Made by a program: the position numbers and the translations under genes. A DNA stretch of 64,000 nt, from assembly GCA_012798135.1 (NCBI GenBank), contig JAAZNU010000005.1:16752-80751 (forward strand), read 5' to 3'. Positions 1 to 64,000 of this stretch are shown piece after piece (positions within the stretch are counted from its first letter, which is position 1; the number at the start of each line of letters is the position of its first letter). This DNA comes from Veillonellaceae bacterium (lineage in GTDB: Bacteria; Bacillota_C; Negativicutes; UBA1444). Under the pieces are notes generated by a model. It ran no database searches. It saw only the letters and a list, made by a program, of their open reading frames with translations, and was not told the DNA's origin.

Positions 1-763
1 CATAGGCGTAGGTCATCGCAATATTCAACGGCAGGAGTTGCAGGGAGAGGATATAGGACGTGAAAGCGAACACCGACCCGAACAACACCAGATACAGCCA
101 GGCCAGCCAGGCCGAGCTCGTCGGTTGCGGCGCCGGTTCGCCGACCAACAGGGAAACCAGCAGAAAGCCGACGCTGGCAAACAACTGGTGATAAGCCGAC
201 ATCACCTGCGCCGACAGATGCACCGGCCGCCGGCTCTGCAGCACCGAGCCGGACGCCCAGCATACGGCCGACAGGACCAGCGCCACCACCGCCAGCATGT
301 CCTGGGACGCGCCGCGGCTTAGCGAGGGAACGCTCAACACAGCCACGCCCGCAAAGCCGACCAGCAATGACAGCAGCAGGAGCAGCGACGGTTTTTTGCG
401 GTAACACACCAACTCGATCAATGTCGCCCAGATCGGCGCCGACGATACAACCAGGGAGGCAAACCCGGAACCTGCGTACTGGACCGCCCACAGCACCATG
501 CCGTTGCCGCCCATCCACAGCAGATTGCCTACAACCGCCAACAGGGTCAACTCCGAACGGTTGGAGAACAGCGGCTGCTTTTGCCAGCGGGCCAGCCCGA
601 ACAACAATATCGCCGCCACCACCATCCGCAACGCGCCGAACAGAAACGGCGGAAAGCCGTTGTCGGGATGGACGCCGACCCGCATCGCCAGATAAGTGGT
701 GCTCCAGACCGTGTAAACGACAAACAAATGAAACAAGCCTCTGCGTGACAACTGTTCGCTCAT
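1..763 (-). CDS. EamA/RhaT-family (DMT) permease, partial at left edge
   Basis: About 254 codons are open from the ATG at 763 to the window edge, so the C-terminal end is missing. The protein starts MSEQLSRRGLFHLFVVYTVW and continues with STTYLAMRVGV, the first-helix motif of EamA-domain transporters of the YedA/RhaT type. About eight hydrophobic helices are visible, with the two-EamA-repeat layout of the drug/metabolite transporter superfamily. It acts in the cytoplasmic membrane; the substrate cannot be read from sequence. A GGGAG ribosome binding site lies about 8 bases before the ATG. It is the last gene in this orientation before the edge, downstream of lepB and its terminator. The family is clear, the function is not. 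Confidence 0.85.
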   Translation of the reverse strand, partial: MSEQLSRRGLFHLFVVYTVWSTTYLAMRVGVHPDNGFPPFLFGALRMVVAAILLFGLARWQKQPLFSNRSELTLLAVVGNLLWMGGNGMVLWAVQYAGSGFASLVVSSAPIWATLIELVCYRKKPSLLLLLSLLVGFAGVAVLSVPSLSRGASQDMLAVVALVLSAVCWASGSVLQSRRPVHLSAQVMSAYHQLFASVGFLLVSLLVGEPAPQPTSSAWLAWLYLVLFGSVFAFTSYILSLQLLPLNIAMTYAY

Positions 764-862
764 GAGTGCTCCCAACAATATGTAATGAAGCTATTTTACA
801 CCCTGGCGGCCGGCGGCGCCAGTTTTACTTTTCGCGGCCGCGCTATTCACCGTGGAAGGGCA

Positions 863-898
863 AAAAAAAAAGGACCGCAGACTCAGCGCGATCCTTTC
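863..898 (-). terminator. Intrinsic terminator of lepB
   Basis: Read on the minus strand, a 9-bp stem (AAGGATCGC with GCGGTCCTT, one G-U pair) is followed by ten T residues. It sits about 30 bases after the lepB stop. Confidence 0.85.
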
Positions 899-928
899 CA
901 TGCCTTGCTATTCAGTTCACTCGCCCGG

Positions 929-1468
929 TCACAGTTTGCCGAACACAACCCCCAGGCAGTTCGCCAGCGGAATGCTGCCGAAGTAACGACTGTCCATGCT
1001 GTTGTTCCGATTGTCGCCCATGACAAAAAGATGTCCCGGCGGCACGGTAAAGACCTGGTCGCGGCCACGACTCCCCTGATCCTTGATATAGGGTTCATCC
1101 AACCGCCGCCCGTTGCGGAACACCAGCCCGCTTTTGATTTCAATCGTATCGCCGGGTCGGCCGATGACCCGCTTCACATAAAAATAGTCGGGCTGTTTCA
1201 GCAGCCGCGAAAACGATTCCGTCAGATCGTCGCGCACGCTGCGTTGTCGATGAATCCGGCTGTCCAGAACGACAATGTCGCCATAGTCAGGCAACCGGGA
1301 AAACGTATGCGCCATCTTCTGCACGAACAAAGAATCGCCGTCTTTCAGGCCCGGCTCCATGGACGGGCCGGCGACGACCATCCGCTGAAAAACGAAGGCA
1401 TTGATCAATAATGCGATGGCCAGGGCAAAAACGATGCTTTCCGCCCACTGCCGAATACTTTTCGTCAT
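929..1468 (-). CDS. lepB: Signal peptidase I
   Basis: Serine-lysine dyad protease (family S26) that removes signal peptides from exported proteins at the outer face of the membrane. The 179-residue protein has an N-terminal membrane anchor (about residues 10-28). The nucleophile Ser36 lies in GPSMEP, the general base Lys99 in YFYVKRVIGRPGD, and the conserved box GDNRNNSMDSRYFG is near the end. The length matches Bacillus SipS-type single-anchor enzymes. The ATG at 1468 has an AAGGGGGA ribosome binding site. It is transcribed alone and ends at a strong terminator. Confidence 0.95.
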   Translation of the reverse strand: MTKSIRQWAESIVFALAIALLINAFVFQRMVVAGPSMEPGLKDGDSLFVQKMAHTFSRLPDYGDIVVLDSRIHRQRSVRDDLTESFSRLLKQPDYFYVKRVIGRPGDTIEIKSGLVFRNGRRLDEPYIKDQGSRGRDQVFTVPPGHLFVMGDNRNNSMDSRYFGSIPLANCLGVVFGKL

Positions 1469-1635
1469 AACGGTCCCCCTTGTCCATCTTGAATCAAACT
1501 ACGAGCAGTGCATTGCACAGTAAGAATGCATGCAGCCGTTGCGGCTCAACCCGGAACGACTCGCAATACCCCTGCCCATATGATAGCATATATTTACGGC
1601 GGAGAAAATCAACCGTCGTGTAAGGAGGCCCATCC

Positions 1636-1908
1636 ATGCGCAATCAGGAAATCCAAATCATCGAGCTGGAACGGGAAGATCGCCTGGAAGCCATTCGCTT
1701 GCTCCGCGAATTCTTTCTGGCAACGCGGGAGGAATCGCTCAGCGATTTTCAGGCGGCCGCACTGCTGGATTTTTTCCTGCGCTATGTCGGCCCGGGGATC
1801 TATAATCGGGCCATCACCGATTCCCACGCCTTTCTGCTGCAAAAACTCGACGACCTGTACGGGCTGGAAAAACGGATCATCCCCATTGAACGGCATCGTT
1901 GTCCCTGA
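1636..1908 (+). CDS. DUF2164 family protein
   Basis: A 90-residue soluble protein with the DUF2164 pattern: an acidic N-terminal helix (LEREDRLEAIRLLREFF), then REESLSDFQAAALLDFFLR, then GPGIYNRAITDSHAFLLQKL and a closing LYGLEKRI. The family has no assigned function. A TAAGGAGG ribosome binding site lies 6 bases before the ATG. It is divergent from lepB and converges on the gene at 1918-2145, with only a few bases between the two stops. Confidence 0.8.
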   Translation: MRNQEIQIIELEREDRLEAIRLLREFFLATREESLSDFQAAALLDFFLRYVGPGIYNRAITDSHAFLLQKLDDLYGLEKRIIPIERHRCP

Positions 1909-1917
1909 AGCAAACTG

Positions 1918-2145
1918 TCAGGTAATATCCTGGCAACTCGGGGTTGGTTGCGGCGGCGTACCCACCCACAAATCAAAAAAGGCGTTATATTTCATGTCGA
2001 CTTCAAACGCTTTGCTGCCCAAAAAAATGACCGTCATGTCCGTCGCACCCGCAAACCTGCCGGGCATAGCCGCCGATACATGATCGAGGTTGACCGTGAT
2101 GATGTTGCCACTAACCAGCAGCAGTCTCGCCGTTCGCATTTTCAC
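1918..2145 (-). CDS. Small hypothetical protein, coupled to pcm
   Basis: A 75-residue protein that I do not recognise. It has one hydrophobic strand-rich stretch near the start (RTARLLLVSGNIITVNLDHV) and no cysteine pair or obvious membrane anchor. Its ATG overlaps the pcm stop codon by 4 bases (ATGA), so translation is probably coupled to pcm. That arrangement is the main evidence that it is a real gene. Confidence 0.6.
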   Translation of the reverse strand: MKMRTARLLLVSGNIITVNLDHVSAAMPGRFAGATDMTVIFLGSKAFEVDMKYNAFFDLWVGTPPQPTPSCQDIT

Positions 2146-2849
2146 CAGCCCCTTCCGTCTTTTTCGTCAATCATGAACCATTCCGCCGTCTGTTGCCAGC
2201 CGTTCCGGCCCAGCAGCGGCACAAAGCGGCAGTCGGTATGTTCTGCCGTTTGGAAGCCCTCGGCAGTGCGCTGCACGACGAGCAATTTTTGCGCCACCAG
2301 ATTGCCCACCGGGATCACCAGACGTCCCGCCGGTTTTAGCTGTTCCAGAAGCGCCGGCGGAACCTCCGGCGCTCCCGCCGTCACCACGATCGAATCATAC
2401 GGCGCGTCGCTCGCCCAGCCCAGCGTTCCATCCGCCTGATGCACCTCGACATTCAGAAATCCGCCACGCTGCAGCCGCAACCGCGCCGATTCCGCAAGCG
2501 CCGGCAAAATCTCCAGGGAGATCACCCGCGTCGCCAACCGGCTGAGCAGCGCGGCGTTATAGCCGCTGCCCGTTCCCACCTCCAGCACCGTTTCCGGGCC
2601 GGTGAGCCGCATTTGCTGCAACATGTCCGCCACCATCAACGGTTGAGAGATGGTCTGCCCGCAACCGATCGGCAGGGGAAAATCTCCGTAAGCTTCTTCG
2701 TCGGCGATTCCGGACGCGCAAAACCAATGCCGGGGCACTTCCGCCATGGCGGCCAAAACGCGGGGATCGTCAATTCCGCGCTCACGCAACTGCACCTGAA
2801 CCATTCGCGCCCGCAGCATCCGCCGTTTCGGCGAATCCTCCCAGTTCAT
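2142..2849 (-). CDS. pcm: Protein-L-isoaspartate O-methyltransferase
   Basis: Methylates isoaspartyl residues in damaged proteins using S-adenosylmethionine, allowing their repair. The SAM-binding motif I is VLEVGTGSGYNAALLSRL. Ahead of it is the substrate segment PLPIGCGQTISQPLMVADML, and after it DGTLGWASDAPYDSIVVTAGAP, all typical of Pcm. I place the start at 2849 (MNWEDSPKRRML), giving 235 residues and a GAGGGGGCG ribosome binding site. An upstream in-frame ATG at 2972 would run through the preceding terminator hairpin. The stop overlaps the start of the small downstream gene. Confidence 0.93.
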   Translation of the reverse strand: MNWEDSPKRRMLRARMVQVQLRERGIDDPRVLAAMAEVPRHWFCASGIADEEAYGDFPLPIGCGQTISQPLMVADMLQQMRLTGPETVLEVGTGSGYNAALLSRLATRVISLEILPALAESARLRLQRGGFLNVEVHQADGTLGWASDAPYDSIVVTAGAPEVPPALLEQLKPAGRLVIPVGNLVAQKLLVVQRTAEGFQTAEHTDCRFVPLLGRNGWQQTAEWFMIDEKDGRGW

Positions 2850-2916
2850 CCCGCCCCGCCCCCTCAAGAAAGCGACAAATCGTTTTAACACGGCAAATTG
2901 GTCCAACCGATGCAAC

Positions 2917-2948
2917 GTGAAAAAAAGGCGGGGGCGCTGCATCCCCTG
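2917..2948 (-). terminator. Intrinsic terminator after the 65-residue gene
   Basis: Minus-strand hairpin GGCAGGGG / CCCCCGCC (one mismatch) followed by seven T residues, between the small gene at 2979-3176 and pcm. Confidence 0.6.
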
Positions 2949-2978
2949 CCTGATCATTCTATATCCTAACAATTCGAA

Positions 2979-3176
2979 TTAAATTGGCGCCACTTCCTCG
3001 TATTCATCGAGCAGCAAATCATGGGCCAGCTCTTCATCGATTCCGAACACGGCGGCGCTTCTTCTCTCTTTGTCGCAAAGAACCTTGATTCCGTTCACTC
3101 TTTCCTGGATTTCCACAAACTCCATCAGATCTTCCAGCGTGTCAAAATACCGGACATATGTTGCCACACCGTCCAC
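2979..3176 (-). CDS. Small acidic hypothetical protein
   Basis: A 65-residue acidic protein (VATYVRYFDTLEDLMEFVEI, ending LLLDEYEEVAPI) with no recognised family. A GGAGGTGGA ribosome binding site precedes the ATG and a hairpin terminator follows the stop, so it looks like a short independent transcript. Function unknown. Confidence 0.6.
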   Translation of the reverse strand: MDGVATYVRYFDTLEDLMEFVEIQERVNGIKVLCDKERRSAAVFGIDEELAHDLLLDEYEEVAPI

Positions 3177-3286
3177 CTCCTTCTCCCGGTCGGGATCTGT
3201 TGGTTGAATTTTCTGTTTTTATTATATCATGAACTCGGGCGCCCTGTCGACAACGCCTCGTAATGTCCGCAAATATTTTCCTGTTT

Positions 3287-4174
3287 TCAATAGGGGGCCA
3301 GTCTGGCGCCATACGCGCCAAAATCCGTACCCACGCCGATTTCGCCGCCCAGCACCTCACGCATGAATTTCCCCACCACGTAGTTGTTCGTGCCGCTGCC
3401 GCCGACCCCTTCCAGGAAAAACGCCGCGAAGCCAGCAATCTCCACCGTATCCCGCCCCTGCGGATCGCCGATGACAATCGGAATGACGATGATCCGGGGT
3501 GAGCCGGACTGTACGGTTTCAAACGTGGCTGTAGGGTCTTTTTGTATCCGGTAATTGACCCCCTGGGTAGTGGGGCCGGAAATATTGCCCGGTTTGGTGG
3601 CTACGATATCGCCCACTTTCAGGGGCGACTGATAGCCGTTTTGGATGTCATACAAATAGTCTTTCGCGCCATTGCCGGATAACGACAACGCGCCAAAATT
3701 GCCGGTATTGCCGTCTCCGCCACCGGCCTTCAGGATATAGTCGACGCCATACGTCAGTTCCATCTGCTGCAGCCCGAACGGCACCACGCCGGTATAGCCG
3801 ACGATCACGCCGACATTGGCCCGGGCGCGGGCCGTAACGTTGGACGCCGTATTCCCGAAAACACGGGCGAACAACAGGTTTACACTGCGCGACCCCACAG
3901 CCCGCAGGCTGCTGTTGTCATTGAGTACCTCAAAGGCAACCGAATCGTTTGGTTTACCATTCACGGCGGCATACTGTCCCGCCGTGGCCATCGCTCCCGC
4001 CGCGTCCGTCGGCAGTTCCTGGGCCCCGGCCATCACCGCCATATCCAATGCTTTTTGCAGGTCCAGCCGATTGACGTACAACACGCCGACATCGACCACC
4101 AGCGCCGTCATGCCGACCAGTGCGGAAACCACCAATGCAAACAGAACACTGGCTTGGCCTTTGTTGTTCATCAT
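3287..4174 (-). CDS. TadG-like pilus-assembly / Flp pseudopilin protein
   Basis: A 295-residue exported protein. It begins with a short charged leader and a hydrophobic helix (ASVLFALVVSALVGMTALVVD), then VGVLYVNRLDLQKALDMAVMAGAQELP, the signature of the TadG-like N-terminal region. The remainder (about 60-295) is a Gly/Ser/Thr-rich extracellular domain. Such proteins act with TadE at the cell surface in tight-adherence pili. It overlaps tadE by 4 bases (ATGA), so the two form a coupled pair. No tad ATPase, secretin or prepilin peptidase is present in the window. Confidence 0.8.
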   Translation of the reverse strand: MMNNKGQASVLFALVVSALVGMTALVVDVGVLYVNRLDLQKALDMAVMAGAQELPTDAAGAMATAGQYAAVNGKPNDSVAFEVLNDNSSLRAVGSRSVNLLFARVFGNTASNVTARARANVGVIVGYTGVVPFGLQQMELTYGVDYILKAGGGDGNTGNFGALSLSGNGAKDYLYDIQNGYQSPLKVGDIVATKPGNISGPTTQGVNYRIQKDPTATFETVQSGSPRIIVIPIVIGDPQGRDTVEIAGFAAFFLEGVGGSGTNNYVVGKFMREVLGGEIGVGTDFGAYGARLAPY

Positions 4175-4554
4175 TCCGACCTCGCAGTCGCCGACGAGGT
4201 GATTGTGTAGGGGTTCGCCGGCATGAGAACCGCAATCAGCGGTGTTAGGAAAGTGTGGGGAAGCGATACGGAAACCGTCACCGGCAGTCCGGTCACGCGC
4301 GGCGCCGGCGGAGAAACCGTCACCGTCAGGTTGCTGACTGTCGGCATGGTGGCCTGGGCCGTCGCCGTAATCGTCTGGTCTGTTGCGTTCGTGTCCAGCG
4401 CGGCAATTCGGGCCGCTTCGCGGGCGGCATAGGTCACGTTGATGTGGGCATGGAAAAACAAACCGAATTCCAGCAGCCCCATGACCAGGACCGCCAAAAC
4501 CGGCAGTATCAGCGCGAATTCAACAATGGCCTGGCCCCGGTTGTTCTTTCTCAT
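4171..4554 (-). CDS. TadE-like pilus protein
   Basis: A 127-residue TadE-family pseudopilin. It starts MRKNNRGQAIVEFALILPVL, where GQAIVEFALILP is the TadE signature ahead of a single membrane helix, followed by AHINVTYAAREAARIAA and a short beta-rich extracellular part. I chose the ATG at 4554 because it puts the prepilin-like leader at the very start, with GGAAGGG upstream. A longer reading frame to 4647 adds a cysteine-rich stretch not expected for the family. First gene of the tadE-tadG pair. Confidence 0.82.
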   Translation of the reverse strand: MRKNNRGQAIVEFALILPVLAVLVMGLLEFGLFFHAHINVTYAAREAARIAALDTNATDQTITATAQATMPTVSNLTVTVSPPAPRVTGLPVTVSVSLPHTFLTPLIAVLMPANPYTITSSATARSE

Positions 4555-4673
4555 CGTCCGACCCTTCCGGCAAAACCACATTGCTTTGTTACAGCTTAGG
4601 CAGGGTATTTCCAGTTTCATTGTAGCAACTCGCCGCTGCCGCCTCATCGTCCGCCGGTCTTATTCGCAATAGG

Positions 4674-4698
4674 AAAAAGGTCCCGTTTTACGAGACCT
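4674..4698 (-). terminator. Intrinsic terminator of the HD-GYP gene
   Basis: Minus-strand hairpin AGGTCTCG / CGGGACCT with an AAAA-type loop, followed by TTTTT. Lies 15 bases after the stop of the HD-GYP gene. Confidence 0.85.
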
Positions 4699-4712
4699 CC
4701 GCCCTGGAAAGG

Positions 4713-5819
4713 TCAGTTGGCTTGCGTCACTGCTTGTCCCAGCTCAAAGACTTCTTTTTCTTTTAACACGCGCGTAATCATCAACGTCAAATGTTCGGCA
4801 AGATCGATTTCCTCTTGCGTTTCCAGCAGTTTCCCCTGTCGGTCGGTCAGCAGGCGAAGGCAGGGCCGCGTCTGCAGCTTGGGGAGCACTTGGGTAACGA
4901 CGCCGTACTGCCCGTTATCCAGTTGGACAACCGAGCCGATGGGATAAATGGCCACATGCGTCAAAAACAGTTGCAAAACTTCACGATCGACGTAGGTATC
5001 ACCCAGCAGCATCATCACCTCGTAGGCTTCATGGGGGATCATCCCTTTGCGGTAAGGACGGTCGGACACCAGGGCATCGAAGGTGTCCGCCACGGCGACT
5101 ACCTTGGCGTATTCCAGAATCTTGTCCGCTGCCAGACTACGGGGATATCCCTTGCCATCGACGCGTTCATGGTGCTGGAAAGCGATATGCGCCGCCGTAA
5201 TCGGAATTTCCGGGACTGTGCGCAGAATATTGAAACCCTGTTCCGGATGTTGCTGCACCAAAGCCGATTCCTCCGGCGACAGATTGCCCATCTTGAGCAA
5301 CAGTGAATCCGGCAGCATCATCATTCCAAAGTCGTGCAGCAAAGTGCCCAGGGCCAGATCCTGCAGCTTTCCTTCCGGATACCCCATATTGACCGCAATC
5401 AGCAGCGACAAAATACACGTGTTGACGGAATGGGCATATAGATAATCGTGGTAGGTTCTCATATCCAACTGATGGATCATGGAAGAGCGGTTGCGGATGA
5501 CTTCGCCGACCAGGTCCCGCAACAGCGGCTTTATTCCGCTGATGTCCAATGCCTTGGTCTTTTTGTAAGCGGCAACGGCTCTTTGCAGGGCCATTTCGCA
5601 CTTCATGCGGCTGTCTTCCGCCACCACATCGGGCACGTCGATATTTTGAAACAGCGGATTCCAGACATAAATCGACCCCAAGGCGGATTTTTGAATACTG
5701 GCCACCATCACATCCGTCAGGACGGTATCGGCAGTCACCAAGAGCCGCCCGTCGGCGCTGCGAACATTCTTGGCGGCAACCATTCCCTGTTCCAAAAAGC
5801 CGACTGAAATTCTTTGCAA
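4713..5819 (-). CDS. HD-GYP domain protein (probable cyclic-di-GMP phosphodiesterase)
   Basis: HD-GYP hydrolases linearise cyclic-di-GMP. Around the middle are YAHSVNTCILSLLIA, GTLLHDFGMMMLPD (the HD pair) and then FQHHERVDGKGYPRSL, in which the GYP triplet is intact, followed by AKVVAVADTFDALVSDRPYRK. The N-terminal 100 residues match the usual leader of this family (GFLEQGMVAAKNV...DGRLL). I favour the TTG at 5819, which has GGGAG 10 bases upstream and gives the family-like start (M)QRISVGFLEQGM. The first in-frame ATG at 5873 lacks a ribosome binding site. The gene stands alone and has its own terminator. Confidence 0.88.
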   Translation of the reverse strand: MQRISVGFLEQGMVAAKNVRSADGRLLVTADTVLTDVMVASIQKSALGSIYVWNPLFQNIDVPDVVAEDSRMKCEMALQRAVAAYKKTKALDISGIKPLLRDLVGEVIRNRSSMIHQLDMRTYHDYLYAHSVNTCILSLLIAVNMGYPEGKLQDLALGTLLHDFGMMMLPDSLLLKMGNLSPEESALVQQHPEQGFNILRTVPEIPITAAHIAFQHHERVDGKGYPRSLAADKILEYAKVVAVADTFDALVSDRPYRKGMIPHEAYEVMMLLGDTYVDREVLQLFLTHVAIYPIGSVVQLDNGQYGVVTQVLPKLQTRPCLRLLTDRQGKLLETQEEIDLAEHLTLMITRVLKEKEVFELGQAVTQAN

Positions 5820-5902
5820 TAATTCCACTCTCCCGCGCAGCAACTGCCCGTAACGCAGCAAGGCAGCCATCACAAAATTTCAGGCAATTCGCGGGACGGC
5901 AA

Positions 5903-5931
5903 GAGGCTCCTCGGGAAAACCGAAGAGCCCC
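5903..5931 (-). terminator. GGCTCTTCGG-type hairpin downstream of phzF
   Basis: A 12-bp stem, GGGGCTCTTCGG with CCGAGGAGCCTC on the minus strand, and a short TTTTC loop. The T tract is weak, so termination is likely but not certain. It is one of three related hairpins in the window; see 12527-12554 and 13750-13777. Confidence 0.55.
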
Positions 5932-6095
5932 TATATCCATCCCTTATCTAAATTTTATCCCATATTGCCATTCATCGAATCCGCCATTCGTCCCAAGCCA
6001 CCAGGACAAAAGTCCCATCTCCACCTGTAAACCCAAGAGCATCCTGGCCGATTGGGTTCGCAGATTTGGGCCAGACGAATGAAATCCTTCCATAT

Positions 6096-6986
6096 TCAGC
6101 CGTGCAGGCAGTAATCGCCGCAAATCCGGGTCAGTGCCGACCCGCCGAACAAGATCCGGTCCGCCGTTGCCGTGTGGATTTTGCGCAGCTTCACGATGTT
6201 GGGCACCATTTTTGACGGTCCCTGCTCGATGGTAACATTCGAAGTCCATCGTCCGTTTTGAATCAAATAGTAGCCAAATGCCGAATTGCCCGACCCTGTC
6301 GCCGGGTCCTCGAGATAGCCGAACTTCGGCGCGAACACCCGGGTCCGGTACTGACTGGACTGCAGATAGGTTTCTGGCGAGTAAACCAGGACAATGTCAA
6401 CATCCCCACTCAGACAAAACTGCCGCAACGCTTCCTGCGGCGGCTTCAGGCCGAGGCAGGCGTCCAGGGAGGCCAACGGCACAATCAAGGTCCGCAGGCC
6501 GGCATTGACGATTTGCACCGGCGCAGCGACAGCCAGCGCTGACGGATCGATTGCCAGCGCGCCGGCAATCTCGTCGGCAGACCAGCCGCACGGCAGGAAT
6601 TGCGGTTCCGGCGCCATCACATACACCGCGTCTTCATCGTCAATATGGTTGAACACCGTCAGCTTTCCCGCATTGACATACAGGGAAAGCTCTTTTTGTC
6701 GCCGCAAGGTCTCATTCGAACGGATCCAGTCATACAGGGCGGCAATCGACGCGTGCCCGCAAAATTCGACTTCGCACTCCGACGAATAGTATTTCAGCCG
6801 GACGCCGTCAGCGACCGGGAACAGGAATGCGACTTCGCTGACGAACCCTTTCAGTTCCCAGGCGATCCGCTGCATCGCCGCGACGGTGATGTCCTGTTCG
6901 TGTTGCAGGCAGACGCATCCCGCCGGATTGCCGGTTGCTTGCCCGCCGGTAAAGGCGTCGATCTTCTTGAACGAGAACTTCTGCAT
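6096..6986 (-). CDS. PhzF family isomerase/epimerase
   Basis: A 296-residue PhzF-fold protein (diaminopimelate-epimerase-like two-domain fold). Diagnostic segments are IDAFTGGQATGNPAGCVCL, the catalytic glutamate in FVSEVAFL (Glu51), ECEVEFCGHAS and YLEDPATGSGN. True PhzF isomerises trans-2,3-dihydro-3-hydroxyanthranilate, but most homologues outside phenazine clusters have unknown substrates, and no phenazine gene is present here. It is a monocistronic-looking cytoplasmic enzyme; the family is sure and the substrate is not. Confidence 0.88.
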   Translation of the reverse strand: MQKFSFKKIDAFTGGQATGNPAGCVCLQHEQDITVAAMQRIAWELKGFVSEVAFLFPVADGVRLKYYSSECEVEFCGHASIAALYDWIRSNETLRRQKELSLYVNAGKLTVFNHIDDEDAVYVMAPEPQFLPCGWSADEIAGALAIDPSALAVAAPVQIVNAGLRTLIVPLASLDACLGLKPPQEALRQFCLSGDVDIVLVYSPETYLQSSQYRTRVFAPKFGYLEDPATGSGNSAFGYYLIQNGRWTSNVTIEQGPSKMVPNIVKLRKIHTATADRILFGGSALTRICGDYCLHG

Positions 6987-7101
6987 CTTCTATCGCTCCT
7001 TCGCTTGCCGTTGCCTAACGGGTCACTCTGAACAGTATTGTAACCGGACTATCCCTACGGATAAAGAGCCAATTCCCAAATTGGCAGAAGTCCAAACCCG
7101 T

Positions 7102-7887
7102 TCATGTACGGATGGCGTCCAGCCTTGCCAGTAAGTCGCCATAACGGGCCAGTGCGGCCCGTTCCTCCACCTTACGGCCCGATTGATAGAAAGTCACTGT
7201 CCCATCGCCCTGATCGGTCATCCCCTGGGCCGCCAATATGCGAACAAGGTTGTTCACAGTTCCCCGGTTGCCGTCGATGATCGCCGTGTGCGGCGCCGCA
7301 ATGTTGCGGAACAGATCGGCAAAAAAGACAAAGTGGGTACAGCCCAGCACGATCGCCTCGTAATCGTTCAAAGCGAATTTTCCCAACTGTTCCCGCAAAT
7401 ACGGCAATACTGTCGCCGCTTCAAACTGACGGTTTTCGGCGAATTCGACCAATCCCGGCAGCGGCAGGGTGTCGACGATATGTTCGTTATCGATTTGGAC
7501 CAAAAGATTGTGCAGTTTTTCCTCCTTCAGGGTCAGGGCGGTTGCCGTAACCAAAATCCGTCCCGCATGCCGGGGAGTTCTGTCCACTGCCACCTTTACC
7601 GCCGGTTCCATGCCGATGATCGGCAATTGGCGATACTTTGCCCGCAAATCCTCGATGGCCACGCTGGTCGCCGTATTGCAGGCAATCACGATGGCGCCGG
7701 CCCCCTGCTGAACCAAACAGTCCACCGCCGCAAAAACATATTCCCGGACCGCCGCTTTCGGTTTGGGGCCGTAGGGGACGTGATCGGTGTCCGCATAATA
7801 TAAAAAATCCGACCGCGGCAGCCATTGCCGAGCCTCATGCAGCACCGACACGCCGCCGATTCCGGAATCAAAAAAACCGATTGTCAT
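7102..7887 (-). CDS. murI: Glutamate racemase
   Basis: Interconverts L- and D-glutamate, supplying D-glutamate for peptidoglycan. The 261-residue protein starts MTIGFFDSGIGGVSVL. The two catalytic cysteines are Cys70 in VIACNTAT and Cys183 in VLGCTHF. YYADTDHVPYG is the usual third block. I start at 7887, where GGAGG lies 7 bases upstream; a longer frame to 7932 has no support. It follows the cupin gene (36 bases apart) in the same direction. Confidence 0.95.
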   Translation of the reverse strand: MTIGFFDSGIGGVSVLHEARQWLPRSDFLYYADTDHVPYGPKPKAAVREYVFAAVDCLVQQGAGAIVIACNTATSVAIEDLRAKYRQLPIIGMEPAVKVAVDRTPRHAGRILVTATALTLKEEKLHNLLVQIDNEHIVDTLPLPGLVEFAENRQFEAATVLPYLREQLGKFALNDYEAIVLGCTHFVFFADLFRNIAAPHTAIIDGNRGTVNNLVRILAAQGMTDQGDGTVTFYQSGRKVEERAALARYGDLLARLDAIRT

Positions 7888-7922
7888 CTTGGGGCCTCCT
7901 TGCAGCTTCGAACGGACGAATA

Positions 7923-8282
7923 CTAAATCCACTCGAGAACCTCTTTGGTCTTTTCCGTGATTACATTGCCGGTATTCAAAGTCCCTTTGGGCTCGATCAG
8001 CATCACCTGAACTTCTTCGGCCGCCACCGGCAAATGATCCACGCCTTTCGGAATGACGATCAGCTCACCGGCGCCGACGCTCACCGCTCGGTCCCGGAAC
8101 TTGATGGTCAGTTCTCCCTTGACGACGAAGAACAGTTCATCTTCCCGTTCGTGATGATGCCAGTCGAATTCGCCTTTCAGTTTGGCCAGTTTGATATAGG
8201 AGTCGTTCAGCTCGCCGACGATCTTGGGACTCCAGAATTCATGAAACAGGCTGAATTTCTGTTCCAGAATGATTTTATCCAT
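7923..8282 (-). CDS. Cupin-domain protein
   Basis: A 119-residue single cupin barrel. The metal-binding motif 1 is FDWHHHEREDELFFVVKGEL and motif 2 is IVIPKGVDHLPVAAEEVQV. The closing stretch VMLIEPKGTLNTGN is typical of small stand-alone cupins that may act as isomerases or sensors. I prefer the ATG at 8282; the GTG at 8291 lies too close to its AAGG. It is probably co-transcribed with murI, but the substrate is unknown. Confidence 0.82.
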   Translation of the reverse strand: MDKIILEQKFSLFHEFWSPKIVGELNDSYIKLAKLKGEFDWHHHEREDELFFVVKGELTIKFRDRAVSVGAGELIVIPKGVDHLPVAAEEVQVMLIEPKGTLNTGNVITEKTKEVLEWI

Positions 8283-8481
8283 ACGTGCCACCGCCTTCAG
8301 TTTTTTATGTGATGTCCCGCATAGTGTATTGTATATGGAATCTCAATCCAGATAAATATCCAATTGCAGAAATGCAAGCGGTCCGCCGAAAACAGCAATA
8401 ATTTGCAAGACTTCCCCGTCGTTTCTCGACGATAATACCATTAAACCAATTCACCGCATAGCGGAAAGGAGTTCAAAAAAC

Positions 8482-8871
8482 ATGGATCTCGACATTCTGC
8501 AAACCATTCAACAGGGCCAAATCTTCACAATGGGGCAACCCCTAACCGTTCAGGATCTGCCCTGGCATGACCATCCCGCTTTCCCGGGAGTCGCGCTCCG
8601 GCACTTGATCACAGGAATGCAGACCGACGGAAAATTCAGCAGCCACTTGGTGCGGGTTAAAAGCGGCTGTGAAATCGGCAACCATATCCATGAAGGGAAA
8701 TGGGAATTGCATGAGGTCGTTTGCGGCCAAGGAACCTGCCGGATCGAATCGGCGGAAATCCCCTACAGTAAAGGCGTTACCGCCGTCATCCCCGCCGATC
8801 TTCCCCATTCTGTCCAAGCGGCGGAAACCGATCTCTATCTGCTGGCGAAATTTATTCCCGCATTGCTCTGA
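8482..8871 (+). CDS. Cupin-domain protein
   Basis: A 129-residue cupin in which the first motif reads GCEIGNHIHEGKWELHEVVCGQGTC and the second VTAVIPADLPHSVQAAETDLYLL. The paired histidines in NHIHEG and the glutamate form the likely metal site. A GGAAAGGAG ribosome binding site precedes the ATG. About 100 bases further on lies an AraC regulator that also carries a cupin sensor domain, so the two may belong to one transcript. Substrate unknown. Confidence 0.8.
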   Translation: MDLDILQTIQQGQIFTMGQPLTVQDLPWHDHPAFPGVALRHLITGMQTDGKFSSHLVRVKSGCEIGNHIHEGKWELHEVVCGQGTCRIESAEIPYSKGVTAVIPADLPHSVQAAETDLYLLAKFIPALL

Positions 8872-8972
8872 AACGCCGCTTCAAAAAGGATTTCGCCGGC
8901 GAACTGCGAATTATTAGCCAATGCCGAAACATTGGCCGCGTAATTTGTCAGTTTCAAAGGGGATGTCGTTCG

Positions 8973-9800
8973 ATGCGTCAAACAACCGCCGCCCATCTGC
9001 AGTTTCAGGATTTTCGGGAAACACTCGGTGTCGAAACAGTTTACGGCGAACAGATGGGCCATGAATTTCCCCGGCATACGCACCGCAGCTTGGGCATCGG
9101 CCTTGTCGAGCAGGGAAAACGAATCTTCCGGTGCCGTGGCGAAGAACTTACGGCAACGCCGGGACAACTCTTCGTCATTCCGCCGCAGGTGGCGCATACA
9201 TGCGAAAGCGGCGCCGCGCCGCACACTTACCGTCTGTTGATGGTTTGCCCCGATGTGTTGACTGCAATCATGCCCGAACTCAATAACCAAGACAAGTCGC
9301 CCAGTTTTTTCACGCGACTGCTCCTGAACAATGAAACGCTGTTTGAAAACCTCTTGTCCTTGCATCATTTGCTGGCTAGCGACGAGAGCCTGTTTTTCAA
9401 GCAAGCGACCTTGCTGCCCCTGGTCGGCGCCATTGTCGCACAATGCATCGACGCAGCGGATCCGCCGGCAACCTGCGCCAAACAACAGGAAACCATCGCC
9501 CGCGTAAAATCATTTATGGACGACCATTACGCCGACGACTTTTCGCTGGCGGACCTAGCCAGCCGCGCCCATCTCAGTCCTTACCATTTCCTCCGTGTAT
9601 TCACCGCCTGTACAGGCATCCCGCCGCATCTCTACCAACAGCAGGTTCGGATCCGTCAGGCGAAAAACAAATTGCTGCAAGGCGCCTCCCTATCGAAAAC
9701 GGCTGTCGAAACAGGGTTTGGCGACCAAAGCCATTTCTCCAACGTGTTCAAGAAAATGGTCGGCATCACCCCCGGCGAGTATGTCAAATCCACCTGCTAA
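8973..9800 (+). CDS. AraC family regulator with cupin sensor domain
   Basis: A 275-residue transcription factor. An N-terminal cupin-type effector domain covers about residues 20-110 (HEFPRHTHRSLGIGLVEQGKR, PGQLFVIPPQVAHTC). A C-terminal pair of AraC helix-turn-helices covers about 170-275 (FSLADLASRAHLSPYHFLRVF, then VETGFGDQSHFSNVFKKMVG and TPGEYVK). AraC proteins usually activate a neighbouring promoter on ligand binding; the cupin gene upstream is the obvious candidate, though no site is evident. A terminator follows at 9852. Confidence 0.92.
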   Translation: MRQTTAAHLQFQDFRETLGVETVYGEQMGHEFPRHTHRSLGIGLVEQGKRIFRCRGEELTATPGQLFVIPPQVAHTCESGAAPHTYRLLMVCPDVLTAIMPELNNQDKSPSFFTRLLLNNETLFENLLSLHHLLASDESLFFKQATLLPLVGAIVAQCIDAADPPATCAKQQETIARVKSFMDDHYADDFSLADLASRAHLSPYHFLRVFTACTGIPPHLYQQQVRIRQAKNKLLQGASLSKTAVETGFGDQSHFSNVFKKMVGITPGEYVKSTC

Positions 9801-9851
9801 CAGCGAAAGTCTTTCAACCATTTATCCAGCGCCGCCCGCCAGGCGGAATTG

Positions 9852-9885
9852 GACGGAATTGAAATCCATTCTTCCGTCTTTTTTA
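9852..9885 (+). terminator. Intrinsic terminator of the AraC gene
   Basis: Perfect 7-bp stem GACGGAA / TTCCGTC followed by TTTTTT. Confidence 0.7.
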
Positions 9886-9908
9886 TTGTACATTTTTTAT
9901 TCACCCTG

Positions 9909-9939
9909 TTGACCTTGCCCTTACGGGAAGCTGTATACT
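9909..9939 (+). promoter_or_regulatory. MerR-type promoter of the MerR gene
   Basis: TTGACC (9909-9914) and TATACT (9934-9939) are separated by 19 bases, the long spacing typical of promoters that MerR proteins bend into activity. A dyad around CCC-TTAC-GGG (9918-9927) lies inside the spacer. A perfect 10-bp palindrome, AACCTAGGTT, follows at 9946-9955. This suggests autoregulation of the downstream MerR gene. Confidence 0.65.
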
Positions 9940-9986
9940 TACCTTAACCTAGGTTGTGGAAATAAATTTAGTCCGGAGGGAGTCCC

Positions 9987-10787
9987 ATGCTGCCTATAGG
10001 CGAATTCTCCAAAATCTGCAACGTCACCACCAAAACCCTGCGCTACTATGATGAAATCGGCTTGCTGAAGCCATCCATCGTCAACGGGCACAACGGGTAT
10101 CGGTACTATGACGTCCAACAACTCAAAACTATTCTGCTGATCACCAAACTAAAAAAGTATGGCTGTTCGCTGGAGGAAATCGAGCTGATCCTGCGCGATC
10201 CCTGCGGTGAAAAACTGCCCCGACTGATCCGGCAGAAACAGCAACAACTACAAATGCAACTGGAGAACCAGCAGTCGGTTCTCCAACAATTAGCGGACGA
10301 TATTTCAAAATTGGAGAAAGGAATTGATATCATGGCCTACTTGGATAATATCGCCGTGGAGCTCGTGGAAACGGCGCCCAGAAACATCCTGTATACCCGG
10401 CAAAAGATGAGCATCGACGAATACTGCAAATACTTCGGTCAGCTATTCGAGACCATCGCCCGGGAAAAGCTCACCTGCCTCGGTGCGCCGATCGCGATCT
10501 ATCACGACAAGGAATTCGATCCCGCCAGCAACGACACGGAAATCGCGATTCCCATCGCCGAAAAGAACAGCCGGACGCGCGAACTCGCCGGCGGACTGTG
10601 CGCCAAAGGGGTGCATCGCGGCGCCTACTCCGAACTGCCGTCCACCTACACCCGGATCGTGCAGTGGATGGAGGAAAACGGCTACCAGATCGCCGCCCCG
10701 CCCTACGAAATCTATGTGACCGATCCGGCGGTCATCAAGTCGCCGGATGATACTGTGACGGAAATCTATTTCCCGATCAAGAAATAG
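9987..10787 (+). CDS. MerR family regulator with GyrI-like effector domain
   Basis: A 266-residue MerR/BmrR-type regulator. The N-terminal winged helix (residues 1-70) reads LPIGEFSKICNVTTKTLRYY DEIGLLKPS followed by GYRYYDVQQL. A coiled-coil dimerisation helix rich in Gln spans about 75-118. The C-terminal half (about 120-266) is a GyrI/AraC effector-binding-like domain, starting VELVETAPRNILYTR and ending TDPAVIKSPDDTVTEIYFPI. Such proteins bind amphipathic or drug-like ligands. It has a GGAGG ribosome binding site, its own 19-base-spacer promoter and a terminator. The next promoter downstream also looks MerR-controlled. Confidence 0.92.
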   Translation: MLPIGEFSKICNVTTKTLRYYDEIGLLKPSIVNGHNGYRYYDVQQLKTILLITKLKKYGCSLEEIELILRDPCGEKLPRLIRQKQQQLQMQLENQQSVLQQLADDISKLEKGIDIMAYLDNIAVELVETAPRNILYTRQKMSIDEYCKYFGQLFETIAREKLTCLGAPIAIYHDKEFDPASNDTEIAIPIAEKNSRTRELAGGLCAKGVHRGAYSELPSTYTRIVQWMEENGYQIAAPPYEIYVTDPAVIKSPDDTVTEIYFPIKK

Positions 10788-10791
10788 GGTT

Positions 10792-10831
10792 AGAGGCTTC
10801 CCACCGCGAATAAGGTTGGAAGCCTCTTTTG
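10792..10831 (+). terminator. Intrinsic terminator of the MerR gene
   Basis: Perfect 10-bp stem AGAGGCTTCC / GGAAGCCTCT followed by TTTT. Confidence 0.85.
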
Positions 10832-10832
10832 C

Positions 10833-10864
10833 TTGACTCTGATATCAGTGTCAACCTTTATAAT
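10833..10864 (+). promoter_or_regulatory. Probable MerR-controlled promoter with 22-bp dyad
   Basis: TTGACT (10833-10838) and TATAAT (10859-10864) are 20 bases apart. A 22-bp inverted repeat with one mismatched pair (TTGAC, CTGATATCAG core, GTCAA; 10833-10854) starts in the -35 box and fills the spacer. This is how BmrR-type MerR operators are built. It begins two bases after the terminator of the MerR gene. Confidence 0.7.
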
Positions 10865-10895
10865 GGAATCATCAGCGGCGGAAAGGAGACTACCC

Positions 10896-11219
10896 ATGTA
10901 TATCAAAGAGCTGTTGGACCTGGCCCGGCGCTACCCCGCCGTGCCGATCATCATCGGCCACCTGGGCGGCATCCATTGGCTAGCCACCCTGCAGGGAATT
11001 CGCGAAATCCCCAATATCTATCTGGATTTGTCGGCAACCTTCACAACCATGGCGCCCGCTTATGCCATCAAAGAATTCCCCCGCAGATGCCTGTTCAGCT
11101 CCGACGCGCCCTATTCCTCGCCCCTGGCCGCCAGAACGCTTCTGGAACAACTGACGGATGACGCCGGAGTACTGCGGCAAGTGCTGGGCGAGAACGCAGC
11201 GGAATTGTTGAGGCTATAA
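10896..11219 (+). CDS. Half-length amidohydrolase-family protein (C-terminal part only)
   Basis: A 107-residue protein matching only the C-terminal half of metal-dependent amidohydrolases of the Amidohydro_2 type. It has PAVPIIIGHLGGIHWLATLQ (metal His strand), IPNIYLDLSATF, then CLFSSDAPYSSP (the last metal Asp) and VLGENAAELLRL. Normal family members are about 250-330 residues, so the first metal-binding strands are missing. It nevertheless has its own AAAGGAG ribosome binding site, an ATG and a consensus promoter. It may be a deletion product expressed from a MerR-type promoter that once served another gene, so it is probably not an active hydrolase. Confidence 0.6.
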   Translation: MYIKELLDLARRYPAVPIIIGHLGGIHWLATLQGIREIPNIYLDLSATFTTMAPAYAIKEFPRRCLFSSDAPYSSPLAARTLLEQLTDDAGVLRQVLGENAAELLRL

Positions 11220-11247
11220 GTTTTATCCAGGCTGCCGATTCCTTCAC

Positions 11248-11754
11248 TCATTCTTTGATCCGCGCATATAGCCGGGAATCAAAGATTTTCCCATTTTTAT
11301 AGATACTGCTTCGCAAAATCCCTTCCAGTTGAAACCCGGCTTTCTCCAACACTTTCATCGAGCCGATATTGTAATCGAACGACAGGGCAAACACCCGGAC
11401 CAGATCCGTATTTTGAAATACCCATTCGCACAGGAGGTTGACGGACGCGGTCATGATTCCCCGCCCCCAAAAAGGTTCCCCCAGCCAATATCCCAGCTCG
11501 CCGGATTTGCAATGCACATCCTCTTGGGTTAGGCAGCCAATCGCCCCCACCGCCTCGCCCTGGAAAACAACCGCCCGCAGGAAGCGACCCGATTCATCCC
11601 CGTCGGCGCAACAGTCGATATAGTGCCGGGCATCCGCAAACGTATACGGATGCGGGAAAACATTCCGGACATTCGCGGCGATTCTTGCATTGTTGGCGTA
11701 TTTCGCAAGACACTCCGCATCGCTCATTCTCCATTGCCGCAATTCGATCTCCAT
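11248..11754 (-). CDS. GNAT acetyltransferase (RimJ/RimL type)
   Basis: A 168-residue N-acetyltransferase. The acetyl-CoA-binding segment is ELGYWLGEPFWGRGIMTASV, followed by NIGSMKVLEKAGFQLEGILR, the hallmark of the RimJ/RimL/SpeG subgroup. The substrate (ribosomal protein N-terminus, amino acid or small amine) cannot be told. I start at the ATG at 11754 behind GAGGTG; a GTG at 11763 is an alternative. Single gene, opposite to its neighbours. Confidence 0.88.
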   Translation of the reverse strand: MEIELRQWRMSDAECLAKYANNARIAANVRNVFPHPYTFADARHYIDCCADGDESGRFLRAVVFQGEAVGAIGCLTQEDVHCKSGELGYWLGEPFWGRGIMTASVNLLCEWVFQNTDLVRVFALSFDYNIGSMKVLEKAGFQLEGILRSSIYKNGKIFDSRLYARIKE

Positions 11755-11880
11755 TTTCCGCACCTCACTGTTCGACCAGATGCGTTCATTTTATCACATT
11801 GCCGGGGCCCGCTGCCGATTCAGCGCCTGACGCATCGACTACGTTTGCTAGAAGTGCAGAATCAAGAGAAAAGGAATTTT

Positions 11881-11967
11881 ATGGTTAACCGCGAAATAAA
11901 TAACCCATCGGCTACTACTTCAATGATTTTCAAATCAAATCTGCTGGAGGGTTTACGGAATGATTGA
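11881..11967 (+). CDS. Possible 28-residue leader peptide upstream of DUF2284 gene
   Basis: A short reading frame starting MVNREINNPSATTSM, with an AAAAGGAA ribosome binding site 4 bases before its ATG. Its stop codon overlaps the start of the DUF2284 gene by 8 bases, the geometry of translational coupling. No family resemblance. It may be a real leader or chance; the ribosome binding site and the overlap are the only support. Confidence 0.35.
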   Translation: MVNREINNPSATTSMIFKSNLLEGLRND

Positions 11968-12499
11968 CAAAGACCACCTACAACTCCTTTTCCAACAGCA
12001 TGGCTTTACCGACTTCAAATGGATCCCTGCAAAAGACATTATTGTCGCCCAATGGGTTCGCTTTCGGTGTATGTTCGGCTGCCCACAGTATGGAAAGAGT
12101 TGTATGTGCCCTCCCAACGTGCCCACCATTGAAGAATGCCGGAAAATGATTTCCGAATATAATGATGTGGCGGTCTTTCACTTTGAAAAGCAAAGTGAGA
12201 ACGCGGAAGAAAGAAACGCCTGGGTCCGAGATACGTCACAGAAATTGCTAAAACTTGAGCGGGAAGTGTTTCTTGACGGATATTACAAAACTCTTCTTCT
12301 ATCATTTACTTCCTGCGTATTATGTGAAAGTTGCACCGGAAATCGAGCAGAATGCAGAAATCCCAAGTTTGCCCGTCCGGGACCGGATTCGCTTGGCATT
12401 GATGTCTATGCAACAGTGAGAAGCATTGGCTACCCGATCCAGGTCTTAAAAGATCCGACCGAACCCATGAACAGATATGCGTTTCTTTTCATTGAATAG
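11960..12499 (+). CDS. DUF2284 cysteine-rich metal-binding protein
   Basis: A 179-residue protein of the DUF2284 family (predicted metal or Fe-S binding). Two cysteine clusters are visible: CMFGCPQYGKSCMCPPNVP at about residues 38-56 and CVLCESCTGNRAECRNP at about 117-134. FARPGPDSLGIDVYATVRSIG lies towards the C-terminus. Homologues are common in anaerobes, with no established reaction. GGAGG precedes the ATG. It is followed by a hairpin and by a DsrE-family gene, hinting at redox or sulfur chemistry, but that is inference. Confidence 0.85.
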   Translation: MIDKDHLQLLFQQHGFTDFKWIPAKDIIVAQWVRFRCMFGCPQYGKSCMCPPNVPTIEECRKMISEYNDVAVFHFEKQSENAEERNAWVRDTSQKLLKLEREVFLDGYYKTLLLSFTSCVLCESCTGNRAECRNPKFARPGPDSLGIDVYATVRSIGYPIQVLKDPTEPMNRYAFLFIE

Positions 12500-12526
12500 C
12501 CAAACGCGATACTCACCTATACAAAC

Positions 12527-12554
12527 GGCTCTTCGGTCACAATGCCGAAGAGCC
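12527..12554 (+). terminator. GGCTCTTCGG-type hairpin after DUF2284 gene
   Basis: Perfect 10-bp stem GGCTCTTCGG / CCGAAGAGCC with an 8-base loop. The T tract is weak (TTAT). Together with the copy at 13750-13777 it forms a dispersed repeat; the right arm and part of the loop are identical over 17 bases. Confidence 0.6.
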
Positions 12555-12638
12555 TTATAAAAATAAGTGATACAATGGAATTGTTCACCAACCAAACCCA
12601 TCTGCTGAAGAATCAAGCATTTTAAAGGAGGCGTACCC

Positions 12639-12986
12639 ATGGCAACTTACAAAGCGATCTTTCATGTTGATGAAAGCTCCCTGGCCAAGTGGAAGCTCGT
12701 TCTAGTAAACATTGAAAACCTCATGGCTGAATTCGGCGAAGATATTGAGATCGAGCTGCTGGCAAACGCCGAAGGAATTAGCCTGCTATATAAAACGCCT
12801 AATCACTTTAAAGAAACAATTACGCGCTTATCCGCGCGGGGAGTCCAGTTTACATTGTGCGCCAATTCATTGAAGCAGCAAAACTTGACGAAAGAATTTT
12901 TCCTGGATATGGCAACAGTAGTCCCTTCAGGTGTCGGTGAACTGGTGATAAAACAATCAGCAGGCTGGGCTTATATTAAACCCTGA
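12639..12986 (+). CDS. DsrE family protein
   Basis: A 115-residue small alpha/beta protein. The DsrE/DsrF-like pattern is KAIFHVDESSLAKWKLVLVNIENLM, then IEIELLANAEGISLL and GVQFTLCANSLKQQNL, where the cysteine corresponds to the sulfur-carrier position of some family members. The end reads VVPSGVGELVIKQSAGWAYIKP, typical of stand-alone DsrE proteins. The role may be sulfur relay, but most such homologues are uncharacterised. An AAAGGAGG ribosome binding site precedes the ATG. Confidence 0.8.
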   Translation: MATYKAIFHVDESSLAKWKLVLVNIENLMAEFGEDIEIELLANAEGISLLYKTPNHFKETITRLSARGVQFTLCANSLKQQNLTKEFFLDMATVVPSGVGELVIKQSAGWAYIKP

Positions 12987-13072
12987 CCGTCCTGCGCACC
13001 CGCATCCCCCTACAAATCACCAAAGACTCCTCGGTCGTATAAAACATTTTTCACAGAAGGGGTAGGCAAATT

Positions 13073-13627
13073 ATGGCTAAATCAACTTGTCCCTGGTGGC
13101 TGGGGTATCTTTTGATCACTCCTATCCGGCGACTATTTCAAAATCCCGCCAAAATCATCACTCCATATATTCATGCCGGCATGACCGTTCTGGAAGTGGG
13201 TCCGGGAATGGGTTTTTTTACGCTTGATATTGCAGCACGGGTTGGAACGTCCGGAAAAGTTATTGCCGTCGATGTCCAGTCCAAAATGCTCGATAAGCTT
13301 AAGCAAAGAGCCGTTGAGGCAAAACTATCCGAACAAATTGAAACCCGGTTGGCGCAACCGACCTCTTTAGGACTCGCCGATATGGTTGGCAAGATTGACT
13401 TTGTGTTTGCCTTCGCGGTTGTTCATGAATTACCGGACCTGAATTCATTTTGGCGGGAAGCCTCACAATTATTAAAACCTGGCGGCCGTCTATTGATCGC
13501 CGAACCATCGCGGCATGTGACCAGCGAAGACTTTGACGCCGAGTTGACCATTGCCTTGCAAAATGGATTTATCATTGTCGAACGTAAAAAAGAACTGTTT
13601 GCGATTCTCGAAAAGTCTTGCGAGTAA
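13073..13627 (+). CDS. Class I SAM-dependent methyltransferase
   Basis: A 184-residue Rossmann-type methyltransferase. Motif I is MTVLEVGPGMGFFTLDIAAR, followed by IAVDVQSKMLDKLKQRA (motif II acidic residue), DFVFAFAVVHELPDL and LLKPGGRLLIAEPS. The N-terminal WWLGYLLITPIRRLFQNPAKI segment is shared by small anaerobe methyltransferases of unknown substrate. GAAGGGG ribosome binding site. Probably the last plus-strand gene of this cluster; converges on tRNA-Sec. Confidence 0.85.
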   Translation: MAKSTCPWWLGYLLITPIRRLFQNPAKIITPYIHAGMTVLEVGPGMGFFTLDIAARVGTSGKVIAVDVQSKMLDKLKQRAVEAKLSEQIETRLAQPTSLGLADMVGKIDFVFAFAVVHELPDLNSFWREASQLLKPGGRLLIAEPSRHVTSEDFDAELTIALQNGFIIVERKKELFAILEKSCE

Positions 13628-13747
13628 CATAATAAAATAGGTCTTAGAAAACCACGTTGCAACTCCAATAGGTCAGGATCGATCCCAAATTTTTCATTGA
13701 ACACCATTTTGAACACCAAATCCATCAAATTTCATCCATCAATACAA

Positions 13748-13779
13748 AAAGGCTCCTCGGACGCAATGCCGAAGAGCCT
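13748..13779 (-). terminator. Intrinsic terminator of tRNA-Sec
   Basis: Minus-strand stem GGCTCTTCGG / CCGAGGAGCC with flanking AA-TT pairs, then TTTTTGTATT. It begins 11 bases after the tRNA CCA end. It is nearly identical to the hairpin at 12527-12554. Confidence 0.8.
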
Positions 13780-13790
13780 TGATTTTCTTA

Positions 13791-13888
13791 TGGCGGGAGC
13801 GTGTAGGAATCGAACCCACCCAGGACGGGGTCACCGCCCCACACGCGGTTTTGAAGACCGGGGAGACCACCAGGCCCCATTCGCTCCC
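13791..13888 (-). tRNA. selC: tRNA-Sec (anticodon TCA)
   Basis: Selenocysteine tRNA that reads UGA with SelB. On the minus strand it runs from GGGAGCG to CGCTCCC-G-CCA, 98 bases with an encoded CCA. The acceptor stem, a long extra arm (GTGTGGGGCGGTGACCCCG region), the T loop GGTTCGATTCC and the anticodon TCA in GTCTTCAAAAC are all visible. SerRS, encoded at 36672-37940, is the enzyme that would charge it with serine. No selA, selB or selD and no recognisable selenoprotein gene is in the window. Confidence 0.97.
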
Positions 13889-13898
13889 ATGTGTCCCT

Positions 13899-13927
13899 AT
13901 TCTACATGAAAATGTCGGATTCGACAA
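13899..13927 (-). promoter_or_regulatory. Promoter of tRNA-Sec
   Basis: Minus-strand TTGTCG (13922-13927) and TAGAAT (13899-13904) are 17 bases apart; the -10 box ends 10 bases before the first base of the tRNA. Confidence 0.7.
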
Positions 13928-13955
13928 GGCTGCGCCGCCAAGTTACCCAGCTATA

Positions 13956-14822
13956 TCAGGGGTTGAAAAACTCCTGCACGGTTTCCCAGGCCACTTCCTG
14001 CAAAAATTGGGTGGTTTCCGCATCCAAGCCCGCCTTGTAGCTGAGCCCTACCGGCGACTGCTTGAACAACGTGGCAAAGGTGGTCGCGGCGGCCAGATAG
14101 GTCCCGGCCGGGCTGGGATGCCGCTTGTCCGACACGTACAAGTTGAGTTCGGGGCGCTGGGCGATGGCTTTCGCAAACGCCAAACCTGCCGGAATCACCA
14201 GCACGTTGTTGTCGTTGCCGGCTTGTGTGTATGCCGCCGCCAGCTCTTGCGTCATTTCCGGTTTGTCGGCATAAGCCCAGGACATGAAGAAAACGGGGAT
14301 GGCGTCATGTTGCCGCACCGTTGCACTATGCTTCTGGGCGTACTCCGTAAAGATACTCTTCAGGGTCGGATGAACCGGGCACTGGCTGCAATCCATCATG
14401 ATCGCCACGTCGAACAGTTTCTGTTTGGGATCGTTGAACACGACCTTGTTGCCGGCCGCGAACGAATAGGTCGCGATTCCCTTCGGACGGAAATAGGAAT
14501 TGACATCGTGCCAGTCCCAGCCGGAACCGCTGATGGTCACCGAAGTGGCGCGAATTTTGTGCGCCGGCATTGCCGCTTTCACGAACTGGAGCACTTGGTT
14601 GTGCATGCTGTTGTTGTAATAGAAGAAACTGTTGCCGATGAAAATGATCGATGCCGGATCGGCGATTCCCAGTTCCTTGACTTTCGGAGCCGGACACTGG
14701 ACCGGCGCCGTTGAATCGGCGGCCTGCGCCGGAGCGACTCCCGCCAGCGCCAGACTCACGACAAACACGGCCAACAGCAGGACCGCCTTGAGGCAGGATG
14801 ATTTCATTCCGTACTTTCTCAT
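13956..14822 (-). CDS. Secreted SGNH/GDSL-like hydrolase
   Basis: A 288-residue exported protein. A signal peptide (about residues 8-34, ending AGVAPAQAA) leads to a mature SGNH fold. Block I is IIFIGNSFFYYNNSMHNQVL with the likely nucleophile Ser, a middle block includes TISGSGWDWHDVNSYF, and the C-terminal block is LYVSDKRHPSPAGTYLAA with the Asp-His pair. SGNH enzymes are esterases or lipases; the substrate is unknown. It stands alone, with an acceptable ribosome binding site. A later in-frame ATG (residue 6) is also possible. Confidence 0.82.
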   Translation of the reverse strand: MRKYGMKSSCLKAVLLLAVFVVSLALAGVAPAQAADSTAPVQCPAPKVKELGIADPASIIFIGNSFFYYNNSMHNQVLQFVKAAMPAHKIRATSVTISGSGWDWHDVNSYFRPKGIATYSFAAGNKVVFNDPKQKLFDVAIMMDCSQCPVHPTLKSIFTEYAQKHSATVRQHDAIPVFFMSWAYADKPEMTQELAAAYTQAGNDNNVLVIPAGLAFAKAIAQRPELNLYVSDKRHPSPAGTYLAAATTFATLFKQSPVGLSYKAGLDAETTQFLQEVAWETVQEFFNP

Positions 14823-14933
14823 GATTTCACTCTCCTGTAAAAATTCATCCTCCTTATTTTACTATGGAAAATCCTTGCTCGCTAGCGTCTTCGAGTCGTT
14901 TTGGCAAAAAATTCAGGCATGTTTGCACATAAT

Positions 14934-14967
14934 GAAAGCTCTGCACGATGACCGCACAGAGCTTTTT
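14934..14967 (-). terminator. Terminator at the end of the cbi operon
   Basis: 9-bp stem AAAGCTCTG / CAGAGCTTT with a 13-base loop, about 20 bases after the DUF1653 stop. The T tract is short on the minus strand. Confidence 0.65.
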
Positions 14968-14985
14968 ACATTCCTGGCGATTGCG

Positions 14986-15201
14986 TTATTCGCCGAGATA
15001 TTCGAAGCGCGGACGGACCTGTCCGTCCCGCTCGACGGTCTCCAGAAACATCGCCAGCGGCCGGACCCAAAGACCCCGCTCGCCATACAGCGCCCGGTAC
15101 ACTACCAGCTGTTCGCCGGTTTCCGAATGAGTGGCCAGGCCAAGCACCTCATACTCGCCACCCTTGAAATGCCGATACTTGCCGGGCTTGATTCCGTTCA
15201 T
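14986..15201 (-). CDS. DUF1653 family protein
   Basis: A 71-residue protein covering one complete DUF1653 domain: GIKPGKYRHFKGGEYEVLGLATHSETGEQLVVYRAL and then LWVRPLAMFLETVERDGQ-VRPRFEYL. The family's function is unknown. Its ATG overlaps the cbiO stop by 4 bases and GAGGTG precedes it, so it is the last gene of the cobalt operon and likely translated by coupling. I see no evidence that it takes part in cobalt metabolism. Confidence 0.85.
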   Translation of the reverse strand: MNGIKPGKYRHFKGGEYEVLGLATHSETGEQLVVYRALYGERGLWVRPLAMFLETVERDGQVRPRFEYLGE

Positions 15202-15971
15202 GCGCCGCACCTCTTCCAGCCGTCCGGCTTGCCGTACCCCGTCGGCCGGGCGAATCCCAGTTCCGCGTGGTCCGGCCGCAGCAGCACTTCCGTCGCTGTT
15301 CCGCAGGCCGACACCTGGCCGTCGAGCATCGCCACCACCAGGTCGGCCCATTCCATCACCCAGTCCATGTCATGCGTCGAGATCACCAAGGTCTTGCCGG
15401 CTTTGTGCAGCCGGTCCATGATTTCGCACAGGTTCCCGCTGCCGGCGTAATCGAGCCCCGCCGTCGGTTCGTCCATGACCAGCACGTCCGGTTCCATCGC
15501 CAGCACGCCGGCCAGGGCGACCCGTTTCTTCTGACCGGGGCTGAGGAAATGGACCGGGTCCGCCAGATAATCGGTCATCTCCACCGTTTCCACCGCCGCC
15601 CGCGCCGCCCGCTCGGCTTCCGCCAGCGTCAGGCCCATGTTCATCGGTCCGAACAGGACATCGTCCAGCACTGTCGGTGCGAACAGCTGCATGTCCTGGT
15701 CCTGAAACACCAGACCGATTTTCTGCCGCAGGCGGTTCACCGACTGCCGCGAATAGTCATAGGGCTTACCCTGGTAATACAGGGCGCCGGCCGTCGGCCG
15801 CAGGATCGCGTTGAAATGCAGAAACAGCGTGGATTTGCCGGCTCCGTTCGGGCCGACCAGAGCGACCCGGGCGCCGGCCGGAATGGCCAGGTTCAGATCG
15901 CGCAGGACCGGTTTGCCGGTCTGGTAATTGAAACAAACATTTTTTGCTTCCAGTATGGGAACCGCTGTCAT
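15198..15971 (-). CDS. cbiO: Cobalt ECF transporter ATP-binding protein CbiO
   Basis: ATPase of the CbiMNQO cobalt importer. The 257-residue protein has Walker A GPNGAGKST (about residue 38), Q-loop GLVFQDQDMQLF, signature LSPGQKKRVALAGVLAMEPDVLVMDEPTAGLD with Walker B, and the H-loop STHDMDW. I start at the ATG at 15971, which has GGAGG 10 bases upstream; the frame stays open much further but then only covers cbiQ in the wrong frame. Membrane-associated, last transport gene of the operon. Confidence 0.95.
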   Translation of the reverse strand: MTAVPILEAKNVCFNYQTGKPVLRDLNLAIPAGARVALVGPNGAGKSTLFLHFNAILRPTAGALYYQGKPYDYSRQSVNRLRQKIGLVFQDQDMQLFAPTVLDDVLFGPMNMGLTLAEAERAARAAVETVEMTDYLADPVHFLSPGQKKRVALAGVLAMEPDVLVMDEPTAGLDYAGSGNLCEIMDRLHKAGKTLVISTHDMDWVMEWADLVVAMLDGQVSACGTATEVLLRPDHAELGFARPTGYGKPDGWKRCGA

Positions 15972-15988
15972 GAAAGTCCTGCCTCCGT

Positions 15989-16747
15989 TCAATGAAACCG
16001 CCAGATGGACAAACCGAATACCGCGATAATCAACGTCAATCGCAACGAAGATACCCGCTGCGGCGGATAGCGGAACACCAGCCGCTCGGAGTAGTTGCGC
16101 GAGGAAAGGCCGATGAACAGATCCCGGGCCGTGAGGAAGGATTTGCGGCCGAGATTGCCCGCCAGCATGCCGATGGATCGCAGCGACCGGGGCAAGGTCG
16201 AGTAGCCGAGCCGGGATTGCTGTGCCGTATAAATCTGCGCCGCCGTATGCAAAATCACAAAGATGAAGCGGTAGGCCAACAGCGCGACTTCCAGCACCGG
16301 CCGCAGAAAGGCGATCCGCGAACCCCAGGCCACCAGATAGCTGACCGGGGTCGTGCCCGCCAGCATGAGCAAACAAGCCGCCGCCGCCAACGAACGCAGC
16401 AACGCCGCTTCCATCGCCTGCCGTCCGGCGGCCGTGATCCCGACAAACACCGGGCCGGCCTGCCAGCTCCATAGCGCCGGGAAGGGCTGTAAGGCGAAAC
16501 TGAACAGAATCGTCGCGACCGCAGTCAGCAAAAACGGCAACAGCGTTCCCCACAGTCGCAGCCAGTAGAGGAGCGGCATGCCCGCCCGCCACAGGAGCGC
16601 CGACATAAACAGAAACACCGTCAGGTTCACCGCCGGCGAACCGGAACTGACGGCCAGCATTAGCCCACCCAGCCCGACGGCCAGTTTTTCGGCGATGCTG
16701 ATATGGGAAAACCGGTTGTGGTAGGACAGATAATCCAGAAACAGCAT
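15989..16747 (-). CDS. cbiQ: Cobalt ECF transporter T component CbiQ
   Basis: A 252-residue membrane protein with about six helices, the transmembrane coupling (T) subunit of the cobalt ECF importer. It starts LDYLSYHNRFSHISIAEKL, a CbiQ hallmark. The coupling helices that contact the ATPase lie near AQQSRLGYSTLPRSLRSIGML and IGLSSRNYSERLVFRYPP. It follows cbiN by 5 bases and is 17 bases ahead of cbiO. Confidence 0.93.
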   Translation of the reverse strand: MLFLDYLSYHNRFSHISIAEKLAVGLGGLMLAVSSGSPAVNLTVFLFMSALLWRAGMPLLYWLRLWGTLLPFLLTAVATILFSFALQPFPALWSWQAGPVFVGITAAGRQAMEAALLRSLAAAACLLMLAGTTPVSYLVAWGSRIAFLRPVLEVALLAYRFIFVILHTAAQIYTAQQSRLGYSTLPRSLRSIGMLAGNLGRKSFLTARDLFIGLSSRNYSERLVFRYPPQRVSSLRLTLIIAVFGLSIWRFH

Positions 16748-16752
16748 GGGAT

Positions 16753-17037
16753 TCAGGCGGCCCGGGTCGAGCGCCGTCCCCGCTGATAGCCGATCCAGTA
16801 GCCGATGACGCCGGCGCCGAGCGCTGCCTGCACTGCGAACAGGAAGGACTCCACTTCCGCCGACGGCGGCGACCAGATGGATTCAAACCACGGTTTATAC
16901 TCCGGATTGATTTCGGCCACGACATCCTTGACTTTGTCATCGGCGCCGCCGAATTCGGCGCCCGCTTTCCAGACGAGCGGAAAAGCCGCGATGGCGATCA
17001 CCAGCAAAATCAGAATCAGATTCTCATGCTTCTTCAT
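16753..17037 (-). CDS. cbiN: Cobalt transport protein CbiN
   Basis: A 94-residue accessory subunit with two membrane helices (about residues 7-23 and 66-84) and an extracytoplasmic loop containing AGAEFGGADDK-VKDVVAEINPEYKPW, the CbiN signature. It helps load cobalt into CbiM. The ATG overlaps the cbiM stop by 4 bases. Confidence 0.93.
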   Translation of the reverse strand: MKKHENLILILLVIAIAAFPLVWKAGAEFGGADDKVKDVVAEINPEYKPWFESIWSPPSAEVESFLFAVQAALGAGVIGYWIGYQRGRRSTRAA

Positions 17038-17774
17038 GCCTTATGCTCCCGCCCTTTCCACCAGAGATGAATGAGTCCCTGGTCATTGTAGCGCAACAGG
17101 GTATTATACACCACGACGCTGAGCAGTCCTTCGCTGATCGCCAGCGGCACCTGCGTCAACGCGAACACGCCGGCGAATTTCACGAACGAGGCCGCCATGC
17201 CGCCCACCGGGTCTGGGAACGCCAGGCTCAGTTGCAACGCCGTCACCATGTAGGTCGCCAGGTCGCCCAACGCCGCCGCGGCAAACACCGCCACCTTGTC
17301 CGACAGTCCCGCCGCCCGGACGCCCCGGAAAACCAGATAGGCCGTCACCCCGCCGGCGATCCCCATCGAAAAGGTGTTGGCCCCCCAGGTGGTCAGGCCG
17401 CCGTGGGCCAGCAGCAACGCCTGGAATGTCAGAACGATCCCGGCGCAGATCCCGGCCACCCAGGGACCGAACAGGATCGCCGCCAGACCGATGCCGGTGG
17501 CATGGGAGCTGGACCCCGTCACCGACGGCATTTTCAGCGCCGACAGGACGAACACGAAGGCCGTCACCAGTCCCAGCAACAATTTGCGTTCCGGGTGTTC
17601 TTTCAACAGCCGGTTAATTTTCCAGATCCCCAGCAACAGGAACGGCGCGACGACCGCCAGCCAGAACAGAGCATGCTGTTGCGGTAAAAATCCTTCCATG
17701 ATATGCATGGCCTGGGCCAGATTCGGCAGCAACCAGGCCGACGCCGCGATCGCCGCACAAGTAAAAGCTTTCAT
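17034..17774 (-). CDS. cbiM: Cobalt transport protein CbiM
   Basis: Substrate-binding S component of the cobalt importer, 246 residues. A signal-like first helix ends LAQAMHIMEGFLP; in CbiM proteins the processed N-terminal Met-His binds Co(II). Further landmarks are KMPSVTGSSSHATGIGL, AGICAGIVLTFQALLLAHGGLTTWGANTFSMG and LGDLATYMVTALQL. About seven membrane helices. It sits between cbiK and cbiN. Confidence 0.95.
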   Translation of the reverse strand: MKAFTCAAIAASAWLLPNLAQAMHIMEGFLPQQHALFWLAVVAPFLLLGIWKINRLLKEHPERKLLLGLVTAFVFVLSALKMPSVTGSSSHATGIGLAAILFGPWVAGICAGIVLTFQALLLAHGGLTTWGANTFSMGIAGGVTAYLVFRGVRAAGLSDKVAVFAAAALGDLATYMVTALQLSLAFPDPVGGMAASFVKFAGVFALTQVPLAISEGLLSVVVYNTLLRYNDQGLIHLWWKGREHKA

Positions 17775-17802
17775 GTCCGCCTCCAGAAAAAATTATTGGT
17801 CG

Positions 17803-18636
17803 TCAGTCACAACCGCAGTAGTCGCCGGCTTCGGCGACATGTTGCAGATAAATTCGCCGGAACGCCGGGTTCTCGCCCAGGCCGCGCAGGCAGGATTCCA
17901 CCCGGAAGCCGAGCGATTGCAGCCGGCTCCGCCAGGAGTCGGGCTCCTCGCCGGCCATGTCGTTCAGGGCGTGATCGCCGGCCACCAGCATGAACGGCAT
18001 CAGCACGACCTTGTTCGCCCGGCCGCGCTCCAGCCAGGCCAGCGCATCCTCAAACGTGCGGCTGCCTTCGACGGTCGCCGTGAATACCGGCAGGCCCGCC
18101 GCGTCGAGCCGCGACTGCAGCAAATCATAGCAATGGTCGGACTGGTGCCCCGTCCCGTGGCCCATCAGGATCACCCAGCAATCGTCCTCGGCCGTAAAAT
18201 CCGGCAGCTGCTCTGTCAGCGCCGCCACCGCGATCCGGTAGTCATCCGGTCGCTCCGGCTCCGGTCCGGCGCAGCAGAGCAGCGGCCGTCCCAGCCGGAA
18301 GGAGGAAAAGGCGCCGGCGGTCCGGAACGGTTCCATCGCCGCCGTCAGCCGGTCGTACTCGTCGCCGGGAATGATGTGGGTCGGCTGGACAACCACTTCG
18401 GTGAAGCCTTCCCGTCGCAGGTTTTCCAGCGCCGTGGCCGGCGGGTCGATCCGCACTCCTTCTTCTTCCAGGATCCGGGCCCGCACCATGCCGGAGGTAA
18501 AAGCGCGGCGGACTTCCCATTGCGGATACTGCCGCCGGATTTCGGTCTCCAGCACATCAATATTGGCTTGCCGGGTCTCGCGAATCGTAGTGCCGAAGCT
18601 GACGACCAGAATCGCTCGTTTGGCTTGGTTCATCAA
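17803..18636 (-). CDS. cbiK: Sirohydrochlorin cobaltochelatase CbiK
   Basis: Inserts Co(II) into sirohydrochlorin in the anaerobic cobalamin pathway. The 277-residue protein starts AILVVSFGTTIRETRQANID. The two active-site histidines are seen in VVQPTHIIPGDEYD and LVAGDHALNDMAG, and GHGTGHQSDHCYD lies between them. No export signal is seen, unlike some CbiK proteins of Desulfovibrio. It is second in the riboswitch-controlled operon, where its cobalt supply is encoded just downstream. Confidence 0.94.
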   Translation of the reverse strand: MMNQAKRAILVVSFGTTIRETRQANIDVLETEIRRQYPQWEVRRAFTSGMVRARILEEEGVRIDPPATALENLRREGFTEVVVQPTHIIPGDEYDRLTAAMEPFRTAGAFSSFRLGRPLLCCAGPEPERPDDYRIAVAALTEQLPDFTAEDDCWVILMGHGTGHQSDHCYDLLQSRLDAAGLPVFTATVEGSRTFEDALAWLERGRANKVVLMPFMLVAGDHALNDMAGEEPDSWRSRLQSLGFRVESCLRGLGENPAFRRIYLQHVAEAGDYCGCD

Positions 18637-18646
18637 ACTCTCATCC

Positions 18647-19372
18647 TTATGCGTCGGCCGGATCAGCCGGTTTAGTTTTCCGGGTCAAAATCGTCGACAG
18701 GTAGGTGACTTCCTGCGGCGACACCGCCATCAGGTCGTCATGCACCGTCTCGTCGGCGTGGCCGCATTTGGCCACCATCAGCGCCTTATCGGCGAACCCG
18801 TGCCGGTGCAGACTTTCCCGCAGTTGCTCGAAATGCCGCGAGACTTTCATCAGCACCAACCGGTCGGATACCGCCAGCACCTGCTCCAGTTTCTCGGGGC
18901 TGATGGTCGCGGGAACGACGCTGAGGACGTCATCGCCTTCCACAACCGGCGTCCCGTGGTGACTGGCAATGGCGCAGAACGCGGTCACGCCGGGAATGGT
19001 CTCAATGGGCAGGCCGCAGTCCGACAACAGTTCGAAAACATAGATGTAAGTGCTGTAAAACATCGGGTCGCCGAGCGTCAAAAACACGACATTTTGCCCT
19101 GCTTCCAGGCGCTGTTGGATGATGTCGCGGTTTTCCCGCCAGGCTTCGCTCAAATCGCCGGCGTGGTAGACCATGGGGAACACCAGTTCCAGGATTTCCA
19201 CATCGCTGCGCAGATGCGGCCGGGCGATTGACAGGGCAATGCTGTCGTCCCGCTTCTCCGTGCGGGGCGCGATGACCACATCGGCCGCGGCCAAAGCCCG
19301 GACCGCCTTTAAAGTCAATAATTCGGGATCGCCGGGACCGACGCCGATGCCGGTGAATTTTCCTGATGCCAT
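18647..19372 (-). CDS. cbiL: Cobalt-precorrin-2 / precorrin-2 C20-methyltransferase
   Basis: Methylates C20 of cobalt-factor II in corrin synthesis. The 241-residue protein shows the tetrapyrrole methyltransferase pattern: GIGVGPGDPELLTLKAVRAL at the N-terminus, VVFLTLGDPMFYSTYIYVFE with the SAM loop, and IETIPGVTAFCAIASHHGTP. I start at 19372 behind a strong AGAGGAGG. The frame stays open to 19492, but that part contains the riboswitch terminator. First gene of the operon. Confidence 0.94.
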   Translation of the reverse strand: MASGKFTGIGVGPGDPELLTLKAVRALAAADVVIAPRTEKRDDSIALSIARPHLRSDVEILELVFPMVYHAGDLSEAWRENRDIIQQRLEAGQNVVFLTLGDPMFYSTYIYVFELLSDCGLPIETIPGVTAFCAIASHHGTPVVEGDDVLSVVPATISPEKLEQVLAVSDRLVLMKVSRHFEQLRESLHRHGFADKALMVAKCGHADETVHDDLMAVSPQEVTYLSTILTRKTKPADPADA

Positions 19373-19394
19373 GCGTATCCTCCTCTTTTGCCGC

Positions 19395-19427
19395 AAAAAA
19401 AGATCTCCGCCCCAAAGAGCTGAGATC
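19395..19427 (-). terminator. Riboswitch-controlled attenuator
   Basis: Minus-strand hairpin GATCTC...GAGATC, extended by GCTC/GGGC pairs, followed by seven T residues, lying between the riboswitch and the cbiL ribosome binding site. It would stop transcription when cobalamin is bound. Confidence 0.85.
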
Positions 19428-19479
19428 CTATCTGAAATGCAACATTTCAAATCCCCTTCCCATCGCTCGTGGGTGCCAA

Positions 19480-19661
19480 CGGTGATTGTCAAACAGGCAG
19501 TTCTTCTGGCTCAGAATCATCGCAGACCCGCACCTTCCCAAAGCTTTCGGCTCCAGTGGCGTATCGCAGGTTGCTCCTCTTTACAGCGGCGGGACCGCGC
19601 CGGTCTTGCACCGGACTTCCCTATTAAGCCCAAATCGGGCGCCTGTTTCCTGTGGGTTTAT
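19480..19661 (-). ncRNA. Cobalamin (adenosylcobalamin) riboswitch
   Basis: Minus-strand leader RNA with the B12-element hallmarks: GGAAACAGGC closing with GCCTGTTT (P1), GGGAAGTCCGGTGCAAGACCGG (P3/P4 region, about 19596-19625), CCCGCCGCTGT, the B12 box GCCACTGG (about 19547-19554) and GGGAAGGTGC. A terminator follows at 19395-19427, so binding of cobalamin should reduce expression of cbiL-cbiK-cbiMNQO. This is the standard control of cobalt uptake and corrin synthesis in Firmicutes. Confidence 0.95.
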
Positions 19662-19675
19662 TTAATTGCGAATAG

Positions 19676-19704
19676 ATTATACCCGAAGCTATGGAAAAAA
19701 ACAA
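19676..19704 (-). promoter_or_regulatory. Promoter of the cbi operon
   Basis: Minus-strand TTGTTT (19699-19704) and TATAAT (19676-19681), spacer 17 bases, placed just upstream of the riboswitch. Confidence 0.65.
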
Positions 19705-19733
19705 GGCGGGACAAGGCTCCGGCTATTTTTCCG

Positions 19734-20948
19734 TCACTTATTGTTGGCGATCGCCGCCGGCTGTTTTCGTTTGGCCCGCCGGCTCGCCGAACGCCGCTTG
19801 TGCAGATGTGAATCCACTAGCAGAACCGCCGCAACCATCACCGAGAAATAGCCGAACATCTTGACAGGATAATAATCCCGTTCAATGGTTGTGGTGGCAA
19901 TCAGGTCGACCTTCCCCATCTCGGACCCTTGATACAGAATCCGTGCCTTCCCGACGGTTTGGCCGGCGTTGACGGGTGCGGCGATTTTGTCGGGAACATC
20001 GGCGACGATTTGAAATTTACCCAGGTCGTTGTCGGAAACCGGGGCGATCAAATTGGTTGCGGCGGCGAGTTGCACGCTGTCGCTCTTGCCGTCGGCCACC
20101 GGGGCTGTTTTTAGAATATCGCCCTGTTTGAACAGTTCGACCGGCCGCAGTTTGCCGAAGCCAAAATTCAACAGAGCCTTCGAATCGTCCCACATCTGGT
20201 CGGAGTCCAGCACCACCGCGATCAGACGGATATTGTCCCGAACGGCGCTAGATACCAGGCATTGCCCGGCGGCGTCCGTATAGCCCGTTTTTACGCCGTC
20301 GGCGCCTTCGTAGTTCCAGAGCAGTTTGTTTTCGTTGTACAGATCCCGCTCATAGCCTTTGTTATTCCAGGGTATTGTTGTGTGCCGCGTGCCGACGATT
20401 TTGCGAAACAGGGGATTTTTGTACCCGTAGGCGGTGATCTTCGCCAAATCCTGGGCGGTCGTATAATGGTTTGGATCCGGCAGCCCATTGGGGTTGGTGA
20501 AATTAGTATGAACGGCGCCGATGGCATGGGCTTTTTCCGTCATGAGCCGGGCGAATTTCTCCACGGAGCCGGCGATATGTTCGGCGACGGCCACCGTAGC
20601 GTCATTGCCGGAATGCAGCATGACCCCGTACAGGACTTCCGAAAGTTTCAGATGCTCGCCGGGTTCCAGATAAATCGAGGATCCTTCGGTGTTGGCGGCA
20701 TTGGCGCTGACTGACAGGACATCCTCCAGATTTCCTTGTTCCAGGGCGGCAATCAAAGTCATTATTTTGGTGGTACTGGCCGGATACATGGCTTGCGCCG
20801 CTTTTTTTTCATAAAGAATCTTGCCGGTGGTCGCCTCAATCAAAATGGCCGACTTCGCCGACACATTCGGGAGCGCGGGCGCAGCCGCCGCCAGGCCCGA
20901 CCAACTGATCAATATAACGAGACTTAGGAGAAAAACGCGTCGTATCAA
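19734..20948 (-). CDS. D-alanyl-D-alanine carboxypeptidase (PBP5/DacF type)
   Basis: Penicillin-binding serine DD-carboxypeptidase that trims the terminal D-Ala from peptidoglycan stem peptides. Motifs: YPASTTKIMT (SxxK), MLHSGNDATVAVAEH (SxN) and DGVKTGYTDAAGQCL (KTG). A signal peptide ends SGLAAAAP. After the catalytic domain come the PBP5 beta-domain and a C-terminal helix with a basic tail (HKRRSASRRAKRKQ), which anchors it to the membrane. I prefer the TTG at 20948, which is preceded by AAGGGAAGG and places the signal peptide at the start; TTG 20951 or ATG 20999 are alternatives. Confidence 0.9.
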   Translation of the reverse strand: MIRRVFLLSLVILISWSGLAAAAPALPNVSAKSAILIEATTGKILYEKKAAQAMYPASTTKIMTLIAALEQGNLEDVLSVSANAANTEGSSIYLEPGEHLKLSEVLYGVMLHSGNDATVAVAEHIAGSVEKFARLMTEKAHAIGAVHTNFTNPNGLPDPNHYTTAQDLAKITAYGYKNPLFRKIVGTRHTTIPWNNKGYERDLYNENKLLWNYEGADGVKTGYTDAAGQCLVSSAVRDNIRLIAVVLDSDQMWDDSKALLNFGFGKLRPVELFKQGDILKTAPVADGKSDSVQLAAATNLIAPVSDNDLGKFQIVADVPDKIAAPVNAGQTVGKARILYQGSEMGKVDLIATTTIERDYYPVKMFGYFSVMVAAVLLVDSHLHKRRSASRRAKRKQPAAIANNK

Positions 20949-21076
20949 CAAGGACCTTCCCTTCAGTATATCCTTCGCTTGCAGACGTGGCCGCCGCATC
21001 CCCGGCAGCCTCTTCGCCATTGTAAGTATAGCGAATCCGGGTAGACGAGTAAAGCCCTCAATTCGGCAGGAAAAAG

Positions 21077-21113
21077 CAAAAGGCTTCCGGCTCAATCGCC
21101 GGGAAGCCTTTTG
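21077..21113 (-). terminator. Terminator of the TRAP/transketolase operon
   Basis: Long minus-strand hairpin CAAAAGGCTTCCCGGC / GCCGGAAGCCTTTTG with a 6-base loop, followed by a T-rich run. Placed just after the dctP stop. Confidence 0.85.
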
Positions 21114-21134
21114 CTTGGTCAGATAAAACCGGAC

Positions 21135-22193
21135 TTATTTTTTCGCCGAGGCTTTCTTCACTTCGGCGACGATGGAGTTGACGGTATCCTTGCCGATCTT
21201 GTCGGTGTACTCGTCGTAAACGGACTTGACGGCATCCTGGAAGGCCTTCTGTTGTTCCGGGGTCAGCACGGTCACGGTCATGCCGGCTTCTTTCAGCTTG
21301 GCGGTCTGCGAATCGTTCATTTCCTTGCTGATCTTGCGGACATAGTCGCGAGCCACGTAAGCGGCATCCTGGAATACCTTCTGGTCTTCCTTCGGCATGC
21401 CGTCCCAGACCTTCTTGCTGATGATCAGGATGTGCGGGGTGTAGACATGGCCGGTAAGGGTGACGAACTTCTGAACTTCGTTATACTTGGACAGATAGAT
21501 GGTCGGAATCGGGTTTTCCTGGCCGTCCACCGTCTTTTGCTGCATGGCGGTGAACAGTTCGCTGAACGGCATCGGGGTCGGGTTGGCGCCGAGCGCTTTC
21601 CAGGTCGCCAGATGGATCGGGTTCTGCATGACGCGGATCTTCAGACCCTTGACGTCTTCCGGGGTTTTCACTTCATGCGCGCTGTTGGTCAGGTGACGGA
21701 AGCCGTTTTCCCAGTAAGCCAGACCTTTCAGGCCTTTGGCTTCCATCAGGTCGAGCAGCTTCTGACCGGCCGGGCCATCCATGACGGTGTAGGCAACGGT
21801 CGTGTTCGGGAACAGGAACGGCAGGTCGAATACGCCGAGTTCCTTCACGATGCCGGTCAGCGGCGAGGACGACGGGCCGGTCATCTCGAGGTTGCCCATC
21901 CGGGCCGCTTCGGTCGTTTTGACGTCGTCGCCGAGCTGGGCGTTGGCATACAGCTGGATATCATATTTGCCAGGCAGTTTCTTGTCGATTTCTTCCTTGA
22001 ATTTCTTCAGGCCGAGGAATTCCGGGTGGACTTCATTCAAACCGATACTGATGCGGATGACTTTCTTGCCGGCGGTTTGCGTTTTTGCGGCGTCGGGTTT
22101 TGCCGCCGGTTTCTTGTCCGACGACAAGCAACCTGTCAGCAGCGTGGTGGCCATCACCATGACCATTGCCAGAACGAACCATTTCTTACTCAC
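21135..22193 (-). CDS. dctP: TRAP transporter solute-binding lipoprotein, DctP family
   Basis: Extracytoplasmic substrate-binding protein, 352 residues. A lipoprotein signal (WFVLAMVMVMATTLLTGC) is followed by DctP-domain blocks: IRISIGLNEVHPEFLGLKKF, LGDDVKTTEAARMGNLEM, ENGFRHLTNSAHEVKTPEDV, LKIRVMQNPIHLATWKALGA and TVDGQENPIPTI. The conserved arginine in LKIRVMQ normally binds a carboxylate, so an organic or sugar acid is expected. I start at the GTG at 22193, behind GAGGGGG. Last gene of the operon. Confidence 0.92.
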   Translation of the reverse strand: MSKKWFVLAMVMVMATTLLTGCLSSDKKPAAKPDAAKTQTAGKKVIRISIGLNEVHPEFLGLKKFKEEIDKKLPGKYDIQLYANAQLGDDVKTTEAARMGNLEMTGPSSSPLTGIVKELGVFDLPFLFPNTTVAYTVMDGPAGQKLLDLMEAKGLKGLAYWENGFRHLTNSAHEVKTPEDVKGLKIRVMQNPIHLATWKALGANPTPMPFSELFTAMQQKTVDGQENPIPTIYLSKYNEVQKFVTLTGHVYTPHILIISKKVWDGMPKEDQKVFQDAAYVARDYVRKISKEMNDSQTAKLKEAGMTVTVLTPEQQKAFQDAVKSVYDEYTDKIGKDTVNSIVAEVKKASAKK

Positions 22194-22279
22194 TCTTTTT
22201 CCCCCTCTTTTCTTGTGTTGGTTTATCATAGCGGCCTCCACCGCCATAACCCAGTTGGAAAACAGCACTCAAGGCATGG

Positions 22280-23560
22280 TTACTTGTTCACGAGGTTCGG
22301 AATGAAGGTTACTAAGCCGGGAACATAGGTAATCAGCAACAATACCACGATCATCACGGCGATGAACGGCAGCAAGGGTTTGACCACTTCACCCATCGAG
22401 ATCTTCGACAGGCCGCAGCCGACGAACAGCACATTGCCGACCGGCGGCGTGATCAGGCCGATGCACAGGTTGACGACCATGACGACGCCGAAATACACGG
22501 GATCGAGGCCGTAGCCTTCGGCCACCGGCAGCAGCATCGGTCCCAGGATCAACAGAGCGGGGGTCAGGTCCATGACGCAACCGACGATCAGCAGCAGGAT
22601 GTTGATCCAAAACATCGCCAGAATCACATTTCCGCCGGACAGGCTGTTCAATGTTTTGAGCAGCAGTTCCGGCACCTGGGCGGTGGTAATCATGTAGCCG
22701 GCCGCCGTCGCCGCTCCGCAAACCAGCAGGACGACCGCCGTCGCCTTGCCGGCCTGGAGAAAAATCTCCGGCATCTCTGACAACCGCAGTTCGCGATAAA
22801 CGAACAACCCGATCACAAACGCGTAGACCACGGCCACCACGGCGGCTTCCGTCGGGGTGTAGATCCCGGTGACGATGCCGCCGAGGATGATTACCGGCAA
22901 CATCAGCGCCCACGAAGCTTCTTTCAGCGCTTTGACGAATTCGGACTTGGTGACGCGGTCACCAACCCGATAACCATGCTTCTTCGCGTGGAAATACCAG
23001 ACGATCATCAAGCCCAGGCCGATCAACAGGCCGGGAACGATCCCGCCGAGGAACAGCTTGACGATGGAGACGCCGCCGATGACGCCGAAGATGATCATCG
23101 GAATGCTCGGCGGAATGATCGGGCCGATGCAGCCGGACGCCGCAATCAGCGCCGTGCTCTTCGGCACATCGTACCCTTCTTTTTTCATGATCGGCAGCAA
23201 AATCGACCCGATCGCCGATGTGTCGGCCACCGCCGACCCGGAGACGCCGGCGAAGATCATGCTGGCGACGACCGCCACATAACCCAGGCCGCCGGTGACG
23301 TGCCCGACCAGGGCGTTGGCGAAGTTGACGATACGTTTCGACATGCCGCCGACATTCATGATTTCGCCGGCCAGCATGAAGAAGGGAATCGCCATCAGGG
23401 GAAAGTTGTCCACACCGCGATAGATGCTCGACGCAATATTGGCGGAGGACAATTCGTTGGAAAACACCATCAGCACGATGGTCGTCAGGATCAGACTAAA
23501 CGCGATGGGAATGTTGAGAAAGATAAAACTGAACAGACTGGACAGGAATGCGGTCAGCAT
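22280..23560 (-). CDS. dctM: TRAP transporter large permease, DctM family
   Basis: A 426-residue membrane protein with about 12 helices, forming the ion-coupled channel of the TRAP importer. Family segments include DNFPLMAIPFFMLAGEIMN, GVSGSAVADTSAIGSILLP, AASGCIGPIIPPSIPMIIFG and LCIGLITPPVGNVLFVGCGL. The start overlaps the end of the small permease gene by 7 bases. Confidence 0.95.
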   Translation of the reverse strand: MLTAFLSSLFSFIFLNIPIAFSLILTTIVLMVFSNELSSANIASSIYRGVDNFPLMAIPFFMLAGEIMNVGGMSKRIVNFANALVGHVTGGLGYVAVVASMIFAGVSGSAVADTSAIGSILLPIMKKEGYDVPKSTALIAASGCIGPIIPPSIPMIIFGVIGGVSIVKLFLGGIVPGLLIGLGLMIVWYFHAKKHGYRVGDRVTKSEFVKALKEASWALMLPVIILGGIVTGIYTPTEAAVVAVVYAFVIGLFVYRELRLSEMPEIFLQAGKATAVVLLVCGAATAAGYMITTAQVPELLLKTLNSLSGGNVILAMFWINILLLIVGCVMDLTPALLILGPMLLPVAEGYGLDPVYFGVVMVVNLCIGLITPPVGNVLFVGCGLSKISMGEVVKPLLPFIAVMIVVLLLITYVPGLVTFIPNLVNK

Positions 23561-24060
23561 GGCGTACCTCCTTGCGACGGGGAAGAACCGGTGATCGCGT
23601 AATAAGTCTTGAGCAGCGTCTGAAAAATCATCAGGGCGCAGCTGATCGGAATCACGATATAGACGTATCCTTGGGGAATCTCCGCCGCCGGCGACAGCCA
23701 GTCAAAGTTGGCGATCATCATCAGGTAACCGCCTTCCAGCACCGCATACAGAGCAAAAATGACCAGCGCATTGGTAAATACTAAGACGATTTTTCGCACC
23801 AGCGGCGGCAATTTTTTCACCAGAATGTCCAGGCCCAGATGTTCATCGTTGATATAGGCCAGGAACGATCCCAGAAAAACCAGCCACACCAGCATGAACC
23901 GGGTGACTTCCTCCGACCAGGCCAGCGAGAAGTGCAGGTAATACCGAGTGACGACATTGGCAAACACGATTACAACCATCAACCCCAACAGTACCAGAAC
24001 CATATACCGGATCACTGTCTCCAACGCTTTGTAAATGTTGTCAATCAACGATTTCATCAA
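23554..24060 (-). CDS. dctQ: TRAP transporter small permease, DctQ family
   Basis: A 168-residue protein with four membrane helices (about 15-35, 48-65, 90-110, 130-150). FANVVTRYYLHFSLAWSEEVTRFMLVWLVFLGS is the DctQ hallmark, followed by HLGLDILVKKLPPLVRK. It partners DctM. Short gap (21 bases) from the upstream dehydrogenase gene, so it is in the same operon. Confidence 0.92.
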   Translation of the reverse strand: MMKSLIDNIYKALETVIRYMVLVLLGLMVVIVFANVVTRYYLHFSLAWSEEVTRFMLVWLVFLGSFLAYINDEHLGLDILVKKLPPLVRKIVLVFTNALVIFALYAVLEGGYLMMIANFDWLSPAAEIPQGYVYIVIPISCALMIFQTLLKTYYAITGSSPSQGGTPC

Positions 24061-24081
24061 CTCACCTGCCTTTCAGCAGTC

Positions 24082-24972
24082 TTATTTCTTGCGGGCTTCG
24101 ACTTTGGCCAGTTTTTCGTAGTACATGGCGATGCCGGAGTGGTCGTTCTGACCCTTGCCATCCACTTTCAGCGCCTGCAGGATCTCCATGACGGACGCGG
24201 TCAGCGGCAGCGGCACACCGACGTCGTGGCCGGTTTCGATCGCGTTGGCCAGATCCTTGATGTGCAGATCGATCTTGAAGCCGGGCTTGAAGTTGCCGGC
24301 CATGATCATCGGCGCTTTCGCTTCCATGACGGTGCTGCCGGCCAGACCGCCGCGAATGGCGTTGAACACCAGTTCGGGATCGACGCCGGCCTTGGTGGCC
24401 AGCACGAACGCTTCGGATACGGCGGCGATGTTCAGGGCGACGATGATCTGATTCGCCAGTTTAGTCGTGTTGCCGGCGCCGATGTCGCCGCACAACACCA
24501 CGGATTTGCCCATCTTCGACAGAAGTTCCGTGCAACGGTCGAACAGTTCCTGTTTACCGCCAACCATGATCGACAGGCTGCCGTCGATTGCTTTGGGCTC
24601 GCCGCCGCTGACCGGCGCGTCGAGCATCTCGACACCTTTTTTCGCCACTGCCGCCGCAATCTCCTGCGAGGCCAGCGGAGCGATCGAACTCATATCGATC
24701 AGAACCAGGCCCGACTTGGCGCCTTCGAGAACGCCGTTCTCGCCGAGGACCGCCGCTTTCACATGCGGCGAGTTCGGCAGCATGGTAATGACGACTTCCG
24801 ACTGCGCGGCCACATCTTTGGAAGTCGGTGCCGATTTGGCCCCGGCTGCCACCACTTCCTTCACCGCATCCTGGTTGATGTCGTATACAACGAGTTCATA
24901 ACCAGCCTTGAGCAAATTTTTGGCCATGGGTTTGCCCATGATTCCCAGTCCGATAAAACCAATTTTTTTCAT
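24082..24972 (-). CDS. Beta-hydroxyacid dehydrogenase (GarR/YihU/3-hydroxyisobutyrate dehydrogenase family)
   Basis: A 296-residue NAD(P)-dependent oxidoreductase. N-terminal GFIGLGIMGKPMAKNLLKAGYELVVYD holds the nucleotide-binding GxGxxG. DAPVSGGEPKAIDGSLSIMVGG is the substrate motif and the catalytic lysine lies in GNTTKLANQIIVA. The closest familiar enzymes are tartronate semialdehyde reductase (glycerate formation) and sulfolactaldehyde reductase; sequence alone cannot decide. It is embedded with a TRAP importer and a split transketolase, so it probably reduces a C3 aldehyde product or oxidises a hydroxyacid of the imported substrate. Confidence 0.9.
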   Translation of the reverse strand: MKKIGFIGLGIMGKPMAKNLLKAGYELVVYDINQDAVKEVVAAGAKSAPTSKDVAAQSEVVITMLPNSPHVKAAVLGENGVLEGAKSGLVLIDMSSIAPLASQEIAAAVAKKGVEMLDAPVSGGEPKAIDGSLSIMVGGKQELFDRCTELLSKMGKSVVLCGDIGAGNTTKLANQIIVALNIAAVSEAFVLATKAGVDPELVFNAIRGGLAGSTVMEAKAPMIMAGNFKPGFKIDLHIKDLANAIETGHDVGVPLPLTASVMEILQALKVDGKGQNDHSGIAMYYEKLAKVEARKK

Positions 24973-25001
24973 CTAAATTTCCCCTCCTAAGTATTTGATG
25001 G

Positions 25002-25940
25002 TTATTTTGATTTCAGAAGTTCACGCACTTTGGCCGCGATGGCCTGCGCCGTCAGTCCGTAATGAACCAGCAGTTCTTCGTAGTTGTACGCCGAAGTGCC
25101 GAAAACATCCTCCACGCCGACAAAATCCAGCGGCGCATGGCAGTCGCGCCGGAGCGCCTCGGCGATGGTGCTGCCCAACCCACCGATCACGCTGTGTTCT
25201 TCGGCGGTCACCACCGCCTTCATCCCTTTGGCGGCGTCGATGACGCCCTGCCGGTCGAGTGGTTTGATCGTGCTGACATTGACGACCTTCACCGAAATCC
25301 CTTCCGCCGCCAGTTCTTCCGCCGCCGTCAGGGCGCGGGACACCATGACGCCGTTGGCGAACACGACGACATCGCCGCCTTCTTTCATGGTATACAGTTT
25401 GCCGATTTCAAACGGTGTATCGGCCGGCGTCAGAATCGGCAGATCGTTGCGATTGATCCGGATGTACATGGGACCGGGATGGTTGACCATCGCCGCCACC
25501 ATCTTCGTCGTTTCCACCGCATCGACCGGCACCAGCACGGTCATGCCGGGAATTCCCCGCATCAGCCCCATGTCTTCGATGGACTGATGGGTCGAGCCGT
25601 CGCCGTAATCGGAGAGACCGGCGCTGGAACCGCAGATTTTGACGTTGAGGCCGGCGATGGAAATCGTCTGCCGCAATTGATCGTAGCAACGCCCGGTCGA
25701 AAAGACCGCGAACGAGTTGATGAAGGGAATCTTGCCCGTCAACGCCAGGCCGGCGGCGGTTGAGGCCATGTTCGCCTCGGCGATGCTCATTTCAAAGTAG
25801 CGCTCGGGATAGGCCGCCTGGAACAAACTGGACATGGTGGATTTCCCCAGATCCGCTTCCAGCACCACAATGTTTTTGTTGTCCCGCCCCAGCGCCACCA
25901 ATGCTTCGCCGTACGCGGTCCGCAAGCTGTTCGTAGCCAT
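25002..25940 (-). CDS. Transketolase-like, C-terminal subunit
   Basis: A 312-residue protein carrying the pyrimidine-binding and C-terminal transketolase domains. Landmarks are VVLEADLGKSTMSSLF, YFEMSIAEANMASTAAGLAL with the catalytic Glu, GDGSTHQSIEDMGLMRGIPG, and the C-terminal domain from about residue 185. It forms a heteromeric transketolase with the gene immediately upstream, whose stop lies 2 bases before this ATG. I start at 25940. Donor and acceptor sugars cannot be read from sequence. Confidence 0.92.
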   Translation of the reverse strand: MATNSLRTAYGEALVALGRDNKNIVVLEADLGKSTMSSLFQAAYPERYFEMSIAEANMASTAAGLALTGKIPFINSFAVFSTGRCYDQLRQTISIAGLNVKICGSSAGLSDYGDGSTHQSIEDMGLMRGIPGMTVLVPVDAVETTKMVAAMVNHPGPMYIRINRNDLPILTPADTPFEIGKLYTMKEGGDVVVFANGVMVSRALTAAEELAAEGISVKVVNVSTIKPLDRQGVIDAAKGMKAVVTAEEHSVIGGLGSTIAEALRRDCHAPLDFVGVEDVFGTSAYNYEELLVHYGLTAQAIAAKVRELLKSK

Positions 25941-25941
25941 G

Positions 25942-26787
25942 TTACGCCCTCCCCTTCCGGATATTTTCCAGATCACACAGGGCGGTTTTGCATTGTTCCG
26001 CCGTCATCATTGCATTATGGAAGGCCGGGTTGTTTTCCGCGAACGAGATGCATTTCCCCTTTACGGTCTGCGCCAGGATCACGGTAGGCTGGCCTTTCTT
26101 CGCTTCCGCAGCCGCGAAGGCTCCCAGCAGGGCGCCCACGTCATGGCCGTCGACTTCGATGGCGTTCCAGCCAAAGGCTTCCCATTTTTCACGGATCGGG
26201 TTCAGGTTGAACCGGTCGACGATAGCGCCGGTGGCCTGCAGCCGGTTGCAGTCGACGATGGCCGTCAGGTTGTCGATTTTGAAGTTCGCCGCCGCCATGG
26301 CCGCTTCCCAGATCTGCCCTTCCGCCTGCTCGCCGTCGCCGACGATCACGTAGACGCGGCGGGAACTGCCGTCGAGGCGCAGACCCAGCGCCATGCCGTT
26401 GGCCACGGACAAGCCCTGGCCGAGCGAACCGGTATTGGCTTCAATCCCCGGCGTCTTGGTCATGTCCGGATGGCCCTGGAGCATCGCACCCAGCGATTTC
26501 ACCTTTTTCAGCTCACTCACCGGAAAATATCCGGCCAGCGCCAATGCCGCGTATTGCACCAGCGCGGCATGGCCCTTGCTGAGCAAAAACCGGTCCCGGT
26601 CCGGATTCTTCGGATTGGCCGGATCATGTTTCATCTTGTGAAAATAGAGCGTCGCCACGATCTCCGCCAATGAACAGGATCCGCCAAGGTGGCCGACCTT
26701 CCCTTCGCCGATGAGGTCGCGCACGATCAGTTCGCGCAAGGACAACGCCTTGTCCTCGATCGCCCGGATAGTATCTGCTGCTATCAT
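25942..26787 (-). CDS. Transketolase-like, N-terminal subunit
   Basis: A 281-residue thiamine-diphosphate-binding half. The ThDP motif is VIVGDGEQAEGQIWEAAMAA...NLTAIVDCNRLQATG, with LSKGHAALVQYAALALAGY and GSLGQGLSVANGMALGLRL as further family blocks. Split transketolases occur in central metabolism of many anaerobes and also in dedicated sugar pathways (for example apulose-4-phosphate transketolase AptAB, and the sulfoquinovose SqwGH pair). The neighbours here point to a dedicated catabolic role. Confidence 0.92.
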   Translation of the reverse strand: MIAADTIRAIEDKALSLRELIVRDLIGEGKVGHLGGSCSLAEIVATLYFHKMKHDPANPKNPDRDRFLLSKGHAALVQYAALALAGYFPVSELKKVKSLGAMLQGHPDMTKTPGIEANTGSLGQGLSVANGMALGLRLDGSSRRVYVIVGDGEQAEGQIWEAAMAAANFKIDNLTAIVDCNRLQATGAIVDRFNLNPIREKWEAFGWNAIEVDGHDVGALLGAFAAAEAKKGQPTVILAQTVKGKCISFAENNPAFHNAMMTAEQCKTALCDLENIRKGRA

Positions 26788-26818
26788 TGGAACCTCCCCT
26801 TCATTCTCTCGCGCGCGA

Positions 26819-27868
26819 TCAGTCGATCGGCGTCAGAACAATTTTTAGGCCTTCCTTCGTTTCCATCAGATCAAACCCTTTTTGCCATTGATCCAGCGGC
26901 AATTCGTGGGTGATGACCTCGCCGAGATCGACGGTCCGCTCACCCATCAGCACCAGGCATTTCTCCCAGACATCCCAGGTGTGGCTGAAAGTTCCCTGCA
27001 ACGCCACCGCTTTGGAAATGAGCTGGTCCAGCGAAAAGCCGACCGGACCGGGGCCCCAGCCGATCTTGTTGATCTGGCCGCAAGGCCGGACCACGTCGAG
27101 CGACAGCTTCAGCGTCGGCGAGAAGCCGGCGGCGTCGACCACCAGGTTCGCGCCGTAGCCGTCGCGCATGCCCATGATGATCGGCACGGGATCCTGCCGG
27201 GAACTGTTGATGGTCATCGTCGCGCCCAATTTCTTGGCGATTTCCATGCGGGCATCGTCGCCGTCGGTTCCCACCACGACAATATCCGACGCGCCGAGAA
27301 TCGAGGCGATTTTCGTGCACAGCAGACCGATTGGACCCGGACCGATGATAACCACCAGATCGCCCGGTTTTAGCGGAGAGTGTTTGACCAGGGAGCTATA
27401 CGCCACACACAGCGGTTCGGTCAGCGCCGCTTCCTTCAGGCTGACATTGTCGGGAACCTTGTGCAGAATACGGCTCGGCACCCGGACATACTTCGCGAAC
27501 GCGCCGTCGATCTGGAAACCGTAGCCCTTGCGCTCCCGACACACATGATAGTTGTTGGTCCGGCACATGACGCACTTGCCGCAATAATCGGCGTGGGTCT
27601 CGGACGTCACCCGGTCGCCGACCTTCCAACCGGTCACGTTGGCGCCGACTTCGGCAATGACGCCGGCGAATTCATGGCCCAGGATCAGCGGCACATTGAC
27701 CTTGTAGGATACCTTGTTGTGGTGCATGTGGGGATCGCTCCCGCAGATGCCGATATACGCGGTTTCCACCAGAACGTCATCCGGGCCGATCGACGGCACC
27801 GGCACATCCCGAACTTCGGTTGCCCCCGCTACATTGTCGTACTTAACAACCGCCTTCATTGTTTTCAT
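26819..27868 (-). CDS. Zinc-dependent alcohol/polyol dehydrogenase (MDR family)
   Basis: A 349-residue medium-chain dehydrogenase related to sorbitol and threonine dehydrogenases. Catalytic zinc: YIGICGSDPHMHH and ILGHEFAGVI. Structural zinc: the four cysteines of HADYCGKCVMCRTNNYHVC. Rossmann motif: VVIIGPGPIGLLCTKIAS. It probably oxidises a hydroxyl of the imported sugar acid or polyol. It overlaps the stop of the GntR gene by 4 bases, which makes it the first enzyme of the operon. Confidence 0.92.
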   Translation of the reverse strand: MKTMKAVVKYDNVAGATEVRDVPVPSIGPDDVLVETAYIGICGSDPHMHHNKVSYKVNVPLILGHEFAGVIAEVGANVTGWKVGDRVTSETHADYCGKCVMCRTNNYHVCRERKGYGFQIDGAFAKYVRVPSRILHKVPDNVSLKEAALTEPLCVAYSSLVKHSPLKPGDLVVIIGPGPIGLLCTKIASILGASDIVVVGTDGDDARMEIAKKLGATMTINSSRQDPVPIIMGMRDGYGANLVVDAAGFSPTLKLSLDVVRPCGQINKIGWGPGPVGFSLDQLISKAVALQGTFSHTWDVWEKCLVLMGERTVDLGEVITHELPLDQWQKGFDLMETKEGLKIVLTPID

Positions 27869-28608
27869 GACCTCATCCCTTTCATTTTTTTATCCATTGG
27901 AGTCGTGACGGAATCCTCCGGAAATTTCAGCGACACATCGTCGATCGTGGTCAGTATGTGCTCCTGCATCCAGTGCCGGGCCCGGTCCGGGTCCCGCTCG
28001 CGGATCGCTTCGTAAATCAGGCGATGATACCGGATCGCCCGGTCGATTCCCATCAATTCATTGATCTTGCGATAATAGCTGACCAATACGTCGCGAATGA
28101 CATTGGAAACGTTAAACAGCAAAGAATTTTTGGTGGCGCGGGCGATGTCCAGATGAAACTTCATGTCGGCGATCGCGAACTCCAGGACTGGAGAGCCGAT
28201 CCGCTCAATGTCCCTGATTGTAGCCAGAATGCAGGCCAAATCGTCTTCGTCCGCGTTAACCGCCGCCAGCGCTGCGTTTTCCGGCTCGACGATGCGTCGG
28301 TATTCGAGAATATCCATCATGCTCTTGCGATTCCACACCAGCATCGGCAACAACGAATTCATGAACATTCCCGGCGTCATCATTTGAACAAAACTGCCTT
28401 CGCCCTGCCGGGTCTGCGTGATGCCCATCGTGCTCAGTTTTTTCAGCGCCTCCCGGATCGGCACACGACTGACGCCAAACATCTGGGTCAGTTCATTTTC
28501 CGAGGGCAGCTTGGTTCCCGGCGGCCAAACACCGTTCAAAATATTGTCAAGCATTTGGTCGTAAACTTGCCGGCTGATGTTCCGCCGGTCGATTGGAACG
28601 ATCTCCAT
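27865..28608 (-). CDS. GntR family regulator (FadR/FCD subgroup)
   Basis: A 247-residue regulator. The N-terminal winged helix is VYDQMLDNILNGVWPPGTKLPSENELTQMFGVSRVPIREALKKLSTMG. The C-terminal all-helical FCD domain (about 90-235) has EYRRIVEPENAALAA, FHLDIARATKNSLL and YHRLIYEAIRERDPDRAR, including the usual metal-binding His/Asp positions. I start at 28608 behind AAGGAG. It heads the operon that includes the dehydrogenase, transketolase and TRAP genes, and most likely represses it until the substrate is present. Confidence 0.92.
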   Translation of the reverse strand: MEIVPIDRRNISRQVYDQMLDNILNGVWPPGTKLPSENELTQMFGVSRVPIREALKKLSTMGITQTRQGEGSFVQMMTPGMFMNSLLPMLVWNRKSMMDILEYRRIVEPENAALAAVNADEDDLACILATIRDIERIGSPVLEFAIADMKFHLDIARATKNSLLFNVSNVIRDVLVSYYRKINELMGIDRAIRYHRLIYEAIRERDPDRARHWMQEHILTTIDDVSLKFPEDSVTTPMDKKMKGMRS

Positions 28609-28672
28609 CCATTTTCTCCTTCGCGAACCTGATATGCACGCTGTAGCGGAGGGTGCATCCCCTCCGCGCACT

Positions 28673-28688
28673 TGTAATACATGTTACA
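28673..28688. promoter_or_regulatory. Candidate GntR operator
   Basis: Inverted repeat TGTAA-N6-TTACA, 65 bases upstream of the GntR start and immediately downstream of a minus-strand TATAAC -10-like box (28690-28695). Position and form fit autorepression by the FCD-type GntR protein. Confidence 0.5.
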
Positions 28689-28760
28689 GGTTATAATTTT
28701 CTGTATTCAACATTAAATTCCTGCTGCTCAAAAAAAAAAATTGCATTTGTTTTTTCGCAC

Positions 28761-28787
28761 AAAAAAAGCAGAGCGGACGAGCTCTGC
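28761..28787 (-). terminator. Terminator of the hydroxy-dicarboxylate operon
   Basis: Perfect 7-bp stem GCAGAGC / GCTCTGC on the minus strand followed by seven T residues, after the LarA-type gene. Confidence 0.85.
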
Positions 28788-28823
28788 CAAAAGTATTTCT
28801 TATGTCCATAGCGGCTAGAAACG

Positions 28824-30059
28824 TTAATCAATGATTTCCAGTAATTTATTTTCAGCCAACATTGGCAACATGTTTTCTGAAACCCATACTTCACCCAAAT
28901 GCAACGTATCCTTGATTCGTACAATACAGGGGCCCTTCGGGCCAATATGGCGGCAACACTTGATGGCCGCAATCACTGCTTCCCGTTCGGTATCCATAGT
29001 AATCGGAATGCGCGCGCCGGCGGGGTTACGCGCGGCGATCTGATTCGCATAGGTTGCGGTAAAGTCAATCTTGTTCAGCACATTCCGGGTGATAAAGTCG
29101 GCGGTCCCGATACCGGTCGCGTTTCCATGCGTTCCTGCCGACAAATCCAGCACAATGATCCGCTCGATCGATGGCCCGGTGTAACCGACCACCTCGGAGA
29201 ATGCGGAGTGCCGTCCAATAATGTTAGGATCCATGCCAGGTCCGCTGATATCTTTCCCCACTTGTTCGACCAACAGTACGTCAATTTTCGGTAGCAGCAG
29301 CGCCGGCAACAATGATTTTGCCTGCACAAGCAGCTCTTTTTCCCGTTCCAGCAGTTCTTCCATCACCAACGTTTCGATCAAATAAGTCTGATCGAACGCG
29401 TTTTCCACAACCGCCAGGCCAAATGCGAAATTCCCCTTCGCCAGGAAAACCTCCGCCACCGACGCGAGCACATTGCTGAACACGCTCCGTTCTTCTTGGT
29501 GCAGACGCGAGCACCCGACATGCTTGCCCAGACCGATGGCGATCATTTTACAAAGGCCGCTCTCGATAGGGCCCCGGAAGCCGGTATGTGGCTTAATACG
29601 GTTGATCAGGACCACTTTGTCGGCTGATAAAACGTTTTTATCAACATGAACAGGAATTCCTGAAGCAGTAGAACCGATTACGGCAACTTCCATAGCTGAC
29701 TTGATCGGTACGCCCATTGTTTCTTCCGTAATTCCGTATCCCGCCAAAACTTCCCGCTGCCCCTCTGCCGTTGCGCCGCCATGGCTGCCCATAGCCGGTA
29801 CGATAAAAGGATGCGCGCCAAGTTGCTTAAGGAACTCGATGGTCGTCTTCACAATTTGATCGATGTTTTGGATGCCCCGGCTACCGACCGCAACGGCGAC
29901 CGACTGTCCGGGTTCGATCAAAGAGCAGATTTTTTTCTGTGAAAGTTCCTGCAGCACGGCTCGTTGAACGTCAAGAATGTGGCTGCTTTCAAAGTTTTGG
30001 CGCACTTTTATCATTCGGGGAAGTTGCATTTTTAAATCTTCTTCCAGTAAAACAGGCAT
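28824..30059 (-). CDS. LarA-type (DUF2088) nickel-dependent racemase/epimerase family protein
   Basis: A 411-residue protein of the lactate-racemase (LarA) superfamily, which racemises or epimerises 2-hydroxyacids with a nickel-pincer cofactor. Candidate cofactor or catalytic residues occur in VPAMGSHGGATAEGQREVL and in INRIKPHTGFRGPIESGLCKMIAIGLGKHVG, which carry the expected His, Lys and His; I could not align them exactly to LarA. I start at 30059, behind GAAAGGAG. As the last gene of a hydroxy-dicarboxylate operon it may interconvert malate- or tartrate-like stereoisomers. No larB, larC or larE is in the window. Confidence 0.8.
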   Translation of the reverse strand: MPVLLEEDLKMQLPRMIKVRQNFESSHILDVQRAVLQELSQKKICSLIEPGQSVAVAVGSRGIQNIDQIVKTTIEFLKQLGAHPFIVPAMGSHGGATAEGQREVLAGYGITEETMGVPIKSAMEVAVIGSTASGIPVHVDKNVLSADKVVLINRIKPHTGFRGPIESGLCKMIAIGLGKHVGCSRLHQEERSVFSNVLASVAEVFLAKGNFAFGLAVVENAFDQTYLIETLVMEELLEREKELLVQAKSLLPALLLPKIDVLLVEQVGKDISGPGMDPNIIGRHSAFSEVVGYTGPSIERIIVLDLSAGTHGNATGIGTADFITRNVLNKIDFTATYANQIAARNPAGARIPITMDTEREAVIAAIKCCRHIGPKGPCIVRIKDTLHLGEVWVSENMLPMLAENKLLEIID

Positions 30060-30214
30060 ATTGTTTTCTCCTTTCCACCTTTTTATCACAACATTCGCGA
30101 TTCACCAACATTGGGCCAATAGAAAACGGGGGAACAGAGGCAGCGCCGCTGCTCCTCTATTCCACCCGCTATTTCGGCGCAAAGCGCTAAATTCGATTTA
30201 CTTTTCCGCTTGGA

Positions 30215-31585
30215 TTACAGGAAAAGTATGAACAACGTGATGATGTGGGTAATCAACCCCAGTATGACCGGGATCGCCACCCGCTTGGCGACCTGGAACG
30301 GCGACACCTCGGCTACGCCGGCCATCGCGACGATCGCCGCGGTGATTGGCGACAGGCACCGGCCAAACCCGGAGGTCAATTCCATCGGCATCAGAATCAG
30401 AACCGGCTCGACTTTGAGATTGGCGGCGATCTTCGGCGCCAGGCTGGCAAAGGCGAAGAACGAGGCATTGCCCGATCCCATGAGGAACGAACATACCACC
30501 ATAATGGCGCTGATCACCAGCACGGTGGACCTCAGGCCGAAGCCTGCGGATTGCGCCAACTGGATCAGTTTGTCGACGGCGCCGATTTTCACGAGGCCCA
30601 TGCCGAACGTTTCAGCGCAGATGATGAGCGACACCACGATCATGAATTGTTTGCCCATGCCGTCGAAGAAGGTAACGACATTATCCAGCACCGGCCGGAT
30701 TTTGCGATAGCGGACGAGTTCGAAACCCATCGCGATCACTGTGGAAATCAGCATCGCCGAAATCACATTCATCTTGATGGACTTGATGAAGAAAGGGCAA
30801 AACACAATAACCAAAATCAACGGTATCGTGGGCAGAATCGCGTAAATTCGGGGCGGAAGCTCTTCGTTGGTTTTCTTTTCCGCCGATTTCACCGCTTCCA
30901 CCGGCGCGCTCAATGCCTCTTTTCTATCCCACCAAGGCTGGACGAAATAGTGGGCGATACCGACCACGATAATGGCCGGAATCACCGCCGGCAACTGCCA
31001 GGTAACAAAGTAGGCGACAGGGTCCAGGCCCGCCGTGTGGGCGGCCAGAATCGCGTTCGAGGAAATCGGGCCGATATCGGTGAATTTCGCGGTCACGATG
31101 ATCGCGACGGCAGTCAGTTTGCTGATCCCGGCCTTGATCAGAATGGGATACAGGGTCAGCATGAGCAACAGGCCTAGGCCCGCATGACTGGGAATGAACA
31201 GATCCACCACATGACCGACAACGTAGCCGCCCATCATAACCAACATGGGCGAATGAATCAATTTCAACGGATAAGTCGATAAATCGGCCATTGCCCGGTT
31301 GGCGCCGCACTGTTCCATGTAGCGTACGAAGCCGCCGATCGACATGATGGTCAGCCCCAAACCGGCCAGACGGTCGCTCATCAAGCGACGGACCGCATCA
31401 AAAATATCGAACCAGATGAAGCCGGTCGACTGTTTGGCCGGCAGAACCGGACCGATCCCGAAGGCTACGGTGCAAAACAGCAGCATCAGGCCCGCGGTCA
31501 GCAGAACTCCCTGTGGTTTGTATTTTTTGGATAACATATAGGCCACCCAGACAATAACAATGGTGGCGATGAATAAGCCAAGCAT
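30215..31585 (-). CDS. DcuC-family C4-dicarboxylate carrier
   Basis: A 456-residue membrane protein with about 12 helices. DcuC landmarks include GLGLTIMSIGGFVRYMEQCGANRAM, PSHAGLGLLLMLTLYPIL, FTDIGPISSNAILAAHTAGLDP, FLMGSGNASFFAFASLAP and ELTSGFGRCLSPITAAI. It should move C4-dicarboxylates or hydroxy-dicarboxylates for the enzymes encoded around it. The gap of about 155 bases to the LarA-type gene holds a GC-rich hairpin without a T tract (about 30137-30163). Confidence 0.9.
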   Translation of the reverse strand: MLGLFIATIVIVWVAYMLSKKYKPQGVLLTAGLMLLFCTVAFGIGPVLPAKQSTGFIWFDIFDAVRRLMSDRLAGLGLTIMSIGGFVRYMEQCGANRAMADLSTYPLKLIHSPMLVMMGGYVVGHVVDLFIPSHAGLGLLLMLTLYPILIKAGISKLTAVAIIVTAKFTDIGPISSNAILAAHTAGLDPVAYFVTWQLPAVIPAIIVVGIAHYFVQPWWDRKEALSAPVEAVKSAEKKTNEELPPRIYAILPTIPLILVIVFCPFFIKSIKMNVISAMLISTVIAMGFELVRYRKIRPVLDNVVTFFDGMGKQFMIVVSLIICAETFGMGLVKIGAVDKLIQLAQSAGFGLRSTVLVISAIMVVCSFLMGSGNASFFAFASLAPKIAANLKVEPVLILMPMELTSGFGRCLSPITAAIVAMAGVAEVSPFQVAKRVAIPVILGLITHIITLFILFL

Positions 31586-31617
31586 CTGTAATCCTCCTTG
31601 CAGCGGATATTTATTGC

Positions 31618-32196
31618 TCAGAATGTCTGCATGATTTTAAGCGCTTCATCCTTGATATCCTGATACACGCTCCGGCCGTGCGAATCCATCGTTACCGCGA
31701 ACGGTCCGAACTTTTCCACGTGCAGGATCCAGAGGGCTTCCGGCATGCCTTTTTCCAGCCAGTATCCCCCTTCTACCGATTTGACGGCGGCGGCCAGCTT
31801 CACCGCACACCCCGGCGCCGCCTGCAAGTAGACCTGTTTGTATTTTTGGTAGGCTTTCACGCTGCCTTCCCGCATGCCGCCTTTGCCGATGATGGCCTTG
31901 ACGCCCAGTTGACCCACCATTTCGGCATAAGGCTCCATCCGGAAACTGGTGGTCGGGCCGACCACCACCATATCCCAGCCTTCACCGTTTTTTCGCAGCA
32001 CCGGCCCGGCATGGAACACCACGCTGCCGGCGAAATCCACCGGCAATTTCCCACCGGCCTGCAACGTCTTCTTCACTTCCAGATGCCCCATGTCCCTAGA
32101 TGTAAACACCGCACCGGTAAGATAGACGGTGTCGCCGACTTGCAACTGCTCGACATCTTGGTCCGTCAACGGCACAGTTAGTTCATAGTTTGCCAT
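31618..32196 (-). CDS. Class I fumarase / L(+)-tartrate dehydratase, beta subunit
   Basis: A 192-residue C-terminal fumarate-hydratase domain. Landmarks are LQVGDTVYLTGAVFTSRDMGHL, FHAGPVLRKNGEGWDMVVVGPTTSFRMEPY, AIIGKGGMREGSV and the EKFGPFAVTMDSHGRSVYQD ending. It forms the active enzyme with the alpha subunit encoded directly upstream; its ATG lies 2 bases after the alpha stop, with AAGGAGCG within the end of alpha. The substrate may be fumarate/malate, tartrate or a methylated relative. Confidence 0.92.
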   Translation of the reverse strand: MANYELTVPLTDQDVEQLQVGDTVYLTGAVFTSRDMGHLEVKKTLQAGGKLPVDFAGSVVFHAGPVLRKNGEGWDMVVVGPTTSFRMEPYAEMVGQLGVKAIIGKGGMREGSVKAYQKYKQVYLQAAPGCAVKLAAAVKSVEGGYWLEKGMPEALWILHVEKFGPFAVTMDSHGRSVYQDIKDEALKIMQTF

Positions 32197-32198
32197 TT

Positions 32199-33092
32199 CT
32201 AACGCTCCTTTGCAAACAAAAATTCACGCCGGCCGTCCGGATAAAGCCGGATGCCAATCCTTCTCGCCACCCAACAGTGGAAGTTGATCGCCACCGGGCA
32301 GATCGCCGTATGAGTTGCCGCCAGGCCGATTTTCACCGCCAGGCAGGTGGTCTTGCCACCGATGCCGGCCGGCCCGATCCCGAGCCGGTTAATGTTCGCC
32401 AGCAACTCTTCTTCCAACTGGTTCAGCTGGGGGTCCGGATTTTTGTCCCGCCAGTCGCGGGTACTGATCGCTTCCCGGCTCAATTTGGCGGCGACGTCCA
32501 TTTGTCCGCCGATGCCAATGCCAATGGCCGACGGCGGGCAAGGCATGCCGCCGGCATTGATCACGGTTTCATAGACGAGGTCTTTCAGGCCCTTCAGATT
32601 GTCGCCCAACTGGGCGGTCGTCATGGTTTTATAGATATTGCCCAGCTCGGCGCCGCAGCCCTTGAAGCTGAGAATCATTTCAATATACTTCTGGCCCGGT
32701 TTGTATTTATACTCGATGTTGGGCACGCCGTCGCCGGCATTGTTGCCCGGATTGTGCCGCGTCAGCGAATGCACGATGCTGGGGCGGGCATAGCCTTTGC
32801 CGGTCGCTTCCACCAGCGCTTTCGGAATGTATTCGCTCAGGAGGTCCACGCCTTCTTCGCTGCCGAAGCTGATATACACGGTAGGAAATCCGGGGGACTG
32901 ACAGACCGGTTTGTCCTGCTGATCCGCCAGCTGGACATTCTCCAGCATGGAGGACAGCATGGCCACGGCGCCGGGATTGGTTTCAGCATCCCGCGCCTTT
33001 GTCAAAAGTTCCAGGCTGTCGGCGGAAACATGGGTGCAACTTTGCCGGATCCACCCCAAAACTTCTTCATAAGTAATATGATAATTCGCCAA
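32199..33092 (-). CDS. Class I fumarase / L(+)-tartrate dehydratase, alpha subunit
   Basis: A 297-residue subunit that carries the oxygen-sensitive 4Fe-4S cluster. Likely cysteine ligands are in KPVCQSPGFPTVY, LSFKGCGAELGN and AGGMPCPPSAIGIGIGG. The enzyme removes water from a 2-hydroxy-dicarboxylate (malate to fumarate, or tartrate to oxaloacetate). The operon, with a DcuC carrier, an enolase-superfamily dehydratase and a LarA homologue, favours a dedicated catabolic enzyme over the TCA fumarase. Confidence 0.92.
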   Translation of the reverse strand: MANYHITYEEVLGWIRQSCTHVSADSLELLTKARDAETNPGAVAMLSSMLENVQLADQQDKPVCQSPGFPTVYISFGSEEGVDLLSEYIPKALVEATGKGYARPSIVHSLTRHNPGNNAGDGVPNIEYKYKPGQKYIEMILSFKGCGAELGNIYKTMTTAQLGDNLKGLKDLVYETVINAGGMPCPPSAIGIGIGGQMDVAAKLSREAISTRDWRDKNPDPQLNQLEEELLANINRLGIGPAGIGGKTTCLAVKIGLAATHTAICPVAINFHCWVARRIGIRLYPDGRREFLFAKER

Positions 33093-33106
33093 AATGGTTC
33101 AGCTCC

Positions 33107-34297
33107 TTACTTTACCGTTTCCACAATGGACGCCTTGATGCATTCCTCGGTCAATTCCTGACCAATACCGGGGAGGTTCGGAATTTCATACATACCGTTT
33201 TTCGGCAGATAGTCATATTTGCAGGTCGAAGTGTTCGCTTCCAGCAGTGCGTAGCGGTGCAGCTCATGGATGGCGAAATTCGGGATCGCCGCTTCGAGGT
33301 GCAGGGAAGCCGCCGTCATGATCGGCCCGCCGCACACGTGTACCTGGCAGGTCATGTCGTAGACATGGGCCATGTCGCAGATCTTCTTGCACTCGGTGAT
33401 GCCGCCGCAAGTGCCCAGATCCGGCTGGATGACCGACAGGGAACCGTCTTCGAAGAACGGCCGGAAGCCCCAGCGGGTGTAGACGCGCTCACCGGCGGCG
33501 ATCGGGATGTTCACATTGTCGGCGACTTTTTTCATCTGTTTCGGGTTCAGCGGCATGACCGGCTCTTCGTAGAAGAATACGCCCAGTTCTTCGATCATTT
33601 GGCCAAATTTGATCGCCGAAGTCGTATCGGTGAGCGCATGGGCTTCGACGATGATGTCCACATCCGGACCGACGGCCTCCCGCATGGCCTTCAGGCGATC
33701 ATAACCGACCCGCAGCACTTTTTGAGACAATGGCCCGCACAGGTTGCGTTTCTTCACATTGCCGAACTCGTCCATTTCGTTGACGTCGACCTTGATCGAA
33801 TCATAGCCGTCGGCGAGGGCCTGCAACGCCGCATCGGCGTATTGTTTCGGCTCGACCAGGATCGATTTGGCTTTGGCCTTGCCCCAGCCAAACTGCAACT
33901 GACTGGCATACGTCCGCACCTTGTCCCGGCATTTGCCGCCGAGCAGTTGATAGACCGGAACGTTTAGCGCTTTGCCCTTGATATCCCAGAGGGCGATATC
34001 GATGGCGCTCATGCCGGCGGAAACGACGGTACCGCCGCCCTGTCCCCAGAAAGTCTTCTTTTGCATTTTGTCCCAGATCGCTTCATTCTGCATCGGATCC
34101 ATGCCGATCGTCAGCTTCGCCAGATCCTTCGCCATGCCATAGCCGGCGGAAGCGCCCACGCCATAAGCCATCCCGACTTCACCATAGCCGCAGATTCCTT
34201 CGTCCGTGTTGATTTTCACAACCACCGGGCGCCATTTGCTGGTCGACGACTGAAGATCATTGGCCACATCGATAATGTCTACACTGGTAATTTTCAT
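33107..34297 (-). CDS. Mandelate racemase/muconate-lactonizing (enolase) superfamily protein
   Basis: A 396-residue enolase-superfamily enzyme, most likely an acid-sugar or hydroxyacid dehydratase. N-terminal cap: VVVKINTDEGICGYGEVGMAYG. Barrel: DSIKVDVNEMD (catalytic Lys), then three metal ligands in DIIVEAHAL, FFYEEPVMP and IAAGERVYTRW. VHVCGGPIMTAASLHLEAAIPNF resembles the galactonate/mannonate dehydratase region. The exact substrate is not predictable. It lies between the MmgE/PrpD and fumarase-alpha genes on one transcript. Confidence 0.88.
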   Translation of the reverse strand: MKITSVDIIDVANDLQSSTSKWRPVVVKINTDEGICGYGEVGMAYGVGASAGYGMAKDLAKLTIGMDPMQNEAIWDKMQKKTFWGQGGGTVVSAGMSAIDIALWDIKGKALNVPVYQLLGGKCRDKVRTYASQLQFGWGKAKAKSILVEPKQYADAALQALADGYDSIKVDVNEMDEFGNVKKRNLCGPLSQKVLRVGYDRLKAMREAVGPDVDIIVEAHALTDTTSAIKFGQMIEELGVFFYEEPVMPLNPKQMKKVADNVNIPIAAGERVYTRWGFRPFFEDGSLSVIQPDLGTCGGITECKKICDMAHVYDMTCQVHVCGGPIMTAASLHLEAAIPNFAIHELHRYALLEANTSTCKYDYLPKNGMYEIPNLPGIGQELTEECIKASIVETVK

Positions 34298-34343
34298 TTG
34301 TTGTTTCCTCCCCTATTTTTGTTTTTTATATGATGGCGTTGAT

Positions 34344-35687
34344 TTACGCCAATTTCTGCATCAGCGACGCGATATTGTCCATCTGTTCTAGGTCCAAAAC
34401 CATTTCCTGAATCCGCAGCGCCGTCGCCGCATCCACAGCCGGTACAGCCAATGAAACGAACTTGTTTTTGAGGCTCGCATACTGCGGCGTGTCGTTGGCC
34501 CCTTCCACCTTCTTTTCCAATACCCGGCCATCGGCGAACTCGATCCGGACATTGGCGTGTCGGGCCGGGAAAGCCCTGGTTGCCGACTCGTCCTCGACGA
34601 TATGGATTTTGCGGGCCAGCGCCAGCAATGTCGGATCCTGCAACCGGGCCGGCGTGAACTCCGCGAGCGTGACGCTCTTGTAAAGTAGCGCACAGGCAAT
34701 GCAATACGGCAGCGAAAATTTGGCTTCTTCTTCGGTTTGGTTTTTTAGCTGCCCCGTCAAGTCCACGGACGTTTTATAGGTATCGATCCGGATGTCGCGG
34801 ATAGCCGGCACAGAAATTTCATTCTCCTGCAGCAGGCTGAAGGTCGCATCCAGCGGTGAATGGGTATGGCCGCAGGAAGAGTACATTTTATAGAATGCCG
34901 TGTGCGAAAGAAATTCTTTATTGTTGATCTGCTCCAGAAGCGTCAGCTCGCGATCGGTCGACGTCGCGGCCACGAAACCCTTTTTGCCCATGACAATGGT
35001 ATGGGGTCCCGTGAATCCGGCCTTCGCCAACAGTGCCGCCTGGATGCCGCTCTGGCAGGCATGGCCGATATTGAGCGGCTTGGCATGCGTGCCGAATGTT
35101 TCCTGCAGTCCCGACGCCAAGGTCCCGACGACACCCAGTGCCATCTGCGCCGCCGGCAAGTTCAGTTGCAACAGCGAGGCCGCAACGCCTTCCGCCGCGA
35201 ATGCACCGCAGGTCGAGGTCGTATGCCAGTATTTATAATGCGATGGGCTGACGGCGATGCCCAAACGAATGAGAATTTCATAGCCGACAACCACCGCCGT
35301 GATGATCTCTTTGCCGCTCCGGCCCAGATATTCGCCCATAGCGAGCGCCACCGGCACGGTGACCGCGCCGGGATGGGCGACCGCCAAACGGTGCCCGTCG
35401 TCGAATTCCACCACATGTCCCGCCAGGCCATTGAGCCAAGCTGCCTGCGCCATCGGCAGTTTCTCTCCCTGCCGGATCGCCGTAGCTTGCGGCGCACCGC
35501 TCATTTCCCGGGCAATACCCGCCGCAATGCGGACCGGCTCGGTCCGTGTACCGGCCAGGGCGCAGCCGATCCAGTCCAAAATCCGAAACTTCGCATCGTG
35601 TACGACATTGGCCGGCAAATCGTCATACCGGAGCTGGGCGGCAAACTTTGCCAGGCCGGTTTCTATGTCTCGATCCGGTTCTCCCAT
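34344..35687 (-). CDS. MmgE/PrpD family protein
   Basis: A 447-residue protein of the 2-methylcitrate dehydratase / cis-aconitate decarboxylase / iminodisuccinate epimerase family. Landmarks are FRILDWIGCALAGT, WLNGLAGHVVEFDDGHRLAVAHPG, HYKYWHTTSTCGAFAA, GLQETFGTHAKPLNIGHACQSG and YSSCGHTHSPLDA. It lacks a known cofactor. I start at 35687 behind GAGGGGG. It is the first gene of the operon; with an enolase-type dehydratase and tartrate-dehydratase-like genes downstream, the substrate is probably a branched or hydroxylated dicarboxylic acid. Confidence 0.9.
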   Translation of the reverse strand: MGEPDRDIETGLAKFAAQLRYDDLPANVVHDAKFRILDWIGCALAGTRTEPVRIAAGIAREMSGAPQATAIRQGEKLPMAQAAWLNGLAGHVVEFDDGHRLAVAHPGAVTVPVALAMGEYLGRSGKEIITAVVVGYEILIRLGIAVSPSHYKYWHTTSTCGAFAAEGVAASLLQLNLPAAQMALGVVGTLASGLQETFGTHAKPLNIGHACQSGIQAALLAKAGFTGPHTIVMGKKGFVAATSTDRELTLLEQINNKEFLSHTAFYKMYSSCGHTHSPLDATFSLLQENEISVPAIRDIRIDTYKTSVDLTGQLKNQTEEEAKFSLPYCIACALLYKSVTLAEFTPARLQDPTLLALARKIHIVEDESATRAFPARHANVRIEFADGRVLEKKVEGANDTPQYASLKNKFVSLAVPAVDAATALRIQEMVLDLEQMDNIASLMQKLA

Positions 35688-35728
35688 GAGTTTCCCCCTC
35701 TTTCTTTCAACAATTGTCAAAATACTCA

Positions 35729-35769
35729 GGACACTGTTGATTATATATTATATATAATCAACAGTGTCC
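35729..35769. promoter_or_regulatory. 41-bp perfect inverted repeat, probable operator of the divergent GntR/MmgE region
   Basis: Two perfect 20-base arms around a single central base (35749). Each arm starts GGACACTGTTGATTATATAT. It lies 42 bases upstream of the MmgE/PrpD start and between the two divergent transcription units, so it is the obvious place for the GntR protein to act. Confidence 0.75.
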
Positions 35770-35817
35770 CCGAAAAAACTTTCAGCCAATGCGTTCCGAT
35801 GCAACCGAAAATCCGCG

Positions 35818-35853
35818 TTGACATTGCGTTTGGCATATTATATATTCTATAAT
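35818..35853 (+). promoter_or_regulatory. gntR promoter overlapped by a second AT-rich palindrome
   Basis: TTGACA (35818-35823) and TATATT (35841-35846) with a 17-base spacer. The -10 is overlapped by ATTATA-N5-TATAAT (35837-35853), which shares its sequence with the core of the 41-bp repeat at 35740-35758. This points to autoregulation by the GntR protein. Confidence 0.65.
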
Positions 35854-35919
35854 TAGCATGTCGTTGGGGCGATACCGCACTAACAGATCATGCGGACAGA
35901 AGTTCTCGAGGTGTATAAT

Positions 35920-36570
35920 ATGCCGATTTCACCCATGACCAAATCCGCCTCCGTCTATCAAGAGCTGCGGCGCAAAATTCTCGAGGGCGAATTCGAGCCC
36001 GGTGAGCATCTAATCATCAAACAAATCTCTACTGAATATGGCGTCAGTGATATTCCGGTGCGCGAGGCGCTAAAAGAATTGAATGCGGAAGGCCTGGTCG
36101 AAACTATTCCCCATGTTGGCTCCCGGGTCGCCAGTTTTTCGCCGAAGAGTATCAAGGATTTGCTGGAAATGCGGGAATGCCTCGAACCGTTCGCGGCGGA
36201 GCTGGCGGTGGCAAACGCCGACCCGACGGTCATCGCCCGGCTGGAACAATATCATAACGATTCGTTGCTGGCTTTAGGCCGAAAAGATATCGTCAAGTAT
36301 GGGGAAATGAATAAAGCTTTTCATCGCCTGATCATCGAAACCAGCAACAACCAAATTCTGATCGACACGATTTTCGAAATGATGGAATCCGAGAAACGAA
36401 TGCGCATGATATTTCAGTTTTTTCCGGAAGTACTGGAAGATTCACCGAAGGAACATGCTGAAATGCTCTCCTATATCAAGGAGAAAAACCGTCAGGCTAT
36501 GCGCGAGCTGATGTATTACCACAAGAAGCGTTCCTTTGACAAGATGCGAAAATACTTCAAGATTTTATAG
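35920..36570 (+). CDS. GntR family regulator (FCD subgroup)
   Basis: A 216-residue regulator. Winged helix: VYQELRRKILEGEFEPGEHLIIKQISTEYGVSDIPVREALKELNAEGLV. FCD ligand domain about 80-205: DLLEMRECLEPFAAELA, YGEMNKAFHRLIIETSNNQIL, then EHAEMLSYIKEKN. I prefer the ATG at 35920 behind GAGGTG; the ATG at 35890 lacks a site. It is divergent from the hydroxy-dicarboxylate operon and very likely controls it through the palindromes in between. Confidence 0.92.
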   Translation: MPISPMTKSASVYQELRRKILEGEFEPGEHLIIKQISTEYGVSDIPVREALKELNAEGLVETIPHVGSRVASFSPKSIKDLLEMRECLEPFAAELAVANADPTVIARLEQYHNDSLLALGRKDIVKYGEMNKAFHRLIIETSNNQILIDTIFEMMESEKRMRMIFQFFPEVLEDSPKEHAEMLSYIKEKNRQAMRELMYYHKKRSFDKMRKYFKIL

Positions 36571-36576
36571 CCAATG

Positions 36577-36626
36577 AAAAAAGGACCGTCGCTCTCCCAA
36601 ATTCCATTGGAGACGGCGGTCCTTTC
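36577..36626. terminator. Bidirectional terminator between gntR and serS
   Basis: Long stem AAAGGACCG..GTCTCC / GGAGA..CGGTCCTTT with T runs on both sides, serving both convergent genes. Confidence 0.85.
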
Positions 36627-36671
36627 GGTATGCGGTTAAGTGCTTCGGCAGGCGGCAAATGCTGCCGCGAT

Positions 36672-37940
36672 TTACCGGATCACATCCACGCCCATATAGG
36701 GGCGCAGGGCGTCCGGTACGACCACCGAGCCGTCCTCCTGCTGGTAGTTTTCCAGGATGGCGGCAACGGTCCGGCCGATGGCGACGCCGGAACCATTGAG
36801 GGTGTGCACGTATTCGGGCTTGGCTTTGGGCTCCCGGCGGAACTTGATTTCCGCCCGGCGGGCCTGGAAGTCCTCGAAGTTGGAACAGGAAGAGATCTCC
36901 CGATAACGGTTGGCGCTCGGCAACCAAACTTCAAGATCATAGGTTTTTGCCGACGAGAACCCCATGTCGCCGGTGCACAGCAATACGGTGTGATATGGCA
37001 GTTCCAGGCGCTGCAGCACTTTTTCCGCGTTAAGGGTCAATTTTTCCAGTTCCTCATAGGAGTCTTCCGGTTTGGTGAACTTGACCATCTCGACCTTGTT
37101 GAACTGATGCTGACGAATCAGGCCGCGGGTATCGCGTCCCGCCGCTCCCGCCTCCGCCCGGAAACAGGCGCTGTAGGCGGTATAATAGAGAGGCAGGTCC
37201 TTGCCGTCGAGGATCTCGCCCCGATGCAGATTGGTGATCGGCACTTCGGCGGTCGGAATCAGATAATAATCATAGCCCTCCAGTTTGAACATGTCCTCGG
37301 CGAACTTCGGCAGCTGCCCGGTGCCATACATGCTGTCCTTGTTGACGATGAACGGCGGAAAGAATTCGGTATAACCGTGTTCCTGGGTGTGCAGGTCGAT
37401 CATGAAGCTGATCAGGGAACGTTCCAGCCGGGAACCCAGCCCCTTGTAGAAAGTAAAGCGCGCTCCCGAAACCTTGCCGCCCCGTTCGAAATCCAGGATC
37501 CCCAATTTTTCGCCGATCTCCCAGTGGGGCAGCGGTTCCTTGTCAAACTTGCGGGGTTCGCCCCAGCGGCGGATTTCCGGATTGGCTGACTCATCCGCGC
37601 CGACCGGTACCGAAGCATGGGGAACATTGGGAATATACATCAATATCGAAGACAGTTTGCCTTCGATGTCCTTGACCTCCGCGTCCAACGCGCTGATCCG
37701 GTCGCCGACGCCGCGCATCTCGACGATCAGCGCCTCGGCGTCCTGCTTTTCCTTTTTCAGGCGGCTGACTTCCTGGGAAACCGCGTTGCGGCGACTTTTC
37801 AGTCCTTCCACTTCAACCAGCAGCTCGCGGCGTTTCTTGTCCAAACCGATGAATTCGGACAGATCCACCGATGCGTTGCGGTTTTTCAGCGCCTGTTCCA
37901 CTACTGAAAGATTGTCCCGAACAAATTTCAAATCCAGCAT
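36672..37940 (-). CDS. serS: Serine-tRNA ligase
   Basis: Class II synthetase, 422 residues, charging tRNA-Ser and also tRNA-Sec (encoded at 13791-13888). N-terminal coiled-coil arm at about residues 30-105 ([20 protein letters not shown]). Motif 2: [22 protein letters not shown] with KVEMVKF. Motif 3: [19 protein letters not shown]. The end, [15 protein letters not shown], is typical. No T-box leader is recognisable in the roughly 125 bases before the divergent glycosylase gene. Confidence 0.97.
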
Positions 37941-38066
37941 GTGTGTTCCTCCGTTCCGTCCAGGCAGTCGTTGCGTCTGCCATATCGCGTATATTGTAGC
38001 ACTTCGGGCAAAACAGCGTCAAATTTGATGGGGACGGCGAATTTCCCGCCGTGAAAGGATGTTTTT

Positions 38067-38765
38067 ATGCCGCCTGACTCGCAAACTCAACTCCAACATT
38101 CCACGCTGCCGGAACTGGAAACGGCCCTGTTCGCCTGTCAGGCCTGCCCGCTCCACGCGGCGGCCATCGGGCCGACTTCCTATAACGGCGATCCCCACAG
38201 CCCGCTCATGCTGGTCGGGGAAGGTCCCGGCGGCGTGGAGGACGACTACGGCGTGCCGCTGGTCGGCCCTTCCGGTCAACTGCTCGACAAAGCCCTCGCC
38301 CGCGTCGGCATCACCCGCGACCGTGTTTACACCACCAATGTCGTCAAATGCCGCCCGGCCGGCAACCGCACCCCGACTGTCGAAGAAGGCGAGTTTTGCG
38401 CCAGCCGCTGGCTGGATGCGGAAATCGCTCTGGTAAAACCGAAAGTCATCGTGGCGCTCGGCAGCGTGGCCCTGAAGTATCTCTACCATGCCAAAGCCCG
38501 CATTACCGCCGACCGGGGCAAATGGTTCCGCACCCGGCACGAAATCGCCGCCATCGCCACTTACCATCCGGCGTATCTGCTGCGCCTGACCGGGGATGCC
38601 GAACGCAAAGCGAAGTGGGAAGTCGTCCACGATTTCGAGGCGGCCATCGCCGAGGTACGAAAACTGGCGCCGGACTGGATTTTGAAAAATCCCGTTCCGC
38701 CGGACCTACTGGCGCAGTACGCCGCCCGCCGCGAGGAACGGAAGGCACGGCTGGCCGCAAAATAA
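38067..38765 (+). CDS. Uracil-DNA glycosylase, family 4 type
   Basis: Removes uracil from DNA in base-excision repair. The 232-residue protein has the Fe-S family-4 layout: an early CQACPLH cysteine pair, LVGEGPGGVEDDYGVPLVGPSGQLLD (motif A), YTTNVVKCRPAGNRTPTVEE with the third cysteine, EGEFCASRWL with the fourth, and HPAYLLR (motif B). A C-terminal extension of about 30 basic residues follows. GAAAGGATG ribosome binding site; close (23 bases) to the MFS gene downstream. Confidence 0.92.
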   Translation: MPPDSQTQLQHSTLPELETALFACQACPLHAAAIGPTSYNGDPHSPLMLVGEGPGGVEDDYGVPLVGPSGQLLDKALARVGITRDRVYTTNVVKCRPAGNRTPTVEEGEFCASRWLDAEIALVKPKVIVALGSVALKYLYHAKARITADRGKWFRTRHEIAAIATYHPAYLLRLTGDAERKAKWEVVHDFEAAIAEVRKLAPDWILKNPVPPDLLAQYAARREERKARLAAK

Positions 38766-38788
38766 CGGAAAGAGCTAGGGGTGTCAGC

Positions 38789-39982
38789 ATGGAAATCTGG
38801 AAAAAGAATCTGTATGTCTGCTGGTTCGGCGTGTTTGCGACTTCCGCCGGCCTGAGCCAGCTCATCCCCATTTTACCGTTGTTCATCCAACAGCTCGGCG
38901 TCACCAACGTTACGGAAATCGAAGAATGGTCCGGCTTCGCCTATGGTATCACGTTCATTCTGATGGCCATATTTTCGCCGATCTGGGGCAAAGCCGCCGA
39001 CCGCTACGGCCGCAAGCCGATGCTAATGCGCGCCAGCATGGGAATGGCCATTGTGTTGACCTGCATGGGCTTCGTGCAAAACGTCTATCAACTGGTTGGC
39101 CTACGCCTGCTGCAAGGCACGATCTCCGGTTACTATTCGGCCGCCATTACCCTCATCGCCACCCAGACTCCGAAAGAGCGTTCCGGCTGGGCCTTGGGCA
39201 CGTTATCCACCGGCGCGGTGGCCGGCATGCTGCTGGGACCTTTGCTCGGCGGAGCAGTGGCGGACTTGTTCGGAATCCGCAGCATCTTTTTCGTCATCGG
39301 CGGCCTGTTGCTCGTCGCCTTTTTGGCGGCGCTATTGTTTGTCACGGAAAAATTCACTCCCTCGGTCAAAACAGCGCCGACATTCCGGGAAGTTCGCCAG
39401 ATGATTCCATACCCGGAAGTGACGGTGGCAATGTTCGCCACGACCTTCATGTTACAACTGGCGCTGATGTCGATTCAGCCGATCCTGACCGTATATATCG
39501 CCGAATTGTCCGGTGATGGCGACTATATCGCCTTTCTTTCCGGCATGGTGTTCGCCGCCTCGGGGCTGTCCAGCGTAATCGCGGCGCCCCGTCTGGGCGC
39601 CCTGGCGGATCGGATCGGCCCACCCCGGGTCATGGTGGTTGCCTTGCTGGCCGCCGGCTTTCTGTTCATTCCCCAGGCGCTGGTCCGAAACGCCTGGGAG
39701 TTGATGGCATTGCGGTTTCTGCTCGGCATCGCCACCGCCAGTCTGCTCCCAACCATCAATTCCATGATCCGTCAAATCACGCCGGACGAAATTACCGGCC
39801 AGATTTACGGCTACAACCAGTCTGCCCAGTTCGTCGGCTCGTTCGGCGGGGCAGTGATGGGTGGCCAGATCGCCTCCCAGTTCGGCCTCAAGTATGTATT
39901 TTTCTGCACCAGCGTCCTGCTATTGCTCAACGCCGCCTGGGTGTATTGGGGCGTGGCCCGGAAAGCACAATTTAAATCTTAA
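38789..39982 (+). CDS. MFS multidrug-type efflux carrier
   Basis: A 397-residue permease with 12 membrane helices. The A-motif between helices 2 and 3 is GKAADRYGRKPMLMRASMG. The motif-C region in helix 5 is GTLSTGAVAGMLLGPLLGG, an antiporter signature that favours drug/H+ antiport, and GALADRIGPPRVMV repeats motif A in the second half. Substrate unknown. Follows the glycosylase gene and ends at a strong terminator. Confidence 0.9.
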   Translation: MEIWKKNLYVCWFGVFATSAGLSQLIPILPLFIQQLGVTNVTEIEEWSGFAYGITFILMAIFSPIWGKAADRYGRKPMLMRASMGMAIVLTCMGFVQNVYQLVGLRLLQGTISGYYSAAITLIATQTPKERSGWALGTLSTGAVAGMLLGPLLGGAVADLFGIRSIFFVIGGLLLVAFLAALLFVTEKFTPSVKTAPTFREVRQMIPYPEVTVAMFATTFMLQLALMSIQPILTVYIAELSGDGDYIAFLSGMVFAASGLSSVIAAPRLGALADRIGPPRVMVVALLAAGFLFIPQALVRNAWELMALRFLLGIATASLLPTINSMIRQITPDEITGQIYGYNQSAQFVGSFGGAVMGGQIASQFGLKYVFFCTSVLLLLNAAWVYWGVARKAQFKS

Positions 39983-39996
39983 TCAACCGGTAAACA

Positions 39997-40067
39997 CAAA
40001 AGATCCTGGGTGAAAATTGCGTCACGCCGCCAGTGCTTGGCCCGTCGCAGTTTTCCCAGGATCTTTT
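39997..40067. terminator. Bidirectional terminator between MFS and PanE-like genes
   Basis: Stem AAAAGATCCTGGG...CCCAGGATCTTTTT, extended by GAAAA-TGCG pairing with CGCA-TTTTC, with T-rich ends on both strands. Confidence 0.85.
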
Positions 40068-40090
40068 TACTATGCAAAGCGCAGATAAAG

Positions 40091-41029
40091 TTAGAATTGC
40101 TCTTCGTAATGATCTTCGATGATTTTCACGAACCGGGCGATATAGTCATTAGCCGGCGTGGGAATTCCCAACTCCCGGCCGTAGCGGGCAATCGCGCCGT
40201 TGAGCGAATCGATCTCCGTTTGCCGATGGGCCCGCATGTCCTGGGCCATGGACGGATAATGCCCGCCCCCCCGCTGCACGGACGCGATCATGTCGGCGAT
40301 CAGGGCCTCATAATCGAGCTTCACGCCCTTCGCCGCCGCCACCGTCACCACTTCCCGCGTGATGTCCTGAACCGTCTGGAAGCCGGTCGGATGGTTGAAA
40401 AATTCGCCGACCCGCAGCCGCACGATCCCGCAGGTACCGTTCACGCAGGCGTTCGACACCGCCTTGGCCCAGATATGTTCCGCGACATGCGCGGAAAACT
40501 CGGCCGGTACGCCGCCGGCGTTCAAATGAGCCACGATCGTCCTCGCCGCTTCGTCAGCGGCTCCCTGCCGCGCCAAACTGCCGATGTAGATCGCAATGCC
40601 GCCCAGCGTGTTCGCCAATACCTGCCCCGGTCCCGTCAAGCTGCCGGTCATCCGCAACACTCCCTGCAGAATGCGGTCGGGCGGAAACAGACCGGCGAGA
40701 ATTTCATCGTTGCCCAGACCGTTCTGCAGCGAGCAGATATAGGTATGTTCGCTGAACAGACCCGGCGCCCCCTGCACCGCCGCTGCCGAATGAAAACCTT
40801 TCACCAGCAGGACGACGACATCCACCGGCCCGGCCTCGGCCGGATTGACGCAGGTTGCCGGGTAAACCACCTCCGTCCGGTCGGACCATTTTACCTGCAA
40901 GCCGTCCCGGGCCACTTTTTCCAGGTGTTCTTTATACGGATCGACTAAAACGACTTCCTGGCCGCCCTTGGCCAGAACCGCGCCGATGATGCTGCCCATC
41001 GCGCCGGCTCCCAAAATGGCGTATTTCAT
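40091..41029 (-). CDS. Ketopantoate reductase-like (ApbA/PanE family) dehydrogenase
   Basis: A 312-residue NADPH-dependent reductase of the ApbA/PanE family, whose model enzyme makes pantoate for coenzyme A. N-terminal MKYAILGAGAMGSIIGAVLAKGGQEVVLVD is the nucleotide fold. KAVSNACVNGTCGIVRLRVGE holds the catalytic Lys and Asn, and HYPSMAQDMRAHRQTEIDSLNG the C-terminal Ser-Met-x-Asp and Glu-Ile-Asp substrate motifs. I start at 41029 behind GGAGAAGG. Many paralogues act on other 2-ketoacids, so panE is not assigned. Confidence 0.88.
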   Translation of the reverse strand: MKYAILGAGAMGSIIGAVLAKGGQEVVLVDPYKEHLEKVARDGLQVKWSDRTEVVYPATCVNPAEAGPVDVVVLLVKGFHSAAAVQGAPGLFSEHTYICSLQNGLGNDEILAGLFPPDRILQGVLRMTGSLTGPGQVLANTLGGIAIYIGSLARQGAADEAARTIVAHLNAGGVPAEFSAHVAEHIWAKAVSNACVNGTCGIVRLRVGEFFNHPTGFQTVQDITREVVTVAAAKGVKLDYEALIADMIASVQRGGGHYPSMAQDMRAHRQTEIDSLNGAIARYGRELGIPTPANDYIARFVKIIEDHYEEQF

Positions 41030-41169
41030 ATCCGGTTTCACCTTCTCCGCGCCCCGCAACAGGGGCATTTTATATTATCTTTTTCACCATATCACTCATT
41101 GCCAACAGATGCAACTAAAAATGCAATCTCAACAACCGCCGCCGGCATCCCAAAACAAGAAACGAATTG

Positions 41170-41283
41170 TGTTACCGGGGTTATCCAGGTTACCCGCTTT
41201 TCGGCATAATGCGTAAAGCGTCCGGGAGTGAATTTTTCACAGCATCCAGGCTTTTTTCGGTCACCTGGGTAACATCAGTAACA
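41170..41283. repeat. Two inverted clusters of three 9-bp iterons: candidate replication origin
   Basis: Plus-strand 9-mers at 41170 (TGTTACCGG), 41179 (GGTTATCCA) and 41188 (GGTTACCCG) abut without gaps. Three more, inverted, lie at 41257-41265, 41266-41274 and 41275-41283 (minus strand: GGTGACCGA, TGTTACCCA, TGTTACTGA). The clusters are 60 bases apart, and the spacer holds a small GTGAA/TTCAC hairpin. The block lies between the primase-helicase stop and the PanE-like start. Such paired iteron sets flank the origins of primase-carrying phage satellites, for example SaPIs. No gene is visible in the 323 bases between the neighbours. Confidence 0.6.
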
Positions 41284-41286
41284 CAA

Positions 41287-41320
41287 AAAGGACCGTCGCC
41301 CAATACAGTCCTTTTGTTTT
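41287..41320 (-). terminator. Terminator of the primase-helicase gene
   Basis: Minus-strand stem CAAAAGGAC / GTCCTTTTTG after the primase-helicase stop. Confidence 0.65.
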
Positions 41321-41352
41321 GCCCATTCAGCATTACATTTTGCTTTGATTTC

Positions 41353-43473
41353 TTACTGATTCGCCGCCGATTCGTCGAGGCCGATTCCGTCCCAGCAGAG
41401 CACGTTGTGGCTGCCCCGCCGCGTCTGCAGGCCATGCTCCCGCATCAGCGCCGTGAAGGTCCGTTTGGCAACAGGCTTGTCCGCATTCTGTGCGCACCAG
41501 GCTTCGTACTCCCGGTAAGAATCGGCTACCGTTGCCGCCGCCAGCGGATTGGCCACGCAGCGGGCCCGGATGTATTCGCCGATAAGGTCCATTTCATCGC
41601 GGTATTCGTCGGTCGCCGCCGTTACCTCCGCCGGCGGGACCAGTTTTTCCGCCTGCCAGAGCCGGCACCCTGCGACGGCCCAGCGCAAAATTCCGGGCAG
41701 CTCCAGTTTCAACTTCTCCGGCAGGGCCGCGTCGCGTTCCGCCGGCGGAATCGTCACGGTGAACGGGATCAGGCGCAACCGCCGCCAGATGGCTTCATCG
41801 CAGCCCCGGACCGAGGGCTTGTGATTGGTCGCCAGCCACAGCTTGAACTGCGGCAGGAATTCGAACCATTCGCCGCGCATGAACCGCGCCGCCAGCTTGT
41901 CCTGCCCCGTCATCTGCTTGATTTTGCTTTCGTTCAGACGCCGTCCCTGATCCGCTTCCACGGCGGAAACAAACCGGGCGCCGCGCAAGGCGGCGATATC
42001 GTTGGGAATCGCATTGTCCTGCCGCGCCAGCAGCGCTTCCATCGACAACTGCCGCGCATAATCGTTCAGCAGCGTCATCAGGGTCGTCAAGAAAGTGCTT
42101 TTGCCGTTTGCGCCATGGCCGTACAGCAAAAACAGGCATTGCTCGCCGCATTCGCCGGTCAGGGAATAGCCGACCGCTTTCTGCACATAACGGATCAGTT
42201 CCCGACGCCCGGCAAAAATGCGTTCGAGGAAGGCCTCCCAGGTCGGACAGGCTGCCGCCGGATCATAGGCGGCCACCGCCAGTTTGGTGATCAGGCGCGC
42301 GGGAGCATGCGGCAGCAGTTCGCCGCTGCGCAGATCCACCGTGCCGTTTTCCACATTCAGCAGCCAGCCGTCCCGGTCGAAATCGTCCGGGGAAGCTATA
42401 AACGCGCTCTGACTCTGCGCGAGTTTGAGCATGGCCCGCAGACGCAGCTCCGACTCGCTCTGGGCGGCAAATTTCTGCAACAATTTGCGTCGTTTGGGAT
42501 TGGAGCAATGAGCGGCCTGCGCCCGGATGTTTCGAACCGTCTCCGCCGCCCGCCGACAAGCTTCGCCGGTGGTATCGCGCCGCCAGCGGCGGCCGTCCCA
42601 GTCGAGCCATTTGCCAAAAGCGCCGCAATAACGCAGACTTTGTCCATGCCGCTCCGCCAGCCGTTCGGCGTTGCCCAGATCAGTCAGGTAATGTTCGTCG
42701 GGAACGGGCGGTTCCACCAGTTGCAGCAAATCCGCCACGGTATGCCCGGCATCGATCCAATCCGAAACATCGCCCTTGTCCGGCAACCCGTCCAGCTGAA
42801 GCAGCGTTGCTTTGCAGTTTCGCTGTTGCAACGAGTTTCGCACCAATTGCATGTGGGCCCGCCCGACCCCATCATTGTCCGGCAGCAACGCCACTTTGGC
42901 GCCGGCCGGAAAGCAGGCGGCATGTTCCGCCTTCCACTTTTTGGCCCCGCCATGATTCGTTGTCGCGCAGAGCCCCCAGGCCGCGAGGCGGTCCGCATCT
43001 TTTTCGCCTTCGACGACATACACCTGCGTAGAGGCTGCCAACGCCTCCAACAGGGCAGGAAGACGATAAGGGACCGGCGTCACGCCGTCCAGGTTCCATA
43101 GCCAGCCGCCGGGCCGGTCGGGGTCCGGTCGCCGCTGCGCAAATCCTTTGGGGGAAAATCGCACCGTTTGATAAAGCAGCCGGCCATCGGCGTCCGTATA
43201 ATCGTATGTGGCGACAATCCGGCGCTGCGGGTTGTCAGCGGCGTAGACCGGCCTTTCTTCCGGCAGAGTCCGTCCGGTCATCTCGGCGAGCTGTTTCAGC
43301 CCGCCGCCGATTTTTTCTTTGTGGCAATAAAAAGTCCCCTGCGCCGAATTCACCGAAAAGGAAGGATGTTTGTCCCGCCCGCCGTGGCTTGGCAGCGGAC
43401 AGTGCGCGCTGCCTTCATCGCCCCGCCAGCGAACCGGGCCGCAAACCGACTCCAAAAAATCGCGGGCAATCAC
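41353..43473 (-). CDS. Phage/plasmid primase-helicase (P4 alpha / D5 type)
   Basis: A 706-residue replication protein. The N-terminal zinc-binding primase part is SAHCPLPSHGGRDKHPSFSV...FYCHKEK. A TOPRIM domain follows (YVVEGEKDADRLAAWG, then ALLPDNDGVGRAH). The middle is a D5-N-like region. The C-terminal SF3 helicase (about 440-600) has Walker A LLYGHGANGKSTFLTTL and the sensor region FKLWLATNHKPSVRGCDEAIWRRLRLIPF, then a winged-helix end. Such proteins start and unwind their own replicon. Its ATG overlaps the stop of the HTH gene by 4 bases, and candidate iterons lie 70-185 bases past its end. Confidence 0.92.
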   Translation of the reverse strand: MIARDFLESVCGPVRWRGDEGSAHCPLPSHGGRDKHPSFSVNSAQGTFYCHKEKIGGGLKQLAEMTGRTLPEERPVYAADNPQRRIVATYDYTDADGRLLYQTVRFSPKGFAQRRPDPDRPGGWLWNLDGVTPVPYRLPALLEALAASTQVYVVEGEKDADRLAAWGLCATTNHGGAKKWKAEHAACFPAGAKVALLPDNDGVGRAHMQLVRNSLQQRNCKATLLQLDGLPDKGDVSDWIDAGHTVADLLQLVEPPVPDEHYLTDLGNAERLAERHGQSLRYCGAFGKWLDWDGRRWRRDTTGEACRRAAETVRNIRAQAAHCSNPKRRKLLQKFAAQSESELRLRAMLKLAQSQSAFIASPDDFDRDGWLLNVENGTVDLRSGELLPHAPARLITKLAVAAYDPAAACPTWEAFLERIFAGRRELIRYVQKAVGYSLTGECGEQCLFLLYGHGANGKSTFLTTLMTLLNDYARQLSMEALLARQDNAIPNDIAALRGARFVSAVEADQGRRLNESKIKQMTGQDKLAARFMRGEWFEFLPQFKLWLATNHKPSVRGCDEAIWRRLRLIPFTVTIPPAERDAALPEKLKLELPGILRWAVAGCRLWQAEKLVPPAEVTAATDEYRDEMDLIGEYIRARCVANPLAAATVADSYREYEAWCAQNADKPVAKRTFTALMREHGLQTRRGSHNVLCWDGIGLDESAANQ

Positions 43474-44063
43474 GGGGCCATCGCCTCCGTTTGCCTGGGC
43501 ACGGTCAGAACTTCATATTTCTCCGGATACATGGCCGCCATCAGGCCGGGAGCCCCGTCGCGGCAGCGAATGACAATCAGTCCCTGCAGCTTCTCCCGGG
43601 GGATGTCCGGGGTTTCCGCCAGCGCCAGCCGGGGTTCTTCGCGGCGCAACACCTGCCATACTTCCGGCAACGCTTCCGCGGGATAAATATGAAAATCCAG
43701 TTCGTCCGCCGCGGTCACCCCATGATTGGCCAGGCTTCGCAACAACCCCCACAGCAGCGCGCCCGCCTGCGTGATCAAATCCGGCGGCCAGGGGGCATCC
43801 GGGTTCGGCAAGGCGCAGAACCGCGCCCGGAACTTAGCGATCTGCACGGTGGAAAAGCCGAGATCGCTTTTCATCATCCGCTGCGCGGCATAAATCTCAG
43901 CAGGAACGATCGGGTCATATTCCGTCAGCCGCCCCTTGCCCCGCCCCAGCGTTTTTGTCACCGGCGGCGTCATCAGCCCCCAACGCCGGTAATTCTGCAG
44001 CGTCGTCTGCTTGATTGGAAATCCCATCGCAGCGACTGTTTCTTTTACTTCTGTCGGCGTCAT
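43470..44063 (-). CDS. Helix-turn-helix protein coupled to the primase-helicase
   Basis: A 197-residue protein of no known family. The first 60 residues form a MerR-like winged helix (KQTTLQNYRRWGLMTPPVTK, then GRLTEYDPIVPAEIYAAQRM). The remaining part (about 70-197) is unfamiliar and acidic, ending YEVLTVPRQTEAM. A strong AAGGAG site and a consensus promoter precede it. Coupling to the replication gene suggests a regulator of the element or an origin-binding partner; that is inference. Confidence 0.75.
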   Translation of the reverse strand: MTPTEVKETVAAMGFPIKQTTLQNYRRWGLMTPPVTKTLGRGKGRLTEYDPIVPAEIYAAQRMMKSDLGFSTVQIAKFRARFCALPNPDAPWPPDLITQAGALLWGLLRSLANHGVTAADELDFHIYPAEALPEVWQVLRREEPRLALAETPDIPREKLQGLIVIRCRDGAPGLMAAMYPEKYEVLTVPRQTEAMAP

Positions 44064-44085
44064 CGTAATCTCCTTAACGATCTTG

Positions 44086-44148
44086 TTTTTATTTTTAATA
44101 ACATTTATATTTGTTTTTAATATTATAACTAAATGATGGATCTGTCAA
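44086..44148 (-). promoter_or_regulatory. Promoter with direct repeats upstream of the HTH gene
   Basis: TTGACA (minus strand, 44143-44148) with TAATAT at 17 bases (44120-44125); an overlapping TATAAT (44122-44127) lies at 15 bases. Two 15-bp AT-rich direct repeats (44086-44100 and 44108-44122; 13 of 15 identical) are spaced exactly 22 bases, two helical turns, apart. This is a likely binding site for the HTH protein. The region is far richer in A+T than its surroundings. Confidence 0.6.
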
Positions 44149-44171
44149 CAAAAACAACTTTCGCAGGACGC

Positions 44172-44200
44172 AACAAAAAAACGCGCTGTTGCAAGCGCGC
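44172..44200 (-). terminator. Terminator of the pyruvate-kinase-like gene
   Basis: Perfect minus-strand stem CGCGCT / AGCGCG with TGCAAC loop, then seven T residues. Confidence 0.9.
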
Positions 44201-44236
44201 CAATAAGAACCTTTGCCAGCAGTCTGAATTGTTTTA

Positions 44237-45751
44237 TCAAGACGTGGGTTCATCGCCCGTCATATTCATGATTCCCAGCCGCGCCGCTTTCTTGCGCTGG
44301 TGCTCGTCCATGCGGGCCAGTACTTTATCCAGCAGGCTGACTCCCTCGACAATATACGGTCCCTTGTTCAGCATCACGCATTCCGCGCGTTCCGACATGG
44401 CCGCGTCGGTGATTTCCGCCCGGGACGGCGCACCGTATTTCACCAGATTCTCGAGTACCTGCGTCGCCCAGATCACCGGCACATGGGCGGCCTCACTGAT
44501 CCACAGCACTTCCTCCTGCAACTCTGCCAGACGTTCATAGCCGACTTCCAGCGCCAAATCCCCCCGGGCGATCATCAGGGCGAGCGGTTGACGGGAAGCG
44601 GCGCGGACGATGATTTCCGGCAGCCGCGACACCGCTTCGGCGGTTTCGATTTTGGCCACCAGGGGCAGCCGCCGCGCCCGCTCGCCAAGTCTGTCCGCCA
44701 GTTCCGCCTGCAGCGCCGAAATATCGTCGGCCGTCTTGACCCAAGACAACCCCAGCAAGTCCGTCAGCGGCAAAATGATGTTCAGGTCCTGCCGATCCTT
44801 CGCCGTGACCGCCGGCCCCAGCGGGGCCCGCAGCGGAAAGTTGAGTCCCTTGCCGGTTTTGAGTCGGACCGGCTTCTGCTTGACCGTGTTCTCGACCTTT
44901 ACCAGCGCTTGACCGGCATAGGCCGCTTCCACTTCGCCGTTGATTTTGCCGTCATCGATGTGAACCGGGTCGCCCGGTCGCAATAAGTCCAATTCCTGTG
45001 GGCAAGTGCATTCCAACAAGGCCGTGATCGGTTGACGCGGCCGGAACTGCGGCGGATGCGACACATCCTTGGTCAGCAGCAGCCGGTCCCCCGCTTCGAC
45101 CCGGGCCGGGAATCCCATCAGCATCACCCGGCTGATCCGGATCTTGGCGCCGGCCAGTTCCATCAGCACCCGACAGGAACGGCCGGTTTCGCGTTCCGCC
45201 CGGCGGACGTTGCGGACCATCGCCGTCCAGATTTCCGGACCGCCATGGGCGCAGTTGATCCGGGCCACATTCATCCCCGCCGCCAGCAGCGATTTCACCG
45301 TCCCATACTCTTCGACGCAGGTTTCGTCCAGCGTCACCATGATCCGGCTTTGCCGCGTCGCCGGCCGGGACCCGAACAACAGCCGGGCCTGGCGCTCCAG
45401 ATTTCTCTCGCCGGCGTAAAATCGTTCCGGTCGCGGATGCCGAACCGCAATCCGATCCTGCCGGCCGGCCAGACAGGCCAGCGAGGCGATCACCGCATCC
45501 AGTCCGGCGATGGCTCCCGCTTCGCTGCGTCCCAGCGTCGACAGGCCCAGCGGCTTCAGGGCATGCTGCAGCGGCCGCAAATCATGCCGGCGCAGCGCCA
45601 GATAAAAAGCCAGATTCAGCGCACCTGGCAGAAAAGACGGGCGCCCGACCGAACTCCGCCAGGCGTGGAATTGCTCCAGTCCTTCCCGATATACGGACTC
45701 CCGCAGCCGGAGCATGGTTTCCAACAATAACTCTTGGCTGTCTGACGGCAT
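44237..45751 (-). CDS. Pyruvate-kinase-domain protein with N-terminal extension and no C-terminal domain
   Basis: A 504-residue protein. Residues about 140-490 form the pyruvate kinase barrel: MNVARINCAHGGPEIW, LMELAGAKIRI (in place of LDTKGPEIR), a B domain with PGDPVHIDDGKINGEV, LVAKIETAEAVSRLPEII with the catalytic Lys, MIARGDLALEVGYERL and WATQVLENLVKYGAPSRAEITDAA. A 135-residue N-terminal domain (GLEQFHAWRSSVGRPSF, LGLSTLGRSEAGAIAGLDAV) precedes it, and the usual allosteric C-terminal domain is absent. I start at 45751 behind AAGGGAGG. Activity as a true pyruvate kinase is uncertain. Confidence 0.85.
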   Translation of the reverse strand: MPSDSQELLLETMLRLRESVYREGLEQFHAWRSSVGRPSFLPGALNLAFYLALRRHDLRPLQHALKPLGLSTLGRSEAGAIAGLDAVIASLACLAGRQDRIAVRHPRPERFYAGERNLERQARLLFGSRPATRQSRIMVTLDETCVEEYGTVKSLLAAGMNVARINCAHGGPEIWTAMVRNVRRAERETGRSCRVLMELAGAKIRISRVMLMGFPARVEAGDRLLLTKDVSHPPQFRPRQPITALLECTCPQELDLLRPGDPVHIDDGKINGEVEAAYAGQALVKVENTVKQKPVRLKTGKGLNFPLRAPLGPAVTAKDRQDLNIILPLTDLLGLSWVKTADDISALQAELADRLGERARRLPLVAKIETAEAVSRLPEIIVRAASRQPLALMIARGDLALEVGYERLAELQEEVLWISEAAHVPVIWATQVLENLVKYGAPSRAEITDAAMSERAECVMLNKGPYIVEGVSLLDKVLARMDEHQRKKAARLGIMNMTGDEPTS

Positions 45752-45920
45752 GGCGGCCTCCCTTGGCTTTGAAAAATCCCTTTCTACAAACATTCGTGAT
45801 TTTAAAGCCGGTTCCTGCAACGTTGCCGTCATGACCTCGCGGTTCTTGTCCCGGAGTTGTCAAAGTGTAGTATAATAAAACGGTTAAAAAAACACCCCGT
45901 ATTGGAGATTCACGCAGCAC

Positions 45921-46760
45921 ATGGTCACCAGTATTTTTTCCATCCTGATCAATTGGCTTCTGCTTTATGGTTTGCTCGCCATCGGCTTCCTCGCCTACGG
46001 AAAACCGCTTCATGGCTGGCGGCCGGAGATCGCCGCCGCCCTGATCGCCACCATGGGCCTGGGCACATTGCTGCTGCTTGGCCTGACCCCGATCGCCGAA
46101 TGGCTGCTCCGCCACAGCTACGATTGCGACGCCTGCACGCCGGAAGAGGCCGTCTATCTACGTCCCCTGTTTGCACAAATCTGCCGCCGGGCCGGGATCA
46201 GCCCCGCGCAATTCCGGTTGTACGTCTGCCCCAAAGACGAAATTAACGCCTTGGCGCTGGGTGCAAAATCGATCGCCGTCACGACGGGACTGCTGCAAAC
46301 CGCCACCCCGGAAGAGCTGGAAGGCGTTTTGGCCCACGAACTCGGCCATCATCTGCTGAACCACACTTTCTGGCTGACGCTCACCTGCGTTTCCGGTCAA
46401 GTCGGCAACTGGGCGCTGCGTCTGTACGACATTCTGTTGAAAACATTTGGTCACTTGCGCTTTATCCCCGTGCTGGGCTATCTGGTCGTAGCGCTGACTT
46501 GGCTGTTGCGCCTGCTGTTCCTCCTGTTCGATTGGTTTGTGCAACTGCCGTTCTATCTGGGCAGGTTGTTCGGCTCGCGACGCAATGAATACGCCGCCGA
46601 CCGCTTCGCCGCCCAGGTCGGTTGCGGCAACGGGCTGCGCAGTTTTCTGGAACGGGTGCTGGCGCCGCGGGAAGCGCGAGCCGGTTTCTTTGAGCGGCTG
46701 AAGCGCACGCATCCGCCGGCGGCCAAACGAGTCCGCCGCCTGGCCCATCTGGGAGCATAG
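45921..46760 (+). CDS. M48 family (Ste24/HtpX-like) membrane metalloprotease
   Basis: A 279-residue zinc protease. Two N-terminal membrane helices (about 5-27 and 36-58) are followed by the catalytic motif LAHELGHHLLNH (HExxH). A further hydrophobic pair lies around 180-215, and EYAADRFAAQVG supplies the third zinc ligand. Members cut misfolded or prenylated membrane proteins; the substrate here is unknown. Single gene ending at a strong terminator. Confidence 0.9.
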   Translation: MVTSIFSILINWLLLYGLLAIGFLAYGKPLHGWRPEIAAALIATMGLGTLLLLGLTPIAEWLLRHSYDCDACTPEEAVYLRPLFAQICRRAGISPAQFRLYVCPKDEINALALGAKSIAVTTGLLQTATPEELEGVLAHELGHHLLNHTFWLTLTCVSGQVGNWALRLYDILLKTFGHLRFIPVLGYLVVALTWLLRLLFLLFDWFVQLPFYLGRLFGSRRNEYAADRFAAQVGCGNGLRSFLERVLAPREARAGFFERLKRTHPPAAKRVRRLAHLGA

Positions 46761-46767
46761 GACGACG

Positions 46768-46798
46768 AAAGCCGGAGCAATCACGCTCCGGCTTTTTT
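46768..46798. terminator. Bidirectional terminator
   Basis: Perfect 11-bp stem AAAGCCGGAGC / GCTCCGGCTTT with a 6-base loop and TTT runs; serves the M48 gene (+) and the alpha/beta hydrolase gene (-). Confidence 0.9.
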
Positions 46799-46807
46799 CA
46801 TTCCTGT

Positions 46808-47695
46808 CTATGCCGCATTTCGGACGAACGCCTGTGGCGGTTCTTCTACTATCCCGATCCTCTCCAGAAATTCCAGAACAGACTCGTACCAGTTATCTTT
46901 TGCCCGCAGGAACGAGGAATGCCCATCCTTCCCGGACGCCGGCAGCGATACGAAATCAACCTCAGCCCCGCCAGCCTCAAAGGCGGCTAAAAACTTTCTG
47001 GCCAAGGCCGGTCCGAAATAATGGTCATTTTCGGAATACAGCCAGATCGTCGGTACTTTGAAGGTTGTCCCATACACACGATATGACTCCACCAAGCGGT
47101 CCGCATCTTTCACCACATCAGGCGCCGTTGACCCCCTGCCGCCGGCAAAATTGACAACCCCGACCACTCCCGGCAGATTCAGCGAGCCGGTGGCGATTAC
47201 GCTATGCCCGCCGGTAGACTGTCCAAGCAGTACAATATGCTTTCCGTCGACAAACGGCTGGCCCTGCATGTACCGGACCGCCGCCTGCAGATCCGTTGCC
47301 GCCGCCAGGCCGGTTTTGGCATAGTCCCGGGTTCCGTCGGGATGATATTGATATCCCTCGGCATAGGGACCGTCCGAAACGCCAAAGCCCCGCCGCGCCA
47401 CAAACAACACCGCAATACCCATTTTCGCAAACATATTGGCTTGTCTGACGTAATATGTATCGGCCGTAACCTTGGCTCTCTCCGCTACCAGTCGCGAAGT
47501 TCCGTGCGTCATGATCATGGCGGGAAACGGGCCTTCCCCTGCCGGTTTATAAAGCATCGCATCCAATAGATACGATTTCCCGGCCACGTCTAGCGGTACT
47601 TTTACCCGTTCCGTTTCTACCTCCGGATCGGCTGCCCAGGCCACTGATTGCAGAAGCAAAATCAATAGGAATCCCAGCAACAAGCCCTTTTTCAT
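46808..47695 (-). CDS. Secreted alpha/beta hydrolase (dienelactone hydrolase/peptidase S9-like)
   Basis: A 295-residue exported hydrolase. A signal peptide (MKKGLLLGFLLILLLQSVAWAA) is followed by LYKPAGEGPFPAMIMTHGTS (oxyanion region), the nucleophile elbow VLLGQSTGGHSV, an acidic residue near IWLYSENDHYFGP, and the catalytic His near SLPASGKDGHSSFLRA. Substrate unknown. I start at 47695; a longer frame to 47743 gives no signal peptide at the N-terminus. It lies 34 bases after the papain-like protease gene, possibly co-transcribed. Confidence 0.85.
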   Translation of the reverse strand: MKKGLLLGFLLILLLQSVAWAADPEVETERVKVPLDVAGKSYLLDAMLYKPAGEGPFPAMIMTHGTSRLVAERAKVTADTYYVRQANMFAKMGIAVLFVARRGFGVSDGPYAEGYQYHPDGTRDYAKTGLAAATDLQAAVRYMQGQPFVDGKHIVLLGQSTGGHSVIATGSLNLPGVVGVVNFAGGRGSTAPDVVKDADRLVESYRVYGTTFKVPTIWLYSENDHYFGPALARKFLAAFEAGGAEVDFVSLPASGKDGHSSFLRAKDNWYESVLEFLERIGIVEEPPQAFVRNAA

Positions 47696-47729
47696 GGTAA
47701 TTCTTTTCCTTCCCTTCTTCGCTGCACCA

Positions 47730-48356
47730 TCACCGCAGCACATACACGCGGGTCATGAACATCGCCCGCTCCAGGAATTCCTGCCAGCTGATCTCGACCC
47801 GGCTTTCGTTGCCGGGCCAGGGGTCCCGCAGCACTACCGACCGGAACAGCGGATTGTTCATCTGGTCCACGCCATAAGTCACGGCCGTCATCACATAGGC
47901 GTGTCCGACCGGCTCACCCCGCAACCCCACGATCAGCGGCCAGCGATACGCCAGGTCCCGCACGATCGATGGCCCGTCGATATTGTACGGCACTGCCTGC
48001 ACCACCGCCGGCCGGCCGGCGATATCAACGCCCCAGCCGTTCAGGGCGTAAACGATCTGCTCCGGGTTGGCCGGCTGGTCGATCAACTGCCCGTAAACTT
48101 TCTGGACGATTTCTTCCTGCGTGACCGGCAACCCGTGGAAATTCAACACCATCTGAATGCAGGCCGCCCAGCACCAGTTGGCGCTGCGCTGACGGCCGTA
48201 GCCTTCCGGCGCGGAGAAATACTGCAGCTGATCCGTCGGGATTCCCGCCATGTAGATGCCGTTGCCGATTTGGGCCATCTCGGCCTGAACCGTAAAACAC
48301 GGAACCAACAAAGACACTGCCAGCGTCAAAACAAGAAGCCACCGTTTTTTCACCAA
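47730..48356 (-). CDS. Secreted papain-like cysteine protease
   Basis: A 208-residue exported protein. A signal peptide of about 25 residues (LLVLTLAVSLLVPCFTVQA) leads to a papain-like fold of the AvrRpt2/C39-like type. The catalytic Cys lies in RSANWCWAACIQMVLNFHG, the His in VGHAYVMTAVTYG and the Asn/Asp in VVLRDPWPGNESRV. It may be a peptidase or a structural relative used in surface remodelling. GGAGGGATC precedes the ATG. Confidence 0.82.
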   Translation of the reverse strand: MVKKRWLLVLTLAVSLLVPCFTVQAEMAQIGNGIYMAGIPTDQLQYFSAPEGYGRQRSANWCWAACIQMVLNFHGLPVTQEEIVQKVYGQLIDQPANPEQIVYALNGWGVDIAGRPAVVQAVPYNIDGPSIVRDLAYRWPLIVGLRGEPVGHAYVMTAVTYGVDQMNNPLFRSVVLRDPWPGNESRVEISWQEFLERAMFMTRVYVLR

Positions 48357-48413
48357 CGATCCCTCCTTTATCCTCCCTACTGAATCGGATTTTCACAGGC
48401 CGTCACAAGCCTG

Positions 48414-50501
48414 TCAACTTTTGCCCCGCATGATTACCAGGAAAATCCGGACGATTTCCGGATCGAACTGTGTACCGGCGCATTTCTCGATTTCCGCCAA
48501 CGCCGTTTCGGCCGAAAACGCCTTGCGGTACACGCGGTCTTCCGTCATCGCGTCGAAAGCGTCGGCCACCGCCAAAATCCGTGACAGCAAGGGAATCTCC
48601 GTGCCTTTGAGGCCGCGGGGATAGCCGCTGCCGTCCCAATGCTCATGGTGGGTTAGGATGTATCCCGCGATCGGTTCCAGTTCATCGGTGGATTTGGCGA
48701 TCCGATGGCCAATTTCGGGATGTTTCCGCATGATTTCCCATTCCGCTTCATCCAACCGGCCAGGTTTATTCAAGATCCGGTCATCAATGACCGCCTTGCC
48801 GATATCGTGCAGCGTCGCGAACAATTCCAGCTCACCCAAGTTTTTGTGGGACAGGTTCAGTTTTCTGCCGATCGCCGCCGACAATGCCGCCAGTCGCTTC
48901 GCATGCTCCTCGGTTTCCTGGCTCTTTTCATAGACCGTGGTCATAATCGAAGCGACAATCGCGTTGTGAGAGCTGTGCTGATTGAGCAGCATCCGGTTGC
49001 GCAGCGAATCATCCGCCTGTTTGAGGGTGTCATAGTTCCGCTCGGCGTTGGTTTCTTTCGTGGCAAACCCGATGGACAGGCTCAATTCATATGGGTTTCC
49101 CGAATGATCCCGATTATAGGCGAGCACGGCCTCCTTGATTGTTGAAAGCATCACCAGCGCAGTTTCCGGATCGGTATTGGGCAGGAGCAGGGCAAACTCG
49201 TCGCCGCCGATTCGCGCCGGTACATCCAGGGGCCGGCAACATTCCTGCAGGATTTTCGCCGTAGCCGCGATCAGCCGGTCGCCGGCGTCGTAGCCGAAGG
49301 CATTGTTGATCAGCCGGACTCCGTTGATATCCATCGCCATTATGGACAGGGGCAGATATGCTTTGCTTTCCATCTGGCCCAGCATTTCTTCGAAGCAGGT
49401 CCGGTTATACAGCCCGGTCATAAAGTCGTGTTCGCTGATGTAACGGAGCATCGCTTCCTTTTCTTTTTCCGCGTTGATATCGATGATGATCCCTTCGAGA
49501 GCCTCCGGCACCCCCTGTGCGTTGTAGATGGCCCGGCCGATCTCCAGCACCCATTTCCGGACGCCCTGTGCCGTGACGATCTCATATTCGGACCGGAACG
49601 GAACTCCCTCCGGCACCGTATTTTCCCATTCCTGCCACAACTGGTCCCGATACTCCGGCGCGATGACCTGATTGAAGGACAGGACCTGATTGTTGATAAA
49701 ACTGGCCGGCGGGTACCCGGTCAGTTCAAGGCAACCCTCGGACACAAACAGCATCGTCCAGTCCCGGTCATACCGGCACCGATAGGCCATGCCGGGCAAA
49801 TTGGCCAGAATCACCGATTTACTGCGCTCGCTTTCCCGCAGAGCTTCCAGCGCCAGCCGTTTTGCGTGGATATCCTCGACGATGGCCATTTTTTGGGCGA
49901 CTTGGCCTGCCCGTAAACGCAGCGGCGTAACCTGCACCGCGCACCATACGGCGGAACCATCCGGCCGCAGGAAGCGTTTTCCACGGTAAAAATGGTTGAT
50001 TGTTCCGGCCTGCCAGCGCCGGTGCAGCTCCTGGTCTTCCGCCTGATCGTCGGGATGCGTAATGGCCGTCCAGTGAGTTTGCAGCAGTTCCTGCCGGGTT
50101 CGGCCGAGGATCTGCTCGAGCATTGGATTGACCATGAAATTGTTATCATCGGCATCCAGCAAGGCGATTCCCACCGGCGCCAACGCAAAAACCTTCTGAA
50201 ACAGGTCAGTGCTGGCTGCCAGCTCTTCGCTGAGTTTCCGCAGCTGCGCATTTTTACGGACACGCCAAAGCATGACCATCAGCACCAACAATATGCTAAA
50301 AACGACCGTTACGTCGCCCGCCACTTGCCGGTTCGCTGACCAGGAACGATAAAGGTAGGCCAAACCGACCGCCAAACACAACAGGAAAACAAGCAGGGAA
50401 AGATAATCGTCCGTAAAGCGATAGTTCCCCTGCTTGTTATTCTGTCCATTTTCCATATTGTTCAGCACAGACAGCCCTGCTTTCCCGTTATTTCGCGGCA
50501 T
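48414..50501 (-). CDS. Membrane PAS-PAS-GGDEF-HD-GYP signalling protein
   Basis: A 695-residue cyclic-di-GMP protein. Two N-terminal membrane helices (about 33-50 and 62-80), PAS 1 (about 98-215; FALAPVGIALLDADDNNFMV), PAS 2 (about 225-350), a GGDEF domain (about 355-515) with an intact GGDEF in PARIGGDEFALLLP, then HD-GYP (about 525-690) with TLHDIGKAVIDD and THHEHWDGSGYPRGL. Both catalytic motifs look intact, so it could either make or degrade the messenger according to PAS input. No ribosome binding site is obvious at 50501; an ATG at 50456 is an alternative. Confidence 0.93.
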   Translation of the reverse strand: MPRNNGKAGLSVLNNMENGQNNKQGNYRFTDDYLSLLVFLLCLAVGLAYLYRSWSANRQVAGDVTVVFSILLVLMVMLWRVRKNAQLRKLSEELAASTDLFQKVFALAPVGIALLDADDNNFMVNPMLEQILGRTRQELLQTHWTAITHPDDQAEDQELHRRWQAGTINHFYRGKRFLRPDGSAVWCAVQVTPLRLRAGQVAQKMAIVEDIHAKRLALEALRESERSKSVILANLPGMAYRCRYDRDWTMLFVSEGCLELTGYPPASFINNQVLSFNQVIAPEYRDQLWQEWENTVPEGVPFRSEYEIVTAQGVRKWVLEIGRAIYNAQGVPEALEGIIIDINAEKEKEAMLRYISEHDFMTGLYNRTCFEEMLGQMESKAYLPLSIMAMDINGVRLINNAFGYDAGDRLIAATAKILQECCRPLDVPARIGGDEFALLLPNTDPETALVMLSTIKEAVLAYNRDHSGNPYELSLSIGFATKETNAERNYDTLKQADDSLRNRMLLNQHSSHNAIVASIMTTVYEKSQETEEHAKRLAALSAAIGRKLNLSHKNLGELELFATLHDIGKAVIDDRILNKPGRLDEAEWEIMRKHPEIGHRIAKSTDELEPIAGYILTHHEHWDGSGYPRGLKGTEIPLLSRILAVADAFDAMTEDRVYRKAFSAETALAEIEKCAGTQFDPEIVRIFLVIMRGKS

Positions 50502-50637
50502 TTGAGCAACCTGACACTCTCATTGCCCCTATTTTATAATGGACGCTCGCACAAAGTCAAAGCAGCTTACAAGAGTCCCCGATCCTGCAGAAGAGCCCGC
50601 GCATTCGTCCGGGCCCGTCCGCACTCGCGGACCATAC

Positions 50638-51066
50638 TCACACCGGAAAATCGACCGAACCGAAATTTTCATAAAGCCGACCGGTTTGCGCCGTAAACCG
50701 CAGCACACAATAGTCGGGGTCGGTCACTCCCAGCGGATAGTACATCGTATCGCCATCCTGCCAGATCCGTTCTTTACTCGCCGGATCCTGCAAAACCTCC
50801 ATCGTTCCTTTCAGCATCACGCCGCGGAAAAAACGCGCATCATAGAAATAGATCGAGGCCTTGGGATTATTCAGGTATTGCCGCACCCGCATCGACGAAG
50901 TGTTCGTCGTGAAATAAAACGTCCTGAGTCCGTCCTGTTCACGCGGTTTCAACATTGCTTTCAGATTCGGAAATCCTGCCTCATCCACCGACGCGATGAT
51001 GGTCTTGCCGCTGCGCTCCACCACCGATAATGCTGTTTTTACGGGATCCTTCGCCAACTCTTGCAT
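50638..51066 (-). CDS. Pyridoxamine 5'-phosphate oxidase-like FMN protein
   Basis: A 142-residue split-barrel flavoprotein. Landmarks are GKTIIASVDEAGFPNLKAMLKP, LRTFYFTTNTSSMRVRQYLNNPKASIYFYD and FRGVMLKGTMEVLQDP. Family members bind FMN, F420 or haem and act as general oxidoreductases; the true substrate is not pyridoxamine by default. GGAGG precedes the ATG. Unlinked to its neighbours as far as can be seen. Confidence 0.88.
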   Translation of the reverse strand: MQELAKDPVKTALSVVERSGKTIIASVDEAGFPNLKAMLKPREQDGLRTFYFTTNTSSMRVRQYLNNPKASIYFYDARFFRGVMLKGTMEVLQDPASKERIWQDGDTMYYPLGVTDPDYCVLRFTAQTGRLYENFGSVDFPV

Positions 51067-51117
51067 CCTCCCCTGCTCTTGCTACGGTTGAATATTTCAT
51101 TCCGATCAATTTGGTTT

Positions 51118-51981
51118 TTATGCGCCGATATCCCGCAGGAAATCCTGCACCACCGCCGTAAAAATCGCTGGCCGCTCCACCTGGTGCAAATGCGCCGCCT
51201 GCGGGATCACCGCCATCCGGGCGTTTGGCAACGCCAGCTGGAAAGCCTTGACTGTTGTTACTCCCGCTTCATCCCGATCGCCACAGGTCAACAGCACCGG
51301 TTGGGTAATCTCGCCCAACCGCGGCGTCAGGTCAAAATCTTTCAGCTTGCCGGTGATGGTGAACTCGCTTGGCCCCCACATTGCATGGTACACTTCTTCG
51401 TTCATCAGGCCCATTGCCGCCTGCAGCGAATCCGGCCAGGGCGACAGCGCACAGATATGCCGTTCATAATAGGCCAGCATCGCCGCCTGATACTCGTCCC
51501 CGTAATCGCCCGCGGCCTCGCCCCGCTCGATCGCCGCCCGGATCGCCGGCGGCAACCGGGTGATATTTTGCCGCTGGTCGGCGTCCCAGGCCGGTGTCGA
51601 CAGGTATGGCGCACACAACGCCACGCCCCGGACTCCCGCCGGTCGCTCCGCCAGCAAATAGGCGCAGGTCAGGGCGCAGCCCCAGGAAAATCCCATCAAC
51701 ACAACTTCCTTCAGACCCAACGCCGCCCGCACCGTCTTCAGTTCCGCGACGTAGTTCGCCACGGAATAGAAGTCGGCGTCGGCAGCCCGGTCGCTGCGGC
51801 CGCAGCCCAGCTGATCATAGAAAACCACCGGTCGGTCCCGCCACAGATCTTCCATCCCGTCCGTCATGCTGAGGAAGCCCGGCCCGCCATGAATCGCCAG
51901 CAACGGAGCTTTCGCCTGTTCTTCGCCGTACACCGAATACCAGAGCTTCCCGTTCGGGGTTGCGACAAACCCTTCGCGCAT
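51118..51981 (-). CDS. Alpha/beta hydrolase, proline iminopeptidase-like
   Basis: A 287-residue enzyme of peptidase family S33. Oxyanion region LLAIHGGPGFLSM, FYDQLGCGRSDR, nucleophile VVLMGFSWGCALTCAYL, acid near LLTCGDRDEAGV and catalytic His near PQAAHLHQVERP. S33 members remove N-terminal proline or cleave esters. Its ATG at 51981 is 2 bases after the NUDIX stop, so it is coupled to the NUDIX and helicase genes upstream. Confidence 0.88.
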   Translation of the reverse strand: MREGFVATPNGKLWYSVYGEEQAKAPLLAIHGGPGFLSMTDGMEDLWRDRPVVFYDQLGCGRSDRAADADFYSVANYVAELKTVRAALGLKEVVLMGFSWGCALTCAYLLAERPAGVRGVALCAPYLSTPAWDADQRQNITRLPPAIRAAIERGEAAGDYGDEYQAAMLAYYERHICALSPWPDSLQAAMGLMNEEVYHAMWGPSEFTITGKLKDFDLTPRLGEITQPVLLTCGDRDEAGVTTVKAFQLALPNARMAVIPQAAHLHQVERPAIFTAVVQDFLRDIGA

Positions 51982-51983
51982 GT

Positions 51984-52382
51984 TCACTCCTCCCTCGCCG
52001 CCAGTGTGATGATCCGTTCCACGATTTCGACATCCGCCGGACAAAACACATACTCCGTCAGCTCTGCGGCCGCAACCCATTTGACCTGCTCGTGCACATT
52101 CACGGCGATCTCGCCGCCGACAATCTCGGCCGCAAAAAAAGTGAAGGCCAGTTCATTCCCGGCATGGGGATAGCCGGTCCGGCCGAATTCGCCCAGCACC
52201 CGGATATCGACCGCCAGCTCTTCCAGACACTCCCGAACGATGCACTCCTCCAGCGTTTCGCCGTCCTCCAGCTTGCCGCCGGGAAACTCCCACAGCAGCG
52301 GCAGCGCGTCGTCGTGCGCCCGCTGACAAATCAGATACTGCCCCTCGCGGCGAATGATCGCCGCCGTAACTTGAATCAGCAA
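51984..52382 (-). CDS. NUDIX hydrolase, MutT-like
   Basis: A 132-residue NUDIX pyrophosphatase. The NUDIX box is GGKLEDGETLEECIVRE followed by CLEEL, which retains the metal-binding glutamates. The N-terminus VTAAIIRREGQYLICQRA and LWEFPGGK are typical of MutT-type 8-oxo-dGTP or CTP hydrolases. It directly follows the large helicase gene (1 base between them), so the two are co-expressed. Confidence 0.9.
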   Translation of the reverse strand: MLIQVTAAIIRREGQYLICQRAHDDALPLLWEFPGGKLEDGETLEECIVRECLEELAVDIRVLGEFGRTGYPHAGNELAFTFFAAEIVGGEIAVNVHEQVKWVAAAELTEYVFCPADVEIVERIITLAAREE

Positions 52383-52383
52383 T

Positions 52384-55300
52384 TTATCCCACCACCAGTT
52401 TGTTGGTCTTTTTCAGGAATTTTGCCGGGATCGGCGTCCGCAGCTTCCATGTGATGTTCATGGGACAACTGCCTTCATGGCGAATGTAATCGGCAAGTCC
52501 CAAAAAAGTATAAGGTTCGGTGTTGCCAAACGTATCCTGTTTCGCTTCCCGCACGAACAACAGAATCCGACTTCCCTCCTGCCGATGATGGATGTAGCGC
52601 TGCCCGGTCGACGATTCGGCCGACGTGGTGCTCTGACTCTGCCAGTGAAACAGCCACTCGTTGATGGAATAATCATTGTACATCGTCGTCGGCGAGTAGT
52701 CTTTATCGGATTTATTCAACGTCACAAAAAACACGTCGGTTTTCTTTTTTGAGTAATGTTTCACGCCCAGACCCTGCAACGCGTCATAGTTAAAATCCTC
52801 CATCGCCGTGGCAATCTGGCGCAGCGAATAGTCGCCATGCAGTTCCAGCGGACACTCGAATCCCAAATCCACCGATTCTCCGGTCAGCTCGATCTTGTCG
52901 AAGTTAACCCGCAGCAACTCCAGCACCTCCGACAGCAGCACGGGGGACTCCGCCAAGTCCGCCAGGTTTCTCCGCACCGCATCACCGTCCAAGTGTTCGG
53001 CCGACTCGTTCCAGACCGTCACGTAGAACATTTGCAACAACAACCGTTGCGATGCGTTCAGTCGCATCAAATCCAAACCGCCGATACGAGGCAGCACTTC
53101 CAGGAGAAACTTAATCCAGTGCGGTGAACGAATGGCGCAGAGACGGGAAAAAGCCCGCGTCAAAACCGCTTCGGCCGGCTCCGTGAAGAAGCCGCGGACT
53201 TCGGCCTGCACGCACAGGCGTGAAAAAGTGCCGCGCTTGTATAGCGCCCTAGGATCCAGATGGTAATGATCCAAAAAACGGGCCAAGGTCAGCGGCTGCC
53301 CGCTGTCCTCCTCGAAGCTCTTCAAGCGGGATATGAGTCCGGACTGCGTCCCAAACCCGCTCCGAATGTTGTTTAGCACATACTCGCGGGCCTGACGCTC
53401 CAACTGGATGAAGCACCCCTTGGGCACGGACATGAAGCCGTCCCGAAGCTCCCGCGGCACGCCACGGTTCGTGTTGCTGAGCAGGGCAGCGAACTTCTCT
53501 TCGAAGTTATATTTTTTGTGAGCCTGGCCAATAAAGTCCAAAACGGTCAGGCAATCTTTGTTTTCCACCAACCGCAGCCCCCGGCCCAGTTGCTGCAAGA
53601 ATACGGTCAGACTCTCGGTGGGCCGCAGAAACAACACCGTGTTGATTTCTGGAATGTCTATTCCTTCGTTGTAGAGGTCGACCACAAAAATAAACCGGAC
53701 ATCGCCCCGCACCAGACGGGATTTTGCTGAATTCCGGTCTTCCTCGGGCGACGTTCCCGCAAGGAACAGCGACGGAATGTTATGCGCGTTGAAATACTCC
53801 GCCATAAACCGGGCGTGCTCGACCGAAACGCAAAAACCGAGGCCCTTCACCGTCTCGATGTCTGTGACATATTTCAGGATGGACCGGATAATCAGATCGG
53901 CCCGGCGCTCGGCCGACGCCCGCACGAGAGTATACAGGTTGGAGAGCGCCGTTTTGTCATATCCACCCCGTACCCAGCGCAACTCCCGCAGATCAACAGT
54001 ATCGGTCACCCCAAAATATTGGAACGGCGACAGGAGTTTACGGTCGATCGCCTCCGGAAGGCGGATTTCCGCCGCGATCCTCTGATCAAAATACTCCAGG
54101 ATGCTGCGGCCGTCCATCCGTTCCGGCGTGGCCGTCAGGCCCAACAAAATCTTCGGTCGATAATGAGTCAACAGATTCTGATAGGTCGGCGCTGCGGCAT
54201 GATGGAATTCATCCACGACAATATAATCGTAATATCCCGATGAAGTTTTGGTCTGAAACTCCTGCGAATGAAAAGTCTGCACTGACAGGAACAGATGCGC
54301 GATCTCGTCGGGTCGATAGCCGCCGACAAACAACTGCCCGAAATTCTCGTCCCGGAGCACGCCTCGGAAGCAAGCCAGGCTTTGCTCCAAAATCTCCTGG
54401 CGGTGGGCTACGAACAGCAATCGGTTGGGCTGGCCGGGATGCGCCTTGCAAAACCGTTTGTAGTCAAAAGCCGAAATCACCGTTTTTCCGGTTCCGGTGG
54501 CCGCAACAACCAGGTTTTTGTAATGGCCGCGTACCTGCCGCTCCGCCACCAGTTTGTCGAGAATCTCCTGTTGATAGGGATACGGCTGGACATCAAACAG
54601 ATACGGTCTTGCCTGCATATCACCCGTCTGGCGTTCCGCCCGCAGCGCCCGGGCCAACCGAACCTCCTGCTCGGCGTGATAGGGCTCAAAATCGCCGGAG
54701 TTCCAGTAGACTGCAAAGGTTTTGGCAATCTTGCCGACGGTGTCGGGCAGGTCTTTGGCCGTCACTTTGACATTCCACTCCAGTCCGCTGGAGATGGCGG
54801 CATTGGAAAGGTTGGAGGACCCAACATAGGCTGTCGTAAAACCCGTTTCCCGATAGAAAACATAAGTTTTTGCATGCAAGCGCGTGCGTTTGGTGTCATA
54901 GGAAATCTTGATTTCGGTATTAGGCAACGCTTGCAGCTCGGCAACGGCTTTCACGTCCGTCGCGCCCATATAGGAAGTCGTAATGATTCGCAGCTGGCCG
55001 CCGTGCTGCGTAAACCAGCGCAGCTCCTCCATGATCATCCTTAGTCCGCTCCACTTGATGAACGATACCAACAGATCGATCCGGTCGCAGGATGTGATCT
55101 CCTTCTTCAGTTCTGAAACAAGACTGGGCTCGCGAACCGCACCGGTAAACAGAGAACTGACCGCCAGCGAGGTCTCCGGGCGGACAATGACAGAGGGCCC
55201 GGTCAACGTCTGGGCATTATTCTGCCGGTCCAACAGTGCCAACAGTTGTTCCGCCCGCTGATCGACCAGATACTCGTCGATGTGATCGTCGCGGATTTCT

Positions 55301-55533
55301 TGTCGAATCAGGTCCAGCAGCTTGTTCACCAGCGCCACCTGTCCCTGCACCGACCCGCCCTGATCCTTCACCATTTCCAGGCATGGCTCCACTACTTCCG
55401 CCAAGTATTTGGCCAGCACCTTGGCCGCTTCCTGCGCGTCAATCGCCGCCTTTTGGAACTGGCGGTCCGGATTTTCCAGTTCTGCGGCCACCCCCTGGTT
55501 GACAACCTGCTCGTATAATCCAGATTTCAGCAT
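52384..55533 (-). CDS. PLD-nuclease / DEAD-type helicase / DUF3427 protein
   Basis: A 1049-residue multidomain protein. A phospholipase-D-like nuclease domain at about 125-300 has one HKD-type site (RLHAKTYVFYRETG, then YVGSSNLSNAA). An SF2 helicase at about 315-700 shows Walker A VVAATGTGKTVIS, DEFHH box IVVDEFHHAAAP, motif III LLGLTATPERMDG and motif VI QQLGRGLRLVENK. The C-terminal DUF3427 domain (about 750-1049) ends TFLGLADYIRHEGSCPMNI. This architecture is widespread as a single gene and recurs among phage-defence genes, but its action is not settled. GAGG precedes the ATG. Confidence 0.92.
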   Translation of the reverse strand: MLKSGLYEQVVNQGVAAELENPDRQFQKAAIDAQEAAKVLAKYLAEVVEPCLEMVKDQGGSVQGQVALVNKLLDLIRQEIRDDHIDEYLVDQRAEQLLALLDRQNNAQTLTGPSVIVRPETSLAVSSLFTGAVREPSLVSELKKEITSCDRIDLLVSFIKWSGLRMIMEELRWFTQHGGQLRIITTSYMGATDVKAVAELQALPNTEIKISYDTKRTRLHAKTYVFYRETGFTTAYVGSSNLSNAAISSGLEWNVKVTAKDLPDTVGKIAKTFAVYWNSGDFEPYHAEQEVRLARALRAERQTGDMQARPYLFDVQPYPYQQEILDKLVAERQVRGHYKNLVVAATGTGKTVISAFDYKRFCKAHPGQPNRLLFVAHRQEILEQSLACFRGVLRDENFGQLFVGGYRPDEIAHLFLSVQTFHSQEFQTKTSSGYYDYIVVDEFHHAAAPTYQNLLTHYRPKILLGLTATPERMDGRSILEYFDQRIAAEIRLPEAIDRKLLSPFQYFGVTDTVDLRELRWVRGGYDKTALSNLYTLVRASAERRADLIIRSILKYVTDIETVKGLGFCVSVEHARFMAEYFNAHNIPSLFLAGTSPEEDRNSAKSRLVRGDVRFIFVVDLYNEGIDIPEINTVLFLRPTESLTVFLQQLGRGLRLVENKDCLTVLDFIGQAHKKYNFEEKFAALLSNTNRGVPRELRDGFMSVPKGCFIQLERQAREYVLNNIRSGFGTQSGLISRLKSFEEDSGQPLTLARFLDHYHLDPRALYKRGTFSRLCVQAEVRGFFTEPAEAVLTRAFSRLCAIRSPHWIKFLLEVLPRIGGLDLMRLNASQRLLLQMFYVTVWNESAEHLDGDAVRRNLADLAESPVLLSEVLELLRVNFDKIELTGESVDLGFECPLELHGDYSLRQIATAMEDFNYDALQGLGVKHYSKKKTDVFFVTLNKSDKDYSPTTMYNDYSINEWLFHWQSQSTTSAESSTGQRYIHHRQEGSRILLFVREAKQDTFGNTEPYTFLGLADYIRHEGSCPMNITWKLRTPIPAKFLKKTNKLVVG

Positions 55534-55578
55534 TGCAATCGCCTCAACTCTTTCGTCCTTGCAAAACCTGCGGACAAG

Positions 55579-56184
55579 TCAAATCTGTTTCAGCAGCTCC
55601 CAGGCCAGCCCGGCCAGTCGCGTCGATTGGGGATTGCGCAGGTATTTGACATCCAGATCGTTGATCCGCACCCGGTCCAGACCATCGGCATCCTTCAGGA
55701 CGCTGCACAGCCGCCAGGTCCGTTCGCGCGCGCCGGCATCCACCTTCGCCAGATCCGCCTTCGCCTGGTGGTCGTCGATGCAGTGATAGGTGACCATGAA
55801 CTTCAACGCCGCGAAGTCCGTCGGATCCGTTGGCGCCAGATTCAGCGCCGCCATTTTTTCCACGCTGCGTTTCCCGTGTACATAGCACAATCCGTCGTTG
55901 TCACGGCCGATATCGTGATACAGGGCGGCGGAGATCAACAGCTCCCGGTCCGGCGCCGGCAAAGCGCACAGTTCGCAAATCATCAGCGTGTGAAACAACA
56001 CCCGCCAGGCATGCTTCACCCCATGGATGCTCCGCGGCCGCTCGAAATACGAATCGAATCCGGCGAGCTGCGAATACTGCTCATACGAGCGGACCACCGG
56101 CAACCATTCCGGTCCGCCCATGACTTCCCGCAACGTCAGCGGAGAAGCTAAACTCATCGCCGCCAGTCCATGTCCGTTTCCCAT
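55579..56184 (-). CDS. HD-domain phosphohydrolase
   Basis: A 201-residue HD-superfamily protein. Metal ligands are visible in SIHGVKHAWRVLFHTLMIC (first His), AALYHDIGRDNDG (the HD pair) and VLKDADGLDRVRI (last Asp). These are metal-dependent phosphatases or phosphodiesterases acting on nucleotides; substrate unknown. A strong GGAGG precedes the ATG. It lies 45 bases upstream of the helicase gene in the same direction. Confidence 0.85.
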   Translation of the reverse strand: MGNGHGLAAMSLASPLTLREVMGGPEWLPVVRSYEQYSQLAGFDSYFERPRSIHGVKHAWRVLFHTLMICELCALPAPDRELLISAALYHDIGRDNDGLCYVHGKRSVEKMAALNLAPTDPTDFAALKFMVTYHCIDDHQAKADLAKVDAGARERTWRLCSVLKDADGLDRVRINDLDVKYLRNPQSTRLAGLAWELLKQI

Positions 56185-56218
56185 AAACGTCCTCCCTCGC
56201 TTGCTGCGTCCTCATACG

Positions 56219-56253
56219 AAAAATCGGCTGCTTCCCGCGGGAAAACAGCCGAT
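56219..56253 (-). terminator. Terminator of the flavoprotein/aldo-keto reductase operon
   Basis: Minus-strand stem ATCGGCTG..TTCCC / GGGAA..CAGCCGAT followed by TTTT, 50 bases after the stop. Confidence 0.8.
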
Positions 56254-56303
56254 GGGGAACAGGAGCCGCTCGTCGTTATGATCGTATCGATCGAGGCCGC
56301 CGT

Positions 56304-57167
56304 TTATTTCTTGCTGTCGATGTAGCCGATGGCGTTCAGCACCGCCGTCAGTCCTTCGCCGACCGCCCGGGCGATCTGCCAGGGTTTGCCGGTGCAGTCG
56401 CCGGCCGCGTACACGCCGGGCACGTTCGTCGCCTGGTCGCGGTCCACCTTCACAAACGGACCGTCCATCGCCAGTTCCGGCAGCAACGTCTCGGCCGGGT
56501 CGGACTGGCGCAGGATAAAGATGCCGTCCACCTTCAGTTCGCCGGCATCGGTCGTCAGCCCCGTCACCTCGTCGGTCCCCAGCACCGCCTGCGGTCGGGC
56601 CTTCAGCACCTCGATCGTCGGCTGCTTCGGCTGGTACTCCGTCTTATACTGCGGAATGAAATACACGACCGGGCAGATTTCGCCGAGAAAATCCGCGTCA
56701 TGCTCCCCTTCCTCGGTGTAGGCGATGACCGCCACCGGCTTGTCGCGATAGAGCATGCCGTCGCAGGTCGCGCAATAGCAGACGCCTTTGCCGACCAGGT
56801 CCTTTTCACCATCGAGCATCGCCGAATTGCTGACGCCGATGGCCAGAACGACAGTTTTGGCCTCATAGGTGTTGTTCGGGGTCAACAGCGTAAAAGTGTC
56901 GCCGGCGAACACATTGGTCACTTTTTCCTTGATCAGGGTCGGGCCGGCGGCCAGGGCGTGGTCGGCGAACTGTTTCATCAAATCTTTGCCGGGCGTGGCC
57001 GGCAGGCCGGGATAGTTATTGATCGCATGGGCTTTCTGCAGTTTGGGGCTGAAATCCATGTGCTCGAACAGGGCCACGCTCTTGTTGCGCACCCGCGCCG
57101 TCAGCGCCGCCGACAGGCCCGCCGGCCCTGCGCCGATAATGGCCACGTCAAAAATCTGGTCCGCCAT
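56304..57167 (-). CDS. Thioredoxin reductase-like flavoprotein with atypical NADPH domain
   Basis: A 287-residue FAD protein. N-terminal FAD motif DVAIIGAGPAGLSAALTAR, redox pair in GVCYCATCDGMLYRDKP (CxxC) and C-terminal PGVYAAGDCTGKPWQI. Where normal TrxB has an NADPH GxGxxA loop, this protein reads VAVIAYTEEGEHDADFLGEI, with no glycine-rich motif. It is also about 25 residues shorter than usual. It may therefore take electrons from ferredoxin or another donor, as the ferredoxin-dependent flavin thioredoxin reductases of clostridia do. It follows the Fe-S aldo/keto reductase gene by 12 bases. RBS GAGGAGGG. Confidence 0.85.
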   Translation of the reverse strand: MADQIFDVAIIGAGPAGLSAALTARVRNKSVALFEHMDFSPKLQKAHAINNYPGLPATPGKDLMKQFADHALAAGPTLIKEKVTNVFAGDTFTLLTPNNTYEAKTVVLAIGVSNSAMLDGEKDLVGKGVCYCATCDGMLYRDKPVAVIAYTEEGEHDADFLGEICPVVYFIPQYKTEYQPKQPTIEVLKARPQAVLGTDEVTGLTTDAGELKVDGIFILRQSDPAETLLPELAMDGPFVKVDRDQATNVPGVYAAGDCTGKPWQIARAVGEGLTAVLNAIGYIDSKK

Positions 57168-57179
57168 GTTTTTCCCTCC

Positions 57180-58187
57180 TCAGCCCATTTCCTGGGCGAT
57201 TTTTTTCAACCGTTCCCGAATCGGCAGGTCGTAGGGACAGCGGGTTTCGCAGACGCCGCATTGGAGGCAGGCCGAAGCCTTGGCCGGCAGCGCTTCGTAT
57301 TTCGCCGCACCGGCCGTTTTCATGCCGTAGCGGGAATATTGCAGATGAATGATGAAGGTTGCCGGGATGTCGATGCCCTGGGGACAGGGCAGACAATAGC
57401 CGCAGCGGCGGCAGAAGTTCTTGCCGAGTTGCGCCACTTCCGCGTCCAGCACCGCTTTTTCCTCCGCCGTCAGCGGCCGGAGCGGGTTGGCCGCCGCCAG
57501 GTTTTCCTTGATATGGTCCGGATGGTCCATCCCCGGAATCGCCACCGTAATATCCTGACCCAGGATATAGCGCAACGCCAGCACCCGGTTCTCGATCTGG
57601 CCGCCGCCCAGCGGTTTCATCACGATCCGGCCGATGTCCATTTCCTTGGCCAGCGGGAACAGCTTCTCCAGCGGTTTCGGCTCGACGGCGTTGAACGGCG
57701 CCTGCACCGTGGCGAACTCATTGGTCTTGATGCCTTCGACCAACAGATCGTAGTCGTGGCCGGTAATGCCGATGAACCGGATCTTGCCGGCCTGCTGCGC
57801 TTCCTTCAGCGCCTCCAGCGCCCCACCGGGACCCATCGCCTGCTCATACTCCTCGCGTTTCTTCACATTATGAATCTGATACAGGTCGATATAGTCCGTT
57901 TTCAGCAGGCGCAGGCTGGTGTCGATATCCTCGGCCATGCCCGCTTTGGACCGTTTCAGACTTTTCGTCGCCAGATAGTACTCGCTGCGCCGCGACGAGA
58001 TGTGGCGGCCGATTTTTTCCTCGCTGTCGGTGTAGGCCCGGGCGGTGTCGATAAAGTTGATGCCGCTGTCCAGCGCCTTGTGCAGGACTTCTCCGGCCTC
58101 CTCCATTGTACAGCGCTGCATCGGCAGTGCGCCGAAGCCGATGCAGGTAACCTCCATGCCGGTCCGGCCCAGTCTTCGTTTTTCCAT
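57180..58187 (-). CDS. Aldo/keto reductase with C-terminal 2[4Fe-4S] ferredoxin domain
   Basis: A 335-residue protein. The N-terminal aldo/keto reductase barrel (1-245) has LGRTGMEVTCIGFGALPM, SGINFIDTARAYTDSEEKIG (Asp/Tyr), LATKSLKRS (Lys) and YIDLYQIHNV (His). The C-terminal part has two cysteine clusters, CRRCGYCLPCPQG and CLQCGVCETRCPYDLPI, predicted to bind Fe-S clusters. Such proteins transfer electrons between an unknown carbonyl substrate and ferredoxin or a flavoprotein. It is co-transcribed with the flavoprotein downstream. AGGGAGG precedes the ATG. Confidence 0.9.
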   Translation of the reverse strand: MEKRRLGRTGMEVTCIGFGALPMQRCTMEEAGEVLHKALDSGINFIDTARAYTDSEEKIGRHISSRRSEYYLATKSLKRSKAGMAEDIDTSLRLLKTDYIDLYQIHNVKKREEYEQAMGPGGALEALKEAQQAGKIRFIGITGHDYDLLVEGIKTNEFATVQAPFNAVEPKPLEKLFPLAKEMDIGRIVMKPLGGGQIENRVLALRYILGQDITVAIPGMDHPDHIKENLAAANPLRPLTAEEKAVLDAEVAQLGKNFCRRCGYCLPCPQGIDIPATFIIHLQYSRYGMKTAGAAKYEALPAKASACLQCGVCETRCPYDLPIRERLKKIAQEMG

Positions 58188-58234
58188 GATGTACCTCCCT
58201 GAACAAGACTATTTTTTATGTGATCACTCGCTAA

Positions 58235-58873
58235 CTATTTTTCAGGTTCCATCCGCTTCGCAGGCATCGTCCTTGAAAGAGCGGCGGCATTGATTTGCAA
58301 ATCCACATCCGCAGCAACCGCGACAAAAAACATCGGTTGTTCCGCACATTGCAATCCGCAATTATTGTCATCACCCTTGCGGAACTGCGCGTCAATCAAT
58401 TCCCGGATCTGCGCACTGTCATCCAGATTTTTTTGCACTTCGCGCAAGTTTGCCCAAACAGAAATCGTCAGGGGAATCTCCAACCAATTTAAAGTTTTAA
58501 TGCTATGCGGATGCAGTTCAACATTTGCATAAGTAACTTCCGGCCCCCCTTGCGAGGAACGTTGTGATGTCACTTTCTTGACCTGCGTTACTACAGCATA
58601 TCCAATATAGCCTTTTTCCACAACAACCGTTCCATTTACAACAACCGGTTCTAAGGTCTTAAACGACAACGCCTTCCCGACAAACAAGGTCTTCAGGCCC
58701 GGCATTCCAACCAATTGGACGGGAATCACCGTCCCCTGGGGAATAAAGGCATTGCCGATAATCACATTAGAAGTTTCAACCGCTTGCGCCCCTGCCAATG
58801 ATCCAGTGAAGCACAGTGTGAATACGGCAATCCACATCGCCAACAAACATGTCCTGTCGCGGAAAAATTTCAA
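58235..58873 (-). CDS. Secreted protein of unknown function (paralogue of the next gene)
   Basis: A 212-residue exported protein with a signal peptide (about 10-32, ending GSLAGAQA). The mature part starts VIIGNAFIPQGTVIPVQL and resembles the protein encoded at 58902-59696 in three places: GNAFIPQGTVI, LSFKTLEPVVVNGTVVV with GYIGYAVV, and VAADVDLQINAAALSRTM near the end. It contains CGLQC, possibly a disulfide. No family is recognised. It is probably a cell-envelope protein. Confidence 0.72.
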   Translation of the reverse strand: MKFFRDRTCLLAMWIAVFTLCFTGSLAGAQAVETSNVIIGNAFIPQGTVIPVQLVGMPGLKTLFVGKALSFKTLEPVVVNGTVVVEKGYIGYAVVTQVKKVTSQRSSQGGPEVTYANVELHPHSIKTLNWLEIPLTISVWANLREVQKNLDDSAQIRELIDAQFRKGDDNNCGLQCAEQPMFFVAVAADVDLQINAAALSRTMPAKRMEPEK

Positions 58874-58901
58874 TTTCTCATCCCCTCAATCAATGCATAT
58901 T

Positions 58902-59696
58902 TCATTTGCGATAATAGTTTCCGGTTTCAATAGATGTAGTCGTAAGATAGGGCTTCATTTTTTCCGAAAGATCTTCCTTGGCAACTTTCAGGTCAACATC
59001 TTTGACAACCGTTACCTGGAAACGGGTAAAAGGCGGAATTTGCTGATCTTCGCCCTGCAAAGCGGCCGCAGAAAAAATCAGCAGGAGTCCGCCGGATACA
59101 TAGTCGGGCCAATATTTATTATATCTGGAAATTACACTTTTATTCGAAGCACCCAATCCGTACCAGACACTGGCAACGCCGCCGGCTGAAAAAGCCCCTG
59201 CAAGGAAGTGTTTACCTCCGCCGGCTTTTTGCAGGCCTTGCGGACTCATTGTAGTGTCGATGTCTTTCAAATTCTCATATTGATTGATATTCACGCCAAA
59301 AATCACCGGAATTTCAATTCCATCAATGGTCTTTAAGCTGACCGGCCGCATCTCGATCTTTCCGCCGACGCCAAAGTTTCCGGCCTTCCGGGCGATACTT
59401 ACAAACGCCTTTCCCGCCGTTCCATATCGTACTATGGGGACATTCGCCACATTGAGGTTTTCGATGGTTCGAAACATTACTGCTTGTCCAACCGCATTCT
59501 GCGCCGAGGAAAGCGGCGTAATCAACTCGCAATTGATTACCGTCCCCGCCGGGATATAGGCATTGCCAGGACCGACTTCCGGCAAAAGCGGTTTAGGCGA
59601 CAGCAGCGATTCCGCTGCAAATACCGGCTGAACAAACGTCAGACAGAGCAGGAACATTATCAGGGTAATATGCTTACAGTAAATTATTTTCCCCAA
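58902..59696 (-). CDS. Secreted protein of unknown function (paralogue of the previous gene)
   Basis: A 264-residue exported protein. Signal peptide about 1-28 (LIMFLLCLTFVQPVFAA). The mature part has GPGNAYIPAGTVINCELITPL, then VMFRTIENLNVANVPIV and GTAGKAFVSIARKAGNFGVGGKIEM, then a Gly/Ala-rich stretch and a hydrophobic segment (YVSGGLLLIFSAAALQG), ending VTVVKDVDLKVAKEDLSEKM. GNAYIPAGTVI and the VDL ending align with its neighbour, 28 bases away. The beta-rich N-terminal domain recalls BON/pilus-type envelope proteins, but no firm match. Confidence 0.72.
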   Translation of the reverse strand: MGKIIYCKHITLIMFLLCLTFVQPVFAAESLLSPKPLLPEVGPGNAYIPAGTVINCELITPLSSAQNAVGQAVMFRTIENLNVANVPIVRYGTAGKAFVSIARKAGNFGVGGKIEMRPVSLKTIDGIEIPVIFGVNINQYENLKDIDTTMSPQGLQKAGGGKHFLAGAFSAGGVASVWYGLGASNKSVISRYNKYWPDYVSGGLLLIFSAAALQGEDQQIPPFTRFQVTVVKDVDLKVAKEDLSEKMKPYLTTTSIETGNYYRK

Positions 59697-59791
59697 CGCT
59701 ATACACCATCTTTCCCCACAGCTTAGAGTACTCTTTTTCTTTCTACTCCTAATTCTATATTAGACCTTGCCGCCGGAATTCCTTTCGGCAG

Positions 59792-60550
59792 TCAAAGTTC
59801 TTTTGGCGGCCGGGCCAGCCAGCCCCCGGCCATCAGCAATTCCCTGACCACCGCCAGGTGTTGCCCCACCCGGTCCGCCAACGGCTGCTGTCCTGAGGTT
59901 TCCACCGTGAACGCGGCGATGCCCAGAGCCTTGCCGGCGTACCAGGCCGCACTCCGGCGAATGGGCGGGCCGAGCCGGGTAAACTTTTTAACTTCCTCGT
60001 CGATTTCGCGGTTAACGGCTTCAATCGTCGCCGTCGCCAGCGCATCGCTGGCCGGGTTGTCCGCCGGCAGCAGGGACTGACCGAGGGAGGTCCGGTCGAG
60101 TTTATGGAAAGTGCGGCCTTCATGCAGGTCGACCAACAGACTGATCCGATGTTCCTCCATCAGGGCGATGATCGCTTCGCCCATCCGCTCCGCCGGCGTT
60201 TCACCGTTATCGGGCGGATAGACCCGGTTCATGTCGCCGCCGCCATCCGGCACATAGCGTAACTTGACCGCCAGCCCCGGCATATTGACACGGGGCACCA
60301 CCACAATTTTTCCCGACACCGGCTGCAACGTGCAGACCTGCGCCGCCGCCAGTGCCCCGGCCGGTTCATTGCCATGGACGCCGCCGAGGATCAGCGCTGT
60401 CGGACCGGGTTTTCCCGAATCCGCGATGCAGCCCTCCGTTTGCCAGCGGGTGCCCGCCTGCAGCGTGAAATGCTCGGCTGCCAGCGCCGCCGTAGCTGTC
60501 AAGGCAAGGCAAAGAACGAGTATTAAAGATGTCAGCCACTTTCTGCCCAT
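59792..60550 (-). CDS. Secreted succinylglutamate desuccinylase/aspartoacylase-like (M14) protein
   Basis: A 252-residue exported protein of the AstE/AspA branch of zinc carboxypeptidases. Signal peptide MGRKWLTSLILVLCLALTATAALA. Zinc site: ILGGVHGNEPAGALAA (HxxE) and LLVDLHEGRTFHK (His). Substrate residues in PGGDMNRVYP-like VPDGGGDMNRVYPPDNG, and the likely catalytic Glu in FTVETSGQQPL. Export suggests it acts on an extracellular amide rather than on arginine catabolism. I start at 60550 (GGTGAGG upstream). Confidence 0.82.
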   Translation of the reverse strand: MGRKWLTSLILVLCLALTATAALAAEHFTLQAGTRWQTEGCIADSGKPGPTALILGGVHGNEPAGALAAAQVCTLQPVSGKIVVVPRVNMPGLAVKLRYVPDGGGDMNRVYPPDNGETPAERMGEAIIALMEEHRISLLVDLHEGRTFHKLDRTSLGQSLLPADNPASDALATATIEAVNREIDEEVKKFTRLGPPIRRSAAWYAGKALGIAAFTVETSGQQPLADRVGQHLAVVRELLMAGGWLARPPKEL

Positions 60551-60654
60551 ACGCCTCACCCGCCCTTTACCCCACATATCGCGTCGCAACCTTATTTCCA
60601 TGGTTTTGTTTTCTCTGCAACGTTCTCAATTTCCTTCATTCCCGCGAACGCAAA

Positions 60655-60690
60655 CTACCCCCGGCCGCTTTTCCAAACGACAGGGGGTAG
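60655..60690 (-). terminator. Hairpin after the M20 remnant
   Basis: 8-bp stem CTACCCCC / GGGGGTAG, about 25 bases after the stop of the M20 reading frame. T tract weak. Confidence 0.5.
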
Positions 60691-60712
60691 CATGTTGTAT
60701 CTCAGTAAGTTT

Positions 60713-61819
60713 TTACTTCAGAGCCCCTTGCACCGCCAATTCCTGGATCAGCCCGATTAAAGACGCAGTACGGGGACCGAGGGTACCTAACTCCGCATAT
60801 TCGCGGTCGGTATGAACATTATTGCCGGTCACGCCCACGGAATCCATGGTAGGAACAAACAGGGAAGAATAGTTGCCATCCGTCAGGCCGCCGGCCGACC
60901 ACTCCACAATATCGGCGTTGTAATTGCGTTTCACAAGATCACGGTAAAGATTGATGATTTTTTGCACCTGCGCGGTCTTTTCCATCGGTCCGACTTCGAT
61001 TCCGCCGGTGATTTCCACTTTGGCGCCGACCACTGCCGTTTTTTCGGCTAATGCCTTGATTTCGCGATCCAGACGTTCGCCTTCCGCCATTTTGTAGAAG
61101 CGGACTTCCAGTTTCGCGAAGGCATTGTCCGGCACTTTGTTCAGCACCTTGTTCGTGGTCCCGATCATGCCGACATTGATCGTGTTTTCCGGGATGAATT
61201 GGCCATGGTCAATAATGCCGCGGGCTTTAATAGCGGCTGCCGTTAGATTTCTCGGGTCTTCCGGTTGCGGACTGGCCAGTTTATAGATTTCTCCCAACTG
61301 GTGAACCAGTTCGGTGACGGCATTGACGCCGCGGTAAGGAGTACCGGCATGCCCAGCCAATCCGGTCACTTTCAGATCATATTTGGCCATGCCTTTGCGC
61401 TGGGTGACCACTCCCCAGTCCGGCTTGGCGGTGTCCATGACAAAGCAGACATCCGCCTGCCGGGACAACTCGGCAATCAGATTGGTATTGAATGCGGAGC
61501 CGGTTTCTTCTTCGGCGGAATAATACAGGATGATTTCGCCGTAGTCGCGGAAATCGAGCTCGTTCAAAGCTTTCATCATAGTAATGGTCTGGGCCACGAT
61601 TGCCTTGTCATCGCCGGCGCCCGGTCCGTAAGCGAATTTAGTCTGTGCATCGAAGCGGAATGGTCGTTTTGCCGCTTCGCCTTTTTCAAAAACGGTGTCG
61701 GTATGAGCCAGCATCAGGATGCGCAGTTTGCCATTTCCCTTGAAGCGGCCGATCACAAAGAAATAACCCCTGGTAGCGACTCCACACTTCGTGAGCTGCT
61801 GCAAGGGGTTATTTTTCAT
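60713..61819 (-). pseudogene. M20 family peptidase (glutamate carboxypeptidase-like), 5'-truncated
   Basis: The frame covers the M20 zinc-peptidase fold from VIGRFKGNGKLRILMLAHTD onward. It retains the metal residues (AHTDTVF, YGPGAGDDKA, AEEETGS, VMDTAKPD, NNVHTDREY) and the catalytic glutamate. Relatives carry about 80 more residues with a signal peptide before this point. Here the first 21 codons (MKNNPLQQLTKC...) are encoded by the nitroreductase terminator at 61759-61816, and no ribosome binding site precedes the ATG. I therefore read it as a truncated, probably unexpressed gene. A sequencing or assembly error is less likely, because the terminator hairpin is intact. Confidence 0.72.
61759..61816 (-). 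terminator. Terminator of nitroreductase, overlapping the M20 frame
   Basis: Perfect 10-bp outer stem AAATAACCCC / GGGGTTATTT (61805-61814 and 61761-61770) with a structured 34-base loop and a T-rich end. Confidence 0.8.
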
Positions 61820-61851
61820 TCATGTGTGATTTTTGCCGTAAGCGATGCGGT

Positions 61852-62418
61852 TCAGTCCCGCCACTCGATTGCGAAGTGTTTGCGCGGCGGCACCGGCGGG
61901 CTCTGGTCCGGCCAGCCGACAGGAGTGAGGCCGACCAACCCCCAGTCCGGACAACCCAGATACGATAAAATGGCCTGCTCGACCCATAGCGGCCCCGTCA
62001 TCCAGCAAGCGCCGAGGCCGGCTTCATGGGCCAGCAGCAGAAAGTTCTGCAGGGCGGCGCTGCTGGAAAACAAACTGCCTTTTTGATAGACCTCCTCCGG
62101 CGGCAGGGAGGAAACCACCGCCACGATGGCAGGCGCCCCGCCGAAATCACGGAAGTAGCCGCGTACCATGCCCCGCATCTTCTCGTTGAACAGGGTTTTC
62201 ATCCGCTCATCCAACTGGTCGATGCAGCCTTCCGCTATCGAAATGAGTTCTTGCCGGGCCTGGCCGGTCAAAACAAAAAACTTCCACGGCTGCGTGTTCA
62301 TGGCCGAGGGCGCCCACATCGCATTTTTGATCAATTGTTCCAACAGTTCCCGGGGCACCGGCTCCGGCTTGAACCGCCGGATCGTGCGCCGTTCCTTGAT
62401 GGCCTGCAACAGTTCCAT
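61852..62418 (-). CDS. Nitroreductase family FMN protein
   Basis: A 188-residue flavoprotein. FMN contacts: IKERRTIRRFKPEPVP, NAMWAPSAMNTQPWKFFVL and GLGACWMTGPLWVEQAI, then LVGLTPVGWPDQSPPVPPRKHF. It probably reduces quinones, nitro compounds or enones with NAD(P)H. Twelve bases separate it from the isochorismatase-like gene upstream (GGGGGAG ribosome binding site), so the two form an operon ending at the terminator above. Confidence 0.92.
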   Translation of the reverse strand: MELLQAIKERRTIRRFKPEPVPRELLEQLIKNAMWAPSAMNTQPWKFFVLTGQARQELISIAEGCIDQLDERMKTLFNEKMRGMVRGYFRDFGGAPAIVAVVSSLPPEEVYQKGSLFSSSAALQNFLLLAHEAGLGACWMTGPLWVEQAILSYLGCPDWGLVGLTPVGWPDQSPPVPPRKHFAIEWRD

Positions 62419-62430
62419 CGATTCTCCCCC

Positions 62431-62985
62431 TTATTTCAACAGCGGCCGCAACGCGCGAAACTCTTCGGAGTCGGAGTGGCCTATCCACTCATAAATCGTC
62501 ATTTCGCTCCCGCTGATGATCGCTCCCGCCTGACGGAGCCGCGCCAGGCCAAGTTCCTTGTTGGCGGGTTTGCGGGAACCCGAGGCGTCGGCGACAACAT
62601 GGACCCCGTACCCGTGTTCCAGCGCAGCGAGTGCGCTCTGCATCAGGCAAATATGCGCTTCGGTCCCGAGCATCACCAGATTCTCCACTTTTAAAGACGT
62701 CAGTTGACTGACAAATTCCGGCACTTCAAAACTGTTGAAAATATTTTTCTCGATATAGGCAAATTCCGGCTGCAAGTTTCGCAAGGCTTCATGAGTTGCC
62801 CCCAGGCCGGGCGTGTAATGTTGGGTGAACAGCACCGGCACCTGCAACGTGTGCGCGGCCGTCACCATCTTCACCGCCCGGTCCAACACCGCGGCAAAAT
62901 CATGGATGGCCGGCAACAGTTTTTCCTGAACATCGATCACCACGAGGGCGCAGCCGTCGCGTTTCAATGGTGCGTATTTCGACAC
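62431..62985 (-). CDS. Isochorismatase-like (cysteine) hydrolase
   Basis: A 184-residue isochorismatase/nicotinamidase-fold hydrolase. The catalytic Asp is in ALVVIDVQEKLLP, a Lys/Glu region is around YIEKNIFNSFEVPEF, and the nucleophilic Cys is in LVMLGTEAHICLMQSALAAL. The VPEF-containing segment is typical of hydrolases related to YcaC. The substrate could be an amide or isochorismate-like; unknown. Shares a transcript with nitroreductase. Confidence 0.9.
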   Translation of the reverse strand: MSKYAPLKRDGCALVVIDVQEKLLPAIHDFAAVLDRAVKMVTAAHTLQVPVLFTQHYTPGLGATHEALRNLQPEFAYIEKNIFNSFEVPEFVSQLTSLKVENLVMLGTEAHICLMQSALAALEHGYGVHVVADASGSRKPANKELGLARLRQAGAIISGSEMTIYEWIGHSDSEEFRALRPLLK

Positions 62986-63002
62986 GTTACTCTCCTCCTG
63001 AC

Positions 63003-63034
63003 AAAAAGCCCCCGTATGACGCCATACAGGGGCT
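63003..63034 (-). terminator. Terminator of the crotonase gene
   Basis: Minus-strand stem AAGCCCCTGTATG / CATACGGGGGCTT followed by TTTT, ahead of the isochorismatase-like gene. Confidence 0.85.
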
Positions 63035-63050
63035 TGGGTTCACAGAACGT

Positions 63051-63833
63051 TTATTTCCCGGGGAATGCCGGTTTGCGTTTTTCCACGAAGGCGGTCATGC
63101 CTTCCTTTTTGTCTTCCGTGGCGCAGGTCACGCCGAACAGCGCCGCTTCGTAATTCGAACCGGTCGCCAGATCGGTGTTCAGGCCGTTATGGATGGCCGA
63201 TTTGGCCATCTGCACGGCGAAATTGCCTCGTGACATGATCTTTTGCGCCATGGCCCTGGCCGTCGGCAACAGCTCTTCGGCGGTAGTGACCTTGTTCACC
63301 AGACCGATGCGCCAGGCTTCCTGAGCGTCGATCATGTCGCCGGTATAGATCAGCTCCTTGGCGATTCCCTTGCCGACCAGCCGCGCCAACCGCTGCGTCC
63401 CGCCGAATCCCGGAATGATGCCGAGCGAAACCTCCGGTTGACCGAACTTGGCCTTCTCGGAAGCGATCCGGATATCGCAGGCCATAGACAACTCGCAGCC
63501 GCCGCCCAGGGCAAATCCGTTGATCGCGGCGATGACCGGTTGCGGCATGGTTTCCAGCTGGTTGAACACGCTTTGCGCCATCTGACACCAAGCCTGTCCC
63601 TCGGCCGCCGTCATCGGCAGCATTTCCTTGATGTCCGCGCCGGCCACGAAGGCTCGCTCGGCGCCGGTGAGAATCAGAACTTTTACGGCAGTGTCCTTGC
63701 CGATTTCACACAGGGCCTCACCCAATTCACCGACCGTTTCGGCGTTCAACGCGTTGAGGGCCGCCGGCCGGTTCATCGTCAGGATGCCGATGCCGTCCTG
63801 ATTTTCAAACAACAAATTCTTGAAAGTTTTCAT
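63051..63833 (-). CDS. Enoyl-CoA hydratase (crotonase family)
   Basis: A 260-residue crotonase, hydrating crotonyl-CoA or similar enoyl-CoAs to 3-hydroxyacyl-CoA. Family blocks: NRPAALNALNAETVGEL, GAERAFVAGADIKEM, INGFALGGGCELSMACDIRIASE (oxyanion hole and catalytic Glu), FGQPEVSLGIIPGFGGTQRL with the second catalytic Glu. It is 22 bases downstream of a 3-hydroxyacyl-CoA dehydrogenase gene, consistent with a butyrate/crotonyl-CoA pathway. Confidence 0.94.
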   Translation of the reverse strand: MKTFKNLLFENQDGIGILTMNRPAALNALNAETVGELGEALCEIGKDTAVKVLILTGAERAFVAGADIKEMLPMTAAEGQAWCQMAQSVFNQLETMPQPVIAAINGFALGGGCELSMACDIRIASEKAKFGQPEVSLGIIPGFGGTQRLARLVGKGIAKELIYTGDMIDAQEAWRIGLVNKVTTAEELLPTARAMAQKIMSRGNFAVQMAKSAIHNGLNTDLATGSNYEAALFGVTCATEDKKEGMTAFVEKRKPAFPGK

Positions 63834-63855
63834 CCCGCAGATTCATCCTTTCCTG

Positions 63856-64000
63856 TTACTTCGAATAGTCATAGAAGCCGCGCCCGGTCTTGCGGCCCAG
63901 CCAGCCGGCTTCCACATATTTGCGCAGCAGCGGGCAGGGACGGTACTTCGGATCGCCGAAGCCCTCGTACAGCACTTCCATGATGTACAGCATCGTGTCC
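63856..64000 (-). CDS. 3-hydroxyacyl-CoA (3-hydroxybutyryl-CoA) dehydrogenase, partial at right edge
   Basis: Only the last 48 codons are in the window, ending [14 protein letters not shown] before TAA at 63856-63858. [20 protein letters not shown] and the [25 protein letters not shown] ending are the C-terminal helix pair of 3-hydroxybutyryl-CoA dehydrogenase. It lies directly upstream of the crotonase gene, so the two steps (dehydrogenation and hydration of C4-CoA) are encoded together. Confidence 0.88.

Follow-up and report, generated by a model that had tools for sequence, protein, structure and literature searches.

Among the closest described systems are the pri-rep-ori segments of SaPI/PICI satellites, in which a primase and an initiator helicase are followed directly downstream by an origin with two iteron sets around a spacer (PMC7581432, PMC6092414). 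Such segments drive plasmid replication, and the origins of E. coli PICI compared in PMC6092414 always carry two iteron sets around an AT-rich region. In the SaPI and PICI cases that these two reports describe, the iterons are read by the C-terminal domain of the initiator, SaPI Rep and Cch2 (PMC7581432) being published analogues of the initiator analysed here. A similar organization is displayed by pRN1 of Sulfolobus islandicus, whose minimal replicon of 3097 bp is described as a promoter, a repressor, a primase-helicase and 166 bp of downstream DNA (PMC4234260). The alpha protein of satellite phage P4 belongs to the same primase family, and type 1 repeats in both orientations are annotated directly past its gene.

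The unit described here lies in a 64-kb stretch of bacterial DNA (the window) as a 3.2-kb segment that holds two genes only, of the expected size and strand. It is probably a chromosomal replicon reduced to the minimum, which follows the pri-rep-ori plan of satellites and lacks an integrase and packaging genes. An initiator gene with two putative iteron sets directly downstream, the arrangement typical of SaPI/PICI, can be recognised in its sequence, and the earlier proposal of a SaPI-type origin with its initiator is supported by the two-iteron-set PICI origins reported in PMC6092414. Similarly to pRN1, the unit joins a promoter, a small DNA-binding protein gene, an overlapping primase-helicase gene and a downstream region within about 3.1 kb, the pRN-type layout of promoter, repressor, primase-helicase and (putative) downstream origin. 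In contrast, pRN1 is an archaeal, extrachromosomal plasmid whose protein carries an archaeo-eukaryotic primase domain. Genes for an integrase, for excision, for interference or for packaging, as known from SaPI/PICI, were not found in the unit, and its operon contains a MerR-like gene as opposed to the repressor layout of PICI.

The larger gene (41353–43473, minus strand, GTG start) encodes the 706-residue P4/D5-family primase-helicase recognised in the preliminary description. The protein matches Pfam D5_N (3.9e-34) and DUF5906 (1e-07), and TIGR01613 (P4-family phage/plasmid primase; 2e-93; 312.6 bits, cut-off 108.7), which places it in that family. Its top PHROG is DNA primase (1.2e-157), and a profile built from 19 relatives matches solved D5-type primase-helicases. 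The helicase Walker A motif, GANGKST, is located at residue 454, and GANGKSTF is invariant across a 21-row alignment. No archaeo-eukaryotic primase domain was matched by Pfam in the window protein; a weak DnaG-type match at residues 18–57 and the precomputed Toprim domains of some relatives tentatively point to a DnaG-type rather than an archaeo-eukaryotic primase. The predicted structure has a mean pLDDT of 69, the helicase core (442–575) lying below 50. The second gene (43470–44063, minus strand) encodes a 197-residue HTH protein, MerR-like and a putative regulator, and the end of its frame shares 4 bases with the start of the primase-helicase frame, the coupling noted previously. The HTH protein has no match at 1e-3 in Pfam, PHROGs or NCBIfam. 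At a lax threshold MerR_1 is matched by 14 of the 19 family members (best E 0.0018), the window protein reaching an E of 0.056 and a score of 14.0, under the curated cut-off of 21.6. Fold comparison with its low-confidence predicted structure (pLDDT 60) gave no useful match. A sigma-70-like operon promoter candidate (44119–44148, minus strand), with TTGACA, 17–18 nt and an AT-rich -10, was detected by a consensus scan that reported four promoter-like sites in 40900–44400, compared with 1.3 in shuffles, and by eye TTGACA also opens a similar upstream stretch at loci L024 and L109 and in a decayed copy of the unit. At the other end an inverted repeat followed by T (41286–41315, minus strand; 11-nt arms, 91% complementary) is a possible operon terminator, called by eye only since it is absent from the terminator-scan output.

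Both iteron clusters lie beyond the primase-helicase stop, at about 70 bp, with 9-bp unit spacing throughout. Cluster 1 (41257–41283, minus strand) comprises three 9-bp units with the cores TGTTACT, TGTTACC and GGTGACC, read from 41283 to 41257, while cluster 2 (41168–41194, plus strand), inverted with respect to cluster 1, has the cores TGTTACC, GGTTATC and GGTTACC. The 62-bp spacer between them (41195–41256) has a GC content of 45% (41197–41258) against 63% for the primase gene. The previously proposed layout of six 9-bp iterons in two inverted clusters of three thus holds, with the clusters 62 bp apart, whereas the consensus KGTTACCSR is too strict. As an exact signature it was rejected, fitting only three of the six units, and a search of the 64 kb returned three matches, a chance frequency reached or exceeded in 40 of 100 shuffles. 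An inverted-triplet detector gave the site 36 of 42, the best scores elsewhere being 35 over 140 other segments of the window and 34 over 200 shuffles. Since this margin is modest, the case rests mainly on the comparative evidence. The repeats might instead be no origin at all; lying upstream of the neighbouring PanE-like gene, they could have a regulatory role or have arisen by chance. This would be in keeping with their position there, the lack of enrichment of the exact 9-mer and the small margin over controls within the window alone. Such an explanation is very improbable, as at a second locus paired triplets stand beside a primase gene with pilin genes instead of PanE downstream, the layout recurs beyond primase stops across many lineages, and Rfam gave no match in 40900–44400 up to E 0.1.

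The flanking genes were confirmed as PanE-like (40091–41068) and pyruvate-kinase-like (44237–45832). As stated in the preliminary description, no att repeat is visible, the longest exact word common to both segment ends being 7 bp. Similarly, no integrase was found at the window, L024, L109 or L230, either in the ORF lists or by tblastn with six integrases, five of which recovered a positive-control locus, so that sensitivity was limited. Packaging genes, also described as absent, have no place in the two-gene segment, and PHROGs named no packaging function on eight neighbouring genes. With 59% GC, the segment differs little from the window (57%) and does not look foreign.

The comparison with related strains proposed earlier, made with genomes reached via locus L024, revealed a site without the unit. 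Genome G318, with 87.5–93% nucleotide identity on both flanks, lacks about 41077–44236 (exact ends undefined). A second gene-sized segment likewise differs between the window and G318; the absence is thus no proof of a mobile unit, and the difference may represent either a gain in the window or a deletion in G318. PanE stands beside the kinase gene in one of 20 loci, G318 alone, these loci having short flanks. A second complete unit is present in genome G001 (locus L024), with the two-gene layout, the 4-bp overlap and two inverted iteron triplets, at a locus unrelated to that of the window, and a decayed copy is found at another G001 locus. The preliminary description had regarded two findings as damaging, the gene pair without iterons and iterons scattered over the genome. 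Neither was encountered: L024, the sole other readable complete pair, has paired iterons, and a scan of G001 (3.9 Mb) for the GTAAC triplet pattern gave four matches, always inside the two copies of the element. In G318, where the primase gene runs off a contig end, the same pattern has no match and a reversed control pattern has one, the strict pattern also missing the iterons of the window itself, of which it sees a doublet only. Relatives of the MFS neighbour of L024 occur in 43 of the 60 genomes; in a search for an empty site, nine loci compared by tblastx had no common flank beyond the MFS gene except for weak matches at L222 and L225.

These copies bear on two further explanations. The unit could be what remains of a satellite or prophage after loss of the integrase and other genes, a leftover replication module heading to decay. 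This is rather unlikely, even though primase relatives also sit within integrase-bearing elements and prophages (L004, L013, L058), one G001 copy is clearly decayed and the window iterons are degenerate. In the window as in L024 the two genes are intact despite a 42% difference in primase residues (58% identical), with more change at third codon positions than at the others (identity of 68%, 73% and 44% at first, second and third positions), and the same bare content in two genomes and loci would need independent loss twice. Alternatively, the host may have domesticated the module and, under vertical inheritance, retained its primase and origin to serve local amplification or some other role in the cell. 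The intact genes and host-like GC suit such a role, as does the closeness of the G001 and G318 units to type IV pilus or type II secretion genes, but the distribution makes it improbable: a close full-length HTH relative occurs in only two of 380 genomes of the class, the site is empty in G318, and the flanks in the window and in G001 are unrelated. The HTH family gave 17 pattern matches and no relatives in IMG/VR, and no viral or plasmid home was confirmed for it in phage or plasmid records.

The layout was surveyed beside P4/D5 primases at loci picked by similarity to the window primase or its relatives. Among the matches listed, two inverted iteron pairs were detected near the stop of 66 of 121 non-redundant primases. 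The units repeat at close to 9 bp, the distance between clusters is about 83 bp and the iteron letters vary; the primases concerned belong to phages, plasmids and islands. The remaining 55 did not show the pattern. The layout was much rarer in shuffles preserving base composition only (5/2420), elsewhere in the same loci (31/2038) and, among the matches listed, in upstream regions (1/36), and same-orientation pairs were found in 16 of 121. Iteron similarity tracks the C-terminal identity of the primases (partial r 0.10, p 0.007). The two-plus-two detector used here gives the window 25, one point short of its cut-off of 26, and the window represents a degenerate case. Counted against the minimal-replicon reading are this sub-cut-off score, the small triplet margin, the 55/121 primases without the pattern and the 2/380 rarity of the HTH protein, together with the host-like GC, the missing end repeats and the second segment differing in G318.

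Among five pRN-family plasmids, pRN1 (26; 2/200 shuffles) and pHEN7 (27; 0/200) fit the layout and pRN2 (25; 13/200) is suggestive. pDL10 does not fit (23; 184/200), and pSSVx (25; 10/200) was counted as non-fitting since its score falls on a T-rich stretch off its real arms. The mapped origin of BPP-1, kin of BIP-1, was likewise rejected (23, matched by 150/200 shuffles). P4, unlike the window unit, has an integrase and packaging-related genes, and its crr, a 120-bp direct repeat, scored 24 (27/200 shuffles), at chance level because 9 and 18 bp separate its annotated repeats. In the downstream region of pRN1 (about 170 bp, two inverted arms) two 9-bp units were found per arm. It is tentatively proposed that P4/D5 primase-helicases of bacteria, phages and archaeal plasmids could share one origin grammar, with two head-to-head groups, each a pair or triplet of ~9-bp iterons, at a distance of about 83 bp and close to the initiator stop; the freely drifting iteron letters would be read by the C-terminal domain. 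The stem-loop origin of pRN1 would be included, and the window unit would be its most reduced form in nature, a replicon of two genes that spreads between loci without its own integrase. The authors of PMC4234260 describe a stem-loop, not iterons, conserved in structure and not in sequence. In the experiments reported there one stem mutation stopped replication, a second, symmetry-restoring mutation rescued it, and specific in vitro binding by the protein was not seen; these results count against paired iterons. In the loop, as reported in PMC3869888, eight adjacent 3-bp deletions gave no transformants, while substitutions had little effect. Two binding clusters at fixed spacing would explain both the conservation of structure without sequence and these loop results. 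If the proposal is true, the pRN1 origin would be re-read as paired iterons, and P4/D5-type origins would be findable by rule (near the initiator stop, inverted, ~9-bp period, set distance) even without conserved sequence.

The unit presumably replicates as follows. The MerR-like protein would control the operon promoter, and the overlapping frame would yield the primase-helicase, whose C-terminal region would bind both inverted clusters past its own gene, probably as two head-to-head hexamers, one on each cluster. The spacer would then be melted, with unwinding in both directions and priming by the primase-helicase, and the DNA would be copied by the host polymerase. With no integrase found, the route by which such a two-gene replicon arrives at new loci calls for an explanation; our guess is integration in trans via a helper element or the host. 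Plasmid unnamed2 of Thermaerobacter sp. FW80 (NZ_CP037897), in contrast to the window unit, has tyrosine recombinase genes, and no GTTAC-type repeats were found within its positions 5850–6300. This small circular plasmid resembles the unit in carrying genes for a MerR-family regulator, an HTH protein and a P4-family primase, the last with 51% identity over 61% of the query.

The unit comprises two genes on the reverse strand, a promoter upstream of them and iteron clusters past the second. A sigma-70-like promoter (44148–44119, −) lies upstream of an HTH gene of 197 aa (43470–44063, −), whose frame shares 4 bp with that of a primase-helicase gene of 706 aa (41353–43473, −). The primase-helicase is assigned to TIGR01613, the P4-type phage/plasmid primase family, with 312.6 bits against a cut-off of 108.7, and displays D5_N and DUF5906 domains, and a profile built from 19 sequences matches solved D5-type primase-helicases. 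The MerR_1 match of the HTH protein family is weak and was seen in 14 of 19 members. Three 9-bp units are positioned ~70 bp past the primase stop, followed by 62 bp and by three units in inverted orientation. The preliminary description had proposed a single 9-mer, KGTTACCSR, for all six units; it fits three of them and fails for the other three. The double-triplet score of the site is 36 out of 42, with values of at most 35 in 140 other window segments and at most 34 in 200 shuffles. Judged from its sequence, the unit is best read as a pri-rep-ori module, the replication module of SaPI/PICI-type phage satellite islands, pared to regulator, initiator and origin, and by analogy it would replicate. 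The pri-rep-ori modules of PICIs are able to drive a plasmid, and an origin with two iteron sets has already been published for them (PMC6092414). In the open-licence literature, judged by title and abstract opening, no report was found of a comparable two-gene unit lacking an integrase, nor of a general paired-iteron rule for the P4/D5 primase family.

The paired inverted layout appears to be general to the primase family. Survey loci were fetched from genome contigs, IMG/VR, plasmids, phages and class genomes; 179 were tested, of which 168 contain the primase stop and 166 also 150 bp past it. Of the 166, 81 have two inverted clusters of exact repeats between −100 and +350 of the stop, compared with 13/1660 shuffles and 80/1426 windows elsewhere in the same loci. 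Removal of proteins more than 70% identical left 121 primases, 66 of which qualify when at most two of 28 positions mismatch (5/2420 shuffles, 31/2038 windows elsewhere) and 51 at the stricter score of 27 (0/2420 and 7/2038, respectively). Upstream of the primase gene 1 of 36 control regions qualifies, and same-orientation pairs reach the cut-off in 16 of the 121. The qualifying loci originate from genome contigs (24/55), plasmids and phages (2/4), IMG/VR (34/54) and class genomes (6/8). Their first-to-first distance has a median of 83 bp and lies within 70–100 bp in 55 of the 66, and the spacer is AT-richer than the region in 54. The iteron period in the 102 arms of the 51 strict loci is 9 bp in 66, 8 in 22 and 10 in 14, and the iteron letters vary widely among survey loci. 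With this detector the window scores 25, just under the cut-off of 26, and L024, a related unit in another genome, scores 28.

When 65 survey loci are taken together with the window, 66 sequences in all, iteron similarity rises with identity across the ~100 C-terminal residues of the primase (r 0.19, permutation p 0.0005). The partial r is 0.10 (p 0.007) after control for the helicase core, and the helicase core itself gives a partial correlation of 0.04 after control for the C-terminus. These values suggest a weak link of the iteron letters to the primase C-terminus, in line with the function published for the C-terminal domains of SaPI Rep and Cch2 (PMC7581432).

The minimal replicon of pRN1 (3097 bp) consists of a promoter, the repressor ORF56, the primase-helicase ORF904 and 166 bp downstream, and its authors describe the origin as iteron-free, with a stem of 21 nt and a loop of 58 nt (PMC4234260). 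In the pRN1 sequence (NC_001771), the stem 3′ of orf904 is formed by two 9-bp units per arm: the core TGTCCA lies at +56 and +65 in one arm and inverted at +135 and +144 in the other; the arm distance of 79–80 bp therefore fits the paired-iteron rule, with a score equalled by 2/200 shuffles. In a companion paper, no transformants were obtained with eight adjacent 3-bp deletions of the loop, and few substitutions had an effect (PMC3869888), as a fixed cluster spacing would predict. Against paired iterons in pRN1, a stem mutation was rescued by a symmetry-restoring mutation and specific binding was not seen in vitro (PMC4234260). Plasmid pHEN7 fits the rule (0/200 shuffles) and the fit of pRN2 is suggestive (13/200). 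The detector finds no fit in pDL10, pSSVx or phage BPP-1, the latter a relative of BIP-1, for which a stem-loop has also been proposed. P4 has annotated type 1 repeats in crr, which directly follows the alpha gene; they occur in both orientations, and crr scores at chance level.

L024, in the Sporomusaceae bacterium SM1-B11.1 genome, encodes an HTH protein 40% and a primase 58% identical to those of the window, flanked by an MFS gene on one side and pilin genes on the other. Its genes overlap by 4 bp, its promoter resembles that of the window by eye, and it carries two inverted GGTAACG triplets, one overlapping the primase stop. The order of iteron orientation is opposite in the two units, the GTTAC type coming first in the window (41168–41283) and the GTAAC type first in L024 (12115–12237), and the core is nearly palindromic. 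A triplet pattern search of the same genome gave four matches, confined to the L024 unit and contig 49. On contig 49 (L230, 9577–9982) a decayed copy, possibly non-autonomous, retains the promoter-like start and both iteron clusters, with the primase in pieces. A further HTH-primase start is located downstream of a T2SSE (PilT-like) gene in G318, a related genome, where the contig end interrupts it.

Within 380 genomes of the class, HTH matches at 1e-10 occur in 6, close and full-length in 2, and primase matches at 1e-100 in 9. In the protein database, 3487 of 7997 scored candidates are relatives of the primase, and 22 relatives of the HTH protein are present; no HTH family member was found in the IMG/VR, phage or plasmid records searched. 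The unrelated loci and the decayed copy suggest that the unit is mobile. No mechanism of movement is visible: six integrase queries gave no tblastn match in the window or in loci L024, L109, L230, L107 and L108 (five of the six detected the positive-control locus), no word longer than 7 bp is common to both ends of the window segment, and its GC content resembles that of the host. Distant HTH relatives (30–36% identity over part) are located upstream of an integrase gene in L211 (8314–10104) and of primase or helicase-like genes in L212 (5228–8716), L213 (8495–11840) and L214 (557–3108). In a Planctomycetota locus (L004, 3659–7734) a related primase is followed by a GTTAC-type iteron pair and then by a tyrosine-recombinase-like gene.

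Both flanks of the window segment align to G318 at 87.5 to 93% nucleotide identity. There the PanE and pyruvate-kinase genes adjoin directly, ~41077–44236 is absent and replaced by ~42 bases that do not align, and the final kinase codons differ. The segment may have been gained in the window or lost in G318, the two being indistinguishable because PanE adjoins the kinase gene in G318 alone among 20 kinase loci. A second window segment of ~3.2 kb (52409–55577), carrying a 1049-aa helicase-like gene (52384–55533, −), is also missing in G318; therefore, such gene-sized indels arise here without a replicon. Elsewhere in G318 (L215, 7133–9367), the N-terminal part of a protein is 54% identical to residues 30–254 of the window primase and its C-terminal region is different; this stretch also contains an integrase-like frame. 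The sole tRNA gene found by ARAGORN in the window is that of a selenocysteine tRNA (13791–13888, −).
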